Shown here piece after piece: positions 1 to 64,000 of a stretch of DNA of 64,000 nt. The stretch spans positions 248,001-312,000 of the forward strand of contig CALUTQ010000001.1 of assembly GCA_944323745.1 (NCBI GenBank). Reading direction: 5' to 3'. Every line of letters starts with the position of its first letter. Positions within the stretch are counted from its first letter, which is position 1. The stretch comes from Candidatus Avelusimicrobium pullarium. GTDB taxonomy: Bacteria; Elusimicrobiota; Elusimicrobia; Elusimicrobiales; Elusimicrobiaceae. The notes beneath the pieces are model-generated. The model made no database searches and was not told the origin of the DNA. It was given only the letters and a program-made list of their open reading frames with translations. The translations under genes and the position numbers were made by a program.

Positions 1-50
1 ACAAAAAAGTGGCCGCTTTGAAAGCCAAACAGAATAAAGCTAAAAAATAA
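1..50 (+). CDS. C-terminal end of an unidentified protein (5' cut by window edge)
   Basis: Reading from base 3, an open frame runs to a TAA at 48-50. Only about 15 residues are visible, alanine- and lysine-rich (ending AKQNKAKK), so no family can be named. The last A of the stop is also the first base of the next gene's ATG (TAATG), an arrangement typical of translational coupling. This is the main reason to believe the frame is real and in the same operon as the outer-membrane-type gene that follows. Confidence 0.5.
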   Translation, partial: KKVAALKAKQNKAKK

Positions 51-898
51 TGCTGCGCAAAGCCGTTATTCTGCTTATCTTATTGGTCTGCCCGTGGGTT
101 GTTTCCTACGGGCAGCTCCATTTTGCAGGCGTTAACGGCGAAAGAGGCTACGCCGCTTTGCGCGGGGACTATCGGCTGACGCTGGACAACGGGCTTTCTT
201 TGCTGCCTTCCGTGGGTTATTACCGCAGAAGCGATACCGAAGAAGACGAAGCCGGCGCCACCACCAAGTTTGCCCTGGCGGCCGAATATGAAGTGCTGGA
301 AGGGTTTTTTCTTGCGCTGGGGGCGTCGTACATTCCCAAAAGGCTGGGCTTTCAAAATGTTTCTTACGGTGTGACCGGCAAATATGTGCTGGCTTACCGC
401 TACGGAATATTTAAATATCCGTATATCGGCTTTCGTTTCGGGCAAACGCGCTACCGCATTGACAGCGATGTATACGGCAACGATTTACCCCAACAATACA
501 AGACGTATGCCACGCAAGCGTCTTTGACGGCGGGGAGCGAGTTGGGCCGTTTTGTGCTTCAGGCCCAGTATGATAAAGTGATAAAATATAATAACAACCC
601 GCCCAGCAACATTACGTCCAATTGGACGGACATTCCCTTTATGACAGCCGTGGTGCAGGGTTTTGTAAGCGATATTGCCGCGGCCAGACTGGCCTATCGC
701 ACCAAATGGATTACACCGTACGCGGTTTATTCGCGCTACCGCTATATGGTCAACAGCGATTATACGGTTTCCGTAGCCGGGGGGCTGGCGCTTCATTTGG
801 GGGGCAGCACCCTTAGCGGCGGGGTAGAAGTTTTTGAACAGAACAGAGAAGAAAACCGCAAGACGTATTTCTTTATGTCTGCCAGTACGGAATTTTAA
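50..898 (+). CDS. Probable outer-membrane beta-barrel protein, function unknown
   Basis: The 282-residue product begins with a clear signal peptide (MLRKAVILLILLVCPWVVSYG, cleavage probably near residue 21). The mature part is rich in Tyr, Arg and Gly with alternating polar and hydrophobic stretches. It ends in Phe (STEF), the C-terminal aromatic typical of BAM-assembled barrels. I recognise no named family. It is coupled to the preceding gene by TAATG and followed 14 bases later by a DoxX-like gene, so it probably heads or continues a (+) operon that runs into dnaX. A porin-like or surface barrel is inferred from composition only; a periplasmic beta protein is the alternative. Confidence 0.55.
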   Translation: MLRKAVILLILLVCPWVVSYGQLHFAGVNGERGYAALRGDYRLTLDNGLSLLPSVGYYRRSDTEEDEAGATTKFALAAEYEVLEGFFLALGASYIPKRLGFQNVSYGVTGKYVLAYRYGIFKYPYIGFRFGQTRYRIDSDVYGNDLPQQYKTYATQASLTAGSELGRFVLQAQYDKVIKYNNNPPSNITSNWTDIPFMTAVVQGFVSDIAAARLAYRTKWITPYAVYSRYRYMVNSDYTVSVAGGLALHLGGSTLSGGVEVFEQNREENRKTYFFMSASTEF

Positions 899-912
899 TA
901 AACGGGGTTTTT

Positions 913-1365
913 ATGCCTAATAACGACAACACACCGGTTTTGCATTGCAATATAGATGAAAAAGCTTTTTCCCGCGCTATGTTTTTGTGCCGTTTTTTTA
1001 CGGGCGCGGCGCTGGTATATTTTGCGTTGGGCAGCTTGTTTTATTGGCGGGAATTTTTGGTGAATGTGGCCGCAATGGGGTTTCCTTTTCCGGTGGCGGC
1101 GGCCTTTTTTATTGCCGCGGCGGAATTGTTTTTGGGGCTTTTTTTGCTGCTTGGCTGGCATACGCGTCTGAGTGCTTTGGCCGCATTGCCGCTGGCTTTG
1201 ATATGTGCTATTATATTTTTCGCGGGCGATTACAACAAAGCTTTTGTGGCGGTATGTCTGCTGTTATTTGCCCCGCTTTGCACGTTGTTTTTGCTGGGTC
1301 CCGGCGTTATCAGCTTGGACTATAAACGCAGCCTGCGTGCGGCCCGCCGGTTTTTCAGAGGTTAA
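913..1365 (+). CDS. DoxX-like integral membrane protein
   Basis: A 150-residue protein with a hydrophilic N-terminus of about 20 residues and then four hydrophobic segments, at about residues 27-45, 56-80, 88-107 and 111-130. It ends in a basic tail (KRSLRAARRFFRG). The four-helix plan and the G-W-H-T-R turn between helices resemble the DoxX/DoxD superfamily, small membrane proteins linked to redox or thiol stress. The specific role is unknown. It sits between the probable barrel gene and dnaX, whose ATG begins 3 bases after this stop, so all three are probably co-transcribed. The family call is by eye and moderate. Confidence 0.5.
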   Translation: MPNNDNTPVLHCNIDEKAFSRAMFLCRFFTGAALVYFALGSLFYWREFLVNVAAMGFPFPVAAAFFIAAAELFLGLFLLLGWHTRLSALAALPLALICAIIFFAGDYNKAFVAVCLLLFAPLCTLFLLGPGVISLDYKRSLRAARRFFRG

Positions 1366-1368
1366 CCT

Positions 1369-3192
1369 ATGAGTGAAAACACCCCCTATGTCAGCCTGGC
1401 CAACAAATACCGCCCCCAGCGGTTTGAAGATTTAGTCGGTCAGGAAAGTATTTCCAAAACATTGCAAAATGCGCTAAAACTGGGCCGCATCGCACACGCG
1501 TATTTATTCTACGGCCCGCGCGGCTGCGGCAAAACCACCACGGCGCGCATTTTGGCCAAAGCGTTAAACTGCACCGGAAACGGCAACGATAAACCCACGG
1601 CCGAACCGTGCGGTCAGTGCCCGCAATGCCGCGAAATTGCCCAAAGCGCCGATATGGACGTGCTGGAGCTGGATGCCGCATCTAACACGCAGGTGGAAAA
1701 AGTGCGCGAAGCCATTATAGACACCGTGGCGCTGGCGGCGTCGCGCGACCGCTATAAAGTGTTTATTTTGGACGAAGTGCATATGCTTTCGGCCAGTTCG
1801 TTTAATGCGCTTTTAAAAACCATTGAAGAACCGCCGCAGCACGTGGTATTTATTTTGGCTACGACCGAAAAACACAAAGTGCCCGCCACCATCGTCAGCC
1901 GCTGCCAGACGTTCCGTTTTCGGCCGATGACCGGCGACGAAATCACCAATCACTTAATGGATTTGGCCGAAGCCGAAGGGCTTGATTTGACCGAAAAAGC
2001 CGCCCGCATTATTGCCAAAAACGCCGGCGGCGCTATGCGCGATGCCCTGACGCTGATGGACAGAGCCATTGCCTATTCCGACGGAAAAATTGACGAAAAA
2101 CTGGTCAGCGAAATGCTGGGGCTTACCCCGCAGGATTTGCTTTCCAAAACCGTTTTGGCTTTGACGCAAAAAGACAGCGCTTCTTTGCACGAAGTGTTTG
2201 AAACCCTGCGTGCGGAAGGTTTTGACGCCAACGCATTTTTGAAAGATTTAAAAAACGCCTTGGGCGATTTGTTCTATTTTTCGCTAAACCAGGGGATGGC
2301 TCCGTTTGAAGGAGCAGACCAAATTACCGCGCAGGCTTCTGCGGGTTTGCTGGCGGCGCTTTCGCGCAAAGTAAACAAACTGGCCGAAGAAGTAAAATTC
2401 TCCGACAATGCTTTAGTCAGCGCCGAGGTAGGCTTGTTTACCGTAATGGACAGCTGTTTTGACGTAGAAGGCTTTATCCGCCGGTTGGAAGCGTTGGAGC
2501 GCGGGGAAGCTGCTTCTTCCGTGCCGCCCGCTTCGGGCAGCACGGGGCAAACGCATAAGGCTCCTTCTGTAAAAACGACCTCCCCGCAGCGCACAACAAA
2601 CGCCGCCGCGTCCGTGCCGGAAACGGCGAACGAAACGCCCGCATCTTCTTCTGTAAACGCGCGTACGTTTTCCGCTTTTGCGGCTTCGGCTTCCGCTTCC
2701 CAAGCGGGCGGCACCGTTAAGCCGGCCGATACGCCGGCTCCTGCCCAAAAAGAGATAATTACCGATAACCGCCGCTTGTGGGACGCGATGCTGAAAGCGT
2801 TTGAGCGCAGCCCGTTTATCTATGACGCAATGACCAACTGTTCGGTGCATTTTGACGGGGACAACTGGACTATCGGTTTCGGTAAAGATAAAGAGTTTTA
2901 TAAAATGCCGGCCCAAAACAAATTGGCCGATTTGGAAAAAATGGCTTTTAAGCTGGGTTCGCGGCGCATTAAATTTACCATTTCCGTCCAAACGGGAGCG
3001 TCCCCTGTTCAGGCGCCGGCTCCTGCGGAAAAAGCAAAAGCCGTTTCTGCACCGGCCGGCACCATTACGGATGAAGAACCGTTTGTAAAAGCCGATTTTT
3101 CTGCCGACATTAAACCGCAGAGCGCTGCAAAAGCCGTGCCCGAAGAACTGAAAGGAATCTTGGACGTGATTGGCGGAGAAGTGCTTGCTTAA
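1369..3192 (+). CDS. dnaX: DNA polymerase III subunit gamma/tau
   Basis: Clamp-loader ATPase that loads the beta sliding clamp and couples the replisome polymerases. The 607-residue product carries Walker A GPRGCGKT (about 49-56), the four-Cys zinc module (C68, C81, C84, C87), Walker B DEVH (135-138) and the SRC box with its arginine finger near R178. Domains I-III are followed by a low-complexity Ala/Ser/Thr/Pro linker (about 380-460) and a C-terminal domain V-like region. I see no A7-type slippery heptamer that would make a separate gamma form by frameshifting. recR follows after one base. No ybaB gene lies between them, unlike the common dnaX-ybaB-recR order. A GAGG motif upstream of the ATG supports the start. 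Confidence 0.96.
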   Translation: MSENTPYVSLANKYRPQRFEDLVGQESISKTLQNALKLGRIAHAYLFYGPRGCGKTTTARILAKALNCTGNGNDKPTAEPCGQCPQCREIAQSADMDVLELDAASNTQVEKVREAIIDTVALAASRDRYKVFILDEVHMLSASSFNALLKTIEEPPQHVVFILATTEKHKVPATIVSRCQTFRFRPMTGDEITNHLMDLAEAEGLDLTEKAARIIAKNAGGAMRDALTLMDRAIAYSDGKIDEKLVSEMLGLTPQDLLSKTVLALTQKDSASLHEVFETLRAEGFDANAFLKDLKNALGDLFYFSLNQGMAPFEGADQITAQASAGLLAALSRKVNKLAEEVKFSDNALVSAEVGLFTVMDSCFDVEGFIRRLEALERGEAASSVPPASGSTGQTHKAPSVKTTSPQRTTNAAASVPETANETPASSSVNARTFSAFAASASASQAGGTVKPADTPAPAQKEIITDNRRLWDAMLKAFERSPFIYDAMTNCSVHFDGDNWTIGFGKDKEFYKMPAQNKLADLEKMAFKLGSRRIKFTISVQTGASPVQAPAPAEKAKAVSAPAGTITDEEPFVKADFSADIKPQSAAKAVPEELKGILDVIGGEVLA

Positions 3193-3193
3193 T

Positions 3194-3787
3194 ATGAAAA
3201 GTTTAGACCGTTTGGTGCGCGCCTTACGCAGGCTGCCCGGGGTTGGCCCGCGGCAGGCGGAGCGTTTTGCGGCGTATTTTTTGCGCGCGCCGCAGGGCGA
3301 AGTGGAAGAATTTGTTTCCGCCGTACTGGGTATGAAACAAGACGTTAAACTGTGCCGCGTCTGCCACGCTTACAGCGAGCAGGACGTGTGCGAAATTTGC
3401 GCCGACCCCGACAGAGACAAAAGCGTCATCTGCGTGGTGGAAGACCCGCAGGATATAGAATCTATAGAAAAAACGGGCGCTTTTAAAGGGCTTTATCACG
3501 TTTTGCACGGGGCTATTTCGCCTATGGAAGGCCGCGGCGCCGAGCAGGTGAAAGTAAAAGAACTGCTCAGCCGTGTGCAAAACGCTAACCCGCCTGTCAA
3601 AGAAGTCATTTTAGCCACCGACCCCGACACCGAAGGCGAAACGACCGCCTTATATCTGGCCGACTTGCTGCACGGTATGGTGGAAAAAGTAACGCGCATC
3701 GGTTATGGCGTGCCGCTGGGCGGCGATATTGATTATCTGGACGAAATGACGTTAAGTTATTCCCTCAAAGGCCGTACCAAAATGTAA
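3194..3787 (+). CDS. recR: Recombination mediator protein RecR
   Basis: RecR works with RecO and RecF to load RecA onto SSB-coated single-stranded DNA at gaps. From the ATG at 3194 the protein has 197 residues, the usual family length; a longer frame from 3170 would intrude into dnaX and adds no conserved sequence. Visible are the N-terminal helix-hairpin-helix (LPGVGPRQAERFA, about 14-26), a four-Cys zinc finger (C54, C57, C66, C69), a Toprim domain containing ATDPDTEGE, and the C-terminal PLGGDIDYLDE motif. It is sandwiched tightly between dnaX and comEC, so translation is probably coupled. Confidence 0.95.
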   Translation: MKSLDRLVRALRRLPGVGPRQAERFAAYFLRAPQGEVEEFVSAVLGMKQDVKLCRVCHAYSEQDVCEICADPDRDKSVICVVEDPQDIESIEKTGAFKGLYHVLHGAISPMEGRGAEQVKVKELLSRVQNANPPVKEVILATDPDTEGETTALYLADLLHGMVEKVTRIGYGVPLGGDIDYLDEMTLSYSLKGRTKM

Positions 3788-5656
3788 ATGCATTTCAGTT
3801 ATTACAAAAGGCCTCTTTTGTTGCTGCTGGTGCTGTATGTGGTACTGCTGGTCTGCTTTTACCGGCCGGCCCCTGCCGGTTGTGATGTTTCCCGCTATCT
3901 GTCGCTTAAAAATGTTACGCTTACCGGCAAAGTCGTTTCTTTTCCCATAGCCAAAAAGACAGGGTACAATGCCGTAGTCAAAGTCTTTTCCGTAAACGGC
4001 AAAAAGGCGTGCGGCTATGTATACGCGCGCTTTAAAACGGCTCGGCCCGTCTGGCACCAGACGCTTCAGTTGCAGGGCCGTCTTAAAAAACCTTATTCCA
4101 TCCGTTTGCCGGGCAATTTTGACTGGGGCGCTTATTTGGCCGCCCAAGGCGTATTTGCGGAAGTGGCGGTGTCCTCTGCCCGGCAGAAAGCGCCGCCTTC
4201 TTTTTTCTTTCGGGCTATTGCCACCGTGCGGGAAGATATTTTGAACGTGTTTGAGCAACATTTTCCGCGCAATTTGGCTGCCATCGCAGGCGGGGTGCTG
4301 CTGGGGGAACGCGGGGAAATAGACGGCGGACTGTACAGTGATTTTCAGGACAGCGGCGCCATTCACTTGCTGGTGGCTTCCGGCGGGAATGTGGGGTTTG
4401 TTACGTTGATGGTCTTTGCTTTTTGTGCCTTGTTTGGCGCCGGCCGCAAAAAGACCGTCTTGCTGGCGCTGGCGGTTGCCGGCCTGTACACGTTGATTGC
4501 CGGTGCCGACGCGCCGTTAGTCCGTGCGTATTTTATGACGGTCTGCGCGGTGCTGGGCTATTTTTTGCATCGCAACAGCGGGGTGTTTCAGGGTTTGGTG
4601 CTGGCCTGTCTGGCCATTTTGCTCTTTAAACCGGCTTCTGTTTTTGAGACGGGTTTTCAAATGTCTTTTTTGGCTACACTGGCCATTATCATCTGCTTAA
4701 ACAATTACCTATTGCCCGACCGCTGGCCGCGCTGGGTGAAATTTTTCGTGCAAATTTTTATGGCTACGCTCAGTACCCAGCTGGCATTGCTGCCGGTGTT
4801 TACCAATGTGTTTTTTAAGGTTTCTTTTGCGGGGCTTTTGTCTAATATGATTTTGGTGCCGCTGGCTTCGGTGCTGATGGCGGCGAGTTTCGGTTTTTAT
4901 GTTTTTTCGCTTTTGCATTTGGGTTTTTTGTTGCACGCACCGACGGAACTGCTGTTGTGGGTTTTTGAGCGGCTGGTGCGCTTTTTTGCTTCTTTTCCGT
5001 TTTCGTCAGTTACGGCAGCGGCTTGGCGGACGGGGTGGACGGCCGCTTATTACACGGGGTTGTTTTTGCTATTTAATTTGCCGCAAAAAGATTTTGTGCG
5101 CCGTATTTGGAAATACGCCGCTGCGCTGATTGTGCTTTGCGTGGCGGTGCAGTATGCGTTTTTTAATTCGCCCACGGTATGGCTGCTCAATGAATGGAAC
5201 AAAAACGCCGTTTTGGTGCGTATGCCCGACGGGACCCGCCTGCTGTTCGGGGCGGCTATAGACGGCGATAAACTGGCCCGCGCCGTGCTGCACAGCGGCG
5301 GCACCGCGTTGGACGCGGTGTTCATCAGCGAAGACCCCGCCAAACAGCAAAAGGAAATCAACGAAATGCAGAAGCAAATTACCGTTAAGAAAACAGTTTT
5401 GCCTTTTGCCGATATTTGGCCCGGCCAAACGGTAAGCGTAAACAAGGTGCAGGTGCAGGCCGAATGGGGCCTGCTCAAAAACCGCAACGGGGCGCTGTGG
5501 CGCAACCGCGGTTACAGCGGCGGACGGGACAGCCTTTCGTATACCGTCACGCAAAAAGATTTGTCTTTTACGGTGGCGGCCAACGGCCGTTTTATAGCGC
5601 AGCACGGAGTTACCTTTGACAACAAACGCAACGCCACGCAAACCCTGCATTTGTAA
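3788..5656 (+). CDS. comEC: ComEC/Rec2-family DNA uptake channel, C-terminal nuclease motif not visible
   Basis: ComEC forms the inner-membrane channel for transforming single-stranded DNA. The 622-residue protein has two N-terminal helices (about 9-25), a soluble domain (about 30-150) with NFDWGAYLAAQGVF, and then a polytopic competence domain (about 165-445) bearing the characteristic LLVASGGNVG near 197. The part after about residue 458 aligns in position with the usual metallo-beta-lactamase-like domain. It is short, however, and where HxHxDH is expected it reads VFISEDPAKQQ. The nuclease centre is therefore absent or degenerate. The ATG directly abuts the recR stop. With type IV pilin genes elsewhere in the window, natural competence is plausible but not shown. 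Confidence 0.85.
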   Translation: MHFSYYKRPLLLLLVLYVVLLVCFYRPAPAGCDVSRYLSLKNVTLTGKVVSFPIAKKTGYNAVVKVFSVNGKKACGYVYARFKTARPVWHQTLQLQGRLKKPYSIRLPGNFDWGAYLAAQGVFAEVAVSSARQKAPPSFFFRAIATVREDILNVFEQHFPRNLAAIAGGVLLGERGEIDGGLYSDFQDSGAIHLLVASGGNVGFVTLMVFAFCALFGAGRKKTVLLALAVAGLYTLIAGADAPLVRAYFMTVCAVLGYFLHRNSGVFQGLVLACLAILLFKPASVFETGFQMSFLATLAIIICLNNYLLPDRWPRWVKFFVQIFMATLSTQLALLPVFTNVFFKVSFAGLLSNMILVPLASVLMAASFGFYVFSLLHLGFLLHAPTELLLWVFERLVRFFASFPFSSVTAAAWRTGWTAAYYTGLFLLFNLPQKDFVRRIWKYAAALIVLCVAVQYAFFNSPTVWLLNEWNKNAVLVRMPDGTRLLFGAAIDGDKLARAVLHSGGTALDAVFISEDPAKQQKEINEMQKQITVKKTVLPFADIWPGQTVSVNKVQVQAEWGLLKNRNGALWRNRGYSGGRDSLSYTVTQKDLSFTVAANGRFIAQHGVTFDNKRNATQTLHL

Positions 5657-5689
5657 TATAATATAAGGGCACGCCAAAAAGGAGTTTTT

Positions 5690-6178
5690 ATGGACGACAA
5701 AGAACTGCAAATGCATAAGAATTTTCTGCGCGAAGCCGTTAAACTGGCCCGTGAAAATATGTCCACCGGCCGCGGCGGTCCGTTTGGGGCGGTGATCGTC
5801 AAAGACGGTCAAATTATTGCGCGCGGCAGCAATCAGGTGCTGGGCAGCAAAGACCCTACAATGCACGCGGAAGTGGACGCCATTCGCACCGCCTGCAAAA
5901 AGTTAAATCATTTTGAATTGAAAGATTGCGTGATTTATTCTTCCTGCGAGCCCTGCCCGATGTGTTTGGGCGCCATTTACTGGGCGCGGCCCAAAGCGTT
6001 GTATTTTGCCGCAGACCGGCACACCGCGGCCCGACACGGGTTTGACGACAAATTTATTTATGATGAAATCGCCAAAGATCCTTCCGGCCGGAGCATTAAA
6101 ACCGTCCGCTTGGAGCTGGAAGACGCCGAAGAACCTTTTGAACTTTGGGATAAAAAAGAAGACAAAATTGCCTATTAG
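5690..6178 (+). CDS. guaD: Guanine deaminase (CDA-fold nucleobase deaminase)
   Basis: Hydrolyses guanine to xanthine and ammonia in purine salvage, or possibly a related nucleobase. The 162-residue protein has the zinc deaminase motifs HAE (H59, proton-shuttle E61) and PCPMC (C89, C92). The flanking sequence (GGPFGAVIVKDG, CLGAIYWARPKA, a C-terminal aromatic) matches what I remember of the Bacillus subtilis-type GuaD. That favours it over tRNA adenosine deaminase TadA. A strong Shine-Dalgarno (AAGGAG, about 5680) fixes the start. It lies 33 bases after comEC and ends just before a strong terminator. Confidence 0.85.
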   Translation: MDDKELQMHKNFLREAVKLARENMSTGRGGPFGAVIVKDGQIIARGSNQVLGSKDPTMHAEVDAIRTACKKLNHFELKDCVIYSSCEPCPMCLGAIYWARPKALYFAADRHTAARHGFDDKFIYDEIAKDPSGRSIKTVRLELEDAEEPFELWDKKEDKIAY

Positions 6179-6199
6179 CTTTACGGACACATTCTATGT

Positions 6200-6227
6200 A
6201 AAACCCCGCTTTACGGCGGGGTTTTTT
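6200..6227. terminator. Bidirectional rho-independent terminator
   Basis: AAACCCCGC and GCGGGGTTT arms close a short loop with T tracts on both strands. It separates guaD (+) from the convergent nagZ-like gene (-). Confidence 0.88.
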
Positions 6228-6251
6228 ATAAATAAATTTTTGCCCTTGCGG

Positions 6252-7658
6252 TTAAACGCCCGTTACCGGCATTTTGCCGTCTGATTGGAGGCGGCCTGTT
6301 AAAATGGCTGCCGCCGCGCTTTGCGCTTGCCGTGCGGGACTGAACAAAAACAACCGTGCGGTCAGCGCAATGCCTTGCGTGCCAAAAGGACTGCCGAAGC
6401 TGACAAAAACGCTCCGTTCGTGTGCGGCCGCGCGGCGGGCAAGCAGGGTTCTTTCTTCGTCTGATAAATTGATGTGCCCTTTAAACGCTTTATAGTTAGA
6501 AAAAGACACCGCCACCAAGGTATGCCCCTCCTGCGGCGTGCGGCTTTGGCGTATGCCGCAGCTTTCCAATGCGCGTAAAAAAGACTGCGCGGCAAAAGCT
6601 TCTTCGTTGCCCAGCTCCAGATAATCAATTTCTTCCCCTTCGTTTAACACAAACGGCTGTCCCTGCCACACCGCACAGGCCGCGGCATAGGTTTGGTTAA
6701 ATTGCGCCGCCGGCAGCCCTGCTTTTTGAACGTGCGGGCGGCTTGCAATCAGTTGGTCTTGCAGGGCTACAGACTGCCCGATAACAGGTTCCAGCCCCGT
6801 TTGTTTTTGCAAAAAGTCCGAAAGGTCCACCGCGTCCGTAGCCGAAAGCAAAATATGCGCACCGGCGTGCAACGCGTTTAAAGCCGTTTGCCGTACGTCG
6901 CCGGCCGATTTCATATTCAGCGCGTCGGTAAGCACTAACCCGTTAAAACCCAGCTGTTCTTTTAAAAGGCCGGTAATAACGGCGCGTGATTGGCTGGCCG
7001 GCAGGGTTTTGTCCAGCGCGGGCACAAACAAATGCCCCGCCATTACACTGTTGGCTTTGGCCAGAGCCAAACGGAAGGGGACTAATTCCTGTTCCTGCAG
7101 TTGCTGCAGAGAGCGTTGTAAAACGGGTAAGGCCAAATGGGAGTCTGTTTTTGTGCTGCCGTGCCCCGGAAAATGTTTAATGCTGTTTAAAACGCCGCCG
7201 TCATTAAGCCCTTGGCACAAGGCCGCACCCAAACGCCCCACAGCCTGCGGGTCGGCCCCGAAAGAGCGGGTATTTACAATGGGGTTTTGCGGCTCGTTGC
7301 ATAAATCAAGCACGGGGGCAAACACCCAGTCCACCCCTACGCTGCGTGCTTCCCGCGCCAGCGTAAGCCCCTTTTGATAGGCAATTTCTTCCTGCCCGCC
7401 GGCGCCGACGGCCAAATTGGAAAGCACCCACTCCTGCCCGTTTATCCAGCGGCCCAAACCGTCTTCATAGTCGGCACAGATAAACAAATGGGGCAGCGGG
7501 GACGCTTTTTTTAAAGCGTCTGTCAGGGCGGCAATTTCCGCACGGGTGCCGCCGTAAATGCAAAAGCCGCCCGCGCCGCGCCGCGCCATTTCCAGCGCGT
7601 CTTGCAGGCGGCTTTGCCCAAACCAAAAACCCGGATAAATTAAACGGTTAATGTTCAT
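6252..7658 (-). CDS. nagZ: Glycoside hydrolase family 3 beta-N-acetylglucosaminidase, NagZ-like
   Basis: NagZ removes GlcNAc from GlcNAc-anhydroMurNAc muropeptides in the cytoplasm. The 468-residue product has the GH3 barrel with the NagZ signature KHFPGHGSTKTDSH, whose His/Asp pair acts as acid/base, and a nucleophile region LVLTDALNM. There is no signal peptide, which fits a cytosolic enzyme. It is longer than the roughly 340 residues of E. coli NagZ because of a C-terminal domain of about 120 residues, as in many non-proteobacterial GH3 enzymes. It overlaps anmK by 4 bases (ATGA) and is last in a salvage operon with murQ and an AmpG-like carrier. That context strongly supports the NagZ role. 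Confidence 0.87.
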   Translation of the reverse strand: MNINRLIYPGFWFGQSRLQDALEMARRGAGGFCIYGGTRAEIAALTDALKKASPLPHLFICADYEDGLGRWINGQEWVLSNLAVGAGGQEEIAYQKGLTLAREARSVGVDWVFAPVLDLCNEPQNPIVNTRSFGADPQAVGRLGAALCQGLNDGGVLNSIKHFPGHGSTKTDSHLALPVLQRSLQQLQEQELVPFRLALAKANSVMAGHLFVPALDKTLPASQSRAVITGLLKEQLGFNGLVLTDALNMKSAGDVRQTALNALHAGAHILLSATDAVDLSDFLQKQTGLEPVIGQSVALQDQLIASRPHVQKAGLPAAQFNQTYAAACAVWQGQPFVLNEGEEIDYLELGNEEAFAAQSFLRALESCGIRQSRTPQEGHTLVAVSFSNYKAFKGHINLSDEERTLLARRAAAHERSVFVSFGSPFGTQGIALTARLFLFSPARQAQSAAAAILTGRLQSDGKMPVTGV

Positions 7659-8770
7659 AGCACAATTTGCCCCAATACCGCTTTTTGTTTAGCGCCCGTC
7701 GCGGCCGGACAATGATTGCTCCTGCCCTGCAGGGCAAGCGCCGCCATTAAAGCAAAAGCGGCGGCTTCTTTGGCTTGCGGGTCTATGCCGGCCTGTGCCG
7801 AGGTATACACCGGCAGGGTGCTTAGACGGCGTAAATTGGCAAGCAAAGTTTTGTTAAACGCTCCGCCGCCGGAAACGATAATTTTCCGCCGGTATTTGAC
7901 GGGGACAAAACGGCGTATGGCTTGCGCCGCGGCAGCGGCGGTAAACAGATTGAGCGTTGCTAGCAAATCCGGCACCTTGGCAGCGTCATAGGCGGCAAAA
8001 TAACGGGCCAAATAAGCGGGGCCGAAGTCGTTTTTGTCCAAACTTTTGGGCGGTTTTTGCAAGAAAAACGGTTGTTTTAAAAGCGCTTGTACCAGCGCTT
8101 GATCGGGGGTTCCGCGTGCGGCCAGCAGGCCGTTTTTGTCATAGGGCTTACCCAAAAAACGGGTGCAGGCCAAGTCCATAAGCGTATTGGCGGGGCCGCA
8201 GTCAAAACCAAAGGTCTTGACCCCTTTGCCCACGACGGACAAATTGGCAATACCGCCTAAATTAAGCAGTATTTTGGGCGCCCCTGCGCCAAAAACATAT
8301 TCGTCAAAAAAAGGCATCAGCGGCGCCCCCTGCCCGCCCAGCGCCATATCCATTTCCCGAAAATGTGCCACCGCAGGCACGTGCAAAGCCGCGGCCAAAA
8401 AAGCAGGTTCTCCTATTTGCAGGGTGTTGGGGGTTTTATCCTGCGGGCCGTGGTAAACGGTTTGCCCGTGGCTGCCCACACAAAACAAATGTTTAAGCGG
8501 CAGGCGGTACGTTTTTAAAAAGGCTTTGGCTTTTTGCGCATAGCGTTTGCCCAGTTCAAAGTTCAGCGCCGAAAGCTGCGGCGCGCTCAGCGCGGCGGCC
8601 TGCAGCAGGCGTTTTTGCAGGGACGGCGGATAGGGGTAATTTTTAAAACATAAAATTTTAAAAGGGTTGAGCTGTACGGCACAAAGGGTAAGCCCGTCGC
8701 AGCTGGTGCCGCTCATCAGGCCCAGTGCATAGGCGTTGGGGGGCAAAGGAAAAAACGGTTTATTTTTCAC
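7655..8770 (-). CDS. anmK: Anhydro-N-acetylmuramic acid kinase
   Basis: AnmK phosphorylates and opens 1,6-anhydroMurNAc to MurNAc-6-phosphate, the substrate of MurQ. The 371-residue protein shows the family blocks in order: GLMSGTSCDGL near the N-terminus, GSHGQTVYHGP, GGQGAPLMPFFD, LLNLGGIANLSVV, FDCGPANTLMD and IIVSGGGAFNKTLL. Length and motifs are typical. It overlaps murQ upstream by 11 bases and nagZ downstream by 4, so the three are translationally coupled. The order makes biochemical sense: NagZ and AnmK generate the substrate that MurQ uses. Confidence 0.95.
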   Translation of the reverse strand: MKNKPFFPLPPNAYALGLMSGTSCDGLTLCAVQLNPFKILCFKNYPYPPSLQKRLLQAAALSAPQLSALNFELGKRYAQKAKAFLKTYRLPLKHLFCVGSHGQTVYHGPQDKTPNTLQIGEPAFLAAALHVPAVAHFREMDMALGGQGAPLMPFFDEYVFGAGAPKILLNLGGIANLSVVGKGVKTFGFDCGPANTLMDLACTRFLGKPYDKNGLLAARGTPDQALVQALLKQPFFLQKPPKSLDKNDFGPAYLARYFAAYDAAKVPDLLATLNLFTAAAAAQAIRRFVPVKYRRKIIVSGGGAFNKTLLANLRRLSTLPVYTSAQAGIDPQAKEAAAFALMAALALQGRSNHCPAATGAKQKAVLGQIVL

Positions 8771-9653
8771 GCAGGGCCTCCGCCAAAAAACCGCGGTGTT
8801 TTTTGAGGCGTTTTTCCGCCTGTGTGCGCGTACAGTTTTTTGTGTGCATTACGATAGCCGTTTTGACATTTTGGCCGGAAGCGGCCAAAAGCGTTTGTGC
8901 GGTTTTTTGATCCGTTTTTGCCACCGTCATAATCAGGCGCAGGGCACGGCGGATCAGTTTTTGGTTGGTCGGACGCACGTCTATCATCAGGTTGCCGTAA
9001 GCTTTGCCGGCGCGCGCCATAGCGCCGGTAGTAATGGCGTTAAGCGCCATTTTGGTGGCGGTGCCCGCTTTCATACGGGTAGACCCGTTTAAGGCTTCCG
9101 CTCCGGTGGGCAGATAAATAAAAATGGCGGCATCGGAAGCATCGGCGCGGTTATTGCAGGCAAGCAGCACCGTGGTGCAGCCCGCGTGTTTGGCCGCGTG
9201 CAAGGCCCCCAACACATAAGGGGTTATGCCGCTGGCGGTCAGGCCGATGACCAAATCTCCTTTGCGGGCTTTTTTAAGCAAATCTTTGGCACCTTGTGCG
9301 CGGTCGTCTTCGGCTCCTTCTTTTGCGCGAAACATAGCGTTTTTACCGCCGGCGATAATGCCTACAATTTGGCTGGGCTTTGTGCCGAAAGTAGGCACAC
9401 ATTCGGCCGCTTCCAGCACGCCTAATCGGCCGCTGGTGCCGGCGCCGATAAAAATAATTTTCCGGCCCGCCAAAAAGGTTTTTGCCGCCGCGTCTATGGT
9501 TTTGGCAATGGCGCGGGCGGCTTTTTTTACCGCGTGGGCGGCATTGAAATCTTCGGCGTTTATCATCTGCGCTATTTGGTGCGGGGAAGAAACGTCCAGT
9601 TTTGTGGTGCGCGGGTTGATGGTTTCTGTAGGAATCAGTGAAATATTTTTCAT
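8760..9653 (-). CDS. murQ: N-acetylmuramic acid 6-phosphate etherase
   Basis: MurQ cleaves the lactyl ether of MurNAc-6-phosphate to give GlcNAc-6-phosphate and D-lactate. The 297-residue protein has a SIS domain with GAGTSGRLGVLEAAECVPTFG, followed by the conserved acidic FRAKEGAEDD and a C-terminal UBA-like helical segment. These are family hallmarks and the length is standard. It begins one base after the AmpG-like stop and overlaps anmK, in the middle of the recycling operon. The D-lactate released could feed the GlcDE-like oxidase at 58.3-60.3 kb. That link is speculative. Confidence 0.95.
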   Translation of the reverse strand: MKNISLIPTETINPRTTKLDVSSPHQIAQMINAEDFNAAHAVKKAARAIAKTIDAAAKTFLAGRKIIFIGAGTSGRLGVLEAAECVPTFGTKPSQIVGIIAGGKNAMFRAKEGAEDDRAQGAKDLLKKARKGDLVIGLTASGITPYVLGALHAAKHAGCTTVLLACNNRADASDAAIFIYLPTGAEALNGSTRMKAGTATKMALNAITTGAMARAGKAYGNLMIDVRPTNQKLIRRALRLIMTVAKTDQKTAQTLLAASGQNVKTAIVMHTKNCTRTQAEKRLKKHRGFLAEALREK

Positions 9654-10952
9654 TTAATCGGCATCCGAAATTTGCATTTTATGGCTGCGGAATGCTTTTT
9701 CGGTTTCTTCTATAGATTTAATTTTTTTGGTCAGCGGAATGACCGCCAGCGTGCACAAGCTTAAAAGCGCTACGGCCACAAAAAAATGGCGGTAACCCAG
9801 CAGCGTTTGCATTTTGCCCGAAAGCATAGAGGGCACCATCATCCCCAGCGCCATAATGCCGGTGGAAATGGCATAATGAGATGTTTTGTATTTGCCTTGA
9901 GAAACATACATAATAAACACCATAAACGCCATCAGCGCCAGCCCGTTGCCAAAGTGTTCCAAGGTAATCAGCGCGGAAACAAGCCATACGGCCGGTTTTG
10001 CATACGCCATATAAACATAAAAGAAATTGGGCAGAATTAAAATAAAAGCAAAAGGCCAAATACATTTTTTAAACCCGTATTTGCCCAAAAAGAAACCGCC
10101 CGCCAAATTGCCCGCTATTACGGCGGCTACGCCTAAAGTGCCTTTAATCAGGCCGTATTGGCGGGTAGATAAGGCCAGGGCCCCCGTATCGGGCGCGCCG
10201 ATTAAAAAGGGAACGACCATTTTTTCCAGCAGGGCGTCACCCAAACGGTAACATAAAATGAAAATTAAAATGTATAAAATATTTTTCTGCCGGAAATAGG
10301 TTTTAAACGCATCCACAAAGACGGGCAAACCGCCGGAGGAAGAAGCCGGTTTGTCGGCCGCGGGGGCGGGCAGCATCCAAAGATGATAAAACGCAAACAG
10401 CGCAAATAAAACGCCTATGCCCGCAAAGCCGATTTGCCAGCTTAAAAGCAGCTGGCCGCTGTGTTCTTCCAACAAACCGATGAGCATCAGTAAAGTGCCG
10501 CCGCCGAAAATCATTGCCAAACGGTAAAAAATTGTGCGTATGCCGATAAAAGCGCCCTGCTTTTCCGTTGACAGGGCAAGCATATAGTACCCGTCGGTGG
10601 CAATATCATACGTGGCCGAAACAAAGGCCCCTGCGGCAAAACCGCACAAAGAGGCGGTAAAAAACGCATTCCATCCCAAAGCCAAAGCCACAAACAAAAA
10701 TAAAACGGCAAAAATAAACTGGCAGACCAGCAGCCAGCGGCGTTTGGTGCTTTTGCCGTCCACCAGCGGGCTCCACAGCATTTTAAGCGTCCAGGGCAGG
10801 TACAAAAAGCCCGTCCAAAAGGCAAACACGTCATTGGGCACGCCCAGCTTGCTGTACAGCGCGGCGGAAACCACATTAATCAGAATATACGGCAGCCCTT
10901 CCACAAAATACAGGGAGGGAACATACGCCCACGGGGAAGGGTTTTTTTGCAT
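9654..10952 (-). CDS. ampG: AmpG-like major facilitator permease (probable muropeptide importer)
   Basis: The 432-residue inner-membrane protein has about 12 hydrophobic helices. Its N-terminus (SLYFVEGLPYILIN, then TGFLYLPWTLKMLWSPLVD) matches the AmpG/SLC33 branch of the MFS. AmpG carries GlcNAc-anhydroMurNAc peptides into the cytoplasm. The position directly upstream of murQ, anmK and a nagZ-like gene on the same strand makes muropeptide import the best reading; sequence alone would also allow acetyl-CoA-type or other AmpG-like carriers. A short hydrophilic tail follows the last helix. It starts 8 bases after the upstream permease gene ends. Confidence 0.85.
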   Translation of the reverse strand: MQKNPSPWAYVPSLYFVEGLPYILINVVSAALYSKLGVPNDVFAFWTGFLYLPWTLKMLWSPLVDGKSTKRRWLLVCQFIFAVLFLFVALALGWNAFFTASLCGFAAGAFVSATYDIATDGYYMLALSTEKQGAFIGIRTIFYRLAMIFGGGTLLMLIGLLEEHSGQLLLSWQIGFAGIGVLFALFAFYHLWMLPAPAADKPASSSGGLPVFVDAFKTYFRQKNILYILIFILCYRLGDALLEKMVVPFLIGAPDTGALALSTRQYGLIKGTLGVAAVIAGNLAGGFFLGKYGFKKCIWPFAFILILPNFFYVYMAYAKPAVWLVSALITLEHFGNGLALMAFMVFIMYVSQGKYKTSHYAISTGIMALGMMVPSMLSGKMQTLLGYRHFFVAVALLSLCTLAVIPLTKKIKSIEETEKAFRSHKMQISDAD

Positions 10953-10960
10953 ACGCGCTC

Positions 10961-11980
10961 CTATTTAAAAGGAAGGCGGCCGGCCAGCAAATCGGCAAAG
11001 GGTTTGGTGGGTTGGCTGCGCTCCAAAATCATTTTGATGACCGAAGTCAGCGGTACGGCCAGCAGCGCGCCGATAACCCCCCATACCAAGGCCCAAAAGA
11101 TTAAAGAAGCAATTACCACGATGGGGTTTAAGTCCATCCCCTTACCCAGCCATTTGGTTTCCAAAATATTGCCTACCACAAAGTGGGTGGCAGTCAGCAG
11201 ACAGACGGCCAAAATCATACGCCAGTCAAAACCGTATTGCAAAAACAACACCGGCAAGGGTAAAACCGTGGCAATAAACGGGCCGATATTGGGAATAAAA
11301 TTAAGCACAAACGTAATGACGGCAAACATAATGGCCAGTTCCGTACCGACGGCGGCCAGAATGATCCAAGTTAAAATGGCGGCCAACAAAGAAACAAAAA
11401 TCTTGATAATCAAATAATAAGAAATCTGTTTTTCAATGTTGGACACCAGCGCCGTTTTTTCGTCGCTGGAGGCGCGGCCCATAAACATAAAAATAAGAAA
11501 CAGCGAAATCAGCGCCAGGTTGGAAACAAAAGACACAATGCTCCCTCCCATCGTGCGCAGCATATTAAAAATAGGCAGGCGGTTAAGCGTTTCGGAAAGG
11601 AGCTCTGAGTTCAATTTGAGGCCGAACTTTTGGGCTGTTTGCAAAAACCAGGCAACGGTGTCGTTTAATTTTTCGGCATAAATATTGGCGCCGTTTACAA
11701 AAGAGGAAATAGAGTTGGAAACAAAAATAACCGACAGCGTAGCCATTCCCAAAAACAGCAAAATGCCGATTAAAAAACCCAGCAGGTGGGGCAATTTCCA
11801 TTTTTTGTTCATCCAGTCGGCAATGGTATTAAGCACAATAGACAAAAAGACGGCGATGACAAAGGGCATCAGCACGGCTTTGGCGTAAACCAAAACCCAA
11901 GTCAGCGCGGTGCCGGCCAAAATAATCAGGCAGGCATTATTAATGGGCGCATAAACGGAAGATGCGGTTTGTTTAAACAT
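10961..11980 (-). CDS. AI-2E (PerM/YhhT) family permease
   Basis: A 339-residue membrane protein with two N-terminal helix pairs, a helical soluble insert (about 95-150) and a C-terminal membrane half. The latter contains the motif FIPNIGPFIATVLPLPVLF and an L-P-L-T-S near the end, typical of the AI-2E/PerM family. Substrates differ among members (autoinducer export, Na+/H+ exchange, unknown), so none is assigned. It has a clear Shine-Dalgarno (AGAAGGAG) with a true 5' leader. It is probably the first gene of the (-) operon leading into ampG-murQ-anmK-nagZ, with 8 bases to ampG. Confidence 0.85.
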   Translation of the reverse strand: MFKQTASSVYAPINNACLIILAGTALTWVLVYAKAVLMPFVIAVFLSIVLNTIADWMNKKWKLPHLLGFLIGILLFLGMATLSVIFVSNSISSFVNGANIYAEKLNDTVAWFLQTAQKFGLKLNSELLSETLNRLPIFNMLRTMGGSIVSFVSNLALISLFLIFMFMGRASSDEKTALVSNIEKQISYYLIIKIFVSLLAAILTWIILAAVGTELAIMFAVITFVLNFIPNIGPFIATVLPLPVLFLQYGFDWRMILAVCLLTATHFVVGNILETKWLGKGMDLNPIVVIASLIFWALVWGVIGALLAVPLTSVIKMILERSQPTKPFADLLAGRLPFK

Positions 11981-12189
11981 ACGGACTCCTTCTGTAAAAA
12001 TACTTTTCTTTATATTATCATAATAAATTAAAACAGGGTACCGTCCAGCGGTATTTAAAACGGGCGGGTGTATTTTGTTACAGGGCGAAAACGTTTTTAA
12101 AGCAGCCGTCGGCCAGTGCTTTGGGTTGGCTTTCGGTCAGCAGGGGAAGCGGCGCAGGGCGGGCACAAGCATTTGCGTGCTTACTGCAT

Positions 12190-12213
12190 AAAAAACCCCG
12201 CCGTGAAGCGGGG
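12190..12213 (-). terminator. Terminator downstream of tRNA-Val
   Basis: On the (-) strand, CCCCGC and GCGGGG arms are followed by six T residues (A tract at 12190-12195). It lies 7 bases past the tRNA 3' end. The 176 bases between here and the permease start at 11980 hold that operon's promoter region and no gene I can see. Confidence 0.85.
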
Positions 12214-12219
12214 AATAAA

Positions 12220-12294
12220 TGGTGGGCAGTACAGGATTTGAACCTGTGACCTTCCGCGTGTGAGGCGGACGCGCTACCACTGCGCCAACTGCCC
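12220..12294 (-). tRNA. tRNA-Val (anticodon CAC)
   Basis: On the (-) strand, acceptor arms GGGCAGT (12294-12288) and ACTGCCC pair perfectly, followed by discriminator A and an encoded CCA ending at 12220. The D arm (GGCGCAGTGGTAGCGC), anticodon stem TCCGC/GCGGA with loop CTCACAC, and T arm ACAGG-TTCAAAT-CCTGT are all present. It reads valine GUG codons. It is transcribed alone with its own terminator. Confidence 0.96.
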
Positions 12295-12483
12295 TAAAAT
12301 TGAGATAATTTATTATAGCAATTTTGCGCCGTCGGCTCAAATTATTTCATTTTTTGGTCACAAAAAGCCTGCCGCAACGCCCCGAAAGACGGCTTGTCTC
12401 TAACCTTTTGCAAACTCTCAGCCACGGCCCTTATTTTTGGTATACTAAATATAAAGATATATTTTTTGCGGAGCGATAAAAAA

Positions 12484-13161
12484 ATGGAATGGAGCTTGCT
12501 TGTTAACGCTTTTATCGGTATTGTTGCTATTTTAAACCCTATCGGAAACGTGCCTATATTTTTGGAACACGTGGAAAATGATTCCCCTAATGTGCAGCGT
12601 GCCGTGGCCATCCTTATGGCTTTGTCTATTTTTATTATGCTGACGTTGTTTTTTATGTTCGGCACACATATTTTAAGTTTGTTTGGCATTACGCTGCCGG
12701 CCTTCCGGCTGGCCGGTTCGGTTATCATTTTAATCGTCGGTTTGCGTATGTTGCAAGGTAAAAGCAAATTTGACCCCAGCGGCATTGAGACGGCCTCTGC
12801 CCAGGGCGGCACTTTTTCTCAGGCGCGCAACCGCTTAAGCCATATTCTGGTGCCGGTGGCGATGCCGCTTTTTATCGGACCGGGTTCTATTACCACGGTG
12901 GTGCTGTATGCCGAAAAAGTGACCACTTTTCCGATGTATGTGATGATGATTTTTGTTATTATGCTGGCTTCTGCGGCGGTGGGGGTGTGCTTGGTGATAT
13001 CCCGCTCCATTTTCAGTTTGCTGGGCACCAACGGCACGCAGATTGTCATCCGCTTTATGGGTATGATTTTGTGCGCCATTGCTATGCAGTTTATGATTGA
13101 CGGCGTGGCCCAATTGCTGCCCGGTGTGTTGAACGCCAACTTTATTCACGGGGCGGTATAA
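12484..13161 (+). CDS. MarC family integral membrane protein
   Basis: A 225-residue protein with about six transmembrane helices. The N-terminal NPIGNVPIFLEH and the later PLFIGPGSITTVVLY are signatures of the MarC/YchE/YhgN family, whose transport role is not settled. I start at ATG 12484, which has GGAG just upstream (GCGGAGCGA) and a TATACT box about 45 bases before. The frame opens at 12394, but that N-terminus is not membrane-like and would cover the promoter. A single-gene transcript closed by a strong terminator. Confidence 0.9.
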   Translation: MEWSLLVNAFIGIVAILNPIGNVPIFLEHVENDSPNVQRAVAILMALSIFIMLTLFFMFGTHILSLFGITLPAFRLAGSVIILIVGLRMLQGKSKFDPSGIETASAQGGTFSQARNRLSHILVPVAMPLFIGPGSITTVVLYAEKVTTFPMYVMMIFVIMLASAAVGVCLVISRSIFSLLGTNGTQIVIRFMGMILCAIAMQFMIDGVAQLLPGVLNANFIHGAV

Positions 13162-13177
13162 AAAAATTTTTTCCGGA

Positions 13178-13206
13178 AGGGGCGCCTAAAAAGCGCCCCT
13201 TTTTTG
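13178..13206 (+). terminator. Terminator after marC-like gene
   Basis: AGGGGCGC and GCGCCCCT arms around CTAAAAA, then a run of Ts. It lies only about 20 bases before the uvrB start, so uvrB's promoter overlaps it. Confidence 0.88.
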
Positions 13207-13225
13207 ATGTACAATATATACACGT

Positions 13226-15214
13226 ATGGACCATTTTGAACTGGTATCTTCTTTTAAACCGTCCGGCGATCAGCCCAAGGCTATTGCGGCGCTTACGCGC
13301 GGCGTGTTGGAAGGGCAAAAACGGCAAACGCTTTTGGGGGTTACCGGTTCGGGCAAAACGTTTACCATTGCAAACGTGATTGCCAATTTAAACCGCCCGA
13401 CGCTTATTTTGTCCCCCAATAAAGTGCTGGCGGCCCAGCTGTATGCGGAGTTTAAGCACTTTTTTCCGCATAATGCCGTGGAATATTTTATTTCGTACTA
13501 CGATTATTATCAGCCGGAAGCCTATATCCCGCAGACGGATACGTATATTGAAAAAGACTCTGCCGTCAACGACCATATTGATAAACTGCGTCTCAAAGCC
13601 ACCACGTCGCTGCTTACCCGCCGTGACACGATTGTTGTGGCGTCGGTTTCCTGTATTTACAACTTGGGCTCGCCCGACAGCTACAGCGAAATGTGCGTCT
13701 ATCTGAGCAAAGGGGTGGAAATGACCCGCGGCCAACTGGGCGGACTGTTGATTAAAATACAGTATGTGCGCAACGAGATGGAGTTCGTGCCCGGCGCTTT
13801 TCGTATGCGCGGCCCGTATGTGGACATTTTTCCGCCGTACAGTCAAAACGCCGTACGGGTGGAAATCAAGGGCAAAACCATTGCCGGCGTGTACGAAATA
13901 CATCCCATTACCGGCAATGTGGTGCGGGAGCTGAAGGAAGCGTGGGTCTATCCGGCCAAGCATTTTGTGGTAAAAGACGAAGACCGCGAAAAAGCGCTGG
14001 ACCAAATTCGTGCCGATTTGGCCAAACGCCACGCCGAACTGCAGGCACAGGGCAAAGAGCTGGAAGCCTACCGCATTAAACAGCGCACGGAATACGATTT
14101 GGAAATGCTGCAGCAGGCAGGCTTTTGCCCCGGCATAGAAAACTATTCCCGTTATATGGACGGACGCAAGCCCGGGCAGCGGCCAAACTGTTTGATTGAT
14201 TATTTCCGCAAATACGGCGATTTTTTAATGGTGGTGGACGAAAGCCACGTAGCCCTGCCGCAGGTGCGCGGAATGTTTAACGGGGACCGTTCCCGCAAGC
14301 AAATGCTGGTAGATTTCGGCTTCCGTCTGCCGTCCGCCTTAGACAACCGCCCGCTTAAATTTGACGAATTTGAAAGTCTGCTCCCTTCCACTATTTTTGT
14401 TTCGGCCACGCCCGGCCCGTACGAATTGCAGGCCAGCGGCGGGGAAGTGGTGGAGCAGGTCATTCGCCCTACGGGGCTGGTGGACCCCAAAGTAACCGTG
14501 CACCCCAGCGCGGGGCAAATAGACCATTTGCTTGAAAAAATCAAAGAGCATATGGCCCGCCGCGAACGGACGCTGGTGCTGTCTATGACCAAAAAAACGG
14601 CCGAAGATTTAAGTGCCTTTTTAATAGAAAAAGGAATTAAAACGCGTTATTTGCATTCGGATATTGACGCATTGGAACGGGTGGAAATTTTAAAGCAATT
14701 CCGTCAGGGCGTGTTTGACGTTTTGGTGGGCATCAACCTGTTGCGCGAAGGCATAGACATCCCGCAAGTGGGGCTGGTGGCCATTTTGGGGGCCGATAAC
14801 GAAGGCTTCCTGCGTAATGCCACTACGCTGATTCAAATTTCGGGCCGCGCCGCCCGCAACGTGGACGGCGAAGTGGTGCTGTATGCCGACAGGGAAACCG
14901 AAAGTATGAAATATGCCTTGGGCGAAATGAACCGCCGCCGCAGCCTGCAGGAAGCTTACAACAAAGAGCATCATATCACGCCGCGCACCATTGAAAAGGC
15001 GGAAGTGGAACTGAAAGAATTTGAAGACAGCGCCAAAACCGAAGGCTTGGGCATTTTGCATTCCGCCTTGCCGGAACCGACGGCCAAGAACATTAACAAA
15101 ATTGCCGCCGAACTGGAAAAACAAATGCGCGACGCTGCCGATAATTTAAACTTTGAACTGGCGGCCGATTTGCGCGACCGTCTGTTTGAAATTAAACAAA
15201 TGAAATTAAAATAA
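13226..15214 (+). CDS. uvrB: Excinuclease ABC subunit B
   Basis: UvrB is the damage-verifying helicase of nucleotide excision repair; it receives lesions from UvrA and recruits UvrC. The 662-residue product is full length. It has Walker A GVTGSGKT (38-45), the YYDYYQPEAYIP beta-hairpin region, ILREGIDIPQV and QISGRAARN helicase motifs, and a C-terminal UVR domain (about 622-657). There is no Shine-Dalgarno. A TACAAT box ends 10 bases before the ATG, so the mRNA leader must be very short if that box is the promoter. A terminator follows directly. Confidence 0.97.
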   Translation: MDHFELVSSFKPSGDQPKAIAALTRGVLEGQKRQTLLGVTGSGKTFTIANVIANLNRPTLILSPNKVLAAQLYAEFKHFFPHNAVEYFISYYDYYQPEAYIPQTDTYIEKDSAVNDHIDKLRLKATTSLLTRRDTIVVASVSCIYNLGSPDSYSEMCVYLSKGVEMTRGQLGGLLIKIQYVRNEMEFVPGAFRMRGPYVDIFPPYSQNAVRVEIKGKTIAGVYEIHPITGNVVRELKEAWVYPAKHFVVKDEDREKALDQIRADLAKRHAELQAQGKELEAYRIKQRTEYDLEMLQQAGFCPGIENYSRYMDGRKPGQRPNCLIDYFRKYGDFLMVVDESHVALPQVRGMFNGDRSRKQMLVDFGFRLPSALDNRPLKFDEFESLLPSTIFVSATPGPYELQASGGEVVEQVIRPTGLVDPKVTVHPSAGQIDHLLEKIKEHMARRERTLVLSMTKKTAEDLSAFLIEKGIKTRYLHSDIDALERVEILKQFRQGVFDVLVGINLLREGIDIPQVGLVAILGADNEGFLRNATTLIQISGRAARNVDGEVVLYADRETESMKYALGEMNRRRSLQEAYNKEHHITPRTIEKAEVELKEFEDSAKTEGLGILHSALPEPTAKNINKIAAELEKQMRDAADNLNFELAADLRDRLFEIKQMKLK

Positions 15215-15217
15215 ATG

Positions 15218-15241
15218 GCCCGCATTTTGCGGGCGTTTTTG
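15218..15241 (+). terminator. Terminator after uvrB
   Basis: GCCCGC-ATTTT-GCGGGC hairpin followed by a T tract, 4 bases after the uvrB stop. Confidence 0.85.
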
Positions 15242-15261
15242 TTAATTGATAAAATATATTT

Positions 15262-15840
15262 ATGGAAGAAATTACCCTCTCTTTACCATACGTAACCCGT
15301 ATGGTCAGCGTGGACGTTTTGGACAGCACGCAAAATTTAGCCTGTGAACTGGCCTGCCGGGGCTGTGAACACAACACGTTGGTTCTGGCTTATGAACAAA
15401 CGGAAGGCTTTGGGCAGGAAGGCAAAAGCTGGAGCGCCGGCCGCGGCGGCGTTTATTTTACGCTGGTGCTTCGCCCGCAGAAAAAAACGGACGATGTTCT
15501 TTTTTGGGCCGACAAAGCCACGCAAGCCGTGGTGCGTGCGTTTCATCATTTGTTTGCTTTTAAAACCAAAACTAAAAAACCCAATGATGTGCTGGCCTTG
15601 GACCCCAAAACCAAAACCTGGAAGAAAATTGCCGGCGTGCTGGTGCAGCCGCTGTTGACGGAAGATAACACCGCCTGCCTGCTGCTGGGCGTGGGCATTA
15701 ACGTAAATAACAAGCTGCCCGCCTCTTTGCATCAAGCAACCAGTGTTAAAAAACTGCTCGGACGGGAAATTGACCCCGAGTGGGTATTGCAGGAAGTGCT
15801 GGAAGCGTTTTTTGAGCTGTACGCACAAAGTGAATTTTAG
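15262..15840 (+). CDS. birA: Biotin--[acetyl-CoA-carboxylase] ligase, minimal form
   Basis: Activates biotin with ATP and attaches it to the carboxylase carrier domain. The 192-residue protein contains only the BirA/LplA catalytic fold. Motifs are STQNLA, the adenylate-loop relative TEGFGQEGKSW (canonical GRGRxGRxW is altered), GGVYFTLVLRP, KKPNDVL, KKIAGVLV and GVGINVNN. There is no N-terminal winged helix, so it is not a BirA-type repressor, and the C-terminal SH3-like domain is short or absent. There is no Shine-Dalgarno; GATAAA ends 8 bases before the ATG, the same spacing as at the pilin genes. Confidence 0.85.
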   Translation: MEEITLSLPYVTRMVSVDVLDSTQNLACELACRGCEHNTLVLAYEQTEGFGQEGKSWSAGRGGVYFTLVLRPQKKTDDVLFWADKATQAVVRAFHHLFAFKTKTKKPNDVLALDPKTKTWKKIAGVLVQPLLTEDNTACLLLGVGINVNNKLPASLHQATSVKKLLGREIDPEWVLQEVLEAFFELYAQSEF

Positions 15841-15853
15841 GAACAGCCCGTAA

Positions 15854-15881
15854 AAAACCCCGCTTACCCAAGCGGGGTTTT
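15854..15881. terminator. Bidirectional terminator between birA and the receiver gene
   Basis: AAAACCCCGCTT and AAGCGGGGTTTT arms around ACCC, with T tracts on both strands, between two convergent genes. Confidence 0.88.
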
Positions 15882-15894
15882 GTTTTGCCCGAAA

Positions 15895-16263
15895 TTAAGC
15901 GTCGCCCAAACATTGTTTTACTTTTACGACTAAATCTTTTAAAACAAACGGCTTGGCGCAAAAGGCTTTTACTTGCGGGAACGGCTGGAACATATGTTCC
16001 GATTCCACCAGTGCCGACGTAACAATAATGGGTATGCCGCTCAGCTCGTCATCCTGTTCCATAATAGAGGCTACGGTCCGTCCGTCTATCCCGGGCAGCA
16101 TAACGTCCAAAATCACCAAATGCGGGCGCAGTTCTTTCATCCGCGTAATGGCGTCGCGTCCGGTTTGGCAGGCGTGCACTTCATAACCTTCCTTTGCCAG
16201 CACCATCGTAAGCAGCTGCAAGATAGGCAGTTCGTCTTCTACAATTAAAATTCTTTTTTTCAT
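15895..16263 (-). CDS. Stand-alone response-regulator receiver (CheY-like) protein
   Basis: The 122-residue product is a single REC domain: acidic pocket E9-D10, phospho-acceptor D53 in VILDVMLPG, switch T82 (VTSA), and the K104-P105 cis-peptide pair. There is no output domain, so it must act by protein contact, as CheY or Spo0F do. No histidine kinase or chemotaxis gene is adjacent, so its partner cannot be named. It is monocistronic and divergent from tilS, with the promoters sharing the AT-rich 38-base gap. A role in pilus-based motility is possible but unsupported by its neighbours. Confidence 0.88.
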   Translation of the reverse strand: MKKRILIVEDELPILQLLTMVLAKEGYEVHACQTGRDAITRMKELRPHLVILDVMLPGIDGRTVASIMEQDDELSGIPIIVTSALVESEHMFQPFPQVKAFCAKPFVLKDLVVKVKQCLGDA

Positions 16264-16301
16264 TTTGAATCACCCTTAGTTATTTTATTATACTTTTTTA
16301 T

Positions 16302-17027
16302 ATGACAAAAAAAACCTTCGGCGCTAACACCTGGAAAAATTTGCTTGCGTTTGCTTCCCCTTTTTTTAAACGGGGCGAAACGGTGCTGGTGGGGTTTTCC
16401 GGCGGGCCGGACTCGGTTTGCCTGCTGCATTTTTTACATTATTTGGCCGGCAAAAAACATTTTGACTTGGCCGCCGTCCACGTGCACCACGGTCTGCGCG
16501 GCGCCGCGGCCGACGCCGACGCACGCTTTTGCCGCGACTTGTGCAAACAATGGGATATTCCTTTTTTGCTGTATAAAAAAAACGTACGCGCGCTGGCTAA
16601 AAAGCTGGACTTAAGCACCGAACACGCCGCGCGCAAAGCCCGTTATGAAGCTTTTGCACAGGCGGCTAAAAAAACGGGGGCTTGCAAAATTGCGCTGGGG
16701 CATCATTTAGACGACCAAGCCGAAACCGTGCTTTTAAACCTGCTGCGCGGTACGCGGGCGGAAGGGCTGTGCGGCATACCCGTGAGGCGGATGCTTAATA
16801 AAACGACGGAAATCGTGCGCCCGCTTTTGTGTATTACCCGTGCGGAAGTGGAAGAATATTTGCAAGAAAACAACCTCTCCTGCGTCACGGACCAGACCAA
16901 TTTTGACGAAGTATACACCCGCAACTGGATCCGGCGCGAGCTGCTGCCTATGCTTGAAAAAAAGCAACCTAAAATTCGCCAGCATTTAGCCGGTATGGCG
17001 GCACAGCTGGCCGAAAAATTAAAATGA
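16302..17027 (+). CDS. tilS: tRNA(Ile)-lysidine synthase, short form
   Basis: TilS modifies C34 of the CAU-anticodon tRNA-Ile to lysidine so that it reads AUA. The 241-residue product has the N-type ATP pyrophosphatase P-loop SGGPDS (33-38), the VHVHHGLRG block, GHHLDDQAETVLLNLLRGT, and VTDQTNFDEVYTRNWIRRELLP. It lacks the extra C-terminal domains of the longer E. coli-type enzyme (about 430 residues); N-domain-only forms are known. TATACT ends 7 bases before the ATG without a Shine-Dalgarno, suggesting a minimal leader. Confidence 0.93.
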   Translation: MTKKTFGANTWKNLLAFASPFFKRGETVLVGFSGGPDSVCLLHFLHYLAGKKHFDLAAVHVHHGLRGAAADADARFCRDLCKQWDIPFLLYKKNVRALAKKLDLSTEHAARKARYEAFAQAAKKTGACKIALGHHLDDQAETVLLNLLRGTRAEGLCGIPVRRMLNKTTEIVRPLLCITRAEVEEYLQENNLSCVTDQTNFDEVYTRNWIRRELLPMLEKKQPKIRQHLAGMAAQLAEKLK

Positions 17028-17067
17028 TATATCGTCTGGCTGCCCGCTGTGAAGAATACTTGCTTTG

Positions 17068-17115
17068 TTTTTTTTTTTTGATAAATTTTGTCTATGGACA
17101 AAATTTATCAAAAAA
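17068..17115 (+). promoter_or_regulatory. T12 tract plus perfect 19-bp inverted repeat with the pilin 1 ATG in its loop
   Basis: Twelve Ts (17068-17079) run into an inverted repeat with perfect 19-base arms, 17074-17092 and 17097-17115. The 4-base loop TATG contains the pilin start (17094-17096). The arm also holds GATAAA (17080-17085), ending 8 bases before the ATG, a candidate -10 box. TTGCTT at 17060-17065 could be a -35 box with a short 14-base spacer. No Shine-Dalgarno is possible in the T-rich leader. A near-copy precedes pilin 2. It is not a terminator, because the T tract is on the 5' side and an A tract on the 3' side. Confidence 0.8.
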
Positions 17116-17663
17116 CAAATCTGCTACGTAAAAACCCCACAAATCGGGAAAATGACGGCTTTACGCTTATTGAACTTTTGATAGTCGTGTTAATTATTGG
17201 CATTCTGGCGGCTATTGCTTTGCCGCAGTACGAAAGGGCGGTTTTTAAGGCTCGTGCCGCCAACGATTTTGTTTTGCTGCGCAGTTTGAAAGATGCGCAA
17301 GACCGTTATTATATGGGCAACGGCAAGTACGCTGAAGCGTTTGATATACTGGATATAGAAATTCCTGCGCCAGACAAAGTGGCGGCCGACGGCGGAATGG
17401 ACGGACGCTGGCCGGGTGAAACGGCTTATTATGATGATTATAGGATGTTTGTTCTATCTAGCCGAGGCTTTGTTTTTGTTCAACGGTTTTTATCCCCGTC
17501 AGAGTCTGTTTGGCTGGGGATGCGCTTATCGCAAAGTCCGCAGTGGGTAGGTGATGTTATTTGCGGAGCTGCTTCCGATAAAGGCAACGCACTGTGTAAA
17601 AGCTTGGGGGGGACTCGCGTAGTAAACGATGGCTCAATGGATTATTATCGTTTAAATATATAA
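17094..17663 (+). CDS. Type IV pilin-like (PilE/pseudopilin) protein 1
   Basis: The 189-residue prepilin has a basic 22-residue leader ending in G22, then F23-TLIEL with E27 (the mature +5 Glu) and a long hydrophobic helix (LLIVVLIIGILAAIALPQYE). This is the type III signal for prepilin peptidase PilD. The C-terminal domain holds one Cys pair (CGAASDKGNALC), probably the D-region disulfide. I use ATG 17094 rather than an in-frame TTG at 17088. It lies 66 bases after tilS with no terminator between, and its last 19 bases overlap the convergent hydrolase gene. No pilus assembly genes are nearby. Whether it is a major or minor pilin is unknown. Confidence 0.93.
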   Translation: MDKIYQKTNLLRKNPTNRENDGFTLIELLIVVLIIGILAAIALPQYERAVFKARAANDFVLLRSLKDAQDRYYMGNGKYAEAFDILDIEIPAPDKVAADGGMDGRWPGETAYYDDYRMFVLSSRGFVFVQRFLSPSESVWLGMRLSQSPQWVGDVICGAASDKGNALCKSLGGTRVVNDGSMDYYRLNI

Positions 17664-18445
17664 GTGTTTTTTTGTACGGCAGCGCGCAAGGCGTCAAAGA
17701 ATGTCTTGCGCGCATATTTTTCTGCCCACGGAGTGTGCCCGCAGCGCGGCAAAATAATTTCGTTAAAAGAAACGCCCAGCCGCGTCAGCGGTGCGCTGAC
17801 GCCTTGCAGGGGGTGCGGGTCTTGCTCGCCGTGGATGAGCGTAAGCGGGCAGGCCAGCAGTTGCGCCGCTTTGAGCAATGTGCCTTTGGTGCGCAGGGCC
17901 GCAGCTTGCGGCCAGACGGCCGCAAAAGCCTTTTCATCAGAGGCCGGAAGGTCTTCTTCCTCCAAGAGCGGGCAGAAAAAATCGGCCTTTTGGCAAAGTG
18001 CGTCTACGGTTTGCAAGGCTTCTTGCTGACGGACTGCATCTGCCTTTTTTAAAACGGCCAACGCTTGCAGCAAGGACTGCCCGTCTCGGGCAGACAGGTT
18101 CGCCAAACGGCGTTGGTTAATCAGCGGGACATAGCTGTCTTCCAGCGGAGGGCAGCCTATCCAAATAAGCGCTTTTACGTTTTGCCCGTAAGCGGCCGCA
18201 TACAGTAAAGCCAGCCACGCCCCCCACGAATGACCGATCAGCGTAACGGGGGAAGCGGCAAAATCACTAATTTGCAGATGCAGTTCTTCAACCAATTCAG
18301 CTACGCTGTATTTGCTTTGCCACGGTTCCAATATGCCGGCGTATTTGCCCAGTTCGCGGCAAGGTGCGGCAACGGAGCCGGCCGCACCGGGGCCGCCGTG
18401 TAAAAAAACGAGATGAAAGGGTTCTTGGCCGTATTTGCGTATCAT
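17645..18445 (-). CDS. Alpha/beta hydrolase, proline iminopeptidase-like
   Basis: A 266-residue cytoplasmic alpha/beta-hydrolase. HGGPGAAG (about 17-24) provides the oxyanion hole as in prolyl aminopeptidases. The nucleophile elbow is GHSWGA, the acid is in HGEQDPHP, and the base is in RCGHTPW. HGGPG points to the proline iminopeptidase subfamily, but many esterases share it, so the substrate is open. It starts within the last 4 bases of the TIGR02757 gene upstream on the same strand (coupled). It ends inside pilin 1, with a 19-base convergent overlap. Confidence 0.82.
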   Translation of the reverse strand: MIRKYGQEPFHLVFLHGGPGAAGSVAAPCRELGKYAGILEPWQSKYSVAELVEELHLQISDFAASPVTLIGHSWGAWLALLYAAAYGQNVKALIWIGCPPLEDSYVPLINQRRLANLSARDGQSLLQALAVLKKADAVRQQEALQTVDALCQKADFFCPLLEEEDLPASDEKAFAAVWPQAAALRTKGTLLKAAQLLACPLTLIHGEQDPHPLQGVSAPLTRLGVSFNEIILPRCGHTPWAEKYARKTFFDALRAAVQKNTYIFKR

Positions 18446-19296
18446 TTTTTGTCCTTGCGTACGTCGTGGTGTTTGACCGTTTTTGCGGGTTTTCCGTTGC
18501 GTGCAAAACGGCTTGGCGCCGTTTTTATTTCGGGTGCCAACGCTTGCTCATCCATATCCGGACGAATGCCAAAACGCGTAATGCAAAAATCGTATTTAAC
18601 GGGATCCTGCGGGCAAAAACGGGCCAGCGAACGGGTGATTTCCAATGCGGTTTTCATATCGGCGCTGCTGCGGCGGGTCAGCCCCAAGGCACGTGCGCAG
18701 CGGTGCATATGCACGTCCAGCGGCACGATAAGCAGCCGCGGCGGCACCTGCCAGCCGCCCGGGTCTACGTCGTCGCGGCGCACCATCCAACGCAAAAATA
18801 AATTTAAGCGTTTCAGCGCACTGCCTTTGTCGGGGTCGGGCACCAGGGTGGAAATCGCCCCCCCGCTGCGCAGTTGGCGGGCAAAATGTTTCAGCGCTTT
18901 TTCCGCCGTTGTATCCTGTGGGGAAAGCGCACTTAAAAAACAGGCTTCCAGCGTGCCGTAACGGCGCAGTACTTTTTGTATACACAAAATAAAACGGCCC
19001 AGTTCTTCGGCGGTGGTAAAGCGGTATTTAAAAGAATGAAAATCTTTTTTAAGCCGCTTAGGCGTAGCGGCCAGTATATAGCTGCGCGGCTGCGGCATTA
19101 CGGAAAAAAGAAAATCTAAATTTTTTAAAATGGCTTTTACGTTGCCATAGGCAAAACACGCCGCCAGCAAAGCACCGGTTTCCCGCTCGCGCACGTCCGC
19201 CCAGCGGGACAGAAATTCCAACGGGTCCGGCCGAACCAGATTTTTGCGGTTATAACGGCGGTAGAGAGCTTCAAAAAAAGCTTTGTTTTTTGCCAT
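18442..19296 (-). CDS. TIGR02757 / DUF2400 family protein
   Basis: The 284-residue protein has the DUF2400 features: an N-terminal D-P-L-E-F motif, D/E-R-E near 55 followed by ACFAYGNVKAILKNL, a central helical region, and PLDVHMHRCARALGLTRR plus the C-terminal DPVKYDFCITRFG. The helix-hairpin-helix-like C-terminus resembles DNA glycosylases, and a nucleic-acid role has been suspected, but the function is not established. It overlaps the hydrolase gene by 4 bases. It is divergent from murE, whose start is 33 bases away. Confidence 0.85.
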   Translation of the reverse strand: MAKNKAFFEALYRRYNRKNLVRPDPLEFLSRWADVRERETGALLAACFAYGNVKAILKNLDFLFSVMPQPRSYILAATPKRLKKDFHSFKYRFTTAEELGRFILCIQKVLRRYGTLEACFLSALSPQDTTAEKALKHFARQLRSGGAISTLVPDPDKGSALKRLNLFLRWMVRRDDVDPGGWQVPPRLLIVPLDVHMHRCARALGLTRRSSADMKTALEITRSLARFCPQDPVKYDFCITRFGIRPDMDEQALAPEIKTAPSRFARNGKPAKTVKHHDVRKDKK

Positions 19297-19329
19297 ACGG
19301 TTATTGTATCAATTTGATAATATATACAT

Positions 19330-20796
19330 ATGCTCTCGCGCGTATTGGAATTTGCCTCATCCCGCGGCATTAAGCCGGCGGGGCTTACTTTTAATTCTGC
19401 CGAAGTGCAGGCAGGATACATCTTTTTTGCGCTTAAAGGCGTACATCACGACGGCAATTTGTTTATTGACGACGCCATAGCCAAAGGCGCGGTGCTGATT
19501 GTATCTGCCCAGGCGCCGGCGCGGGAATATAAAGCCGCCTATTTTCAGTCCGACAATATAGAGCAGGATATGGCCGATGCCGCCTATGAGTTTTACGGCC
19601 GTCCCTCCGACGCGTTGTGCATTACCGGCGTAACGGGGACCAAAGGCAAAACCAGTATTTCTTATTTGGCAGAGGCTGCTTTGCGCCGCGGCGGCAAAAA
19701 GGTGTCGGTACTGGGGACGGTCAATTACCGCATTAACGGACGTGTCGTGGCCGATGCCCCCAATACGACGCCGCTGGCTTTGCCTCTTTTTAAGCTGCTT
19801 AAACAAATGAAAGACGCCCAAACGGACGCTTTGGTAATGGAGGTGTCTTCGCATTCTTTGCAGCAACAGCGCGTGCGGCATATTCATTTTGACACCGCCG
19901 TATTTACCAATTTACAGCGGGACCATTTAGATTTTCATCATACCTTTGAAAATTATTTTGCCGCCAAAAAGAAACTGTTTGAAGAATTACTTTCATCCGA
20001 TAATACCAAACCGCACAAAACGGCGGTGATTAATGCAGACGACCCGTACGGCCAGCGTTTGATAGCAATGCTGAAAGGCCGCGTGCGTTTGATTACTTAC
20101 GGGTTGCAGTCCGCAGCCGATTACCGCGCGGCAGACATCAAAGAAAGTCTAGCCGGCACACAGTTTACCGTAAACGGCCAAGCCGGCCGTATTCATTTGC
20201 TGGGCCGGCATAACGTGTATAACGCGCTGGCGGCTTTGTGTATTGCCGTGGCCAACGGCGTGGACGAAAAAACCGCCCTGCAGGGGTTGGCCGATTTGTC
20301 CGGCGTGCCCGGCCGTATGGAACGGATAGACGCGGGGCAGGACTTTTTTGCTTTTGTAGATTTTGCGTATACCGACGAATCTTTGCAGCGCGCTTACCAA
20401 ACGGTGGAAAATTTTAAGCAGGGCCGTGTGATTACCGTGTTCGGCTGCGGCGGCGACCGCGACCGCACCAAACGTCCGCTTATGGGCCGCACCGCCTGCC
20501 AAAACAGCGATTTAGTCTTTTTAACCAACGACAACCCGCGTACGGAAGACCCCGAACAGATTTTTGCCGATATCCAAAAAGGAATGAGCGGGTTTGCCAA
20601 TTATCAGATAGAGCCGGACCGCCGCGCCGCCATATTCAAAGCCGTACGCGCCGCGCGCAAAGGCGATATTTTAATTGTAGCCGGCAAAGGGCACGAACAA
20701 ACACAGAAAATAGGCCATCAGGTATTGCCGTTTTCGGACCAGACAACGCTTAGGCAGGCCATTAAGGAGGAATATGTTCAAGCCGGAAAAATTTAA
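19330..20796 (+). CDS. murE: UDP-MurNAc-L-Ala-D-Glu : meso-diaminopimelate ligase
   Basis: Adds the third stem-peptide residue to the peptidoglycan precursor in the cytoplasm. The 488-residue protein has the ATP loop GVTGTKGKT (100-108), NTTPLALPLFKLL for the UDP-substrate pocket, the carbamylated-lysine region, FGCGGDRDRTKRPLMG and DNPRTED (DNPR 401-404). DNPR marks meso-DAP rather than lysine specificity, consistent with dapA-asd-dapB in this window. There is no Shine-Dalgarno; GATAAT ends 8 bases before the ATG, as at the pilins. It overlaps murD by 23 bases. Confidence 0.95.
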   Translation: MLSRVLEFASSRGIKPAGLTFNSAEVQAGYIFFALKGVHHDGNLFIDDAIAKGAVLIVSAQAPAREYKAAYFQSDNIEQDMADAAYEFYGRPSDALCITGVTGTKGKTSISYLAEAALRRGGKKVSVLGTVNYRINGRVVADAPNTTPLALPLFKLLKQMKDAQTDALVMEVSSHSLQQQRVRHIHFDTAVFTNLQRDHLDFHHTFENYFAAKKKLFEELLSSDNTKPHKTAVINADDPYGQRLIAMLKGRVRLITYGLQSAADYRAADIKESLAGTQFTVNGQAGRIHLLGRHNVYNALAALCIAVANGVDEKTALQGLADLSGVPGRMERIDAGQDFFAFVDFAYTDESLQRAYQTVENFKQGRVITVFGCGGDRDRTKRPLMGRTACQNSDLVFLTNDNPRTEDPEQIFADIQKGMSGFANYQIEPDRRAAIFKAVRAARKGDILIVAGKGHEQTQKIGHQVLPFSDQTTLRQAIKEEYVQAGKI

Positions 20797-22162
20797 AGGG
20801 CAAAGAGCCTGTATTTTAGGGCTGGGGCGCAGCGGCAGGCAAGCCGCGGCGTTGCTTTGCCGGCACGGTTTTGACGTGCTTATCAGCGAAGAACACGAAA
20901 TGGCCCACCTGCAAACCTTGGGGTTGCCCGCTCAGGCGGAGGTGGAAACCGGCGGCCACAGCGAAAAAGTGTTTGCGTGCGGCTTTATTGTCAAAAGCCC
21001 GGGCATTTTGCCCAAAAGCGCCGTGCTGAAAGAAGCGCGCAAACGCAAGATACCGGTGTTTTCCGAACTGGAAGTGGCATTGGCTTTTGTGCCCAAAGGG
21101 ACGTGCGTTTTGGCCGTAAGCGGCACAAACGGAAAGACGACCACTACCTCTTTGCTGGGTGAAATTTTAAAAGAATATTGTGCGCGTTTGGCGCCCAAAC
21201 GCCGCGTGTTTGTAACGGGCAATATCGGGGCTCCCGTATCGGCCGCGGCGGACGAAATAAAGGCAAAAGATTTTTTGGTGATAGAAGTGTCCAGCTATCA
21301 GCTGGAGGACAGCACCTTTTTCCGCCCCAAAGTGGCGTGCCTGTTAAATATTACGCCGGACCATTTGGACCATCACGGCGGTATGAAAAATTATATCAAG
21401 GCCAAAGCGCGGCTGTTTAAAAACCAGCGCGCCAACGATTTTGCCGTTTTAAACGGGGGCGACGAATGTTGCGCGCAAATGGCCCCCCGCATAAAAGGCG
21501 CGCTGACGGCGTTTTCCGCCCAGCCCAACCATCCTTTAAAAACGGATGTGTTTTTTGACGGGGACGAAATTATTTTTAGTGCGGGTTATCATTTGCGTCC
21601 GCCCAAGCTCAAGGGCATCCATAATGTGGAAAATGCAATGGCCGCTGCCTTGTGTGCGCTGGCGGTCAATGTGCCGGCTACGGTTATTCAAGCGGTATTT
21701 GACCGTTTTGAACCGATGGAACACCGCATAGAACCTTTTGCTTACCATAAAGGCGTGGTATACGTAAACGATTCCAAAGCCACGAATTTGGACTCTACAA
21801 TCATCGCGCTCAAATCGTTTGACCGCGCCCCGCGCATATGGCTTATTTTGGGCGGGCGCGACAAAGGCGCTTCGTACGAAGTGCTGCTGCCTTATTTAAA
21901 AATGTATTGCAAAGGCGTGCTGACCATTGGCGAAAGTATGGATAAAATAGAGCGCGAGTTAAAAGGAGAGTTTCCCGTTATTCGCTGCACTACGCTGGAA
22001 CAAGCCGTCCAAACCGCCGCCGCACAGGCCAAAAAAGGCGATACGGTGTTGCTTTCTCCGGCGTGTTCGTCTTTTGACCAGTTTACAGATTATGAGGAAC
22101 GCGGCCGCGTATTTAAAAAATTGGTCGGGGAATATATTAAAAAAGAAAGAGCCGGCAAATAA
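20774..22162 (+). CDS. murD: UDP-MurNAc-L-Ala : D-glutamate ligase
   Basis: Adds D-glutamate to UDP-MurNAc-L-alanine. The 462-residue protein has an N-terminal Rossmann domain (ILGLGRSGRQAA), the P-loop SGTNGKTTTTSLLG, the TPDHLDHHGGMKNYI block, the Mur-ligase HR-D region MEHRIEPF, and the C-terminal LILGGRDKG and LLSPACSSFDQF. The start at 20774 lies inside the murE end and has an excellent Shine-Dalgarno (AAGGAGGA). The usual mraY and murF neighbours are not between murE and murD, so the dcw cluster is rearranged. Confidence 0.96.
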   Translation: MFKPEKFKGQRACILGLGRSGRQAAALLCRHGFDVLISEEHEMAHLQTLGLPAQAEVETGGHSEKVFACGFIVKSPGILPKSAVLKEARKRKIPVFSELEVALAFVPKGTCVLAVSGTNGKTTTTSLLGEILKEYCARLAPKRRVFVTGNIGAPVSAAADEIKAKDFLVIEVSSYQLEDSTFFRPKVACLLNITPDHLDHHGGMKNYIKAKARLFKNQRANDFAVLNGGDECCAQMAPRIKGALTAFSAQPNHPLKTDVFFDGDEIIFSAGYHLRPPKLKGIHNVENAMAAALCALAVNVPATVIQAVFDRFEPMEHRIEPFAYHKGVVYVNDSKATNLDSTIIALKSFDRAPRIWLILGGRDKGASYEVLLPYLKMYCKGVLTIGESMDKIERELKGEFPVIRCTTLEQAVQTAAAQAKKGDTVLLSPACSSFDQFTDYEERGRVFKKLVGEYIKKERAGK

Positions 22163-22175
22163 CTTTTTCTCCCAT

Positions 22176-22205
22176 AAAAAACCGCCTTCAAAAGGCGGTT
22201 TTTTT
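22176..22205. terminator. Bidirectional terminator between murD and tatD
   Basis: AACCGCCTT and AAGGCGGTT arms around CAA, flanked by an A tract and a T tract, between convergent genes. Confidence 0.9.
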
Positions 22206-22210
22206 ACGGG

Positions 22211-23014
22211 CTATTTTAAACCGTATAAATCTAACGCGTTTTGGGTGGTAATTTCGGCCAGTTTTTCAACGGGTATATTTAAATAGTCGGCCACCCATTG
22301 GGCAATAAGCGGGATATTGGACGGGTCGTTGCGGGTGCCGCGTTTGCCTTGCGGGGAAAGATAGGGGCAGTCCGTTTCCAGCACCAGTTTGTCAGCGCCG
22401 GCTTTTTTGACGGCCTCGCGTATATATTCGTTTTTCTTATAGGTAAAACAGCCGTTAATGCCCAGCAAAAGGCCGTTGTCCAACGCTTTTTTGGCTTCTT
22501 CGTATCGGGCGGAAAAACAATGCAATACGCCCGCAAATTTGACGGGGGCCGGCGTCCAATTATGCTTAAGCAGGTGAAAGGTTTGCTCGTAAGGAGTGTA
22601 GTCTTCCCCTTCGCGCCGTATGTGCAGCACAATGGGCTTTTGCACGCGGCTTGCCAAAGCGAGCATTTCTTCAAACACCCGCAGTTGCACCTCTTTGGGG
22701 CAGGCGTCTAAAAAAACGTAATCAAGGCCTATTTCCCCCACCGCTGCCGCCAGCGGATGTTTTAAACACTCCGCCAATTGCGCACGGGCCGCATCGTCGT
22801 AGGTTTGGGCTACCTGCGGGTGAACGCCCAGCACGGCGGCCGTCTGCTGCGGGTATTTTTGGCACAAGTCCAGCGCGGGCTGCCATTCTTTGGGTTCGCA
22901 GCCGATTTCTATAAATTTGCATACGCCGCTTTCAAAGACGCGGCGGATGACTTCGGCGCGGTCTGCGTCAAAGGCTTCGTCGTTAATATGGGCGTGAGAA
23001 TCTATAAAGTGCAT
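22211..23014 (-). CDS. tatD: TatD family metal-dependent deoxyribonuclease
   Basis: A 267-residue TIM-barrel metal hydrolase. DSHAHIND holds the first metal ligands, GEIGLDY the glutamate, PIVLHIRRE and GVLHCFSA further histidines, and LETDCPYLSPQGKRG the catalytic Asp. The family has 3'-5' exonuclease and DNA quality-control roles. The exact paralogue (TatD, YcfH or YjjV type) cannot be told; the length and the SPQGKRGTRNDP motif favour the YcfH-like group. GATAAA ends 8 bases before the ATG and no Shine-Dalgarno is present. Confidence 0.92.
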   Translation of the reverse strand: MHFIDSHAHINDEAFDADRAEVIRRVFESGVCKFIEIGCEPKEWQPALDLCQKYPQQTAAVLGVHPQVAQTYDDAARAQLAECLKHPLAAAVGEIGLDYVFLDACPKEVQLRVFEEMLALASRVQKPIVLHIRREGEDYTPYEQTFHLLKHNWTPAPVKFAGVLHCFSARYEEAKKALDNGLLLGINGCFTYKKNEYIREAVKKAGADKLVLETDCPYLSPQGKRGTRNDPSNIPLIAQWVADYLNIPVEKLAEITTQNALDLYGLK

Positions 23015-23050
23015 AATTATATTTTATCTTTTTATAGCCAAATGCAGAAA

Positions 23051-23132
23051 GAGCAAAGCAATTTTCTAATACAAAACTTTGCTTGCTCCGGATAAAAACC
23101 CTTTCTATACTGCTTGTTAAGAAGGGTTTTTT
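23051..23132. other. Two consecutive hairpins upstream of the hrcA promoter
   Basis: The 258-base gap between tatD and hrcA holds a 10-bp hairpin with one bulged A (arms 23051-23061 and 23079-23088). A terminator-like hairpin follows (AAAACCCTT 23095-23103, AAGGGTTTT 23122-23130) with T tracts on both strands. It could end an unseen small (+) transcript, shield the hrcA promoter, or lie in a long tatD leader. I see no open frame here. Confidence 0.45.
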
Positions 23133-23188
23133 GTATAGGTCTTTGACAAGGTTCAGACGGGCTTAAAATTAGCAATCTAAAAAGGGGG

Positions 23189-23217
23189 TTGACAAAAAAG
23201 AAAAAATTGATTACAAT
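23189..23217 (+). promoter_or_regulatory. Sigma-70-type promoter of the hrcA operon
   Basis: TTGACA (23189-23194), 17-base spacer, TACAAT (23212-23217): near-consensus. The expected start, about 23224, falls inside the CIRCE operator, so HrcA binding would block initiation. Confidence 0.88.
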
Positions 23218-23218
23218 A

Positions 23219-23245
23219 TTAGCAGACAAAAAGAAAGAGTGCTAA
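23219..23245 (+). promoter_or_regulatory. CIRCE operator (HrcA binding site)
   Basis: TTAGCAGAC, 9 bases, GAGTGCTAA. The right arm is the exact CIRCE consensus. The left arm differs from TTAGCACTC at its last three bases, with two mismatches to symmetry. It lies between the promoter and hrcA. HrcA, stabilised by GroEL in known systems, represses from CIRCE, so the operon should be autoregulated and heat-inducible. Confidence 0.9.
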
Positions 23246-23272
23246 AATAAACCCTTTGATACAGGCGAAAGT

Positions 23273-24370
23273 ATGAGAATAGTAAAGCCGGAAGTAGCCA
23301 AAGAAAGAAAAGAAAAAATATTGCGCTGGGTCGTGCAGCAGTTTGTGGAAAACCGCCGTCCGGTGGGTTCGCAGCTGATTGCGTCCAGCGCGCTGAAGGA
23401 CATTTCCAGCGCTACTATCCGCAATATTATGAAAACGCTGGAAGAAGAAGGCTACCTGTATCAGCCGCATACTTCCGGCGGCCGTATCCCTACCGATAAA
23501 GCTTACCGTTATTACGTGGACTATTTAACCGGTGTGCAGCGTATGGCGGCCCAAGAGCGCGAACGCATAGAAAAACAATATGATGAGCGCGTCAATGAGC
23601 TGGACAACGTGATGGTTACTACGTCGCGTTTGCTGGCGCAGCTTTCCGGCGCGGCCGGGTTTGTTTACACCACTAGTGTGGAAGAACAAGTGGTCAAACG
23701 CTTGGACTTTTTACCCATCGGCCCGGGGCTTGTGCTGGCTGTGCTTGTGACGGAAGCCGGCACCGTGCGCCACTGGCCGGTGCGCTTGGGGTACGATTTG
23801 GCCCCCGCCAAATTGCGTCTGCTGAGCAATTTTATCAACAGCGAAATCACCGGTATGACGCTAAAAGACGCGCAACGTTTTCTGTGGCAGTACATTAAAT
23901 CGGGCCATCGCGAAATTTCCGACGTGGCCGACTTGGCGGTGCAAGTGCTTAAGGATATGCAAAACCCGCAGACGTCTGCCGAAGACTTGTATGTGGAAGG
24001 CTTGGGGCGTATGTTGGCAAACACCGAAGAAGCCGATTATGAAGACCTCAAGCAGATGATGAGCGTGGTGGAAGAACGCAAGCGCCTTTCGGGTTTGCTG
24101 GCCGAGAAAATGGAAGATTTGCGCCGCAGCGGCAAACAAGTAGCCGTAAGCATCGGCAGCGAGAACGAATTAAAAGAATTGCAAAATGTCAGCATTGTTT
24201 CGTCTGCCTACCGTGTGGGGGATAAAACGGTGGGAATGTTAGGCATCATCGGCCCGAAACATATGCAATATACCAAAGTTATGTCTTTGGTCAAATTTAT
24301 AGGGGACTTGCTGGAAGGCAGCATCAGCGTGTGGAACGCCTTGCCCGATAAGGGAGAAGATTATGAGTAA
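23273..24370 (+). CDS. hrcA: Heat-inducible transcription repressor HrcA
   Basis: A 365-residue repressor. The N-terminal winged helix includes RPVGSQLIASSALKDISSAT and IRNIMKTLEEEGYLYQPHTS, then GRIPTDKAYRYYVDYL, followed by the GAF-like and dimerisation domains characteristic of HrcA. It is preceded by a near-consensus promoter overlapping a CIRCE operator and overlaps grpE by 8 bases. A negative autoregulatory loop over hrcA-grpE-dnaK is the expected control. Confidence 0.96.
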   Translation: MRIVKPEVAKERKEKILRWVVQQFVENRRPVGSQLIASSALKDISSATIRNIMKTLEEEGYLYQPHTSGGRIPTDKAYRYYVDYLTGVQRMAAQERERIEKQYDERVNELDNVMVTTSRLLAQLSGAAGFVYTTSVEEQVVKRLDFLPIGPGLVLAVLVTEAGTVRHWPVRLGYDLAPAKLRLLSNFINSEITGMTLKDAQRFLWQYIKSGHREISDVADLAVQVLKDMQNPQTSAEDLYVEGLGRMLANTEEADYEDLKQMMSVVEERKRLSGLLAEKMEDLRRSGKQVAVSIGSENELKELQNVSIVSSAYRVGDKTVGMLGIIGPKHMQYTKVMSLVKFIGDLLEGSISVWNALPDKGEDYE

Positions 24371-24953
24371 AAAACATCACAAACATACCGACGGTCTAAC
24401 CGAACAGGAAGAACAAGAGTTGCCGGCCGACTATGAGCCGGAAGTGGAAGCAGCCCCGCAAGAAGATTCCGCCCCGGCCCCGCAGCAGCCGGACTATTAC
24501 GAAAAGTATGTGCGTTTAAGCGCCGATTTTGATAATTTCCGCAAACGCACCGAACGGGAAAAAGCCGCGCTGCTTGCCTACGGCAAAAAAGATTTTCTGG
24601 AAAAATTGCTCCCTGCTTACGAGGTGCTGCTTCGCCAGCAGGCCAAGCTGCAAAAAGCCAAAACGGACCAAGTGCCCGAACAGTTCAAAAGCGTATTGGG
24701 CGGGTTAAGTATGGTCTTGAGCGAAATGGACAAAGCCTTTAAGGCCGAAGGCGTAACGCGCATAGAAGTGGTAGGCAAACCCTACGACCCGCAAACGTCC
24801 GAAGCTATCGCCGTTATCCCCGCCAAGGTGGAGCAGGACGGCCAGGTGCTTGAAGAAGTGCAAATGGGTTTTATGATGGACAACAAAGTATTGCGTCCGG
24901 CCCGGGTAGTGGTCGGAAAAGCGGAGGAAGAAACAAAAAAAGCAGAAGCATAA
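24363..24953 (+). CDS. grpE: Nucleotide exchange factor GrpE
   Basis: Co-chaperone that releases ADP from DnaK. The 196-residue protein has an acidic, low-complexity N-terminus (EEQELPADYEPEVE), a coiled-coil region, the motif DFDNFRKRTEREK (about 58-70), and the C-terminal beta domain with GVTRIEVVGKPYDPQTSEA and RPARVVVGK. Its ATG lies inside the end of hrcA and dnaK follows after 66 bases, the standard chaperone order. Confidence 0.95.
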   Translation: MSKKHHKHTDGLTEQEEQELPADYEPEVEAAPQEDSAPAPQQPDYYEKYVRLSADFDNFRKRTEREKAALLAYGKKDFLEKLLPAYEVLLRQQAKLQKAKTDQVPEQFKSVLGGLSMVLSEMDKAFKAEGVTRIEVVGKPYDPQTSEAIAVIPAKVEQDGQVLEEVQMGFMMDNKVLRPARVVVGKAEEETKKAEA

Positions 24954-25019
24954 AGCAGTATAAGCAGTAAAAAGAAGTAAAACAATTTAACTATTTCCAA
25001 ACAGTAAGGAGAAAAGAAT

Positions 25020-26900
25020 ATGGCTAAAATTATTGGTATTGACTTGGGTACTTCCAACACCGCCGCGGCGGTAATGGAAGGCGGCAGAGGGACGATTATT
25101 CCTTCGGCCGAAGGCAGCTCCATCGGCGGAAAAGCATTTCCGTCTTATGTAGCTTTTACCAAAGACGGTCAGCGCTTGGTGGGTGAACCGGCCCGCCGTC
25201 AGGCTATTGCCAACCCGGAAGGCACCGTAACCGCCTTCAAACGCAAAATGGGGGAAAATTATAAATACAATTTGCGCGGTCAGGAATTTACGCCGCAGCA
25301 GTTGTCCGCTTTCGTATTGCAGAAAGTGAAAAAAGACGCCGAAGCGTTCTTGGGCGAACCGGTTGAAAAAGCCGTCATCACCGTGCCCGCTTATTTTAAC
25401 GATAACCAACGCCAGGCCACCAAAGACGCCGGCCGCATCGCCGGTTTGGAAGTGGTGCGCCTCGTAAACGAACCGACGGCTGCCGCTTTGGCTTTTGGTA
25501 TTGATAAAGCCGGCAAAGAACAGAAAATTTTGGTCTTTGACTTGGGCGGCGGTACGCTGGATGTAACCATTATGGAAATGGGCAAAGAAGGTACCTTTGA
25601 CGTGCTGGCCACCTCCGGCGATACGCAGCTGGGCGGTACGGATATGGATAATGCCATCATTGCCTGGATGGTGGATGAATTTAAGAAGAGCACCGGTATT
25701 GACCTCTCTGCCGATAAACAAGCGCAACAGCGCCTGAAAGAAGCGGCCGAAAAAGCCAAAATTGAGTTGTCTACTACGATGGAAACGGACATCAACCTGC
25801 CCTTCATCAGTGCAGACAGCACCGGTCCGAAACACTTGGAGCTTACGTTGTCGCGTGCCAAACTGGAAAGCTTGGTGGACAGCATCGTCAAACGCTGCGG
25901 CAAATCTATTGACCAGGCTTTGTCTGACGCCAAGTTGTCTTCTTCTCAAGTGGACCGCATCATCTTGGTCGGCGGCCCGACCCGTATGCCCATCGTGCAG
26001 AAATATGTGGAAGACCACGTGGGCAAGAAAATTGAACGCGGTATTGACCCGATGGAATGCGTGGCTATCGGTGCGGCCGTGCAGGCCGGTATTTTGACCG
26101 GTGAAGTAAAAGACGTGCTGCTCTTGGACGTGACCCCGCTGTCTTTGGGTCTGGAAACTTTGGGCGGCGTGTGCACGCGCCTTATTGAACGCAACACCAC
26201 CATTCCTGTGCGCAAAACGCAAATCTTCTCTACGGCTTCCGATAACCAGCCGGCCGTAACGATTAACGTCTTGCAGGGTGAACGTCCGATGGCCAAAGAC
26301 AACGTGCCTCTGGGCAAATTTGACTTGGACGGCATTCCGCCTGCTCCGCGCGGCGTACCGCAGATTGAAGTGACGTTTGATATTGATGCCAACGGTATTT
26401 TGAACGTATCGGCCAAAGACTTGGGCACCAATAAAGAACAGCACATCACCATCAGCTCGCCTAACAAACTCAGCGATGCCGAAGTGGAAAAATTCGTCAA
26501 AGACGCCGAGAAATTCGCCGAAGAAGATAAGAAACACAAAGAGTTCGTGGAAGCCAAAAACGAAGGCGACAGTGTGCTCTATCAGACCGAAAAGGCCCTG
26601 AAAGAATACGGCGACAAAGTGTCTCAAGATGACCGCTTGGCCATTGACCGCGCGTTGAACGATTTGCGCGACGCGCTGAAGACCGAAGATGCTGCCAAGA
26701 TCCGCTCCGCCAAGGACGCGGCCTTGCAGGCCAGCCAAAAACTGGGTGAAGCAATGTACAAGTCCCAGCAGCAGGCGCAAGCCGGTGCGGCAGGCGCCCA
26801 AGCGGGTGCCCAGCCCGGCCCGGACGCGGCCCAGCAGCAGGCAGCAGGCAACAACGGCGGCAAGGATGACGTCGTAGAAGCCGAAGTCGTAGACAAATAA
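25020..26900 (+). CDS. dnaK: Chaperone DnaK (Hsp70)
   Basis: ATP-driven Hsp70 chaperone. The 626-residue product has the nucleotide-binding start [15 protein letters not shown], the [21 protein letters not shown] and IFDLGGGT-type blocks (here [14 protein letters not shown]), and [11 protein letters not shown]. The linker [13 protein letters not shown] joins a substrate domain, then a helical lid, a Gln/Ala/Gly-rich tail and the terminal acidic [14 protein letters not shown] precedes the ATG. A terminator closes the operon here, and dnaJ is separated from it by pilin 2. Confidence 0.98.
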
Positions 26901-26915
26901 ACTTGCGTAAAGTTA

Positions 26916-26949
26916 AAAACCCGCTTGCAGTAATGCAGGCGGGTTTTTT
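26916..26949 (+). terminator. Terminator after dnaK
   Basis: AAACCCGC-TTGCA and TGCAG-GCGGGTTT arms around GTAA followed by a T run, 15 bases after the dnaK stop. It isolates pilin 2 from the chaperone operon. Confidence 0.88.
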
Positions 26950-27041
26950 GTTGGCTGAAAATATTTTTTGACTTTGTTTTTTGACAGAAAAAACTTTGCT
27001 TTTTGCGTACCGGCCTGAAAAAACAGAAGGGGCTTGTTTTG

Positions 27042-27090
27042 TTTTTTTTTTTTGATAAATTTGGCTTATGAGCAAAATTTATCAAAAAAA
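27042..27090 (+). promoter_or_regulatory. Second T12 tract and 20-bp inverted repeat with the pilin 2 ATG in its loop
   Basis: Twelve Ts (27042-27053), then arms 27047-27066 and 27071-27090, 20 bases with a single mismatch, around the loop TATG; the start codon is 27068-27070. GATAAA (27054-27059) ends 8 bases before the ATG. TTGTTT (27034-27039) lies 14 bases upstream of it. Sequence, spacing, T count and loop match the element at pilin 1, about 10 kb away, while the rest of the two genes has diverged. Confidence 0.8.
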
Positions 27091-27640
27091 GACCTTAGAT
27101 GGGAAAACGCGCCAAAAGCGCCATTTTGGCGGTTTTACGCTTATAGAACTGTTGGTAGTAGTGCTTATTATCGGCATCTTGGCCGCTATTGCACTGCCGA
27201 AATATGAGGCTGCCGTATTGCGCAGCCGTATGGCGGAACTGGTGACGGTAACCCGTAATATAAAAGACGCCGAAGAACGGTATTTGATGGCTGCCGGAAC
27301 CTACACAGACGATTGGGACAATTTGGACCTTTCTTTGGCAGTCGCCAGGGATGAAGGGGCCGGTATCACAACCCCCAACGGGAATACCTATCGCCTGCAT
27401 GTGGGCGAAACAAATGCCAGTGGATTTGTGTCGGGAAGCATTCCTCAAAAAGTCGCTATTACGGTGTATTTTGCCGTCGCAGCTAAACAAAACGGACATA
27501 CGGCGCGTTGTTATGCAATTGAAGATAACAAGGCGGCCAATCAGGCTTGTCTTTCATCCGGCGGACGTTTGCTCTCTTCCGGTTCGGGATGTAATGTAGG
27601 GGAAGGAACAAAAAAGTGTAACGTTTACGTTTTATGGTAA
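27068..27640 (+). CDS. Type IV pilin-like protein 2
   Basis: The 190-residue prepilin has a 22-residue basic leader beginning MSKIYQKK and ending GG, then FTLIELLVVVLIIGILAAIA with the +5 Glu, and a divergent C-terminal domain with four Cys residues. The first eight leader residues nearly match pilin 1 because both are encoded by the inverted repeat. It is inserted between dnaK and dnaJ, flanked by a terminator on each side, so it behaves as a self-contained cassette. No assembly gene (pilB, pilC, pilD, pilQ) is in the window. Confidence 0.93.
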   Translation: MSKIYQKKTLDGKTRQKRHFGGFTLIELLVVVLIIGILAAIALPKYEAAVLRSRMAELVTVTRNIKDAEERYLMAAGTYTDDWDNLDLSLAVARDEGAGITTPNGNTYRLHVGETNASGFVSGSIPQKVAITVYFAVAAKQNGHTARCYAIEDNKAANQACLSSGGRLLSSGSGCNVGEGTKKCNVYVLW

Positions 27641-27659
27641 GTTTGTATCTTTTAAACAG

Positions 27660-27684
27660 AAGCCCCTTTAAAAGGGGCTTTTTT
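27660..27684 (+). terminator. Terminator after pilin 2
   Basis: AAGCCCCT and AGGGGCTT arms followed by six Ts. Confidence 0.88.
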
Positions 27685-27802
27685 ATTGTTTTGCGTACAA
27701 AAGGTTAAAACGCCTTGAGGCCGCAAGATATTTATGGCAAAGCGCACGCAAGGCTGCTAAATTTAATAAAATATATATAAACAGATAACAGAAGAAGTTT
27801 AT

Positions 27803-28918
27803 ATGCCTACAGCTATGAAAGAAGATTATTATGAAATTTTAGGTATTTCCCGCACGGCCAGCGAAACGGAAATAAAGTCCGCCTTCCGCCGCCAGGCAAT
27901 GAAATACCACCCCGACCGCAACCCCGGCGACAAACAAGCCGAGGAACAGTTTAAAAAAATCAATGAAGCCTTTTCCGTCTTGTCCGACCCGCAGAAAAAG
28001 CAAATGTACGACCGTTACGGCCACGACGGCGTAAGCGCCGGCGCGGGCGGGTTTAACGGCTTTAATGCATCCGGCTTTGAAGACGTGAGCGATATATTCG
28101 GCTCTATGTTTGGCGATATATTCGGCGGCGGTTTCGGTTCCGCGCGCGGCGGCAAACCCCGCGCTCAACGCGGCGAAGATTTAAAAGTAGACGTAGATTT
28201 AACCTTGGAACAAGCCTACAGCGGGCTGGAAAAAGAAGTGTCTTATACCCGTGTAGACCGCTGCTCGGTCTGCGGCGGAACGGGCGCCGAAGAAGGCAGC
28301 TCGGTTAAAACCTGCCGTTCCTGCAATGGCAGCGGCAGCGTGGTGTACCGCCAAGGGTTTTTCAGTATGCGCCAAACCTGCCCCGACTGCGGCGGTAAAG
28401 GCACGGTGGTGGAAAAACCGTGCAAAAAGTGCCGCGGCAGCGGCGTGGAACGCGTCAAAGAAAACATTACGGTCAAAATTCCTTCCGGCGTGCGTACGGG
28501 GGTTACCCTGCGTGTCAACAACGGCGGGGACATTGGCATTAACGGCGGCGGCTATGGCGACTTGTACGTGGAAATGCACGTGCAGGAACATAAAATCTTT
28601 AAGCGCGACGGCGACAACTTGGTTATAGACGCTACCATTACCTATCCGCAGGCAGTGCTGGGCGGCAGTATTAAAGTGCCCACCATTGAAGGCAAAGAAC
28701 TGGAAGTTACCATTCCCAAAGGCACCCAATTTGGGGAAGTGCTTAAAATGCAGGGCTGCGGTATGCCCAAACTGAATAAAAAAGGCTTTGGGGACTTACT
28801 TATTAACGTGAAGATAGAAGTGCTCAAACGTCCCACCGCCCGTCAAAAGGAACTTTTGGAAGAACTGGCCAAAGAGACCGGAGGCAAAAAAAGTTTCTTT
28901 GAAAAACTGTTTGATTAG
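27803..28918 (+). CDS. dnaJ: Chaperone DnaJ (Hsp40)
   Basis: Delivers substrates to DnaK and stimulates its ATPase. The 371-residue protein has a J domain (about 7-72) with the catalytic HPD at 36-38, a Gly/Phe-rich linker, four CxxCxGxG zinc repeats (CSVCGGTG, CRSCNGSG, CPDCGGKG, CKKCRGSG) and two C-terminal beta domains. An in-frame ATG at 27815 is possible, but the purine-rich AGAAGAAG fits the start at 27803. Unlike hrcA-grpE-dnaK it shows no CIRCE site in its own AT-rich upstream gap. Confidence 0.96.
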   Translation: MPTAMKEDYYEILGISRTASETEIKSAFRRQAMKYHPDRNPGDKQAEEQFKKINEAFSVLSDPQKKQMYDRYGHDGVSAGAGGFNGFNASGFEDVSDIFGSMFGDIFGGGFGSARGGKPRAQRGEDLKVDVDLTLEQAYSGLEKEVSYTRVDRCSVCGGTGAEEGSSVKTCRSCNGSGSVVYRQGFFSMRQTCPDCGGKGTVVEKPCKKCRGSGVERVKENITVKIPSGVRTGVTLRVNNGGDIGINGGGYGDLYVEMHVQEHKIFKRDGDNLVIDATITYPQAVLGGSIKVPTIEGKELEVTIPKGTQFGEVLKMQGCGMPKLNKKGFGDLLINVKIEVLKRPTARQKELLEELAKETGGKKSFFEKLFD

Positions 28919-28927
28919 CTGATTGCC

Positions 28928-28953
28928 AAGGCCCCGAAAAGGGGCCTTTTTTT
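28928..28953 (+). terminator. Terminator after dnaJ
   Basis: AAGGCCCC-GAAAA-GGGGCCTT hairpin and a T run. Confidence 0.9.
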
Positions 28954-29030
28954 AGGACGTTTTGTTTCAAAACTGCTGTCGGCCAGGCTCTTTCAGAAAG
29001 GCTTGATGCAATAACCCCCCCTTCGGCATA

Positions 29031-29059
29031 AAAAAACCGCTCCGTATGGAGCGGTTTTT
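29031..29059. terminator. Bidirectional terminator at the murC end
   Basis: AAAAACCGCTCC-GTAT-GGAGCGGTTTTT: near-perfect arms with A and T tracts. It probably ends the (-) dap-murC operon. Confidence 0.88.
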
Positions 29060-29073
29060 GTTTTTTTAAAACT

Positions 29074-30492
29074 TCATTTTTTATACGCCATACAGCAGTT
29101 GCCAAGCAGACATTCCTGGCAAGAGCATTTATTTTTTTGCTCGTGCTTCACGGCGGACAGCAGCTCCTTGGCAAAGTCCGTCAGCGTAGGGTCGCGCGCG
29201 CCCAAAACCAGCAGAATATCCCCCGGCTGTGCGGCGGCGGCCATTTCGGCCAGAATCTTTTCGCGGCACGGGTCAAACGAAGCGTTCACCCCGTTGCGTT
29301 TCAGCCCTTCATACACGTTTTTGCTGCTGACGCCTTCGGGCACGGTACCGCCGGGATAATAGACCTCCGTCAGCCAAATATGGTCGTCTTTGCCGATGCA
29401 CTGGCTTAGGTTTTCCACAAATTCCGGCGTAAGCATTTTGATAGACGTAAACGCGTGCGGCTGATAAAAAGCCAGCACCCGTTTGCCGCGCAAATGGGCC
29501 GCGTCAATAGTGGCGTGCAGTTTGTGCGGGTTGTGGGCAAAATCGTCTATTACTTCTATGTGATTGTACGTACCGATAGAGGCAAAGCGCCGCGCAATGC
29601 CGGAAAATTTTTCCAGCGCTTCGGACGCCGTTTTTAAATCTACCCCGCATTCCAGCGCGGCGGCCACGGCGGCGGTGGCATTAGCCACGTTATGCAGGCC
29701 GGGGATGTTTAAGTGGAAGGGTTGCCCCTTGATGACAAAATCGGAACCGAAGCCGTTGGCGCGGATGTCTTCGGGGTGGATGTCTCCGCTGTGCAGACCA
29801 AAAGTTTTGGCGCCTTTTGCGGCAGCTTTTAAATTGTCTTCTTCCACATTGACAATGGCTTTCTGGCAGTTTTTGACAAATTGCGTAAAGAAGCCTTGCA
29901 GCACGTCAATTTCTTTATGGTCTTTACGCAAGTTAAGGCACAGGCCCAAATACGGGTGGTATTTAACGATAGAGCCGTCGCTTTCGTCTGCTTCAATAAC
30001 CAGCAGGTCGGAAGCGCCTTTGTACACGTTGCCGTAAACGCCTTGTTCTTTTTGCAAAGACAAAATGGCCGCCCCCGTAATGACGGAAGGGCTTTTGCCC
30101 GCATAGGTTAAAATTTCGTACACCATTGCCGTAGTGGTGCTTTTGCCGCTGGTGCCCGAAACGGCAATCGTGCGGTGTTCGGCCACGTGTTTGGCTAAAA
30201 GTTCGGAGCGGTGCATTGTGGGGATATCCAGCTCTTTGGCTTTAAGCAATTCGGGGTTATCGCTTTCAATGGCGGAAGACAAAATGACTAAGTCGGTGTC
30301 TTTGTCTAGGCCGCTGCCGTCTTGCGGGTAGAGTTTGATATTTAATTTTTTAAGGTAATCCCACAAGGCCAAGTCCGTATAGCCTTTGCTGATTAAACGG
30401 TCCGAGCCGGTTACGGTGTCGCCGCCCATAGCGTGCAGCTGGGCCAGGGCGCTCATACCTACGCCGCCAATACCGATAAAGTGAATTTTCAT
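29074..30492 (-). CDS. murC: MurC-type UDP-N-acetylmuramate ligase with variant P-loop and Cys-rich tail
   Basis: The 472-residue product is a Mur ligase whose N-terminus HFIGIGGVGMSALAQL and SSAIESDNPE are MurC-like; MurC joins L-Ala to UDP-MurNAc. Two oddities are plain. The ATP loop reads GTSGKST (113-119) where MurC normally has GTHGKTT, and the central block reads NLRKDHKEIDVLQGFF rather than the usual E/A-DHxD. It ends in a Cys-rich tail, CSCQECLLGNCC, unlike standard MurC. Position after dapA-asd-dapB fits wall precursor synthesis. A recycling ligase of the Mpl type is an alternative, given the salvage operon at 6-12 kb. Confidence 0.75.
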   Translation of the reverse strand: MKIHFIGIGGVGMSALAQLHAMGGDTVTGSDRLISKGYTDLALWDYLKKLNIKLYPQDGSGLDKDTDLVILSSAIESDNPELLKAKELDIPTMHRSELLAKHVAEHRTIAVSGTSGKSTTTAMVYEILTYAGKSPSVITGAAILSLQKEQGVYGNVYKGASDLLVIEADESDGSIVKYHPYLGLCLNLRKDHKEIDVLQGFFTQFVKNCQKAIVNVEEDNLKAAAKGAKTFGLHSGDIHPEDIRANGFGSDFVIKGQPFHLNIPGLHNVANATAAVAAALECGVDLKTASEALEKFSGIARRFASIGTYNHIEVIDDFAHNPHKLHATIDAAHLRGKRVLAFYQPHAFTSIKMLTPEFVENLSQCIGKDDHIWLTEVYYPGGTVPEGVSSKNVYEGLKRNGVNASFDPCREKILAEMAAAAQPGDILLVLGARDPTLTDFAKELLSAVKHEQKNKCSCQECLLGNCCMAYKK

Positions 30493-31175
30493 AATTTTAA
30501 GTCCTTTTTAGAAGATTTTAAAACAGCCGCGGCATAATCTTGCATCGTGTAAAAACCGGCCGGCTGTTTAAGCAGCCAGGCGGCAATATGCACGGCGGAA
30601 TCTGCAAATAAATCGCGGTTTAACGCTTCGTGTTTCAGCACCAGTTTGTCGTACGGGCCCGAAAGCGTAAGAATATGCGTGCCCACCACTTCGCCAAAGC
30701 GTTCATAAGACACTTGGCTTAGCGGCAGGCCGATTTCTTCGGCCAGTTTTTTGGCCGTGCCGGACGGCGCGTCTTTTTTGTGCACGTGATGTATTTCGTG
30801 CAGGTTGCGTTCGTAATGCGGGAACATTTGGCTGGCTTTTTTGAGCAGTTGCCCGAAAAAATAAACGCTTAAACTGACGTTGGGCGCATAAAAAACGGGT
30901 ATTTTATGTTCTTCCTGTATTTGAAAGAGCAGGCGTTCGGGCAAGTTGGTGGTGCCGATTACGCAGGCCGCTTTGAGTTCTTTGGCCAGTTCAAAGGCTT
31001 CCTGCGCGCCTTGCGGAGAGGAAAAATCAATTACCACATCGGCGGGTGCGTCTGTGTTTTGACCGGGCTCTCTGCCGGCGGTCACTTCCAGCTCCAGCTC
31101 GGGGGAGTGTTTAATAATACGGGCAATGGCTTTGCCCATTTTGCCGTTGGCTCCATTAATGATTACTTTTTTCAC
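30489..31175 (-). CDS. dapB: 4-hydroxy-tetrahydrodipicolinate reductase
   Basis: NAD(P)H-dependent second step of the diaminopimelate branch. The 228-residue protein has the Rossmann motif INGANGKMGKAI, VVIDFSSP, VIGTTNL, YAPNVSLSVYFF, and the catalytic and substrate motif EIHHVHKKDAPSGTA. A shortened middle relative to the roughly 270-residue E. coli enzyme matches the shorter bacterial class. It overlaps both murC downstream and asd upstream by 4 bases (ATGA), so the set is translationally coupled. Confidence 0.95.
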   Translation of the reverse strand: MKKVIINGANGKMGKAIARIIKHSPELELEVTAGREPGQNTDAPADVVIDFSSPQGAQEAFELAKELKAACVIGTTNLPERLLFQIQEEHKIPVFYAPNVSLSVYFFGQLLKKASQMFPHYERNLHEIHHVHKKDAPSGTAKKLAEEIGLPLSQVSYERFGEVVGTHILTLSGPYDKLVLKHEALNRDLFADSAVHIAAWLLKQPAGFYTMQDYAAAVLKSSKKDLKL

Positions 31176-32050
31176 AGGTATTTCTCCAGCAACAGTTGCA
31201 CAATTTGCCGTGCGTTCATCGCCGCGCCTTTAAGCAAATTGTCAAACGTAATGAAATAGTGGATGATATTGGGTTCTTCCAGGTCGCGGCGCAGGCGGCA
31301 GGCAAAAGTGGTTTCCTGCCCGCTGGCCTGTTTGGGGGTTATGATATCTTCGCTGTAGGCCAGGTTGGGAAACGCGTTCCATAGTTTTTTGACTTCTTCC
31401 AGGTCAAACGCTTCCTGCGCTTTAAGCGTAACCCCCAGCGAATGGGCATTTTCCACCGCTACGCGCACCGTATGCGGATAGACTTTGATATGCGGCAAAC
31501 TTAAAATTTTGCGCGTTTCGTTAATGCCTTTTAATTCTTCAGACGTGTAGCCGTTTTCTTGTACGGAGCCGATGAGCGGCACGCAGTTATTGGCGTAGAG
31601 CGAGCCGGGGGTATGGAAATCTTCCAGCAATTTTTTGCCCCCGCCGCTGATGGCCTGATAGGAACAGAAAAAAACCTCGGTCAGCGTATATTTTTGCATC
31701 AGCGGGGCCATCGTCATTACCAGACCGGTGGTGGTGCAGTTGGGGCTGGCTATAAGGCGGGTGTTTGGGGTAATGGTCTGCGGGTTAATTTCCGGTATTA
31801 CCAAGGGAACGTTCGGGTCCTGCCGGTAATAAGCCGACATATCCACTATATAACCTATGCGGTCTTTTAATTGTTCGTAAAGCCGCGCGCTGTCTGCATT
31901 ATCGGTGCAGAGCACGGCGGCATCCAATGCGGGGATGGTGTCGTTGCGGCCAAAGAGTTTTACTTCAAACGGAATGGTAATTTTTTTAAATTCTTCCTGC
32001 AGTGTGCGGCCTACCAGACCGTTTGCGCCAATGATGCCTACGGTTTTCAT
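31172..32050 (-). CDS. asd: Aspartate-semialdehyde dehydrogenase
   Basis: Reduces aspartyl phosphate to the semialdehyde used for diaminopimelate, lysine and threonine. The 292-residue protein has GIIGANGLVGRTL at the N-terminus, the nucleophile in ASPNCTTTGLV, and SYQAISGGGKKLL. The substrate-binding region is TVRVAVENAHS, and GAAMNARQIVQLL lies at the C-terminus. It is somewhat shorter than the typical 330-370 residues. It sits between dapA and dapB, which supplies the pathway context. Confidence 0.92.
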   Translation of the reverse strand: MKTVGIIGANGLVGRTLQEEFKKITIPFEVKLFGRNDTIPALDAAVLCTDNADSARLYEQLKDRIGYIVDMSAYYRQDPNVPLVIPEINPQTITPNTRLIASPNCTTTGLVMTMAPLMQKYTLTEVFFCSYQAISGGGKKLLEDFHTPGSLYANNCVPLIGSVQENGYTSEELKGINETRKILSLPHIKVYPHTVRVAVENAHSLGVTLKAQEAFDLEEVKKLWNAFPNLAYSEDIITPKQASGQETTFACRLRRDLEEPNIIHYFITFDNLLKGAAMNARQIVQLLLEKYL

Positions 32051-32058
32051 ATACGCTC

Positions 32059-32943
32059 CTAAATCAGCAGTGATTTGTCTGTTTGTTGCAGCAAGGCGTC
32101 CAGCGTTTGTTTATGCGGGCCGGAAACGGAGCCCAGCGGCAAACGTACGGCGTCCGTGCCGATACCCATACGGGAAAGCAAATATTTTACGCACGTGGGG
32201 TTTGTTTCTAAATAGCAAGCCTTCATAAGCGGGTAGGCTTTGCGGAAAACAGCAAACGCTTTTTTGCTTTCGCCTTTTTGCCAGGCTTTGTAGATTTTTA
32301 CAAAAGCAGGCGCCAATATATTGGCTGCGGCGCTTATAATGCCGGAAAAGTTTAAGGCAAGGTGCTGCAAAAACAAATCGTCATTGCCGCTTAACAGGTC
32401 CAGCGAGTCGGCAAATTCTACGGCAGTGTCCGTTACGCGGGCCATATCATAGTCGGCTTCTTTAACGGCTTTAATTTCCGGCACGCTTTGCAGCAGTTGA
32501 CGCATTGTGTCGGCCGAGAGCTTTAGCCCCGTACGCCCTGGGATGTGATAAAGAATAATGGGGGCGCCCATTTCGCCGGCGCGGCGGAAATGTTCAATAA
32601 GGCCGGACGGATTGGGCTTGTTGTAATACGGCGTTACAATCAGCACGCCGTCGGGGTGATGTTTGAGGGCCGCTTCGGTATTTTGCAGCATCGTGCGGGT
32701 GCTGTTTGTGCCCGTGCCGATGATTACTTTGACGCGTTTGTTGATTTGTTTGACGGCCGCGCAAAGCAGTTCATCTTTTTCGGCTTCGTCCATAGTGGCC
32801 GCTTCGGCGGTGGTGCCCAAAAGCACCAGGCCGTCCACGCCGGCCGCTATTTGTTTTTCAATTAAAGTTTCCAAGGCTTGAAAATCGGTTTTTCCGCCGG
32901 CTAAAAAAGGGGTAGCCAGCGCAGTATATACGCCGTTAAACAT
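32059..32943 (-). CDS. dapA: 4-hydroxy-tetrahydrodipicolinate synthase
   Basis: Condenses aspartate semialdehyde and pyruvate. From ATG 32943 the product has 294 residues, the normal size. GAGGAGGT lies directly upstream, so I reject the longer frame from 32985. Visible are YTALATPF, LLGTTAEAATM (usual GTTGE is GTTAE here), VIVTPYYNKP-like IVTPYYNKPN, YHIPGRTGL with the catalytic Tyr, and the Schiff-base lysine in AVKEADYD. First gene of dapA-asd-dapB-murC; asd starts 8 bases after its stop. Confidence 0.95.
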   Translation of the reverse strand: MFNGVYTALATPFLAGGKTDFQALETLIEKQIAAGVDGLVLLGTTAEAATMDEAEKDELLCAAVKQINKRVKVIIGTGTNSTRTMLQNTEAALKHHPDGVLIVTPYYNKPNPSGLIEHFRRAGEMGAPIILYHIPGRTGLKLSADTMRQLLQSVPEIKAVKEADYDMARVTDTAVEFADSLDLLSGNDDLFLQHLALNFSGIISAAANILAPAFVKIYKAWQKGESKKAFAVFRKAYPLMKACYLETNPTCVKYLLSRMGIGTDAVRLPLGSVSGPHKQTLDALLQQTDKSLLI

Positions 32944-33039
32944 ATTTAACCTCCTCTGCGTGTATAGAGAGCGGTTCTCTTTCAACTATTCTAGCATTAA
33001 TTGCTATAATGGAGGGAGATTTTACGCACGAGGTATGTT

Positions 33040-34191
33040 ATGGCAGAAAATACGGACGATTTGAAAGAAATATTCGGCGAAGACGCCGAAGGCTTGCCCA
33101 AAAAAGACTGGGAAAAAAGATTGCAGGAAAACGAAAAAACGGCTACAATGCTTCCTTATCAGCAGCCGGATGCAAAAGAAAATACGGCCGCAGATTCGCA
33201 AAAAAATAAGGAACCCAAAGGCAAAGGCGGTTTTTGGTTCTTTTTACTGTTGCTGGCGTTTTGTCTTTCTGCAGTCAGCGGGATTTATTTGACGGTAAAG
33301 CCGGGAATGTCTTGCCCTGGGCAAGAGGTGCAAAGCGCGCCGTCGCTTTCTTTGTCTTCCGTTTCCAAAAGTACCGACGGCCCAGGCATTGCTTGGATCA
33401 AAATACGCGGCGTCATTGCCGAAGATGACAATTCCAGCCCGTTTGCCGCGCCTTCTTCTGCTTCGTATATCTCTAAACGTGTGCGCGAAGCGGCCAAAAA
33501 CAAAGACGTTAAGGCCATTGTGCTTGACATTAATTCCCCGGGCGGCACGGTTGCTTCCGTACAGGATATTTATTCCGAACTGTTAAGCGCCAAAGAAAAA
33601 GGCAAAAAAGTGGTGGCCTTGTTCCGCGATGTGGCGGCCAGCGGTGCTTTTTACATTGCAATGGCGGCCGATAAAATTGTGGCCGAACCGGGCACGATTA
33701 CCGGCTCGGTCGGGGTAATTATGCAGGCCGGCAACGTGGTGGGTTTGTTTGACAAATTAGGCATTCAGGTTACGCCGATTACGTCGGGCAAATACAAGGA
33801 CATCGGCTCTGCCTACCGCCCGATGACCGATGCCGAAAAAGCCCTGCTGCAGGATATGGTCAACGACACCTATTCCCAGTTTTTGGCAGCCGTAAAGGCC
33901 GGCCGCCCCAACGTGACGCCGGAGGATATGACGGAATATACCGACGGCCGCGTGTTTACGGGCCAGCGTGCTTTTAACTTGGGGTTTATTGACAAATTAG
34001 GCGGCGAAGAAACGGCCCGCCAGCTGGCCGGCGAATTGACCGGGCTGAAAAACCCCCGCATTATTTCCCATAAAACCAGCGGCTTGCGGGAATTGCTTTT
34101 CTCGTTTGGTTCTACTATGGAAAGCAAAGATTTGGGCAAACAGCTGCAAAGCATCAGCACGCCGCGCGTGTCTTATTTGTGGGTGTTTTAA
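33040..34191 (+). CDS. sppA: Signal peptide peptidase SppA, single-domain type
   Basis: Membrane serine protease of family S49 that clears cleaved signal peptides. The 383-residue protein has an acidic cytoplasmic N-terminus of about 65 residues, one transmembrane helix (about 67-88), and a ClpP-like catalytic domain. The nucleophile is S201 (AASGAFY). The general-base lysine is K253 in SGKYKDIGS, 52 residues later as in the Bacillus enzyme. The ATG has GAGG upstream and a TATAAT box about 30 bases before. The next gene starts 9 bases after its stop. Confidence 0.92.
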   Translation: MAENTDDLKEIFGEDAEGLPKKDWEKRLQENEKTATMLPYQQPDAKENTAADSQKNKEPKGKGGFWFFLLLLAFCLSAVSGIYLTVKPGMSCPGQEVQSAPSLSLSSVSKSTDGPGIAWIKIRGVIAEDDNSSPFAAPSSASYISKRVREAAKNKDVKAIVLDINSPGGTVASVQDIYSELLSAKEKGKKVVALFRDVAASGAFYIAMAADKIVAEPGTITGSVGVIMQAGNVVGLFDKLGIQVTPITSGKYKDIGSAYRPMTDAEKALLQDMVNDTYSQFLAAVKAGRPNVTPEDMTEYTDGRVFTGQRAFNLGFIDKLGGEETARQLAGELTGLKNPRIISHKTSGLRELLFSFGSTMESKDLGKQLQSISTPRVSYLWVF

Positions 34192-34200
34192 AGAGGGCTT

Positions 34201-34761
34201 ATGCTTACTTTGTTAAATGCCTATTTTTCTTACGATAAAGACCCCGCGCAAACGGTGCGCGGGCTGGTGGAAGGCCGCCGTTTCGGCACGGCGGTAGCCG
34301 GCTATGCCGTAGCGGCTTTGTGCTGGGTGGTGTTCTTTTGGACGGGGGCGGAACTTTCGGCCTGGGGCCTTTTGTGGCGCTTTGCCTTTTTCTGGCTGCT
34401 GGAAATGACGGTGGGCTATTTATGGGCGGCGCTCTCGGGTTTGTTTTTAAATTTCTTTTCTTCCGGCAACGGGCCTTCGGCCTTGTTTGTGGTGTTGGGG
34501 CTTTCGGGCTTTGTGCAGGGGCTTTTGCTGTGCTTTGCTTTGCCGGCGGCCTTAATTGCGTGGCTCAAACCGTTGGCGGCGCTGGCCTTGGCCGTGGTAA
34601 TGCTGCTGCGGTTGGTGTTTGTGGTACGCAATATTTCCCGCACGACGCAGGTAAGCAGCAACAAGGCCTTCGGGGCTTTGTGTTTTGCGCTTATTCCGGT
34701 GGCGGCAGGGGTGCTGCTTTGCGGCGGGGCGCTGTGTTTGATGATCGCTTTTCTTTTTTAA
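34201..34761 (+). CDS. Polytopic membrane protein, unknown function (possibly Yip1-like)
   Basis: A 186-residue, very hydrophobic protein. A short N-terminal segment (YFSYDKDPAQTVRGLVEGRR) precedes five or six predicted helices. The layout, with an early P-x-x-T then a membrane bundle, recalls Yip1/DUF1282 proteins, but no motif is decisive. It is co-transcribed with sppA (9-base gap) and closed by a strong terminator. Function unknown; a partner for SppA in the membrane is only a guess from position. Confidence 0.65.
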   Translation: MLTLLNAYFSYDKDPAQTVRGLVEGRRFGTAVAGYAVAALCWVVFFWTGAELSAWGLLWRFAFFWLLEMTVGYLWAALSGLFLNFFSSGNGPSALFVVLGLSGFVQGLLLCFALPAALIAWLKPLAALALAVVMLLRLVFVVRNISRTTQVSSNKAFGALCFALIPVAAGVLLCGGALCLMIAFLF

Positions 34762-34777
34762 AGAAAAATCTGCTTGA

Positions 34778-34809
34778 AAGCCGCCCCTTGTTCAAGGGGC
34801 GGCTTTTTT
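34778..34809 (+). terminator. Terminator after the sppA operon
   Basis: AAGCCGCCCCTTG and CAAGGGGCGGCTT, 13-base perfect arms around TT, followed by six Ts. Confidence 0.92.
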
Positions 34810-34889
34810 GCAATAAAAAAGGCGCTATAGGGGTATATAAGGATAGAAAGCATAGGTTATTTTCTTGGAATTTGTTATACTGTAATAAA

Positions 34890-34905
34890 TCTACCGGTAA
34901 GTAGA
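34890..34905 (+). promoter_or_regulatory. Candidate TetR operator at the efflux operon promoter
   Basis: TCTAC-N6-GTAGA inverted repeat 8 bases after a TATACT box (34876-34881). The site would cover the first transcribed bases, 14 bases before the tetR-family ATG. It fits autoregulation by the operon's own regulator. The -35 region is weak and the repeat is short, so this is tentative. Confidence 0.45.
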
Positions 34906-34919
34906 AAAGAGGCCAAAAA

Positions 34920-35570
34920 ATGAAACACCATTCCAAGGAAGACCGCGGCACGCACGAACAACATATGCGCAGTCGCATTAAAGATGCTGCTTTTAAATTG
35001 ATGGCGGAGAAAGGAATTGACGGCGTGTCTATGCGGGAAATTGCCGAAAAAGTACACGTCACCAAGCCGGTGCTGTATTATTATTTTAAAGATAAAGAAG
35101 ATTTGTGCCTGGCCATTATAGAGGAAAGAGGGCGTCAGTTTGATGAATTTTTAAATAGCGTTTTGGCCCAGAAATTGGCTCCTGCGGAAATGTTGGGGCT
35201 GGTGTTTGAAAAACATTTGGAATTTTTTCAAAAAGATCCGCGCAATTCTAAATTTATTGCCAAGACGATTGCCTATGTATTGAGCAATAAAAATACCCAT
35301 TTGGACAAGGACGCCAAGGCAGATCGCCTTCGCAGTATTTTTACGCAGGCGGTTGCCGCGGGGGAGCTTGCCCAAGCCGGCGCGGCGGATGCGGAGTGGC
35401 TGGTGCACGCCGTGCTGCTGCAAATTATGCTGAGCGCATATATACAGCTGCACGCTAAGCAGCTGCACAATGCCAACCGATGTAATTTTTATGATGTCGC
35501 GTCAATGAAGCGTTTGGCGCAAATTATTGTTTTAGGCGTTAACGAATATTATAAGAGGGTTAAAAAATAA
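34920..35570 (+). CDS. TetR/AcrR-family transcriptional regulator of the efflux operon
   Basis: A 216-residue regulator. The N-terminal helix-turn-helix domain includes GIDGVSMREIAEKVHVTKP and VLYYYFKDKEDLCLAII (about 38-73), followed by an all-helical ligand and dimer domain. GAGG precedes the ATG. The tolC-like gene starts 2 bases after its stop, so the regulator is the first gene of the RND efflux operon, and autorepression relieved by an effluxed compound is the standard model. The ligand is unknown. Confidence 0.9.
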   Translation: MKHHSKEDRGTHEQHMRSRIKDAAFKLMAEKGIDGVSMREIAEKVHVTKPVLYYYFKDKEDLCLAIIEERGRQFDEFLNSVLAQKLAPAEMLGLVFEKHLEFFQKDPRNSKFIAKTIAYVLSNKNTHLDKDAKADRLRSIFTQAVAAGELAQAGAADAEWLVHAVLLQIMLSAYIQLHAKQLHNANRCNFYDVASMKRLAQIIVLGVNEYYKRVKK

Positions 35571-35572
35571 AT

Positions 35573-36958
35573 ATGAAGCGTTTTGTATGTGCGTTGTTGG
35601 GGGCGTGCTTATGCGGCGCCTCCGTCTGGGCGGCGCCTTCCGCCCAAGACCCCGCCTCGGATCTGTTTAAAGAACGGCCGGAAGTAGGCGGAGAAAAAAT
35701 TACCATTCAGCAGGCAATAGACATTGCCTTAAAAGACAGTTATCAGATTATTGATGCCGTCAAGAGTATGCAGATTTACGAACAGCAGCTCAAAGAGGCT
35801 AATTCGTATTTCTATCCGACTATCAGCCTGGACGGCAGTTATAGCCGCGCGCTGAAAAAAGGACGTATGCCGATAGGGGACAACCTGATGGAAATCGGCA
35901 AAAACAACACATATACGGCCTCGGCCGGTTTAAATTACGTGCTGTGGTCCGGCGGGCAGATTAGAAACAATTCCAAATTGGCCAAAGTAAACGCCGAAAC
36001 GGGCCTTTATCAGGTAAAACATACCCAAAGCCTGATTATCCAGCAGGTGGTTAAATACTGTTACGACATTATTTACGCCTCTGCTTTAATTCGCGTGCAG
36101 GAAGAATATTTGGATATTGCCAAGCAGCATTTGGATGAAACCCGCGCCCGATACCGTGAAGGCCTTTCCAGCAATTTGGACGTATTAAACCAGAAGGTGC
36201 AGGTAGAGAATATTGAGCCGCAGGTAATGCAAGCCAAGAAAAATTTTGAACTGGGCAACCTCTATTTGCGCCAAATTTTAAACCGCGATCCGGAAGACCC
36301 CATCTACTTAACCTGGACCAAGGAAGATTTGCGCGTGCCGCCCACGCCGCCGCTGGAAGAACTGTATGCGCTGGCTATGAAGTACCGGCCGGAACTGGTA
36401 GTGTCCAAACTGGCGGTGGACGCAGCCCACTACAATATTAAAATTGCCAAGTCGGGCCATATGCCCATTCTTTCTTTAAATGCAGACTACAGTTATAACG
36501 CGTATACGGAAGCGGGCTTTCCTCAGCACCGCAATCAATATTACTGGGCCAGCAGTGCGGGGCTTTCTTTAAGCATTCCGCTGTTTGAAGGATACAAAAT
36601 TTCTTCGCAAGTAACCCAGCGCGAACTGGCTTATGAACAAGCCGTGGCGGCCTATCAAAACAAACTTAAAAATGTTCGTATTCAGGTGAAAGAAGCGTAT
36701 TTGAATCTGGAAGAAGCCAAAAGCCGTATAGAAGCCACCCGCGGCGTAGTACAGCAAGCGCGTGAAAACTTAAACGCGCAAATGCTGCGCTACCGCAACG
36801 GGCTTTCCAGCCGGCTGGAATTAAATGATGCAACCGCCAACGTAAACGAGTCCGACCTGCAGTATGTACAGGCCGTATACGACGCCGTGATTGCACTTTC
36901 CGATTTGAAATTTGCCGTAGGGGTGGAGGTCCCTTTGTATGAAAAAAAAGACAATTAA
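35573..36958 (+). CDS. TolC-like outer-membrane efflux protein
   Basis: The 461-residue protein has a signal peptide (MKRFVCALLGACLCGASVWA) and two OEP repeats. Each has long amphipathic helices and a strand pair (SYFYPTISLDGSY, and GHMPILSLNADYSY in the second). A trimer should form the channel-tunnel through the outer membrane. It overlaps the adaptor gene by 20 bases. Together with the adaptor and the RND pump it makes a complete tripartite exporter, direct evidence for a double-membrane envelope. Confidence 0.92.
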   Translation: MKRFVCALLGACLCGASVWAAPSAQDPASDLFKERPEVGGEKITIQQAIDIALKDSYQIIDAVKSMQIYEQQLKEANSYFYPTISLDGSYSRALKKGRMPIGDNLMEIGKNNTYTASAGLNYVLWSGGQIRNNSKLAKVNAETGLYQVKHTQSLIIQQVVKYCYDIIYASALIRVQEEYLDIAKQHLDETRARYREGLSSNLDVLNQKVQVENIEPQVMQAKKNFELGNLYLRQILNRDPEDPIYLTWTKEDLRVPPTPPLEELYALAMKYRPELVVSKLAVDAAHYNIKIAKSGHMPILSLNADYSYNAYTEAGFPQHRNQYYWASSAGLSLSIPLFEGYKISSQVTQRELAYEQAVAAYQNKLKNVRIQVKEAYLNLEEAKSRIEATRGVVQQARENLNAQMLRYRNGLSSRLELNDATANVNESDLQYVQAVYDAVIALSDLKFAVGVEVPLYEKKDN

Positions 36959-37844
36959 ACATTTAAATTATGCCTTAGTCGTCCTGGTCGTTTTAGTGGT
37001 GGCGTGGGCGTTTTTGCGTAAAGATCCTTCGGAAAAAATTCTGGGGGATGTGCCGATGGACGTTTTTGTAGTCCAGACGGAAACGGTGCAAAACCGCGAT
37101 TTAAAGCAGGAGTTGCTGATGTCTGGCAACGTAAAAGCGCTGGAAGAAGCCACCCTGTACCCGCGCGTAAGCGGCAAACTGATGAAAAACCTGCTGCGTG
37201 AAGGAGACCCCGTCAAACGCAATCAAACGGTCTCTTTGATTGAGCGCGACGAAGTGGGCGCCGTTTACGAGCCGGTTGTGGTGCCTTCCACCATTACGGG
37301 GGTTGTGGGCCGCGTGTATTTGGACCCTGGCGAAAACGTAACCACCACTACGCCGGTGGCTTTGGTGGTAAACCAGAGCACGGTGCGTATTGAGGTGGAC
37401 ATTCCCGAACGCTACATCGGCGACCTGCACAAAGGGCAGCCGGCTGTTTTGCGCGTGGACGCGTTGCCCGGACAAGATTTTGAAGCCAAACTGAACATTT
37501 TAAGCCCGGTGGTAGATTCTATGAGCCGTTCTATGGCGGTGGAGTTTGTGGCTGACAATCCCAAGTCGCTGCTGAAATCGGGGATGTTTGCCAAAGTAAA
37601 TATTACGCTTTCGGAAAAGAAAGATGCTGCATCCGTTTCCAAAAAAAGCGTTTATACCGATGAAGACGGCCAAACCTACGTGTTATTGCCGTCGGCGGAC
37701 AGAAAAACAGCCGTGCGTCAAAACGTAACGGTCGGTTTTGAAAACAATAACTATGTGGAAATTACCGAAGGCTTAGCCGCCGGGGAAGAAGTAATTACTT
37801 TTGCCTACGGCGTAAAGGACGGGAGCAAAATAGAAATAAGATAG
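36939..37844 (+). CDS. RND efflux periplasmic adaptor (membrane fusion protein)
   Basis: A 301-residue protein with an N-terminal membrane anchor (about 8-24), a short hairpin and a lipoyl-like domain (SGNVKALEEATLYPRVSGKLMK, split by the hairpin, then VPSTITGVVGRVYLDPGENV). Beta-barrel and membrane-proximal domains follow, ending AYGVKDGSKIEIR. The alpha-helical hairpin is almost absent compared with AcrA, as in short adaptors. It lies between the tolC-like and RND genes and starts inside the former. Confidence 0.9.
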   Translation: MKKKTIKHLNYALVVLVVLVVAWAFLRKDPSEKILGDVPMDVFVVQTETVQNRDLKQELLMSGNVKALEEATLYPRVSGKLMKNLLREGDPVKRNQTVSLIERDEVGAVYEPVVVPSTITGVVGRVYLDPGENVTTTTPVALVVNQSTVRIEVDIPERYIGDLHKGQPAVLRVDALPGQDFEAKLNILSPVVDSMSRSMAVEFVADNPKSLLKSGMFAKVNITLSEKKDAASVSKKSVYTDEDGQTYVLLPSADRKTAVRQNVTVGFENNNYVEITEGLAAGEEVITFAYGVKDGSKIEIR

Positions 37845-37851
37845 GGTTTTT

Positions 37852-40800
37852 ATGCAAGAACAACAGAATAAACCGGCTGCCTGTTCAGCGGAAAAGAAAG
37901 GGGGGTTTACCTCCATTTTCATTAAGCGCCCCGTGCTGACCATTATGTGCTCCTTGGCTTTGGTCATTTTGGGGCTGATGGCCTATAGCGGTATGGGGGT
38001 GGGGCTTTACCCGAATATGGACGTGCCCTATGTGCTTGTGCAGACCACGCTTTCCGGCGCCAGCTCGGAAGAAATGGAAACGTCTGTAAGCAAAATTATT
38101 GAAGAGTCCGTCAACCAAATTGAAGGCATTGACGAATTAAGCAGCACCAGCACGGAAGGCGTTTCGCTGGTGATGATTAAATTTGATATGGACAAAGACC
38201 GCGACGTAGCCGCGCAGGAAGTGCGCGACAAAGTGGACTTGGTCACCAACGATTTGCCCGATGGTACGGACGCGCCTATTATTATGAAATTGGACGCAGA
38301 CGCCATTTCCGTCTTAAACGTGGTGGTGTCGGGCGACCGCGACATTATTGACCTGACCGAAATTGCCAAAAAGAAAGTAAAAGAAAATATTGAAAATACC
38401 CGCGGCGTGGGTTCCGTGACCATTGTGGGCGGACGTGAGCGTGAAGTGCACGTAATTGTCAACCCGTTTAAGCTTTATTCGCTGGGGCTGCCCATTACAG
38501 CCGTTAAAAGCGCGTTGCAGGACCAAAACGTGGAAACCCCGGGCGGCCGCGTGGAACAGCAACACCAGGAATATACCCTGCGCGTGCTGGGCCGCATAGA
38601 CAATGTGCCTGCGTTTAACGATATTTTTGTGGCCAAAAAGAACGGCACGGCCATTAAAATTTCCGACATCGGCTATGCCGAAGATTCCGGCGAGTATGAC
38701 CGCGAGTCCACCTATTTAAACGGCCGCCGCGCCGTGACGCTGGAAGTTAAAAAGCAGTCCGGCACCAACACGCTGGCGGTTATTCAAGGCGTAAAAGACA
38801 AATTAGAGCAAATTAAACCCACCTTGCCCAAAGACATCAACATCTCGCTGATGCTGGACCAGTCCGGCACTATTCGCGCTTCGGTCAACACCGTGCTTGA
38901 ACACTTGATTCTGGGTGGTATTTTAGCCGGTATTATGGTGCTTGTGTTTATGGGGTCATTGCGCTCTACGTTTATTGCATTTTTGGCTATGCCCATTTCC
39001 ATCATCGGTTCGTTCCTGTTTATGAATATGATGGGCTTTACCATAGACTCTATGACGCTGTTGGGGTTAACCGTGGCAGTAGGTATCGTGATTGACGATG
39101 CCATCGTAATGCTGGAAAATATTTACCGCCATATGGAAAAATACAACAAAACCCCTATGCAGGCGGCGTTGGACGGCTCGCGGGAAATTACGTCTACGGT
39201 TATTGCCACCACCCTGTCCATTTTGGTCATTTTCCTGCCGCTTGCGTATATGAGCGGCATTGTGGGCCGCGTGGTGAGCAGCTATGGTATGACGGTGGTG
39301 TTTGCCATTGCCTTGTCGGGCATTGTGGCGTTGACGCTTACGCCTATGCTTTGCGCCAAAATGCTTAAGAAAACCGAAGGCAAAAGCAAACTGGACACAT
39401 TTGTAGACAGCATTAACGACAGCCTGATAGATATTTATATTCCTATGCTTAACTGGTCTATTCATCACCGTAAAACAATGGTGGCGCTGTCTGTTTTGTG
39501 TATTTTGTCTATGTTCCCGATGCTTAAAATCGTAGGGGGCGAGTTCTTCCCGCAGGAAGACAGCGGTAAAATCCAGATTAACGTGGAAGCTCCCGTGGGC
39601 ACCAGTTACCCCGACACGCAGCGTATTTTAATGCAGCTGGAAGACGACGTGCGCCGTATGCCCTATGTCAAAGACGTGCTTATTTCCGCCGGCGTGGGGG
39701 AAAACAGCTTCTCCGACTCTAACCCCAGCAACCAGGGACACGTGCGTTTTGAGCTGGAAGACCGCAAAACCCGTCACGGCATTACCACCAGCAAATATTT
39801 GGAATTAACCCGCGAAATGATGAAAAAATACGAAGGGTTAAAAACCAGCTCTTATATCGTGTCCGACGGCCCCGGCGGCCGCAAAGATTTGGAATATCGC
39901 ATTTCCGGGCCCGATTTGGACAAATTGACCGAATATGGCAATGCCATTTTGGACAAACTCCGCCAAGACCCGCGCTTTATTGACTTGGACCTGTCCTTGG
40001 ACTTGGCCAAGCCGGAATACCGCGTGGTCATCAACCGCGAAAAAGCGCACGACTTGGGCGTAAATGTAACCGATATCGCCTCGGCCCTGCGCACGATGGT
40101 GGGCGGCGAGGATGAGGTAACCAAATATAAAGAAGGCGACGAACTGTACGAGGTGCGCATCCGCGTAGGCGAAGAATACCGCGATACGAAAGAAGCCGTC
40201 AGCGCATTGATGGTGCCGGCCAATATCAACGGGCAGGAAAGCATTGTCCGCTTGGACAGCGTGGCCACCATTGAAGAAGGCTACGGCCCCAGCCAAATTG
40301 ACCGCTACAACCGACAGCGCGAAATTACGGTGGAAGCCAACCTTAACGGCATTGATACGCGCAGCGCTATGGGCGTCATTCAACAGGCGTATGACTCGCT
40401 GGACGCTTCCAACGAATACAGCGGCGGCACCAGCGGCAGCGCCAAAGAAATGGGACGTATGTTCCAGTCGTTTATTTTGGCCTTCGTGCTGGCATTCCTG
40501 TTTAAATATATGATTCTGGCCGCCCAGTTTGAAAACTACTCGCATCCGGTGGCTATTATCGTGTCTTTGCCGCTGACTATTCCGTTTGCCGTGTTCTCTT
40601 TGCTTATCACGGGGCAGACGCTGAACATTTACAGTTTGCTGGGGTTGTTTATGTTAATCGGCGTAGTCAGTAAAAACGCCATTTTGCAGACGGACTACAC
40701 CGACCAGCTGCGTGCCCGCGGCTATGGCCGCACCAATGCCATTTTGCAGGCTAACCGCGTGCGCTTACGCCCCATTTTGATGACTACGCTGACGCTGGTA

Positions 40801-41037
40801 GTAGGCGTGGTGCCGATGCTTATTTCCAACGGGGAAGGCGCCGAGTCGCGCCGCAGCTTGGCCATCGTCATCGTGGGCGGACAGGCGCTGTCTTTGCTTA
40901 TTACCCTGCTGATGACGCCGGTAACGTACATTTTGATGGATGAGTTTGCCGCTTGGGTGAACTGGAAGCTGCGCGGCATCCCCATACCGGAAGATAAAGA
41001 CAAAGCCGTCATTTTGCCGGAAGTACCGGCAGATTAG
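37852..41037 (+). CDS. RND efflux transporter permease (AcrB/MdtBC-like)
   Basis: The 1061-residue inner-membrane pump has one helix after a 25-residue N-tail, two large periplasmic loops (about 60-350 and 570-880), and two six-helix bundles. The proton-relay pair D415-D416 lies in VGIVIDDAIVMLENIYR, matching the AcrB TM4 aspartates. The hydrophobe/amphiphile exporter type (HAE1) is favoured over metal exporters by overall sequence. It is the last gene of tetR-tolC-MFP-RND and a terminator follows. Substrates are not predictable. Confidence 0.95.
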   Translation: MQEQQNKPAACSAEKKGGFTSIFIKRPVLTIMCSLALVILGLMAYSGMGVGLYPNMDVPYVLVQTTLSGASSEEMETSVSKIIEESVNQIEGIDELSSTSTEGVSLVMIKFDMDKDRDVAAQEVRDKVDLVTNDLPDGTDAPIIMKLDADAISVLNVVVSGDRDIIDLTEIAKKKVKENIENTRGVGSVTIVGGREREVHVIVNPFKLYSLGLPITAVKSALQDQNVETPGGRVEQQHQEYTLRVLGRIDNVPAFNDIFVAKKNGTAIKISDIGYAEDSGEYDRESTYLNGRRAVTLEVKKQSGTNTLAVIQGVKDKLEQIKPTLPKDINISLMLDQSGTIRASVNTVLEHLILGGILAGIMVLVFMGSLRSTFIAFLAMPISIIGSFLFMNMMGFTIDSMTLLGLTVAVGIVIDDAIVMLENIYRHMEKYNKTPMQAALDGSREITSTVIATTLSILVIFLPLAYMSGIVGRVVSSYGMTVVFAIALSGIVALTLTPMLCAKMLKKTEGKSKLDTFVDSINDSLIDIYIPMLNWSIHHRKTMVALSVLCILSMFPMLKIVGGEFFPQEDSGKIQINVEAPVGTSYPDTQRILMQLEDDVRRMPYVKDVLISAGVGENSFSDSNPSNQGHVRFELEDRKTRHGITTSKYLELTREMMKKYEGLKTSSYIVSDGPGGRKDLEYRISGPDLDKLTEYGNAILDKLRQDPRFIDLDLSLDLAKPEYRVVINREKAHDLGVNVTDIASALRTMVGGEDEVTKYKEGDELYEVRIRVGEEYRDTKEAVSALMVPANINGQESIVRLDSVATIEEGYGPSQIDRYNRQREITVEANLNGIDTRSAMGVIQQAYDSLDASNEYSGGTSGSAKEMGRMFQSFILAFVLAFLFKYMILAAQFENYSHPVAIIVSLPLTIPFAVFSLLITGQTLNIYSLLGLFMLIGVVSKNAILQTDYTDQLRARGYGRTNAILQANRVRLRPILMTTLTLVVGVVPMLISNGEGAESRRSLAIVIVGGQALSLLITLLMTPVTYILMDEFAAWVNWKLRGIPIPEDKDKAVILPEVPAD

Positions 41038-41055
41038 GGTTACTGCTAATGTGAT

Positions 41056-41083
41056 AAGGCCCGCCGGCAAGCGGGCCTTTTTT
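41056..41083 (+). terminator. Terminator after the RND operon
   Basis: AAGGCCCGC-CGGCAA-GCGGGCCTT hairpin plus six Ts. Confidence 0.9.
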
Positions 41084-41174
41084 ATGCATAAGCGGGCTTT
41101 GTGGGCCCTTTTGCCCCCTGCTTTTAGGCCCAAGGGCCCTTGTATGAAAACGCTGTTTTTGAAAAACTATAAGT

Positions 41175-42821
41175 ATGAAAAAAGGGTCTTCTTTTCTGTC
41201 GCTTATTTTAAGCGCATTGATTTTATTTTCTTCGCTGCCGTTGCCGGCGCAAACGCTTTCTTGGCGGGGGTGGCCCGCGCAAGGACGGGCGGAACAAAGC
41301 CGCACGGATGCTTTTGTCAAATATATGCAGCAGCAGGTGCTGCAGCGGCGTGCGGACTTAACGCTGGAAACACTGCTGACGGAATATACCGATACTTTGG
41401 CCGTGGACGGCTTGCGGCTGGCTGCTGTTTTAAATGACGAAAAATACGTACAAACCTTGTCGGAAGAAGAAGCCTCGGCTCTAATCGGTTTAATTGCGTT
41501 TGCCCGTTTTTCCGGCATAGCCGATGCCCGCAAAATGGTGGAAGCGGCCGCTTCCAAACTGCGTGTTCCGTATGACGAAAACGCGCTGGAATATCCGGTT
41601 AAAATGTTTTACGTGTTGGCCTTGGCGGAAATGGGCCATCATAGCTGGATGTGGCGCGATGTGCAAAACTGGGCCTTTGCGCAAATAAAGGCGATGACAA
41701 ACCGCGCTTCGGCAGCCGATAAGGTGTGGGCGGCCTATGTGCTGATGTATTTGGCGTACCCCGGCGAGAACGAAGAAAACATTTTTCCCTCTCCCTACGA
41801 TGACGCACAAACCGTGCAATATAAAAAGGCGTTAGCGGCCAATGTGTGGATAATGGACGCAGACGCCCGCTGGCAGTTTGAGCAAAAAATAGAAAATCTG
41901 ATTGCCCGTTTTTCCTGGCTGCAATATGAGCAGACAGACTATTTTGTGACCGGTGTAAAAAACAAAGTGGGGTTGGCCAATCAAACAGCGTTGATTTCTT
42001 TGTTTGCACAGGCCAGCAGCTGGTTTGCAATGCAGGACAATGACAGCTTTATAAAGCAAATGGTCAGCACCGGCGGTTTAAATGCGTTGGGCCGCGCGGC
42101 GATGACTAACGAAAAAAATGCGCCGGGGCGCTTTTTGGACGATCGGGAAAATTTTTATTTGCATCACCCCGTACCCGGTACCGACGGCAAAGGCCATTTT
42201 GCCAATACGCCTAACGGGCAGCGCCATTTGGCCCTGTCGCTGTTGGTGCAGGGGTTGATGGTCTCTTATGTAACGCAAGGCACGGATACGGGCAATCAAC
42301 TGGCTATGGCTTTTATCCGCCGCCATATGCGTACGGACAGCGAAGGTCATTTTGTTTCCTATTTGTTTATTGCGCTTCAGGCCATACGTTTGTGCAATAT
42401 TCTGTTTGACAGTGCCAGCTTAAACGGCTGGGAAAAAGAAATGGCCGTTTTACAGCAGGAAATGGCCGATAAACTGCAAAAAGGCTATGCCTGGAACCGC
42501 GTGTGCGCCGGCGTGCAAGGCGCGTGCGAAGTGGCTACGGAGTGGATCGCTTTGGGGGAAGTTATCGGCTGGGTTTTTCGCGGTATAGGCAAGGGCGCCG
42601 GCTTTGCCGGCAGACAGGTGGTCAAAGCTTTGCCGGACAGAGCCGTCTTTGGTTTGGCCGTGGCTCAGCTTGCCGTCAAACAGGGCGGCAAAACGGTGGC
42701 CCGCTGGGGCAAAACAATGATTCACGGCATTTTGAGCAAGTGCGGCTGGAAGGCAGCCGGCACGGCGGCAGGGGCGGCGGTTTTACTCAGGGCGGATACG
42801 CGCTCCGTTGCGGCCCAATAA
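41175..42821 (+). CDS. Exported protein of unknown function (548 aa)
   Basis: It has a clear signal peptide (LILSALILFSSLPLPAQ), then a long, mostly helical mature chain of about 470 residues with many Trp, Ala and Met but no catalytic motif I recognise. Near the C-terminus a Gly-rich patch (FRGIGKGAGFAGRQVV) is followed by a hydrophobic Ala/Gly stretch (AAGTAAGAAVLLRA) and a short polar end. That patch could insert in or cross a membrane. It stands alone between two terminators. It may belong to a lineage-specific family with the exported orphan at 47384, which has a similar plan, but I see no clear sequence match between them. Confidence 0.75.
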   Translation: MKKGSSFLSLILSALILFSSLPLPAQTLSWRGWPAQGRAEQSRTDAFVKYMQQQVLQRRADLTLETLLTEYTDTLAVDGLRLAAVLNDEKYVQTLSEEEASALIGLIAFARFSGIADARKMVEAAASKLRVPYDENALEYPVKMFYVLALAEMGHHSWMWRDVQNWAFAQIKAMTNRASAADKVWAAYVLMYLAYPGENEENIFPSPYDDAQTVQYKKALAANVWIMDADARWQFEQKIENLIARFSWLQYEQTDYFVTGVKNKVGLANQTALISLFAQASSWFAMQDNDSFIKQMVSTGGLNALGRAAMTNEKNAPGRFLDDRENFYLHHPVPGTDGKGHFANTPNGQRHLALSLLVQGLMVSYVTQGTDTGNQLAMAFIRRHMRTDSEGHFVSYLFIALQAIRLCNILFDSASLNGWEKEMAVLQQEMADKLQKGYAWNRVCAGVQGACEVATEWIALGEVIGWVFRGIGKGAGFAGRQVVKALPDRAVFGLAVAQLAVKQGGKTVARWGKTMIHGILSKCGWKAAGTAAGAAVLLRADTRSVAAQ

Positions 42822-42826
42822 ATTTT

Positions 42827-42852
42827 AAAACCCCCGCTTCAGCGGGGGTTTT
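42827..42852 (+). terminator. Terminator after the 548-residue exported protein
   Basis: AAAACCCCCGCT-TC-AGCGGGGGTTTT hairpin, six bases after the stop. Confidence 0.85.
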
Positions 42853-42858
42853 AGATAT

Positions 42859-42882
42859 AAAAAATCCCGCTTTAAGCGGGAT
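42859..42882 (-). terminator. Terminator downstream of tRNA-Cys
   Basis: On the (-) strand, ATCCCGCTT and AAGCGGGAT arms are followed by six Ts. Confidence 0.82.
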
Positions 42883-42889
42883 AAAGAAA

Positions 42890-42961
42890 AGGTGCGGGCG
42901 GGAATCGAACCCGCGAATATGAGTTTTGCAGACTCACGCCTTACCACTTGGCCACCGCACC
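42890..42961 (-). tRNA. tRNA-Cys (anticodon GCA)
   Basis: On the (-) strand, GGTGCGG (42961-42955) pairs with CCGCACC, discriminator U73 as expected for Cys. Anticodon stem TGAGT/ACTCA holds the loop CTGCAAA. T arm GCGGG-TTCGATT-CCCGC. CCA is not encoded, unlike tRNA-Val and tRNA-Trp here. Confidence 0.96.
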
Positions 42962-43068
42962 GGCAAATTTTGGTAAAAATATTATAGCAAAAAAAAGGCC
43001 GTTTCCAAAACGTCGGCATTTTCTCCGTCGGAAAAAACCGCTTTTCAACGTTTTTTAAAAAATAGGTC

Positions 43069-43097
43069 TTGAAAAACAGCCGAATCTGTTTTATACT
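43069..43097 (+). promoter_or_regulatory. Strong sigma-70-type promoter of a candidate small RNA
   Basis: TTGAAA (43069-43074), 17-base spacer, TATACT (43092-43097). No open frame follows; a structured stretch and a terminator do. Confidence 0.72.
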
Positions 43098-43103
43098 CTG
43101 TGT

Positions 43104-43216
43104 AAGGGAGCACCACTTAGAGAACCTATTTTAGGGTTATGCCCCGTAAAAGGGTTACGGGCTCCCCTTTTCTTTTTCCCTTGGCATCCGCCTTGCAAGA
43201 GGCGGATGCTTTTTTT
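43104..43216 (+). ncRNA. Candidate structured small RNA, about 113 nt, unidentified
   Basis: From the predicted start (about 43104) a closing stem pairs AAGGGAGC (43104-43111) with GCTCCCCTT (43161-43169, one bulged C). It encloses two hairpins: AACCTA-TTT-TAGGGTT and CCCGTAA-AAGGG-TTACGGG (7 perfect pairs), a three-way junction. A U-rich linker and a strong terminator (GCATCCGCCT/AGGCGGATGC, 43184-43209, then Ts) complete it. It does not match the SRP RNA GGAAG apical motif, 6S, tmRNA, RNase P RNA or any riboswitch I know. In the 398-base gap between tRNA-Cys and tRNA-Gly it is the only gene-like element apart from the tRNA promoter. Confidence 0.5.
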
Positions 43217-43313
43217 GTCGGAAATATATACGTAATGCCTGCCGATTTTGTATAATAAATAAAAGTTCTGCTCTTTTGGCTGTTTTAAATTACGCTGCGC
43301 GGCATATGGCCGC

Positions 43314-43342
43314 TTTTGCAAAAGGCATATTTTTTGTATAAT
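43314..43342 (+). promoter_or_regulatory. Promoter of the tRNA-Gly/tRNA-Thr/tuf transcript
   Basis: TATAAT at 43337-43342, with TTTTGC/TTTGCA-like sequence 16-17 bases upstream (43314-43320). Initiation would fall about 10 bases before tRNA-Gly. No other promoter is evident before tuf apart from TTGACA at about 43570, whose -10 is poor. Confidence 0.6.
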
Positions 43343-43359
43343 ATAGCAGATGTCTCTTT

Positions 43360-43430
43360 GCGGGCGTAGTTCAATGGTAGAACGTCAGCCTTCCAAGCTG
43401 GTCACGTGGGTTCGATTCCCATCGCCCGCT
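43360..43430 (+). tRNA. tRNA-Gly (anticodon TCC)
   Basis: GCGGGCG (43360-43366) pairs with CGCCCGC (43423-43429). Anticodon stem CAGC/GCTG around the CTTCCAA loop. T arm GTGGG-TTCGATT-CCCAT. CCA is not encoded. First of two tRNAs ahead of tuf. Confidence 0.95.
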
Positions 43431-43491
43431 TTTAATTACGGAACTGTCCGTAGAACAATTTCAGGCGCCGTGTAAACGGGAAACGCCAAAT

Positions 43492-43564
43492 GCTGGGGTA
43501 GCTCAGCTGGTAGAGCATCTCCATGGTAAGGAGAAGGTCGTGGGTTCGATTCCCATCCCCAGCT
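43492..43564 (+). tRNA. tRNA-Thr (anticodon GGT)
   Basis: GCTGGGG (43492-43498) pairs with CCCCAGC (43557-43563). Anticodon stem TCTCC/GGAGA with loop ATGGTAA. T arm GTGGG-TTCGATT-CCCAT. The Gly-Thr-tuf order is a widely conserved arrangement. Confidence 0.96.
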
Positions 43565-43627
43565 TTTTTTTGACATAACTAAACAGTGGAAGTACCGCAG
43601 TAAACTAAGAACAGGAGAACTAATCAA

Positions 43628-44818
43628 ATGGCAAAGGAAAAATTTTCGCGTAACAAACCGCACGTGAACGTCGGTACGATTGGACACGTGGACCACGGTA
43701 AGACGACGTTGACGACGGCGATTACGAAAGTATTGGCCAAAGAAGGCAAAGCCAAAGCGATGGCGTACACGGACATTGCCAAAGGCGGTGTAGTGCGTGA
43801 CGCATCTAAGATTGTGACGGTGGCGGTATCTCACGTAGAATATGAGACGGACAAACGCCACTATGCCCACATAGACTGCCCGGGACACGCCGATTACATT
43901 AAGAATATGATCACGGGTGCGGCGCAGATGGACGGAGCCATTTTGGTGGTATCTGCCGTAGACGGTCCGATGCCGCAGACGCGCGAACACGTGTTGTTGG
44001 CCAAACAGGTAAACGTACCCAAATTGGTGGTTTACTTGAACAAAGTAGATTTGGTAGATGATCCGGAATTGTTGGACCTGGTGGAAATGGAAATTCGCGA
44101 ATTGTTGTCCAAATATGATTTTGACGGGGACAATACGCCGATTATCCGCGGTTCTGCGTTGAAAGCCATTGAAGGCGATCAGAGCGAACTGGGCGAACCT
44201 TCCATTCACCGCTTGATGGACGCTTTGGATACGTGGATTCCCGAGCCGAAACGCGACACGGACAAGCCGTTCTTGATGGCGGTGGAAGACGTGTTCTCTA
44301 TTACGGGCCGCGGAACGGTGGCGACTGGTAGAATTGAACGCGGCAAGGTGCACGTGGGCGATCCGTTGGAAATCATTGGTTTCCGCGACAATTTGAGCAC
44401 GGTAGCGACTGGTATTGAAATGTTCCGCAAGCTGCTGGACGAAGGTATCGCAGGCGACAACGTAGGTATTTTGCTGCGCGGTATTGAAAAGAACCAGGTA
44501 GAACGCGGGCAGGTGTTGGCGGCTCCGAAATCTATTACGCCGCACAAACACTTTATGGGCCAGGTGTACATCTTGAAGAAAGAAGAAGGCGGGCGTCATA
44601 CACCGTTAACGCCGGGATACAAACCGCAGTTCTATTTGAGAACGACGGACGTGACGGGCGAGCTGAACTTCAAACAAGAGATGATTATGCCGGGCGACAA
44701 CGCCGAGATTGAAGTGAAGTTGATTACGCCTGTGGCAATGGAAGAAGGCTTGCGCTTTGCTATTCGCGAAGGCGGCCACACGGTAGGCGCCGGCGTAGTA
44801 ACCAAAATTATTGAGTAG
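43628..44818 (+). CDS. tuf: Translation elongation factor Tu
   Basis: GTPase that delivers aminoacyl-tRNA to the ribosome. The 396-residue protein has [11 protein letters not shown] (19-29), [22 protein letters not shown], the NKVD guanine motif, [16 protein letters not shown] and the C-terminal [18 protein letters not shown] lies at about 43612. Codon use is markedly biased (many ACG, TTG, GCG and CGC codons), as expected of a very highly expressed gene. It follows tRNA-Gly and tRNA-Thr and leads into rpmG-tRNA-Trp-secE-nusG. Confidence 0.98.
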
Positions 44819-44830
44819 TAAAATTGTTTA

Positions 44831-44887
44831 GTTCACTGTTACAGGGACATTGCCAGTCAATGTCCCTGTAGATATCATAGAGTGAAC
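44831..44887 (+). promoter_or_regulatory. Large nested hairpin between tuf and rpmG
   Basis: A 12-bp perfect stem (44841-44852 with 44858-44869, loop CCAGT) lies inside an outer 7-bp pairing GTTCACT/AGTGAAC (44831-44837 with 44881-44887). There is no T tract, so it is not a rho-independent terminator. A processing site or a segment tuning tuf versus rpmG expression is more likely. The rpmG Shine-Dalgarno lies just outside it. Confidence 0.7.
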
Positions 44888-44910
44888 CAATTATCTTAAG
44901 GAAAACGAAG

Positions 44911-45072
44911 ATGGCAACACACGAAAGAATCACCATTGCGCTCTCTTGCACAACCTGCAAGAATAAAAACTATTACCAAGTGCGCGGTAAAAAGAAAGAT
45001 TACAAACTGGAAGTTAACAAGTTTTGCAAAAAGTGCGGCAAAAGCACGCTGCACAAAGAAACGAAAGCCTAA
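44911..45072 (+). CDS. rpmG: 50S ribosomal protein L33
   Basis: A 53-residue basic protein of the large subunit. The zinc ribbon is intact (C13, C16, C39, C42; CTTC and CKKC), so this is the zinc-binding (C+) L33 form. TLHKETK at the C-terminus is typical. AAGGA at about 44899 provides the ribosome site. The tuf-rpmG-tRNA-Trp-secE-nusG order is conserved in many bacteria and confirms the call. Confidence 0.95.
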   Translation: MATHERITIALSCTTCKNKNYYQVRGKKKDYKLEVNKFCKKCGKSTLHKETKA

Positions 45073-45078
45073 TTTCGG

Positions 45079-45153
45079 GGGAGCGTCGGTTAACTGGTAA
45101 ACCACCGGTCTCCAAAACCGGGACTGAAGGTTCGAGTCCTTCCGCTCCTGCCA
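45079..45153 (+). tRNA. tRNA-Trp (anticodon CCA)
   Basis: GGGAGCG (45079-45085) pairs with CGCTCCT (45143-45149), with a G-U first pair; discriminator G73, typical of Trp, and encoded CCA (45151-45153). Anticodon stem CCGGT/ACCGG, loop CTCCAAA. T arm GAAGG-TTCGAGT-CCTTC. It lies between rpmG and secE and is probably cut out of the mRNA. Confidence 0.95.
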
Positions 45154-45177
45154 GTTTTATGCAAGGATTATTTGAAT

Positions 45178-45366
45178 ATGAATAAAGCAATTGATTTCCT
45201 CAAGCAATGCGTGTCCGAGCTGAAAAAATCCACTTGGCTCAGCCGACGGGAAGTAGCCCAGTCCACGGTACTGGTGGCTATTGTAGTGGCTTTGACGGCT
45301 GCCTATGTGAGCATTATTGACTTCGGCCTGACCAAAGTGCTGGGGTTGTTCGTAGGGGGACGCTAA
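45178..45366 (+). CDS. secE: Preprotein translocase subunit SecE
   Basis: A 62-residue, single-span form that clamps SecY. An amphipathic helix with ELKKSTWLSRREVAQST precedes one transmembrane helix (about 30-55). I take ATG 45178, which has AAGGATT upstream, over an in-frame TTG at 45172. The stop shares a base with the nusG ATG (TAATG). Confidence 0.92.
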   Translation: MNKAIDFLKQCVSELKKSTWLSRREVAQSTVLVAIVVALTAAYVSIIDFGLTKVLGLFVGGR

Positions 45367-45896
45367 TGGCTGAAGAAAAAAATTGGTACGTCGTCCATAC
45401 CCAGACGGGACACGAAGACAAAGTCCGCAAAAAAATTCTGTTGCAAGTGGATATCCAAGGCTTTGGCGACCGCGTGTTTAACGTGCTCGTTCCTACCGAA
45501 GAAGTGGTAGAAGTCAAACAGAACAAAAAAGTCCTTCGCAAACGCAAATTTTTCCCGGGATATGTGCTGGTGCAGATGTGTATGACCAGCGAGTCCTATT
45601 GGTTTATTAAAAATATTCCCGGCGTAACCGGTTTCTTGGGGGATCCGACCCCGGTACCGCTGCCGGAAGAAGAAATTGCCGGCATTGTAGAGCTGACTGA
45701 AGAAGGCGGCAAACCCAAACATATCGTTACCTTTGAACGCGGCGAAAGCGTGCGCATTACCGAAGGGCCGTTTAAGCATTTTATCGGCGTGGTGGAAGAG
45801 GTTAACGAGCAGAAGAACAAGCTGAAAGTGATGGTCACGGTATTTGACCGCGTCGCTCCGGTGGAAGTGGACTTCTTGCAAGTGGAGAAAAATTGA
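45366..45896 (+). CDS. nusG: Transcription termination/antitermination protein NusG
   Basis: Processivity factor that bridges RNA polymerase and Rho or the ribosome. The 176-residue protein begins WYVVHTQTGHEDKVRKKI (NGN domain), includes FFPGYVLVQM, NIPGVTGFLG, and ends with a KOW domain (RGESVRITEGPFKHFIGVVEEV). It is coupled to secE by TAATG, the standard secE-nusG pair. Size and motifs are ordinary. Confidence 0.97.
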   Translation: MAEEKNWYVVHTQTGHEDKVRKKILLQVDIQGFGDRVFNVLVPTEEVVEVKQNKKVLRKRKFFPGYVLVQMCMTSESYWFIKNIPGVTGFLGDPTPVPLPEEEIAGIVELTEEGGKPKHIVTFERGESVRITEGPFKHFIGVVEEVNEQKNKLKVMVTVFDRVAPVEVDFLQVEKN

Positions 45897-45956
45897 TTTT
45901 TCGGGCCCGCACAAGATGCGGGCTGTTGCTTAGCAGTAAAAATTATGGAGTAAAAA

Positions 45957-46391
45957 ATGGCAAAAGAGAAAAAAATTAAAGGTTACATCAAGCTGCAAAT
46001 TCCCGCAGGTTCGGCCAACCCGGCCCCTCCGGTGGGTCCTGCTTTGGGGCAGCACGGTGTAAACATTATGGAATTCTGCAAACAGTTCAACGCCAAAACG
46101 GCGAAACTGGAAAAAGGTATTAAGATTCCGGTCGTCATTACGGTATATGAAGATCGTTCTTTTACCTTCATCACCAAGATGCCGCCTATGGCTGTGCTCA
46201 TTATCAAAAAATTGGGCTTGGCTAAAGGCTCCGGCGCTCCGCACAAAGACAAAGTGGGCAAGATTACCCAAAAACAGTGCGAAGAAATTGCCGCTGAAAA
46301 ACTGCCCGACCTGAACACCAAAGACATTAAACAGGCCGCCGAAATGGTTAAAGGCACCGCCCGCAGTATGGGTGTGGACGTAGTAAAATAA
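45957..46391 (+). CDS. rplK: 50S ribosomal protein L11
   Basis: A 144-residue protein of the GTPase-associated centre. It has [37 protein letters not shown] and the C-terminal rRNA-binding part with [17 protein letters not shown] is at about -10. A GCCCGC/GCGGGC hairpin (about 45905-45922) lies in the nusG-rplK gap. rplA follows after 54 bases. Confidence 0.97.
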
Positions 46392-46396
46392 ATTTA

Positions 46397-46431
46397 AAGG
46401 TTAAGGGAGGGCTTTTGCCCGCTATTACCTT
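46397..46431 (+). promoter_or_regulatory. Stem-loop in the rplK-rplA spacer
   Basis: AAGG/CCTT outer and GGGC-TTTT-GCCC inner pairings with internal loops lie just before the rplA Shine-Dalgarno. L1 represses its own operon through mRNA mimicry in known bacteria. Whether this is such a site is not established; in E. coli the site is before rplK. Confidence 0.35.
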
Positions 46432-46445
46432 AAGGAGTTTTAACG

Positions 46446-47123
46446 ATGGGAAAAAGAATGGAAGCTGCCAAAAAAGCGTTTGATGCTGAAAAGCTCTATA
46501 CGTTTGATGAAGCGGCGCAGATCGTAAAAGACAATGCCAAAGCAAAATTTGACGAAACCGTTGAATTGCACGTAAGCTTGGGCATTGACACCAAGAAAGC
46601 CGACCAGCAGGTGCGCACCACCGTGGTGCTGCCCAACGGTACCGGCAAAACCAAACGCATTGCCGTCATCGCCAAAGGCGAAAAAGCGCAAGAAGCGCAA
46701 AAAGCCGGCGCCGACAAAGTGGGTGCGGAAGACATTGTGGAAGAAGTAATCAAAGGCAAAATTGATTTTGATGTTTTGGTTGCTACCCCCGACACGATGA
46801 AAGATTTGGCCAAAGCGGCTAAAATCTTGGGTCCGCGCGGCTTGATGCCGAACCCGAAAAGCGGCACTGTAACGTTTGACTTGGCTAAAACGATTGCCGA
46901 GCTGAAAGCCGGCCGTGTGGAGTTCAAAGCCGATGCTTACGGCATTGTGCACACGATTATTGGCAAAGCTTCTTTCGACGCGGCTAAACTGGCGGAAAAC
47001 GCCAAAGCCGTGTTGGATACCATCCTGCGTGTGAAACCGAGCACCTCCAAAGGGATTTATCTAAAGAGCATTACGATGAGCTCTACGATGGGCCCCGGTG
47101 TTCATATCACGACCAGCAAATAA
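46446..47123 (+). CDS. rplA: 50S ribosomal protein L1
   Basis: A 225-residue L1-stalk protein, also a translational repressor in known systems. It has ELHVSLGIDTKKADQQVR, VLPNGTGKTKRIAV, GPRGLMPNPKSGTV and the C-terminal KGIYLKSITMSSTMGPG. AAGGAG precedes the ATG. A strong terminator follows, so rplJ-rplL-rpoB-rpoC, which commonly come next, are not in this transcript or in the window. Confidence 0.97.
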   Translation: MGKRMEAAKKAFDAEKLYTFDEAAQIVKDNAKAKFDETVELHVSLGIDTKKADQQVRTTVVLPNGTGKTKRIAVIAKGEKAQEAQKAGADKVGAEDIVEEVIKGKIDFDVLVATPDTMKDLAKAAKILGPRGLMPNPKSGTVTFDLAKTIAELKAGRVEFKADAYGIVHTIIGKASFDAAKLAENAKAVLDTILRVKPSTSKGIYLKSITMSSTMGPGVHITTSK

Positions 47124-47141
47124 GTACTCTTTTGCCAACAC

Positions 47142-47171
47142 AAAAACCCCGGGAATGACCGGGGTTTTTTT
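47142..47171 (+). terminator. Terminator after rplA
   Basis: AAACCCCGG and CCGGGGTTT arms with a seven-T tract. Confidence 0.9.
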
Positions 47172-47295
47172 ATGGAGCACTTAAATTTTCCCGTCACCCA
47201 GGCGTGCTGCGCGGAAAAGAACGGGGAGCTACCTCTTAAACTAAGTACGTAAAACAGACCGTGCCGCGTGCCCCGCACAAATGATAATTGTGTAT

Positions 47296-47338
47296 TGCCG
47301 TAAACGGCACAAACGGACGGTTTTTAATAACACGTGTT
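47296..47338 (+). other. Two short palindromes upstream of the 47384 gene
   Basis: TGCCGT-AA-ACGGCA (47296-47309) and AACACGTGTT (47329-47338) lie in a 212-base gap that holds no other feature I can see. They may be protein-binding sites for the downstream exported-protein gene. No clear promoter could be assigned. Confidence 0.3.
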
Positions 47339-47383
47339 CCACACAGCCTTTATTTGTAAACATTTTGTAACACAGAAGGAAAA

Positions 47384-48415
47384 ATGACCGTACACCCAAT
47401 TTTTAAAGTCGTTGTTTTCATAATGTTTTCTTTGGCGTCTTTTGCTTGGGCGCAAATGCCGCCGTCCGGCGCTCCGCAGGACATCACACAGGCAAAGAAC
47501 TTTTTGGCTGGAGCTCCGGCTCAAAAAGTGCTGGCTTTCGGTTTGCCTGCCGCCGTATTACTGGCCGAGCCGGAAGCGTCTTTGCCCAATCTGACAGATG
47601 CGGTGGCCAAACTCGGCAAGGTGCAGCTTCCTTCTTTTGCCTCTGCCGAAAGATGGGTCAAACAAAAAGCCTCGCTGGAAGGCGTCAGCCTCAATGCGGA
47701 AAAAATGGCAGACGCCGTAGACGGTCTGCGAATGAATGCGCAAAAATTAATCACACAGCGAGAACGCCTGGTGCAGGAAGCCCAACGGGTGGAGGCGTTA
47801 CGCGGGCAAGCTAACAGCCTGTTAGCACAGTGGGAAGAAAAAAGGAAAATAACGTATAAAACCCCCAGCGGTTGGGGAAACAGCGCCTTGGACAGAATCA
47901 GCAGCCGTTACGACCAAATTTATGCCGAATTTCTGCACCGCCACGAAGCGTTGTCTCTGCAAATACAGGAATATAAAAGAGCCCGTACATTCTTTAAACG
48001 TACCGGCCGTCTGCTGCCGGCGCAAAGCCCCAGCCTGGTAAAGGCGGCGGCTGCTAAAGCCGGTGTAAAAAGCCTTGCCAAAAAAATGCCCTTGGTATTA
48101 CTGGCGGCTTGGGCGGTTCAAGCCGCAGATGACGACGAGCCCAAACTGATCCGCCGCCTGCAAAGCAATCCGGCTTTGGTCAAAAATTTGTCGGCAGAGG
48201 ATATGGAAAAAATTATCGCTTCCCCTTCGTTGGCAGAAGTGTATATGACCATCGTCCGCAATGTGTATGACTTGAGCTTTTTGTCGGACGAACAGTTGGA
48301 ATATGTTAAAGAAAACGGGCAATATGGGGGAAACTCGGCTTATGATGCCCGCCGGGCGGAGGCCGCTAAACGCCTTTTAAGCAAAGAACTGGCCGCCGAA
48401 CGGCAGCAATGGTAA
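47384..48415 (+). CDS. Exported coiled-coil protein of unknown function (343 aa)
   Basis: It has a signal peptide (IMFSLASFAWA) and a Pro/Ala-rich segment. A long helical, Gln/Glu/Arg-rich region (about 95-205) likely forms coiled coils. A hydrophobic Ala-rich patch (PLVLLAAWAVQAA, about 240-252) comes next, followed by an acidic helical tail. AAGGAAA precedes the ATG. No family is recognised. Domain order (signal, helical body, late hydrophobic Ala patch) is like the exported orphan at 41175. A secreted protease gene follows 43 bases later and may be functionally linked. Confidence 0.72.
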   Translation: MTVHPIFKVVVFIMFSLASFAWAQMPPSGAPQDITQAKNFLAGAPAQKVLAFGLPAAVLLAEPEASLPNLTDAVAKLGKVQLPSFASAERWVKQKASLEGVSLNAEKMADAVDGLRMNAQKLITQRERLVQEAQRVEALRGQANSLLAQWEEKRKITYKTPSGWGNSALDRISSRYDQIYAEFLHRHEALSLQIQEYKRARTFFKRTGRLLPAQSPSLVKAAAAKAGVKSLAKKMPLVLLAAWAVQAADDDEPKLIRRLQSNPALVKNLSAEDMEKIIASPSLAEVYMTIVRNVYDLSFLSDEQLEYVKENGQYGGNSAYDARRAEAAKRLLSKELAAERQQW

Positions 48416-48458
48416 ACCTCCCGACGGTTCTGTTTGTAAAGTTAAGTATAATAATAAA

Positions 48459-49451
48459 ATGAAATATTGGTTTGCCGGAATCGTAACTTTATTGTTTTTG
48501 CCGGTATTTTTGGCGGCGGAGGTGGGGGTTTTGTCCCTTACCAGCGAAGACGTACACACCAAGAAGGAAGATTTTTGGCACACCTTTGAATATTATGTCG
48601 TCGGCCCCTCGGGCAAAACGACAAAATGCCAAGCTACGCGTATTGAAAAAAAATGGTTTGCCACGGCCGCCCATTGTGTGGCGGCGCTTTGCACCAATAA
48701 CTGTACTCTGCGGATGGACTTGCTGGAGCAGCCTTATTCCGCATTTGTCAGCGTCAGCCATTCTGCCAAAAAACCGGTGGTTTTTATTCACCCGGGCTAC
48801 AATGCTTCCCGCCCTGTAGATCACGATTTTGCTTTGCTGAATATAGATTTAAATAAGGCCGACGTCCGCTATTACCGGCGTCCGGCCGGAGCGGAAAAGC
48901 AAAATGTGGCCGTTTCCAAAGCAATGTTTAACCGGTTTCTGCAACGGAACACCACTGCCAGACGGGAGTTTAACAGCATTCTTCATCCGTCGTTCCCGCC
49001 GTTATTGTATATTACCGGCGGTACGGGGCGTTTGAACAGAGAGCTGTCCGTTATTTCTATTTTTGGCGGTAAACGGCAAATTCTTAAAAACCCCAACCCG
49101 ACCGATTATGTGGAAAAGCTGGGCTTTGCCTATACGCCCAACTTTGGCATTAGGGAAGGGATGAGCGGCTCGGGCGTGATGGCCAATACCGGAGAGCTGG
49201 TGGGGGTTGTGTCTGCCTATTTAGGCATATGGGTGGGCAAAAAAAAGGAAGAAGAATATTTTATGTTTGCCGTATTTGACGGAGACATTTTAAACTTTAT
49301 GGAACGTGTAATGGGCAGTGATTATTATAAATTAGACCGCAAAGAAGCAGACAGTTCCTATATCGGCAAGGCCTCTTTTAATCACAGCGATGTAATCAAT
49401 GCCGTGGACGAAATCAAAAGGGCGTCCGTCAAAAATAAAACTTCAAAATAA
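48459..49451 (+). CDS. Exported trypsin-like serine protease (S1 fold)
   Basis: A 330-residue protein with signal peptide (IVTLLFLPVFLAA). The triad is visible: H72 in FATAAHCV, D123 in VDHDFALLNI, and S236 in REGMSGSGV, where the usual GDSGG is GMSGSG as in V8/HtrA-like relatives. A Cys pair after the His (C78, C83) may form a disulfide. There is no PDZ domain, so it is not HtrA. A TATAAT box ends 6 bases before the ATG and no Shine-Dalgarno is seen. Probably periplasmic or secreted; substrate unknown. Confidence 0.85.
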   Translation: MKYWFAGIVTLLFLPVFLAAEVGVLSLTSEDVHTKKEDFWHTFEYYVVGPSGKTTKCQATRIEKKWFATAAHCVAALCTNNCTLRMDLLEQPYSAFVSVSHSAKKPVVFIHPGYNASRPVDHDFALLNIDLNKADVRYYRRPAGAEKQNVAVSKAMFNRFLQRNTTARREFNSILHPSFPPLLYITGGTGRLNRELSVISIFGGKRQILKNPNPTDYVEKLGFAYTPNFGIREGMSGSGVMANTGELVGVVSAYLGIWVGKKKEEEYFMFAVFDGDILNFMERVMGSDYYKLDRKEADSSYIGKASFNHSDVINAVDEIKRASVKNKTSK

Positions 49452-49477
49452 AACCCCGGGCAAGCCGGGGTTTTTTT
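49451..49477. terminator. Bidirectional terminator between the protease gene and obgE
   Basis: AAACCCCGG and CCGGGGTTT arms with A and T tracts, at the junction of convergent genes. Confidence 0.88.
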
Positions 49478-50858
49478 AATCGTTCGTTTTCCCTTTGCGT
49501 CGGGCGGCGCGTTTGGCCAAGCGTTCCGCTTTGGTTTCTCGGCGTTTATAGCCGGCGTGTTCGGGGTTTTCGGCCGCTTCTTTGTCCAAGGAGCCGTTCC
49601 ATTCAAACTCACGGCCGCCGGCAATCAGCGGGTCTCCGTCCTGTACGCCTGCTTTTAGAAGGGCTTTTTCCAGCCCGATTTTTTTGAATATTCCGCGCAG
49701 GCGGGCCACCGCTTCGGGCTGGGTAAAGTTTGTCATTGCAATAAACTCGTCTATTTTTTTGCCCGTTATGTGGATGACGCCTTCTTCATCGCGGTCAATT
49801 ACAAAAATCGGCTCCACTTTATGCACTACGGCCTGCGGGGCTTGCTCCTGCACTAGCGGCACCGGCGTGACGGAAAGAATTTTGACCACTTCGTCTAGCA
49901 CCTGCTTAACGCCTTGCCCCGTAGCGGCAGACATCAGCATAACGGGATATTTTTTGTATTTCTTTTTAATTTGCTCATATGCTTTTTGCGCGGAGGGCAA
50001 ATCGGCTTTGTTTACGGCAATAATACGCGGCTTTTTGGCCAGTTCTTTATCAAACTGCTTCAGTTCCTGTTCAATTACTTTTACCGATTGGACTGCGTCC
50101 ATTCCGTCAAACCCGTCCGGATCCACCAGATGCAGCAAAACGCGGGTGCGTTCAATGTGTTTTAAAAACTGGTGGCCCAGCCCTTTGCCTTCGCTGGCAC
50201 CTTCAATAATGCCCGGAATGTCCGCCGTAGCAAAGGAAAGCCCTTTGTGCATTGTAATACCCAAATTGGGGTTTAAAGTGGTAAAGGGATAGTCCGCAAT
50301 TTTGGGCCGCGCGCTGGAAATAGCCGTCAAAAAAGTGCTTTTGCCCGCGTTTGGAAAGCCGACCAGGCCCAAATCGGCCAGTACTTTAAGTTCCAAAATC
50401 AGCGTTACTTCTTCGCCTGGTTGACCCAGTTCCGCCATATGCGGGCAGGTGTTGTTGCGGGTTTTAAAAGACTGGTTGCCGCGCCCGCCGTTGCCGCCGC
50501 GTGCCACTACCAGCTGCTGGCCCTGTTTGGTAATGTCCCCCAGCAGTTGCCCATCTTTATAAATCAGCGTGCCCAGCGGAACGTGGATGATTTTGTCTTC
50601 TCCGCCGCGGCCGGTTTTGTTATAGGTGCCGCCTTTTTCGCCGTTTTGGGCTTCAATGTGCGGGTTATAGGCCAGCTCCAGCAGGGTGGTCAGGTTGCTT
50701 TCGCCCTGTATAATTACGTCGCCGCCTTTGCCGCCGCAGCCGCCGTTGGGGCCGCCGAACTCAATAAATTTTTCGCGGCGGAAAGACATACAGCCGTCGC
50801 CGCCTTTGCCGGCGGTAACGTAAATTTTGACACGGTCCAAAAAACTTCCTGATTGCAT
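49476..50858 (-). CDS. obgE: GTPase Obg (CgtA)
   Basis: Ribosome-associated GTPase of 50S assembly and stress control. The 460-residue protein has the Gly-rich Obg domain (1-158; GKGGDGCMSFRREKF, GGPNGGCGGKGGDV), the G domain with G1 GFPNAGKS (167-174), DIPGIIEGA and NKADLP, then an OCT domain. It ends in a basic tail of about 40 residues (KRRETKAERLAKRAARRKGK), longer than in many homologues. A Shine-Dalgarno (AAGGAT) precedes the ATG. It follows rplU-rpmA and a small basic gene, a classical L21-L27-Obg neighbourhood. Confidence 0.96.
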   Translation of the reverse strand: MQSGSFLDRVKIYVTAGKGGDGCMSFRREKFIEFGGPNGGCGGKGGDVIIQGESNLTTLLELAYNPHIEAQNGEKGGTYNKTGRGGEDKIIHVPLGTLIYKDGQLLGDITKQGQQLVVARGGNGGRGNQSFKTRNNTCPHMAELGQPGEEVTLILELKVLADLGLVGFPNAGKSTFLTAISSARPKIADYPFTTLNPNLGITMHKGLSFATADIPGIIEGASEGKGLGHQFLKHIERTRVLLHLVDPDGFDGMDAVQSVKVIEQELKQFDKELAKKPRIIAVNKADLPSAQKAYEQIKKKYKKYPVMLMSAATGQGVKQVLDEVVKILSVTPVPLVQEQAPQAVVHKVEPIFVIDRDEEGVIHITGKKIDEFIAMTNFTQPEAVARLRGIFKKIGLEKALLKAGVQDGDPLIAGGREFEWNGSLDKEAAENPEHAGYKRRETKAERLAKRAARRKGKTND

Positions 50859-50882
50859 AGTAAATCCTTACAAATACTTAAA

Positions 50883-51029
50883 TTACGCTTGCTCTGTTTC
50901 TTTAAGCAAGCGTTTAGACAAAGCCCTCTTGGCCTTGTTGCGCGCGCGTTTTGCTTTTTGGCGCGCGGCTGTTTTGGTGGTGGTATACACCCATTCGTCC
51001 TGTTTGACGGGTAAATCTTTGTCTTTCAT
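50883..51029 (-). CDS. Small basic protein (48 aa), unknown
   Basis: An open frame from ATG 51029 to TAA 50883 lies between rpmA and obgE on their strand, filling the gap. The product starts MKDKDLPVKQDEWVYTTTKT and continues with an Ala/Arg/Lys-rich helix (QKAKRARNKAKRAL). It has about 16 basic residues and no Cys. The composition resembles ribosomal or RNA-binding peptides, and the place within the L21-L27-Obg cluster suggests a ribosome-linked role. No good Shine-Dalgarno is visible and the rpmA terminator lies upstream, so expression is uncertain. Confidence 0.5.
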   Translation of the reverse strand: MKDKDLPVKQDEWVYTTTKTAARQKAKRARNKAKRALSKRLLKETEQA

Positions 51030-51095
51030 ATTTTAGCAAAAGGCGGTCAGGTTTCGTTGTGCCCAAAAGGGTTGTTTTTACCATACCGCTGCGGA

Positions 51096-51127
51096 TAAAA
51101 AAAGCGGCGGGTTTTAAACCCGCCGCC
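51096..51127 (-). terminator. Terminator or attenuator after rpmA
   Basis: On the (-) strand, GCGGCGGG-TTTAAAA-CCCGCCGC is followed by seven Ts. It would cut rplU-rpmA from the small gene and obgE, or pass only part of the transcription. Confidence 0.88.
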
Positions 51128-51143
51128 GCAAAAACCGTATGAC

Positions 51144-51518
51144 TTATTTGGTTTCCGTTTTTTTGGCTTTGGCCGGCGCTTTTTTGGCGGCCGGTTTAGC
51201 AGCCTTCGGGGCCGTCTTTTTGGCGGCAGCGGCTTTTTTGGCAGGGGCTTTTACTTCCGCCGTTTCTTTGGGATAGACGGAAATTTGTTTTTTGCCTCTG
51301 TAAGCCCATTCGAACGTTACGATGCCGTCCACGCGGGCAAAAAGGCTGTCGTTGCTGGCGCGGGTCACGTTGGTGCCCGGCAGGAACTTCGTGCCTTTCT
51401 GGCGGACGATAATTTCACCGGCGCGGACGAACTGGGAGCCGAAGCGTTTAACGCCTAAGCGTTGGCCGTGGCTGTCTCTTCCGTTGGAGGAAGAACCTTG
51501 TGCTTTAGTATGTGCCAT
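51144..51518 (-). CDS. rpmA: 50S ribosomal protein L27 with Ala/Lys-rich C-terminal extension
   Basis: The 124-residue protein starts directly as [16 protein letters not shown] with [11 protein letters not shown] and [15 protein letters not shown]: a canonical L27 N-terminus near the peptidyl-transferase centre, without the Firmicutes-type prepeptide. After about residue 87 comes a tail of roughly 37 residues made of Ala/Lys/Pro repeats ([19 protein letters not shown]), like histone H1 tails. Normal L27 ends at about 85. rplU is 20 bases upstream. Confidence 0.95.
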
Positions 51519-51538
51519 AGTTTATCCTCTCTGTCCAG

Positions 51539-51850
51539 TTATCCGAGCGTGATGTCGGTGATTTTAATTTGCGTTAAATCCTGTCTGTGACCGCGGGTTC
51601 TTTCGTACCCTTTTTTCGGTCTTCTTTTGAAAACCAGGATTTTGGGACCTCTCAAATGTTTGACCACTTGAGCGGTGACCTTGGCGTTTTTATTCGCCTT
51701 GGTATCTGCCGAGGTACCTTCTTCGTCAGCGGCCCAGAGAACTTTCAGTTCTACATTGGCGCCCGCTTCCGCGTCCAGCTTTTCAACCTGCAGATCTTGA
51801 CCGGGTTTCACCCAGTACTGTTTTCCACCAGTTTCAATAATTGCGTACAT
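51539..51850 (-). CDS. rplU: 50S ribosomal protein L21
   Basis: A 103-residue protein from ATG 51850, beginning MYAIIETGGKQYWVKPGQ, the conserved L21 start. A frame opening at 51916 would add 22 unconserved residues, so I reject it. GPKILVFKRRPKKGYERTRG, the basic rRNA-binding loop, is present near the end. First gene of rplU-rpmA; a weak GGAA precedes the start. Confidence 0.96.
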   Translation of the reverse strand: MYAIIETGGKQYWVKPGQDLQVEKLDAEAGANVELKVLWAADEEGTSADTKANKNAKVTAQVVKHLRGPKILVFKRRPKKGYERTRGHRQDLTQIKITDITLG

Positions 51851-51991
51851 ATGTTTTTCCAATTTAAGGGCGAAAAACCTTCCGCCCCGCTTGCGCGCGG
51901 CGAAAAGGAAAATCACCCTTCCTTCTCAGGTACATATATTATAGCTTATTTTTGCATATAAAAGCTTCTATTTATACTTATTTCTGCTTTC

Positions 51992-52019
51992 TTGACCAGA
52001 TGTCTTTTCGTTTTATAAA
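51992..52019 (+). promoter_or_regulatory. Promoter of pilin 3, implying a near-leaderless mRNA
   Basis: TTGACC (51992-51997), 16-base spacer, TATAAA (52014-52019). The -10 box ends 8 bases before the ATG at 52028, so initiation about 7 bases after it would leave a leader of about 2 bases. No Shine-Dalgarno is present. Confidence 0.65.
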
Positions 52020-52027
52020 ATAAAAAT

Positions 52028-52546
52028 ATGAAAATTAATTCTTCTAATTTACCTATGAAAGGTTTTACTTTAATAGAACTACTGGTCGTAGTACTAATTA
52101 TAGGCATTTTAGCCGCAGTGGCTTTGCCCCAATACACAAGAAGTGTAGAACGCGCCCGCGCTTCGCAAGGTTGGGTGTTAGTAAATGCTATGCAGAAGAT
52201 GTACGATTTATGCAAATTGCAGAACGGGAGCTGTGTTCCAGATGAAATGTGGGATTTTGAGGGTAATTCTTTGCCGGCAGATTCCTTAGATTTTGTGTCT
52301 TGTCCTCAAACAGTGATTATTGCGGGGCCTAGTTGCCGCCAGTACAAAGAGTTTGTGTATGGTTGGCAGCATATAGGCATTCTTCCAGGGGTTTCTCGTA
52401 TGAAGGATGGAAAGCGTATGTATACGCTGTACTTTAGCGGCAATGACGGAAAAAGATGCTGCTATCCCGGAACGGGTGAATATGCAGATGCCTGCAAAGA
52501 AATAGGGGCTGTTTCAGGCAGTGGCCTTTGTTTAACTTTTGAATGA
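52028..52546 (+). CDS. Type IV pilin-like protein 3
   Basis: The 172-residue prepilin has a 12-residue leader (MKINSSNLPMKG), shorter and unlike those of pilins 1 and 2, then FTLIELLVVVLIIGILAAVA with the +5 Glu. The C-terminal domain has seven Cys residues (C-KLQNGS-C early, CC and two more near the end). The gene lacks the inverted repeat but keeps the 8-base gap from -10 to ATG. An internal ATG (MKGFTLIEL) could give a minimal leader. It stands between rplU (divergent) and mnmA (convergent). Confidence 0.92.
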   Translation: MKINSSNLPMKGFTLIELLVVVLIIGILAAVALPQYTRSVERARASQGWVLVNAMQKMYDLCKLQNGSCVPDEMWDFEGNSLPADSLDFVSCPQTVIIAGPSCRQYKEFVYGWQHIGILPGVSRMKDGKRMYTLYFSGNDGKRCCYPGTGEYADACKEIGAVSGSGLCLTFE

Positions 52547-52577
52547 TTTTTCCCCCGCATAATAGCGGGGGTTTTTA
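52547..52577. terminator. Terminator between pilin 3 and mnmA
   Basis: CCCCCGC-ATAATA-GCGGGGG followed by five Ts on (+); the (-) side has a weaker T tract. Confidence 0.82.
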
Positions 52578-52585
52578 TTCTGTAT

Positions 52586-53671
52586 CTACAAAATGATTCC
52601 GCCGCCCAATACAATGTCCCCGTCATATAAGACGGCGCTTTGTCCGGCGGTGACGGAAAGCTGCGGCTGTTCAAACACCGCGTGAATGCTTTGGCCGTCT
52701 GCACTGACGGTAATATTTGCCGGTGCGGCGTGATGCAGATTGCGTATTTTGATGTGTGCCTTAAACGACGCAGCCGGCGGCCGGCCGCGCGTCCAGCTCA
52801 TATGCTCCGCGTTTAAAGAAGCGGAAAACAAAGCCGCTTTGGGGCCGATAATCACGCGGTTTTGCGCCGCGTCTATGCCTACCACATACATTGGCTCTTT
52901 AAAACCGCTTAGTCCCAAGCCTTTGCGTTTGCCTATGGTATAGCCCCAAATGCCGTTGTGCCGGCCGACGACCGTGCCGTCCTGCAGTATCATTTCGCCC
53001 GGTTTGTTGGGGAAGTTTAATAAATCGTTATAGTCGCCGCAATAAAAGTCCTGGCTGTCTTCTTTATCGGCTACCGCTAAGCCGGCTTGGCGGGCGATGG
53101 AGCGAATTTCTGTTTTGCTCATTTCTCCCAGCGGGAATAAAATATGCGCCAGCTGTGCTTGCGTGAGCCTGTGCAAAAAATAACTTTGGTCGCGGGAGAG
53201 GTCTTTGGCGGTACGAAGTAAAAATTCGCCGTCGGGTTGCTCTTGGGTAATGCGGGCATAATGGCCGGTGGCAAATTTATCAAAAGCGATGCCTTGTGCA
53301 CGGGCGGCCTTAGGCAAAACGCCGAATTTAATCACGCTGTTGCAAATGACGCAGGGATTGGGCGTGTGTCCGCAGGCGTATTCCTGACGGAAATTGTCCA
53401 GTACGGCCTGACGGTAAGCCTGGCGGCAGTCCACGGTTAAATAGTCTATGCCTATTTTGGCTGCCAGAGCACGAATTTCGCTTACGTCTTCTTTCTCGGG
53501 TGAAAGGCAAGCCTTGGTGTTGCGGGGCCCTTGCGGAACCGGCAGGGACGGATCCCAAATCAGCATCGTGGCGCCGATGACGTGCCAACCCTTTTCTTTA
53601 AGCAGTATGGCCGCGGCGGCGGAGTCCACCCCCCCGCTCAGGCCGACGAGTACGGTCTTTTTGTCCATCAT
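52586..53671 (-). CDS. mnmA: tRNA-specific 2-thiouridylase MnmA
   Basis: Thiolates U34 of Lys, Glu and Gln tRNAs. The 361-residue protein has the PP-loop SGGVDS (12-17), TPNPCVICNSVIKF with the first catalytic Cys, FATGHYARI, DQSYFLHRLTQ, the second Cys in SQDFYCGDY, and the C-terminal beta domain (VVGRHNGIWGYTIGKRKGL). GAGGA precedes the ATG. Monocistronic. Confidence 0.95.
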   Translation of the reverse strand: MMDKKTVLVGLSGGVDSAAAAILLKEKGWHVIGATMLIWDPSLPVPQGPRNTKACLSPEKEDVSEIRALAAKIGIDYLTVDCRQAYRQAVLDNFRQEYACGHTPNPCVICNSVIKFGVLPKAARAQGIAFDKFATGHYARITQEQPDGEFLLRTAKDLSRDQSYFLHRLTQAQLAHILFPLGEMSKTEIRSIARQAGLAVADKEDSQDFYCGDYNDLLNFPNKPGEMILQDGTVVGRHNGIWGYTIGKRKGLGLSGFKEPMYVVGIDAAQNRVIIGPKAALFSASLNAEHMSWTRGRPPAASFKAHIKIRNLHHAAPANITVSADGQSIHAVFEQPQLSVTAGQSAVLYDGDIVLGGGIIL

Positions 53672-53732
53672 TTCCTCTTTTAAAACTGAAATTTGTACTT
53701 AAGGTTGAAAGCCAAAAGGACACTATATTGTA

Positions 53733-55682
53733 TTAATTTTCAACCCCGTTCGGGGCAAACCAGCTGTTATCGGAAAATAAAGAAAGAACGCTTTTGTCTA
53801 AGGAAAGCAGGTCTTTGGCCAAAGAATGACAGAGCGGGCTGTCTTTGTCAGCGGAACATTGTGTCGTTTGTATGCGGTTGTGGCGTATAAACCCTTGGGC
53901 CGAAATAAAGGCCAAATTAGTTCCTTCGGAAATAAAAGCAAAATGAGGAGCATTGGGGTCTAGCGCATCATTGCCCAAAGAGGAAAAAGGCTCCTGTATG
54001 GCTAAGAGGTGATAGAGCGTGGGGATTAAATCTAATTGAGATACCGGGTAACTTATCGTCTTTGGAGCCAAGAACCCTGGCGCATAAATAACAAAAGGGA
54101 TATTGAATTTTTCGTATAAAGCATCTGTCTTTTGCGCAGAAGCAAGCGTATGGTCTGCCATAAAAATAAAGATAGTGTCGTTGAGCCATCCGTCTTCTTG
54201 TGCGCGGCGCAGCAATTGTCCAATGGCATAGTCTGAATAAAACAGGGTGTTTAAATAGTTGTTCTCTTCGCTGGAACGGGGATATTTGTCAAACTCCGGC
54301 GTGGTCTGTCTAAACGGGATATGCGTTGTGCCCGTAAAAGTAAAAAGCAAAAAGGGCTGGCCTTTTTGTGCGGATGCTTGGGCTTTGTCAGCGGCAAATT
54401 GCAATAAATCGTAATCATAGCCAAAGTCTTGTTCTTCGCGGTATTCTAACAAACGGGGGATATCCTCCATACCGAAACTTTCCTTTATGCCGAATATTTT
54501 TTGCGCAATATTGCACATTTGGTACGAGCTTCTTAAAGAAGATTGAATAAATGCCGTATAGTAGCCTTTTTGATTTAAGGCTTTAGCTAAGGAGGTAATG
54601 TTATTTAACTCTAAGCCATATGCAAAATGAGGCAACCCTGGTACCAAAGCTACGCCGGTAAATGTAGCAGATAACCCGTAAATGCTGCGTACTCCGGTGG
54701 CATACGCCCGGGCAAATTTAACGCCGTTTTGGGCAATGCGGTCAAAGTTTGGGGTGACGCCATACGAAGCACCGGAAAAACTGTCCACATAACGGGGGGT
54801 CCAGCTTTCCAATAAAACAATAAATATATTTTTGGGTTGAAAGGCTTTGTTTTCTTTTATTTGGCGCATCAAAGGGTAGCGGTCAGAAATAAAAATTTCT
54901 TTCGGGTTGCTCAGCAGCCGGCGTGCGTGTGTCTTGGCCTCGTTTTCATCCATAGGGTTAAAAGGCGTGTTCTCCCCTTTGCGCAGGGAATGATAAGACG
55001 AAAACACGCCGTTTAGCATAAGAGAAGACTGGGTGGTGTTGGCTGAGATTGCGGGAAGGTCGCGCATAGAAAGCGGTTTTCCGTGTCCCAGTTTTCCGCG
55101 TATGGCTGTAAACGCCAAAGCGGCAATCAGCACACAGATTAATATCGTTTGCCAAAGCGGGGTAGGTTTAGGAGACCAATGTTTTTTAATCAGCAACCAG
55201 CCGCCTCGGCAAAGGCCGGCCCATAATGCAAGCAGACATAATAAAGCCCACCAAAAATTGTCTAACGCATAGTGCAACAAAAAGCTTCCTTCATTGCGAA
55301 CCAAGAACAATTCTTCCGCCATATGGCGTTTTGCCTGCGGGAAATAAATAAAATCTGCTGTCAGCAACATCAGCATAAGTATGCTTACCGTGCACAAAGC
55401 TGCCCAGCAAAATTGGCCCCATTTAGGTGTTTTGAACGGAAGAAAAAACAGCAATATCAAAGGTCCTAAAAATAAAGCAATAATGGAAAGATCAAAGCGC
55501 AGTCCCTGTACAAAACCGATAAGGCTCTCTTGCAGTGTTAAGCCGGCAAACACCGGTTGATACGTGATAAACAGGCAAAGGCGGAAAAGAGAGAATATGC
55601 CTAAAACAGCCAACAAAAAATACAAACTAAGGTGAAGTTTAAAAGGAAAGTTCTGCCAGCAAAAGAAATTTTTTTTCCGCAT
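53733..55682 (-). CDS. LtaS/MdoB-type membrane sulfatase-fold phosphotransferase
   Basis: A 649-residue protein with five N-terminal transmembrane helices (about 15-195) and a large periplasmic sulfatase-fold domain. IFIVLLESWTPRYVDSF holds the first metal-binding Glu; ATGVRSIYGLSAT places the nucleophile hydroxyl (Ser or Thr) where LtaS has Thr. FTGTTHIPF and FMADHTLA give further metal ligands. In Gram-negatives such enzymes move phosphoglycerol or phosphoethanolamine onto glucans or lipid A. Here the acceptor is unknown. The gene is more AT-rich than its neighbours. It lacks an evident Shine-Dalgarno. Confidence 0.85.
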   Translation of the reverse strand: MRKKNFFCWQNFPFKLHLSLYFLLAVLGIFSLFRLCLFITYQPVFAGLTLQESLIGFVQGLRFDLSIIALFLGPLILLFFLPFKTPKWGQFCWAALCTVSILMLMLLTADFIYFPQAKRHMAEELFLVRNEGSFLLHYALDNFWWALLCLLALWAGLCRGGWLLIKKHWSPKPTPLWQTILICVLIAALAFTAIRGKLGHGKPLSMRDLPAISANTTQSSLMLNGVFSSYHSLRKGENTPFNPMDENEAKTHARRLLSNPKEIFISDRYPLMRQIKENKAFQPKNIFIVLLESWTPRYVDSFSGASYGVTPNFDRIAQNGVKFARAYATGVRSIYGLSATFTGVALVPGLPHFAYGLELNNITSLAKALNQKGYYTAFIQSSLRSSYQMCNIAQKIFGIKESFGMEDIPRLLEYREEQDFGYDYDLLQFAADKAQASAQKGQPFLLFTFTGTTHIPFRQTTPEFDKYPRSSEENNYLNTLFYSDYAIGQLLRRAQEDGWLNDTIFIFMADHTLASAQKTDALYEKFNIPFVIYAPGFLAPKTISYPVSQLDLIPTLYHLLAIQEPFSSLGNDALDPNAPHFAFISEGTNLAFISAQGFIRHNRIQTTQCSADKDSPLCHSLAKDLLSLDKSVLSLFSDNSWFAPNGVEN

Positions 55683-55808
55683 AGAATATTTTCGTCAGAC
55701 AGAATAATTGAATGTTTTTTCTAAAGAAAGAATTTTTGAATTACGAGAATTGTAAATTATTCGGTTTCAATTTATGTTGTCGGGATATAAATTTCTTCTA
55801 TGACGGGG

Positions 55809-57020
55809 TTAAGCACCCAAAGAGCTTTTTTCTTTAGCCGGCACGGGCGGTTTTTGCGAAACGGGAGCCTCCTGCGCATTTTGCGGGGTTTGGTTTAAAT
55901 ACAGTTTGCGTACGGAGGAATAAATTTTCTTAAAGGCAACCACGATGCGCGGATCAAATGCCTTGCCGCTTTCACCCAGAATATAAAGATAGGCGTCGTC
56001 GGTTTTCCAGGCTTTTTTGTACACGCGCGAAACGCACAGCGCGTCAAATACGTCCGCCACCGTAATAATGCGTGCTTCCAGCGGGATGTCTTCCCCTTTC
56101 AGGCCTTTGGGGTAGCCGGTGCCGTTCCATTTTTCGTGGTGATACAGGCTCATCCGGTGCGCCACTTGCAGCACTTTTGAGTGGGCTCCTTCCAAAATGC
56201 GCCCGCCGTAAATGGTGTGCGATTTCATAATTTCAAATTCTTCCGGCGTCAGGCGGCCCGGTTTAAGCAAAATATTGTCGGCCAAGGCCACTTTGCCGAT
56301 GTCGTGCAAGGGGCTGGCGTTTTTAATCAGTTCGGCTTCTTTTTTGTTCATTCCCAGCGCCAGTGCCAGTAAATAAGAAATAATGCTGATGTTTTTTAAA
56401 TGGGCGCGGGTATCCTGCTGGTCGCGATATTCGGCCGTAACGGCCAGGCGGTAAATGGTTTCCAACTGAGAGACGTGTACGTCTTGGTAAAGTTTGGCAA
56501 TTTCAATAGAACTGCCCGCCAATGTGGCCAGCAGCAGCAAAATACCTTCGTCTTTTTTGTCAAAAGGCAACCCGTCGGCCTTATTGGCCACTTGAAAGAC
56601 GCCCAGCACTTTGCCGGAATTGTTTTTTAAAGGAACGGCCAAAAGCGAATGGGTGCGGAAGTCGGTTACCATATCCACATCCATAGAAAAACGGGGGTCT
56701 TCGTACGCGTTGGGCATATTAATGGTTTGCCCCGTGCGCGCCACAATGGCCACTACGTTATTGCCGTTAAGCGGAACGCGAATTTCGGTATGTTCCAACC
56801 CGCGGCCCTGTGCAATTTTGGACCACAGCTCGTTTTTTTCCGCATCTTTTAAATAAATGGTGCAGCGGCCCACGTCCAGCATACGGGTAATTTGCTGGGC
56901 GATAATATCCAAAAGTTTATCCAGACGCAGCTCGCTGGAAATGCGCGCGCCAAACTCAACGAGAAGATTTAACTTTTCGTCGGCGGATAATTTCCGGGGG
57001 TCGTTCTTGAACTCAGTCAT
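55809..57020 (-). CDS. GAF-HD-GYP protein, probable cyclic-di-GMP phosphodiesterase
   Basis: The 403-residue protein has a GAF sensor domain (about 30-178) and an HD-GYP domain: HD at 239-240 (PLHDIGK), LKPGRLTPEEF, HHEKWNGTGYP with GYP 302-304, and ITVADVFDAL. HD-GYP enzymes cleave cyclic di-GMP to pGpG or GMP; the intact motifs suggest activity. A Pro/Gln-rich tail follows. Its ATG overlaps the GlcF-like stop by 4 bases. Translational coupling to an oxidoreductase pair is unusual and hints that the GAF domain senses a related metabolite. Cyclic di-GMP often governs type IV pili. Confidence 0.9.
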   Translation of the reverse strand: MTEFKNDPRKLSADEKLNLLVEFGARISSELRLDKLLDIIAQQITRMLDVGRCTIYLKDAEKNELWSKIAQGRGLEHTEIRVPLNGNNVVAIVARTGQTINMPNAYEDPRFSMDVDMVTDFRTHSLLAVPLKNNSGKVLGVFQVANKADGLPFDKKDEGILLLLATLAGSSIEIAKLYQDVHVSQLETIYRLAVTAEYRDQQDTRAHLKNISIISYLLALALGMNKKEAELIKNASPLHDIGKVALADNILLKPGRLTPEEFEIMKSHTIYGGRILEGAHSKVLQVAHRMSLYHHEKWNGTGYPKGLKGEDIPLEARIITVADVFDALCVSRVYKKAWKTDDAYLYILGESGKAFDPRIVVAFKKIYSSVRKLYLNQTPQNAQEAPVSQKPPVPAKEKSSLGA

Positions 57021-58300
57021 GGCTCATCCTGCATAAATACCATATGCTTTGCCTGCGCCTGCGGATAATGCCTGCGCAAAGAGGCGTTAAGCTCCAAAGC
57101 GGCTAAACCCGAGAGGCAATATACCTCTTGTATTTGCCGCCGTGCGACGTCCTTGACGTTTTCAAGCACCATTTCTTCGGCGCGGGTTTGGGGCACAAAG
57201 GCCAGTCCCGCAGCCGCAATGGCATAGTGGCTATACTCACACTCTACAAAATTTTTGCCAAAATGTGTTTTAAATATTTTTTGCGCGCGTACGGCGGCTT
57301 CCCCTGCAGGATACAGTACGGTGGACGCATCCAGCGCGCAGCGTTTTGCGTTTACGGTTTTGGTAAAGCGCAAGTGCGAAACAAATTGCATATGGTCTGC
57401 CAAGGCCTGTGCCCGTTTCTGCCAACCGGGCAGCGTGGCAAATAAAACGGGGCTGTGTTTTAAAAAGCCATAAAGCTCTATGCTGTCGGTGATCAGCGGC
57501 AATTTCTTGCGCGTGCCCAACTTTTCCCACTTAAGGAGAAGCCGTTTAAATTGTTTTACGGCCAATGTTTTGTCTCCGTAGAGATATTCCAATAAGCCGC
57601 TGCTTTGTCCCCACAGCACATACACTTTTTTGGGCTGCAGCAGCTGCCACATTTTTAAGGCGGTTTGCGCCATAAGATAAGAGGCCTCAAAAGAAGGCAG
57701 ATAAACGATATCGGGCTCTTTAGGGTGCAGGGCAATGTGCTGTTTTTTAAAAAGCGTTTTTAACGTGCTTGGCTTTTGGGGCAGAATGTCGTCGGCGTGT
57801 TTTAGCCAAGCCAAGCCGCCTGTGGCCAATAAACCGCCCAAACAGCGTATCGGCCGGCGGCCAAACCGCCTGAAAAAATATCCCGTTCTGACTAAGCGTT
57901 CAAATATTTCGGGGCACGTGTTGCCCAAGCGCAGCAGCAGCATAAGCGGCTTAGGCAGCAACTGCAAATGCATTGCGCGGCGCAAAGCCAGCATATGGTC
58001 GGGCACGGGCAAAGCGCCTGCGCAGGCGGCGGTGCAGCGGGCACAAAGCAAACAAGCGCAAATGGTGTCTTTCAGCAAAGAGGGATTGTCGGAAATTTTG
58101 ATTTTGCGTTCCAACAAAAGACGTACAATCTGGTTTCTCCCGCGCGGAGAAAAGGCTTCTTCCTGCCGCAATAAATAGGAAGGACAGCTTTGCACGCAGG
58201 CATTACAGCGGGTGCAATAGTCCACACTTTGCACCAGCGGGCGCGGCCCCTGCGGTCCGGGCACAAACGACGCGGGCGAAAGCATTATTTTGCGTTTCAT
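57017..58300 (-). CDS. GlcF-like iron-sulfur protein with degenerate CCG region
   Basis: The 427-residue protein has two N-terminal ferredoxin-type clusters: CTRCNACVQSCP (29-40) and CACLLCARCTAAC (about 80-94). This is as in the iron-sulfur subunit of glycolate or D-lactate oxidases. The rest matches GlcF in length and order, but the CCG Cys pairs of the two C-terminal cysteine-rich domains are not visible (for example, VECEYSHYAIAAAG where CCG is expected). It overlaps the GlcDE-like gene and the HD-GYP gene by 4 bases each. Confidence 0.78.
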   Translation of the reverse strand: MKRKIMLSPASFVPGPQGPRPLVQSVDYCTRCNACVQSCPSYLLRQEEAFSPRGRNQIVRLLLERKIKISDNPSLLKDTICACLLCARCTAACAGALPVPDHMLALRRAMHLQLLPKPLMLLLRLGNTCPEIFERLVRTGYFFRRFGRRPIRCLGGLLATGGLAWLKHADDILPQKPSTLKTLFKKQHIALHPKEPDIVYLPSFEASYLMAQTALKMWQLLQPKKVYVLWGQSSGLLEYLYGDKTLAVKQFKRLLLKWEKLGTRKKLPLITDSIELYGFLKHSPVLFATLPGWQKRAQALADHMQFVSHLRFTKTVNAKRCALDASTVLYPAGEAAVRAQKIFKTHFGKNFVECEYSHYAIAAAGLAFVPQTRAEEMVLENVKDVARRQIQEVYCLSGLAALELNASLRRHYPQAQAKHMVFMQDEP

Positions 58301-60303
58301 ACGCGTTCCTCCTCAAAAGCGGGCGAAAGAAACAAAAACTGGGGATCTGCCGTTTTTTTAACGGCCGCAAACAGCGGGTCTGGACGGAAGAACAGCTTGG
58401 GCTGCGCCGGCTGCTTGGGCAAGACCTGCGGCGTGGCGTAGATTTTGAAAAATATTTTGGTTATCATCCCCAATGCGCCGACGGAGCCGGCAAACAAACG
58501 GCACAAATTGTAGCCGGCGGCATTTTTCATCAGTTTGCCGCCGTAATTGACAATGTCCCCATTGGGCAGCACCGCCTGTACGCCCGTCATCTGGGCCGTA
58601 AACGCAGGCCACGCTTTAGAGGCTATCAGCCCGCCCAGTGTGCCGTTATAGTCGGAAGGCAGCTGGGCATAAACGCCGGCTTGCGCCAATGCAGTTAGCA
58701 ATGCTTTCACGCGTACGCCGGCTTGTGCAACGGCCATATAGTTGGTTTTGTCTATATCCAAAATTCGGTTTAAGCAAGCGGCCGAAAGAGCCTGCACACC
58801 AGACGTTTGCCATTGGCTGTTGCTGCCGATGACGGCCGTCTTTTCTTTTTGTTCAAAACGGTTTTTAATTTCCTGCGCCAGACGGCAGACGGCGGGGTCC
58901 TGCTCCTGATAAAGGGCGGCTTTGTCTTCAAACCCGACGGGAATAATCTTGCCGGGGTTGGCCAAATTAAAGGGGTCAAACGCTTTTTTGATGCAGGCAA
59001 AAAAACGCAGTGTTTGACGGGAATATTGATAAGCCATTACGGCGCGTTTTTCCACCCCGATGCCGTGTTCGCCCGATACGGTGCCGCCGCAGTCCACACA
59101 CGCTTTTAAAATTTCGTGCAGGGCTTTGTTGACGCGGCGGGTCTGTTCCGGCGAGCGGGCATCAAACACAATTTGCGGATGGAAATTGCCGTCCCCCGCG
59201 TGGAAAAGCAGACTGGCCGTCACACCGTTTTGTTCAATAATACCGCGCACTTTGGCCAGTGCGGCCGGCAGCTGGCTGCGCGGCACGGTGCCGTCCCCTA
59301 CGGCCACGTTGGGGGCCAGCGCCGCCATAGCGGAATAGGCGGCGCGGCGGCCGCTCCATAATTTTTCCCGCTCGGCTTCCGTCTTGGCGGCGGTAAAGGT
59401 TTGGCAGCCGCGCGCTTTGCACAATTCTTCCAGCGTTTGGGCGTCTTGTTTAATTTGTTTCAGGTCTCCGTCCAGTTCAATAATCAGCAGGGCTTGCGCG
59501 TCTGTGGGATAGCCGGCGTGGGCAAATTCTTCCACGGCTTGGGTGGTAATTTGGTCCATCGCTTCCACACAGCGCGGGATGAGTCCGCGGGCTACCAGGT
59601 CGCTTACGGTTTGTACGCTGGCGGCTAAAGAAGGAAATGTTGCCAAAAATGTTTTAACGTGTTTGGGCGAAGGCAATATTTTAACGCGCAGGCGTTTAAT
59701 CAGCCCCAAAGTTCCTTCGCTGCCGGCCGTCAGCCCCAGCCAGTCGGGGCCGGGACCGTCGTGGCGGAAAGTGAATGTTTGCCCTTGCGGGGTAATAAAT
59801 TCAATGCATAGCGTATTGTCGCAGGTATTGCCGTATTTTAAGCACCGCGCACCGCTGGCATTTTGGGCCAAATTGCCCGAAAGGGTACTCACTTTTTCGC
59901 TGGCGGGGTCAGGTGCGTAAAAAAAGCCCAGCGGGGCCAACGCCTGCTGCAAGTCCCCGGTTACGGTGCAGGGGGCGGTTTCGGCAAAGCCGCAGGCCGT
60001 GTTTATTTCGTAAATTTGATGCAGCGGGTTTAAATTGAGCACAACTCCGCCTTTAACGGCAGAACAGCTGCCGGCGTGATTGGTAGCGGCGGCGCGGGCA
60101 ATAAAAGGAATTTTCTCCTGCGCGAGCAGGCAAACAAGCGGCTCCAGCAAAGAGGGGTTTTTAACCGTCACGACGGCGTCCGGCCGGAAACGGCTTTGGG
60201 AACAGTCGTATCCGTTTAAAGCTAAAGAAACGGGGTCGGTCTGTACATTTTCGGCCCCGACAAGATATTTTAATTGTTTTAAAACATACGGCTTTATTTG
60301 CAT
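58297..60303 (-). CDS. FAD-linked oxidase, GlcD-GlcE fusion (glycolate/D-lactate dehydrogenase-like)
   Basis: From ATG 60303 the product has 668 residues. Residues 1 to about 470 form a GlcD/D-lactate dehydrogenase unit: the FAD domain with STLSGNLAQNASGARCLKYG and GLTAGSEGTLGLI, then FHAGDGNFHP and GGTVSGEHGIG. The last about 190 residues repeat a second, truncated FAD-binding half (LPSDYNGTLGGLIA, GGKLMKNAAGYNLCRLFAGS) as in GlcE. The two E. coli subunits are thus fused. I reject the TTG start at 60330. Substrate (glycolate, D-lactate or another 2-hydroxyacid) is undetermined; MurQ releases D-lactate. Confidence 0.87.
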   Translation of the reverse strand: MQIKPYVLKQLKYLVGAENVQTDPVSLALNGYDCSQSRFRPDAVVTVKNPSLLEPLVCLLAQEKIPFIARAAATNHAGSCSAVKGGVVLNLNPLHQIYEINTACGFAETAPCTVTGDLQQALAPLGFFYAPDPASEKVSTLSGNLAQNASGARCLKYGNTCDNTLCIEFITPQGQTFTFRHDGPGPDWLGLTAGSEGTLGLIKRLRVKILPSPKHVKTFLATFPSLAASVQTVSDLVARGLIPRCVEAMDQITTQAVEEFAHAGYPTDAQALLIIELDGDLKQIKQDAQTLEELCKARGCQTFTAAKTEAEREKLWSGRRAAYSAMAALAPNVAVGDGTVPRSQLPAALAKVRGIIEQNGVTASLLFHAGDGNFHPQIVFDARSPEQTRRVNKALHEILKACVDCGGTVSGEHGIGVEKRAVMAYQYSRQTLRFFACIKKAFDPFNLANPGKIIPVGFEDKAALYQEQDPAVCRLAQEIKNRFEQKEKTAVIGSNSQWQTSGVQALSAACLNRILDIDKTNYMAVAQAGVRVKALLTALAQAGVYAQLPSDYNGTLGGLIASKAWPAFTAQMTGVQAVLPNGDIVNYGGKLMKNAAGYNLCRLFAGSVGALGMITKIFFKIYATPQVLPKQPAQPKLFFRPDPLFAAVKKTADPQFLFLSPAFEEERV

Positions 60304-60367
60304 AAATAGTATAGTTATAAAAACGGCCAATATGCGGCAATTTTGCTATACTGTCATTATATTATTT

Positions 60368-61147
60368 ATGCAAGAACAGAGGCCACAGCGTCAGGTAGTC
60401 GTTATCGGGGATGTGCACGGTCAGTACGAGCCCTTTGTAATTATGCTGCGCCACGCCGGTTTAATTGACGGCGATTTAAAATGGACGGGCGGACGCAATC
60501 GTCTGGTGCAGATGGGGGATATTTTTGACCGCGGCCCCAAGCCGCGCCAAGTAGACGATTTGCTGGACTCTTTGCAGCGCCAAGCCAATGCCAGCCAGGG
60601 GGAGGTGATTCGTCTGGTGGGCAATCACGAACTGGAACTACTGATGAGCAATTTTTTAATTTCCGGTTTTAACAAAGAAGAAGCCAAACTCGTGCGCGAT
60701 AAACTGAAAAGACAAGTGCTTGATTTTGAAATTCGCGCGGCCTATGCTTATAAAGGTTTTTTGTTTACCCACGCGGGTGTAACGCATAAACTGATGAAAA
60801 TTTTTAAAATGCAGCTGGATGAACTGACGGAAAATAACGTGGCCATTTTAACGAATATGATTTTCCGCGAAGCGATAAAGCACGAGTTTTTTCGCCATCC
60901 TATTTTTAACATCAGCATACACCGCAGCGGCACCGATAAATTCGGCGGTATTTTTTGGGAAGATTTGGACGACCTGCTGGCTTCCTGCCCGCGCAGCGAA
61001 CTGCGCCAGGTAGTGGGCCACACGCAGGTGGATGAAATTGTGCTTGATAACGGGCGCAATATTATCCCCGTTGACGTAGGCTTGCACCGCAAAATGCAGT
61101 ATTTGCGTTTGGTGGGCGATCAGCCGGAAGTGGTAACGGTAACGTAG
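60368..61147 (+). CDS. Calcineurin-like metallophosphoesterase
   Basis: A 259-residue protein from ATG 60368 (a longer frame from 60080 lies over the divergent gene). The five metallophosphatase motifs are in order: GDVHG (about 14-18), GDIFDRG, GNHELE, FTHAGV and GHTQVD. It resembles the bacterial Shewanella-like/PPP phosphatase group; protein Ser/Thr phosphatase or ApaH-like nucleotide hydrolase roles are both possible. A TATACT box lies 16 bases before the ATG in the shared 64-base promoter gap with the GlcDE gene. Terminator follows. Confidence 0.87.
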   Translation: MQEQRPQRQVVVIGDVHGQYEPFVIMLRHAGLIDGDLKWTGGRNRLVQMGDIFDRGPKPRQVDDLLDSLQRQANASQGEVIRLVGNHELELLMSNFLISGFNKEEAKLVRDKLKRQVLDFEIRAAYAYKGFLFTHAGVTHKLMKIFKMQLDELTENNVAILTNMIFREAIKHEFFRHPIFNISIHRSGTDKFGGIFWEDLDDLLASCPRSELRQVVGHTQVDEIVLDNGRNIIPVDVGLHRKMQYLRLVGDQPEVVTVT

Positions 61148-61162
61148 TTTTTGAACGGATAT

Positions 61163-61200
61163 AAAAAATGCAAACGTCTGTGCAGGCGTTTGCATTTTTT
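61163..61200. terminator. Bidirectional terminator, perfect 14-bp arms
   Basis: AAAAAATGCAAACG and CGTTTGCATTTTTT around a 10-base loop, between the phosphatase gene and convergent ybeY. Confidence 0.9.
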
Positions 61201-61213
61201 ATGGCCGGTTAAA

Positions 61214-61654
61214 TTAGGACAAAGTGTCTGCAATAATCTTTTCGGCCCGGCGGTCCATTTCGGCGCGCTGCTGCGGGGTGTGGTCATCCATACCGGAAAG
61301 ATGCAGGCAGCCGTGTACGGCATACATCATCATTTCCTGCAGAAACGTGTGTTTAAACTGCGGCGCGTTTTTGCGCGCTACCGGATAGCAAACGTACACG
61401 TCCCCAAAAGCCCACGGGGCTCCGATGTCAAACGGGGGGCGCTCGTGGTTAAAAGAAATAACGTCGGTAACGTAATGATGGTTTAAAAACGTTTTGTTGA
61501 CCCGCAGTATTTCCTTTTCATCAACAAACACAATATTTACTTCCGCCTTTTCTTTGGCGTATTTCTTAAGCGCTTGCAGGCAGGATTTTTTAAACAGGCC
61601 CGTGCGGCGCAAATGCTTGGGAACGTCGGTTTGGTAGAAGATATTAATAATCAT
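61214..61654 (-). CDS. ybeY: Endoribonuclease YbeY
   Basis: Zinc endoribonuclease of 16S rRNA maturation and ribosome quality control. A 146-residue product from ATG 61654, overlapping the phoH stop by 4 bases (ATGA). It has NKTFLNHHYVTDVISF, FGDVYVCY, and the metal site HGCLHLSGMDDH (H114, H118, H125). The last spacing is six residues where the textbook motif HxxxHxxxxxH has five, so H125 may be displaced or another residue may coordinate zinc. The ybeZ(phoH)-ybeY pair is conserved. Confidence 0.92.
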   Translation of the reverse strand: MIINIFYQTDVPKHLRRTGLFKKSCLQALKKYAKEKAEVNIVFVDEKEILRVNKTFLNHHYVTDVISFNHERPPFDIGAPWAFGDVYVCYPVARKNAPQFKHTFLQEMMMYAVHGCLHLSGMDDHTPQQRAEMDRRAEKIIADTLS

Positions 61655-62595
61655 TTTTCGGTTTTGGCGGGTTTCTTTTCCCATTTTTCGTAAGCGCGCA
61701 GAATGTTTTTTACCAGCGGGTGGCGCACCACGTCCTCGGGGCCGAAATCGGCAAAGGCTACGCCGGGAACCCCTTTTAAAATTTTGGGCAGCTGCAAAAG
61801 GGCGCTTTGGCTTTTTTGCGGCAAATCAATTTGCGTCAAATCGCCGTTGACCACCATTTTGGAGTTTATGCCCATACGCGTTAAAAACATTTTCATTTGC
61901 GCAGGCAGGGTGTTTTGCGCTTCGTCTAAAATAATAAAGGCCTTTTCCAGCGTGCGCCCGCGCATATAAGCCAGCGGGGCAATTTCCAAAATATTGCCGT
62001 ATTTGAGTGCACGGAATTTTTCCACGCCCAGCATTGCGTAGAATGCGTCGTAAATGGGGCGCAGATAAGGATCTGTTTTTTCATTAATGTCCCCGGGCAG
62101 AAAACCCAGTTTTTCGCCGGCTTCCACAATCGGGCGGGTAACGATAATGCGCTCCACCATACCCAGTTCCAGCGCGCGCAGCGCGCACGCACAGGCCAAA
62201 AAGGTTTTGCCCGTGCCGGCAGGGCCGACGGACACCAGCAGGTCGTTATCAAAAACGGCTTCTATATATTTTTTCTGATTTTCGGTGCGGGCTTCTATGG
62301 GGCGGGCGTGTTCCGGGCGGAAAATGACGTTGTCTTTAAACGGCACGCGGTCCTGCTCGGGTTCTTCGGTTTTCATTTTGGCGGACATTTCCAAAATTTT
62401 CTTCAGCCGTGCCAGTGCTTTATCCAAACGCGAATGGGTGCCTTTAAGCGAAAGTTCCGCCCCCTGTCCGTCTTCGTTGTATTTGACGGTGGCGTCTATT
62501 TTAAATTCTTTTTCCAGTGCGCGCAGTTTGCGGTCCTGCACGCCCAGTGCCAGCAAAATTTCGTCCTGGTCGCGTAAAAAGATTTTCTTTATCAT
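61651..62595 (-). CDS. ybeZ: PhoH-like ATPase (YbeZ)
   Basis: A 314-residue protein from ATG 62595. An N-terminal KH-like region of about 65 residues precedes the PhoH ATPase with P-loop GPAGTGKT (124-131), VTRPIVEAGEKLGFLPGD, IIDEAQN-type ILDEAQNTLPAQMKMFLTR and VVNGDLTQIDLP. PhoH/YbeZ proteins are RNA-linked ATPases that partner with YbeY, the next gene. A TATAAT box ends 7 bases before the ATG and there is no Shine-Dalgarno. A longer frame from 62637 would cover that box. Confidence 0.93.
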   Translation of the reverse strand: MIKKIFLRDQDEILLALGVQDRKLRALEKEFKIDATVKYNEDGQGAELSLKGTHSRLDKALARLKKILEMSAKMKTEEPEQDRVPFKDNVIFRPEHARPIEARTENQKKYIEAVFDNDLLVSVGPAGTGKTFLACACALRALELGMVERIIVTRPIVEAGEKLGFLPGDINEKTDPYLRPIYDAFYAMLGVEKFRALKYGNILEIAPLAYMRGRTLEKAFIILDEAQNTLPAQMKMFLTRMGINSKMVVNGDLTQIDLPQKSQSALLQLPKILKGVPGVAFADFGPEDVVRHPLVKNILRAYEKWEKKPAKTEK

Positions 62596-62643
62596 TGTTT
62601 TTATTATATAAAATGCGTTTGCCTTGCGGCGGGACAAACGGAC

Positions 62644-62670
62644 AAAAAAAGGGCGCCCTTTAAGGCGCCC
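62644..62670 (-). terminator. Terminator after glgC
   Basis: On the (-) strand, GGGCGCC-TTAAAG-GGCGCCC plus a seven-T tract. Confidence 0.9.
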
Positions 62671-62677
62671 TGTGCGG

Positions 62678-63889
62678 TTAAAGGAATTTGCTCTTGCCGC
62701 GCGGGATGACTACAATGCCCGAAGGGTCTATGTAGTAATGCTGCGCGTCGGCTTCCTGATCCAACCCGATGGTCTGTTTGGCCGGGATCGTATTAAAGCG
62801 GTCAATGATGACTTTTTTAAGCTTGGCCCCCGGTTTGATTTCACAGTTGTCCATTACCACGCAGCCTTCCATTTCTACGCCGTCGTGCACGATAACGCTG
62901 CTGGCCAAAACGCAATCTTTAATTTTGGCCTTGGGATGAATGACGCAGCCGTTGCTGATAAGCGAGTTAATGACCGTGCCGCCCATATATTTGGTCGGCG
63001 GGACGCGGTAAGCGGTGGTGTTGATGGGCCATTTGGGGTTGTCCAAGTCCAATTTGGGTTTGGGGCCCAGCAGGTCCATATGCGTTTGCCAAAAGGACTC
63101 TATAGTCCCCACATCGCGCCAGTAGCCTTGTTCTTCATAGGGCTTGGCGCCGGGCAGGGTTTGGCTCTGAAAGTCGTAGGCAAAAGTGCGGTGGTCGGTT
63201 AAAATTTTAGGCAGGATATGTTTGCCGAAATCTAATGCCGGCACGTCGCAAAAGCGTTTTTGCAGCACCTGCAGCAGCACGTCGGTATTAAAAATATAGT
63301 TCCCCATAGAAGCAAACGCCGCTTTGGGGTTGCCCGGAATATGTTTGGGTTTTTGGGGCTTTTCGTCAAATTGGATAATGCGGTGGTTTTCGTCGGTGGC
63401 CAAAATGCCGAAGGAGGGCGCGTCTTTGATGTCTACGGTATTGGCGGCCACGGTAACGTCGGCCTTGTTTTTAAGGTGGAAATCAATCATTTGCCGCACG
63501 TCCATACGGTAAATGTGGTCAGCCCCGAAAACGGCCACCAAGTCCGGCGCGAAATCGCGCACCAGATTAATGTTCTGGCGCACGGAGTCGGCCGTGCCAC
63601 GGTACCAAATTTCCCCCAAACGCATTTGCGGCGGGACGCAGGTTAGGAAGTGGTCCGGAATTAACCCTTCCGTACGCCAAGTGGTGCGCAGATATTCAAT
63701 CAAACTCTGGGACAAATATTGCACCAGCACATAGGAAGAAAAAATGCCCGAGTTGACGAAATTTGACAGCACAAAATCCACAATGCGGTATTTGCCGCCA
63801 AACGGAACGGACGGTTTGGAGCGGTCTTTGGTCAGCGGGTAAAGGCGTTCGCCTTTGCCGCCGGCCATAATCATACCCAGTACACGCAT
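62678..63889 (-). CDS. glgC: Glucose-1-phosphate adenylyltransferase
   Basis: Makes ADP-glucose, the committed step of glycogen synthesis. The 403-residue protein has the pyrophosphorylase loop MIMAGGKGERLYPLTKDRSKP, PFGGKYRIVDFVLSN, FGADHIYRMD, the glucose-1-phosphate region and a C-terminal left-handed beta-helix (VIHPKAKIKDCVLASSV). GGGAGA precedes the ATG. A cut gene on the same strand ends 24 bases upstream, so glgC is probably internal to an operon. Confidence 0.95.
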   Translation of the reverse strand: MRVLGMIMAGGKGERLYPLTKDRSKPSVPFGGKYRIVDFVLSNFVNSGIFSSYVLVQYLSQSLIEYLRTTWRTEGLIPDHFLTCVPPQMRLGEIWYRGTADSVRQNINLVRDFAPDLVAVFGADHIYRMDVRQMIDFHLKNKADVTVAANTVDIKDAPSFGILATDENHRIIQFDEKPQKPKHIPGNPKAAFASMGNYIFNTDVLLQVLQKRFCDVPALDFGKHILPKILTDHRTFAYDFQSQTLPGAKPYEEQGYWRDVGTIESFWQTHMDLLGPKPKLDLDNPKWPINTTAYRVPPTKYMGGTVINSLISNGCVIHPKAKIKDCVLASSVIVHDGVEMEGCVVMDNCEIKPGAKLKKVIIDRFNTIPAKQTIGLDQEADAQHYYIDPSGIVVIPRGKSKFL

Positions 63890-63913
63890 AGGTTTAAAGT
63901 CTCCCTGTTTAAA

Positions 63914-64000
63914 TTATGCCGCGCCGAGAGGAAGCTTTTTGTCCAACGCTTCAAAGGCTTCCCAAGACCACGGCATTTTTTCTTTAAAAATCTTTGCAAT
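63914..64000 (-). CDS. C-terminal end of an unidentified protein (cut by window edge)
   Basis: A (-) frame of 28 codons plus TAA (63916-63914) enters from the right edge. The visible end reads KEKMPWSWEAFEALDKKLP then LGAA. It lies 24 bases upstream of glgC on the same strand, so a glycogen-metabolism gene such as a starch or glycogen synthase is plausible, but too little is visible to name it. Confidence 0.55.
   Translation of the reverse strand: MAKIFKEKMPWSWEAFEALDKKLPLGAA

Follow-up and report, generated by a model that had tools for sequence, protein, structure and literature searches.

Leaderless mRNAs predicted from an extended −10 promoter 6 bp before the start codon in a gut Elusimicrobiota genome

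An extended −10 promoter element lying 6 bp before the ATG very probably produces leaderless mRNAs in this genome, alongside Shine-Dalgarno (SD) initiation. In the proposed mechanism, the housekeeping RNA polymerase would recognize an extended −10 with 6 bp between its core and the ATG, and the first transcribed base would be the A of the start codon or one no more than a base or two away. The resulting mRNA with a 5′-terminal AUG would be bound by the ribosome without SD contact, presumably through recognition of the 5′-AUG itself. About 13% of the genes, nearly all of them first in their transcription unit, would be leaderless, and most of the remaining genes would carry ordinary SD leaders transcribed from the same promoter situated at least 15 bp upstream.

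A box at fixed spacing from the start codon

The window, a stretch of 64,000 nucleotides, comprises positions 248001 to 312000 of the first contig of a 1.62-Mb genome, a metagenome-type assembly in two contigs. Uncultured Elusimicrobiales, among them Candidatus Avelusimicrobium and UBA1436, are the closest relatives that carry a name. Genome-wide counts are based on 80 stretches of at most 20 kb, each analyzed singly, with the final 20,113 bp of contig 2 excluded. A home-made hexamer coding score, blind to everything upstream of the start, was used to place gene starts. This score called 1,389 genes, 656 of them with a single clearly best, unambiguous start, and 583 of these starts are ATG. 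Box spacing is counted from the last base of the TAnAAT or TAnnnT core to the ATG.

The original prediction described GATAAA, GATAAT, or TATAAA ending exactly 8 bases before the ATG of birA, murE, tatD, and three pilin genes, and all six boxes are present at the positions and the 8-base distance given there. Similar boxes at 6 to 7 bases were likewise found before the protease gene at 48459 (TATAAT, spacing 6), ybeZ (TATAAT, spacing 7), and tilS (TATACT, spacing 7), the last being weak at 2.1 bits. GATAAA is composed of G(−14), the base that follows it, and four bases from the beginning of the core; alignment on the TAnnnT core therefore unites the 8-base and the 6- to 7-base groups in a single class, mostly at spacing 6 and occasionally at 5 or 7. 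Pfam assignments in the window are BPL_LplA_LipB for birA, Mur ligase for murE, TatD for tatD, and N_methyl for the pilins. A further box, beyond those first noticed, precedes a DUF2400 gene starting at 19296 on the minus strand, divergent from murE. The sites in the window outside the two palindromic pilin cassettes are as follows.

15248–15255, plus strand: birA box, GA followed by the core TAAAAT (15250–15255), 6 nt before ATG 15262; 15.8 bits; preceded by TT (extended −10 TGn)
15262–15840, plus strand: birA-type biotin ligase gene, predicted leaderless; Pfam BPL_LplA_LipB; no SD
16302–17027, plus strand: tilS-like PP-loop gene with weak TATACT at 7 nt (2.1 bits); not safely leaderless
18442–19296, minus strand: DUF2400 gene, predicted leaderless; box TACAAT at 19308–19303, spacing 6; divergent from murE
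19316–19323, plus strand: murE box, GA followed by TAATAT (19318–19323); ATG 19330; CAATTTGATAnnATAT kept in the genus
23021–23028, minus strand: tatD box, GA followed by TAAAAT (23026–23021); ATG 23014; AAAAAG[AC]TA[AC]AATATAnnTATG in most same-genus species
48447–48452, plus strand: trypsin-like protease box TATAAT, 6 nt before ATG 48459; Pfam Trypsin
52016–52021, plus strand: pilin 3 box TAAAAT, spacing 6 to ATG 52028; palindrome absent; alternative in-frame ATG 52055
62603–62608, minus strand: PhoH (ybeZ) box TATAAT, 7 nt before ATG 62595

The divergent start codons of murE and the DUF2400 gene are 33 bp apart (19297–19329), with both boxes inside the gap. Comparable tight divergent pairs occur elsewhere in the genome, for example at L041 4273–4324.

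The genome-wide distance histogram that had been suggested as a check on the prediction displays a sharp peak at a single spacing. TAnAAT stands at spacing 6 before 42 of the 583 ATG starts compared to 1.9 in shuffles, an approximately 20-fold excess, and at spacings 5 and 7 before only 2 and 5 starts. GATAA[AT] at spacing 8 is found 10 times in the same starts, with 0.9 expected. The SD sequence forms a peak of its own, with GGAG, GAGG, or AGGA at spacing 6 in 122 starts compared to 7 expected. SD sites named in the prediction for dapA, murD, and dnaK are also confirmed, and the intact anti-SD of the 16S rRNA (GGATCACCTCCTTT) indicates that SD initiation coexists with the leaderless mode. A weight matrix of the box matches 59 of the 583 ATG starts and, where uncertain starts are allowed to shift, 179 of the 1,389 genes (about one in eight), 155 of these 179 at spacing 6; its match rate at internal ATGs is about 1 in 10,000. 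Escherichia coli K-12 is without a spacing peak, whether examined by the identical pipeline or by annotated starts.

The logo of the 49 spacing-6 box genes, palindromic pilins excluded, reads A-W-W-T-G-A/n-TAWAAT-A, with T(−15) in 80%, G(−14) in 61%, A(−6) in 67%, and T(−1) in 98%. An SD sequence is present in none of these 49 genes, a result partly forced by the overlap of the two positions. Among 129 box genes other than pilins, matches to a −35 element do not rise above background (mean of 2.97 versus 2.88). An extended −10 promoter is characterized by TGn directly 5′ of the −10 and a weak or absent −35, and the box genes show both, whereas the pilin cassettes do carry a −35. By its sequence features, the consensus TTGnTAWAATA with little or no −35 is an extended −10. 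The attributes of TA-led genes are found as well: a Pribnow-like box at fixed spacing above chance, the absence of SD, a position at the head of transcription units, and a housekeeping −10, the last judged by sequence only.

Promoter element or ribosome-binding site

The reading of the box as a promoter −10 yielding leaderless mRNA, put forward in the original prediction, gains support from three tests that set it apart from an A/T-rich ribosome site or chance: the bias toward heads of transcription units, the promoters of tRNA genes, and the box distances in SD genes. Orthologues also keep their class. Orthologues in the related genome G024 carry a box in 13 of 22 cases where the gene in the present genome has one and in 0 of 53 cases where it has an SD sequence (non-pilin pairs, although one pilin-like pair passed the pilin filter).

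An improbable alternative holds that the boxes are real but secondary and that the genes are mostly expressed from leadered mRNA made at promoters farther upstream or from a downstream start codon. The remaining 9 of the 22 G024 orthologues of box genes, which are SD or unclassified, are in line with this alternative, as are the in-frame downstream starts with SD found in 3 of 58 box genes. Such starts are, however, no more common than in SD genes (28 of 364), and a second promoter of the box type at 9 to 60 nt of box genes does not exceed chance. The gap of 33 bp holding both boxes leaves no room for a leader at murE or the DUF2400 gene. At murE and tatD, the box spacing is constant while the flanks diverge, and a later start codon of tatD is ruled out by the conserved FIDSHAH of TatD, which starts at residue 3.

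Still less probable is that the box acts as an A/T-rich ribosome-binding element of a non-SD kind and not as a promoter. Elements of this type have been proposed for some Bacteroidetes, the box does lie where a ribosome site would be expected, and its carrier genes are without SD. In operons, where a ribosome site is needed, the box is nevertheless nearly absent: the weight matrix matches 3 of 252 in-operon starts, compared to 50 of 281 starts at the head of a transcription unit. The simple pattern TAnAAT at spacing 6 gives a similar picture, with 35 of 281 starts where the upstream gene is at least 45 bases away and 3 of 252 where it is less than 20 bases away. The same extended −10 motif also precedes 34 of 44 tRNA genes, which are untranslated, compared to 8% of shuffles. 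SD genes at the head of transcription units (n = 165) have the motif at promoter distance, namely, 73 times at 15 to 60 bases compared to 3.7 expected and 0 times at 0 to 14 bases, while box genes show 42 motif matches at 4 to 8 nt and none at 15 to 60 nt. The consensus TGnTAWAAT with its fixed spacing is a further argument against a ribosome-binding element. Chance occurrence of TATAAT-like strings near ATGs, for which the A/T-rich upstream regions might speak, has a negligible probability, as it is refuted by the single-spacing histogram peak and by the absence of this peak in E. coli and in other classes of the phylum.

The picture is so one of a single promoter type used at two distances, with the distance apparently setting the presence or absence of an mRNA leader. 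The DNA sequence establishes what the promoter element is, where it lies, its exclusivity, and its conservation; the exact start base is deduced from what is generally known about sigma-70 promoters. It is the usual distance between the −10 and the start point that connects the position of the promoter with a predicted leaderless mRNA. The real start could lie a base or two off, or a second promoter could supply an extra, leadered transcript in some genes.

Distribution in the Elusimicrobiota and relation to known systems

Of 24 species of the genus, most have the tatD box in an unchanged position, although the sequence farther upstream diverges. The murE box CAATTTGATAnnATAT is kept within the genus, and a box also precedes murE in nearly all copies from more distant Elusimicrobiales. 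No box is found before murE in Veillonella, Pedobacter, and other outgroups; the outgroup copies of murE and tatD show SD or nothing.

A phylum survey of 150 genomes compared pattern counts at spacing 6 with those at the control spacing 9, a comparison in which GC-rich variants of the box may be missed. The ratio is 74:6 in the present genome, 1762:270 in 29 other genomes of the genus, and 691:145 in eleven genomes from other genera of the family, compared to only 33:20 in two more genomes of the family (genera g14 and g15). A second family of the same order, f2, shows 544:168 and includes the strongest leaderless signal sampled, 140:29 in G026, a genome with 36% GC. Other families of the class show 94:70, and a sample of 30 genomes from other classes of the phylum is without enrichment (604:583). 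The box is enriched in both sampled families of the order and not elsewhere in the phylum, and from these ratios, the leaderless trait looks derived, having been gained or greatly expanded in the Elusimicrobiales.

The base directly before the ATG is biased genome-wide (T, 68%; A, 27%; C, 2%; G, 3%; T or A together, 95%), in contrast to E. coli, in which it is near even. The bias is seen in SD and leaderless genes alike, with T in 98% of the latter. It tracks the leaderless trait across the five relatives sampled: T precedes the ATG at 68% in G024, 80% in G026, and 54% (a partial bias) in G034, and G031 and G087, two genomes without the leaderless trait, show no bias.

Many bacterial groups have TA-led, hence leaderless, genes (Zheng et al. 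2011, PMC3160421), examples being Actinobacteria and Deinococcus-Thermus, and the role of the TA-led box as a promoter −10 has been shown in Deinococcus radiodurans (Zhong et al. 2025, PMC12340547). Low-GC genomes such as that of Lactococcus display a strong TG peak in place of the −35 (PMC3160421; PMC12340547). The TANNNT −10 with its first T ∼12 bp before the start codon, the absence of SD, and the coexistence of SD genes are common to TA-led genes and the genes described here. Unlike TA-led systems, the present case combines an extended −10 and a nearly absent −35 in a mid-GC, gut-associated genome, and a single order of the phylum has the trait. Lomsadze et al. (2018), as summarized in PMC9581028, predicted with GeneMarkS-2 that 21.6% of bacterial species use leaderless initiation, in up to 40% of transcripts; a mixture of SD and leaderless initiation is likewise predicted for the genome studied here. 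Elusimicrobiota are absent from the groups named with leaderless genes in PMC3160421, and the open-licence papers searched contained no relevant report of leaderless genes or pilin palindromes in this phylum.

The case is one of a known mechanism in a new taxon, with leaderless initiation predicted for gut Elusimicrobiota. The Elusimicrobiales would join the bacteria for which reliance on leaderless mRNAs has been predicted, and the derived look of the trait in this order bears on the idea of leaderless genes as an ancient, dwindling remnant. For annotation, start callers trained on SD sequences may put gene starts in the wrong place in genomes of these gut bacteria.

The pilin cassette and its start-codon palindrome

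Approximately 55 of the predicted-leaderless genes are pilins with a common palindromic start site. A palindrome of 36 to 42 bp that overlaps the promoter occurs in 59 dispersed copies in the genome, two of them at pilins 1 and 2 in the window:

17060–17065, plus strand: pilin 1 −35 hexamer TTGCTT, 16 nt before TAAATT
17068–17079, plus strand: pilin 1 poly-T tract of the promoter spacer, 12 T
17074–17115, plus strand: pilin 1 palindrome TTTTTTGATAAATTTTGTC-TATG-GACAAAATTTATCAAAAAA, centered on the start codon; includes the −10 TAAATT (17082–17087) and ATG 17094
27034–27039, plus strand: pilin 2 −35 hexamer TTGTTT
27042–27053, plus strand: pilin 2 poly-T tract of the promoter spacer, 12 T
27048–27089, plus strand: pilin 2 palindrome, centered on the start codon; −10 TAAATT (27056–27061), ATG 27068

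The general form is TTTTTTGATAAATTTTGC-nTATG-AGCAAAATTTATCAAAAAA, and in 57 of the 59 copies, the center coincides with the start codon of a predicted-leaderless pilin gene. The cassette consists of a −35 (TTGACT, TTGCAT, or TTGTAT), the T tract, and the extended −10 TGATAAATT, followed 6 bases later by the ATG in 57 of 59 copies. The palindrome spans the T tract, the −10, and the first six codons, with its center between the A and the T of the ATG. To our knowledge, no promoter class with a symmetry axis inside the start codon has been described.

The 16-bp promoter spacer is filled by the T tract, which measures 12 T in 48 of the 56 copies with a tract of at least 11 and ranges from 11 to 15 T among paralogues. 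Nearly all genomic poly-T runs of at least 11 are pilin promoter spacers. The porA promoter of Neisseria also has a homopolymer spacer, a poly-G tract between the −35 and the −10; unlike in porA, the T tract here adjoins a long palindrome centered on the start codon and is largely constant in length. The poly-T spacer may possibly serve as a slippage switch.

Three observations indicate that conservation of the palindrome acts at the DNA level. In four copies, the right arm is read in another frame (MEKFIKK, MTKFIKK, and MAKFIKK) with the palindrome intact. Two copies without a central ATG, in which an SD-like GAGG precedes an ATG just 3′ of the center, retain both arms. The bases adjacent to the center co-vary as complements, with 42 of 53 copies complementary at the first variable pair compared to 26.6 in shuffles, the copies being related and the sample not independent. 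Conservation of the encoded peptide (MSKIYQK) was rejected as the cause in view of the four other-frame copies and the two without a start codon inside the palindrome. An RNA hairpin was set aside as unlikely, since the left arm would be untranscribed in a leaderless mRNA, and an intrinsic terminator was rejected because no U-tract follows the stem.

The leading guess for the palindrome is an operator for a dimeric protein; roles as a cruciform or in recombination are possible. The palindrome may well, though we would stop short of calling it probable, be a DNA-level control site through which one dimeric regulator, or a process of DNA structure or recombination, acts jointly on ∼57 scattered pilin genes, each being covered from the −10 across the start point into its initial codons. 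Single half-sites elsewhere in the genome are at chance (47, compared to 48 for the reversed control), so that this count points to no regulator gene and yielded no regulator for the palindrome. As a sharply defined candidate control site in many copies, the palindrome is directly testable.

Eleven of 30 same-genus genomes contain copies that match the palindrome pattern exactly, as does no genome outside the genus. In the palindrome-free species of the genus that were examined (G011, G015, and G098), the pilins mostly have SD-like leaders. The counts of pilin-like genes in these three genomes of 1.3 to 1.5 Mb run from ∼65 to 150 or more. Some palindrome pilins (relatives L187, L195, L196, and L199; L026+ 7460) contain an extra leader segment before GFTLIEL, for example, GGFTHKAIPGGFCPAFHSLVPKRAGF, which appears as if it were a small element or a duplication.

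Follow-up and report, generated by a model that had tools for sequence, protein, structure and literature searches.

The described RNAs that offer the closest comparison with the present locus are 6S RNA, whose long helix is opened by a bubble at its centre and which binds RNA polymerase by mimicking an open promoter and serves as template for product RNA, and OmrA/B, which are enterobacterial Hfq-dependent pairing RNAs. Within the open-access part of the literature in PubMed Central no described small RNA of Elusimicrobiota was found, and in the main text of PMC8040213 the word Elusimicro- does not occur. The DNA analysed here is a 64-kb stretch (the window) of a 1.6 Mb genome (G000), in which, at positions 43069-43216, a promoter of the sigma-70 type is followed by a compact fold with a three-way junction and then by a terminator. 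The EF-Tu of the window is most similar, at 88%, to that of named Elusimicrobiaceae/Elusimicrobia metagenome genomes. When the 64-kb window was searched with Rfam 15 only five tRNAs reached the gathering cut-off, and no family did so at the RNA, in agreement with the preliminary description, which had matched it to no known family. Below threshold, the highest-scoring family over the RNA was OmrA-B (RF00079, 43116-43216), with 23.1 bits where 40 are required; 6S RNA (RF00013) gave no match in the window. Comparison with related genomes demonstrated the gene, the fold, the promoter and their conservation, and on this basis 43069-43216 almost certainly contains a real gene for a structured RNA. 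It appears to represent an undescribed small RNA family, the broad kind of which, the stand-alone structured small RNA, is known.

Promoter and fold

The promoter, fold and terminator hairpin occupy the space between tRNA-Cys (42890-42961, reverse strand) and tRNA-Gly (43360-43430, forward strand), and all elements of the RNA gene are on the forward strand. The -35 box TTGAAA (43069-43074) and the -10 box TATACT (43092-43097) are separated by 17 bases, exactly as first described, and this type of promoter was kept throughout the aligned copies, with CTTGA in 56/56 and TAnAnT in 56/56, spaced by 17 (48 copies) or 18 bases (8 copies). P1, the closing helix of the fold, starts 6-9 bases downstream of the -10 box, and exactly 8 in 48/56. 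Abutting the -35 box is AGGTC (43064-43068; family consensus RGGYC), whose two central G are present in 51 and 52 copies, respectively, out of 56, and the combination of AGGTC, CTTGA and TATAMT has exactly one match in the window's own genome. Complementarity of AGGTC to hairpin 1 was seen by eye in some copies only, was absent in others and was treated as chance.

P1 is formed by GGGAGC(A)CC (43106-43114) and GGGCUCCC (43159-43166), and both strands share the same evidence, six of eight pairs being changed on both sides with 97.8% of cells paired. Within P1 lie hairpin 1, AACCU-AUUUUA-GGGUU (43123-43138; 5/5 pairs changed on both sides, 95.5% of cells paired), and hairpin 2, GCCC-CGUAAAA-GGGU (43141-43155; 3/4 pairs changed on both sides), which in its conserved form is GCCC-N7-GGGY. 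The closing stem and the AACCU/GGGUU hairpin of the three-way junction originally proposed were therefore correct, but its CCCGTAA/TTACGGG hairpin was not the conserved form. That 7-bp pairing needs UUACGGG, which among the aligned copies occurs in the window copy only, and it would compete with P1; it was rejected. The weakest point of the fold is the outermost pair of hairpin 2, formed in 31 and absent in 22 of the 53 distinct rows.

Covariation was counted for 17 base pairs in 56 aligned copies (53 distinct rows) and compared with 500 shuffles. In this alignment, which was fitted to a model of the same structure and whose counts lean towards that structure, 14/17 pairs were changed on both sides and 95.2% of cells were standard pairs, compared with 85.8% in the shuffles. 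None of the covariation measures was reached by any shuffle (0/500), and the compensatory changes anticipated in relatives were thus present. As a control, sliding the partners by 1-3 columns reduced paired cells from 95.2% to 33-63%. RNAalifold, run on the same alignment, returned essentially the same three helices with 13/15 pairs compensated.

Folding energy was also assessed. The stretch of 113 nt folded better than 200/200 dinucleotide shuffles (z -4.27), most of this signal being the terminator; 43104-43170, which lacks the terminator, gave a z of -1.84 with 9/200 shuffles equally good, a modest result on one sequence. The single-sequence minimum-energy fold of the window copy was another alternative with one long inner hairpin. 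The presence of two inner hairpins rather than one long hairpin is favoured by the alignment, not by energy.

The sequence of P1 was swapped between copies for covarying alternatives, for example GGGAACGC/GCGUUCCC and AAGAAGGCC/GGCCUUCUU, and the junction strand J1/2 was free to vary, its commonest form being present in only 7/56. Loop 1 was RUUUUA in 25/56 copies and loop 2 occurred in a few related forms (CUUGUAG, CGUAAAR, CGUUAAG). Nearly all bases of the RNA lie in a helix or a tight loop, and no long unpaired stretch was conserved. Mean identity in the 15 closest copies rose from 0.40 in the far upstream flank to 0.64 across the promoter, 0.79 over the RNA and 0.88 within the two-hairpin core, and downstream of the RNA it fell to 0.36, then 0.28. 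A kissing interaction between the loops (UUUUA with UAAAA) would be possible in the near clade; in distant copies loop 2 (UUGUA or similar) was judged by eye not to be complementary, and the interaction was rejected.

Distribution of the RNA

BLAST of 61 genomes yielded nine same-genus homologues at E 2.5e-9 or better, besides the window's own copy, and all nine sit between tRNA-Cys and tRNA-Gly. Covariance models were built in turn from nine copies and then from 30 copies, and a match at E 2e-4 or better was obtained in 55/66 genomes of the window's own genus (labelled g1 in this analysis). Laxer filters added G027 (E 0.005) and G003 (E 0.008), both matches adjoining tRNA-Cys, giving a total of one significant copy in 57/66 genomes; a further match in G021 was at chance level (E 0.96). 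Among the nine misses, seven assemblies had no recognisable tRNA-Cys and the contig of G020 stops inside tRNA-Cys, so that in eight of nine the neighbourhood was unassembled; G017 alone gave no match although its upstream region is assembled. Two features characterise the family as found by model R2: a covarying junction of P1, hairpin 1 and hairpin 2, and a promoter with P1 starting 6-9 bases after it.

Among 24 genomes from the family's five remaining genera, eight of which were covered by the laxer-filter search, no match at E <=1 had tRNA-Cys in the fetched locus, the sole matches at this level being in G067 (E 0.33 and 0.39) and G208 (E 0.92). Across the order, model R2 matched 57/149 genomes at E <=1, of which 55 were same-genus and two (G208 and G057) were without tRNA-Cys in the fetched locus. 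A scan of the phylum with a 20-mer, allowing up to two mismatches, detected 17/294 genomes; 13 show the RNA context, while L117, L125, L126 and L127 do not. Weak matches in L173-L177 (18.8 bits or less, no tRNA-Cys nearby) were dropped, and among mobile elements no match was found in viral contigs (exact 21-mer), phage records or plasmids. The RNA is genus-wide, yet was not found in other genera, and the housekeeping role suggested for it is unproven.

Proposed mode of action

The reading that we prefer, and to which we would give about an even chance, is that of an independently transcribed, single-copy RNA gene of ~70 nt, from a family known to date in a single gut Elusimicrobiaceae genus, whose product acts as a stable RNP. 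RNA polymerase would start within a base or two of P1, the two short hairpins would form inside P1, and the 3' strand of P1 would lead into a U-rich tract that is the probable end of transcription, often with a second terminator as backup. A protein or large complex (ribosome, RNA polymerase) would recognise the junction together with the two semi-conserved loops, namely RUUUUA in hairpin 1 and CUUGUAG, CGUAAAR or CGUUAAG in hairpin 2, and the RNA would titrate, scaffold or modulate whatever is bound. Transcription, the exact ends, the protein partner and the effect are each what we infer from the comparison. A stable RNP seems most likely because the RNA is almost wholly folded, the fold is kept more than the sequence, and no Hfq was found.

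Against the RNP, the near-invariant two-hairpin core in the close clade would also suit base pairing. The gene may encode a trans-acting antisense small RNA, in which the apical loops, or the CCUCCC of an opened P1 3' strand, would pair with mRNA start regions; we regard this as unlikely, although it is the best of the rival explanations. The core is 0.88 identical in the 15 nearest copies while P1 varies, and the C-rich strands (CCCC, CCUC, CCUCCC) could conceivably reach Shine-Dalgarno sequences. However, P1 is replaced by covarying alternatives and long unpaired stretches are not conserved; a check for seeds found variable junction strands and only short semi-conserved hairpin loops, and a seed may lie within a loop. 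Hfq (PF17209) was detected in none of 90/90 genomes of the family by a model that rang in only 5/14 controls, and its absence is compatible with Hfq-independent pairing or other chaperones. An RNA bound by a protein or complex is favoured over an antisense RNA because the bases are held in helices and tight loops, the junction strands vary, and Hfq was not detected.

The 3' end and neighbouring genes

Directly after P1 is a U-rich run (CUUUUCUUUUU, 43167-43177), the probable first site of termination, and P1 was followed by a run of at least four T within 16 bases in 45/56 copies. The strong terminator reported earlier is present as a second hairpin (43183-43210) with a T run, together spanning 43183-43216; a strict scan identified a second hairpin terminator in 38/56 copies, and neither T run nor terminator in only three. 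Because the T run directly follows the closing helix in so many copies, the core RNA probably consists of the three-way junction alone, at ~70 nt rather than the transcript of about 113 nt first envisaged. The spacing of P1 from the -10 box (8 bases, 48/56) and the T run after P1 place the predicted primary RNA, of ~70-75 nt, at 43104-43177. The motif TTATGGG, seemingly recurrent in terminator loops of relatives, occurs four times in the window against 2.97 expected and was discarded as being at chance rate.

The shortness of the RNA and its ending in terminators would suit a DNA or transcription element only, which would terminate transcription or insulate tRNA-Cys from the genes around it and whose RNA would be functionless. 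This is improbable, since the strong promoter was kept in 56/56 copies and the two inner hairpins, which are needless for a terminator, covary.

The RNA was initially placed just before the tRNA-Gly/Thr-tuf unit, and this holds for the window and many relatives, in which it precedes tRNA-Gly by ~190 bases and shares its strand, as would a leader or attenuator acting in cis on the tRNA-Gly/tRNA-Thr/tuf unit. The arrangement is not general, however: at six loci (L154, L156, L158, L162, L190 and L191) the RNA is directed away from tRNA-Gly/Thr/tuf, and at three (L146, L147 and L157) no tRNA-Gly was seen within ~1.5 kb downstream. In the window a promoter-like TTTGCA-N16-TATAAT immediately precedes tRNA-Gly, which also speaks against a leader. 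The rearranged loci largely refute a leader of the tuf unit, which we consider very improbable. With respect to INDEPENDENCE, the RNA lay no more than ~320 bases from tRNA-Cys in 57/57 loci, in varying orientation. Comparison of the loci indicates that the stable neighbour of the RNA is tRNA-Cys, not tuf; tRNA-Cys itself is outside the RNA and is kept in all copies. No protein gene was consistently linked to the RNA. The RNA gene has been rearranged with respect to its neighbours and is therefore independent of them.

Frames of at least 20 aa exist at the RNA, for example one of 38 aa at 43139-43255 that starts from ATGCCCCGT, yet no reading frame is conserved. Most distant copies lack the ATG of the 43139 frame, and in several near copies the frame is interrupted early. 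That the locus is a short coding gene, such as one reading MPRKR... at 43139, is extremely improbable, and the conserved core was rejected as a peptide: the frame stays open over 38 codons in the window and ATGCCCCGTAAAAGGG is read by most of the nearest copies, but the frame ends in differing short tails, other copies have ACG in place of its ATG or have lost it, and conservation tracks base pairs.

Long RNAs of the sister genus

Nine genomes of the sister genus (labelled g12) had a GGGYCTTGACA-N-TATACT/TATTAT-like promoter within ~1.3 kb of tRNA-Cys (loci L237, L205, L247, L239, L243, L246, L240, L241 and L242). The promoter is followed by a 5' domain of 66-74 nt whose closing helix contains GGGC; in most of the nine this domain folds as a three-way junction. 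Beyond it the RNA extends to a length of ~390-580 nt, and at its end lie a Shine-Dalgarno-like stretch, a frame of 8-12 codons and a terminator. The tiny frames read MEENSTSAG, MEDSSSCKSGR, MEASSSIG, MEDNSSMQAGWL and similar, and codon 5 was serine throughout, as TCC in seven and AGT in two. Retention of this serine despite the change of codon hints that the frames are translated. In L236 and L244 (~1500-1730) and in L234 (~1500-1760) the same type of promoter was seen with a frame of six codons (MTKVYN; MSTPVN) before a terminator. The combination of a structured RNA with a tiny frame may therefore recur within Elusimicrobiaceae. Among relatives in the order (family f2, L248-L263), GGGYCTTGACA-N-TATAMT occurs several times per genome in some genomes, often preceding short hairpin-rich stretches without an obvious gene, and in L262 one such promoter precedes a c-di-GMP-I riboswitch.

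Model R3, made from the nine g12 RNAs, found two further matches near tRNA-Cys (L202 and L212). Covariation in g12 was weaker, with 3/13 pairs changed on both sides, a level reached by 64/500 shuffles. The g12 RNA gave no Rfam match at gathering score, and for L204 none below E 0.98. With filters off, R2 gave nothing below E 2.1 on 19 tRNA-Cys loci, and the best match of R3 among 28 loci from the window's genus was at E 0.51, away from the RNA. The g12 RNAs resemble the ~70-nt RNA in their GGGYCTTGACA-type promoter, tRNA-Cys neighbourhood and 5' three-way-junction domain; they differ in being ~390-580 nt long with a tiny frame before the terminator, and in the lack of a reciprocal model match. 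Because neither model finds the other family, common descent is offered only as a hypothesis, from promoter, place and fold.

A more ambitious proposal, which we advance tentatively and think doubtful, is that the 70-nt and the ~390-580-nt RNAs are one gene, the lineage-specific core of an RNP in which the 5' three-way junction would be essential. The g12 lineage would have added a structured body and an 8-12-codon frame that tethers the RNA to translating ribosomes, and the other genus would have cut it back to the junction. If true, the Elusimicrobiaceae, in which no 6S RNA was detected, would have in this gene their own equivalent of a housekeeping regulator that acts on ribosomes or RNA polymerase.

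Comparison with described RNAs

The stable RNP that we favour can be set against both of the described RNAs. OmrA-B differs in its dependence on Hfq, which was not found in the genomes of this family, and its score was far below the cut-off. The model for 6S RNA (RF00013) found none in 90/90 genomes of the family, weak evidence as it rang in only 5/14 controls, and divergent versions of 6S RNA or Hfq may escape both models; the post of 6S RNA in Elusimicrobiaceae may be vacant. The RNA has been kept across the genus despite sequence change, in genomes without detected Hfq or 6S RNA, and its partner would reveal how a small-RNA system looks in a little-studied gut lineage. The family is well supported and its model can be searched at once in metatranscriptomes. 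Like 6S RNA, it is a structured RNA encoded by a stand-alone gene that is present once and has a promoter of its own; unlike 6S RNA, its predicted fold is a three-way junction of ~60 nt in place of the long, centrally bubbled helix.
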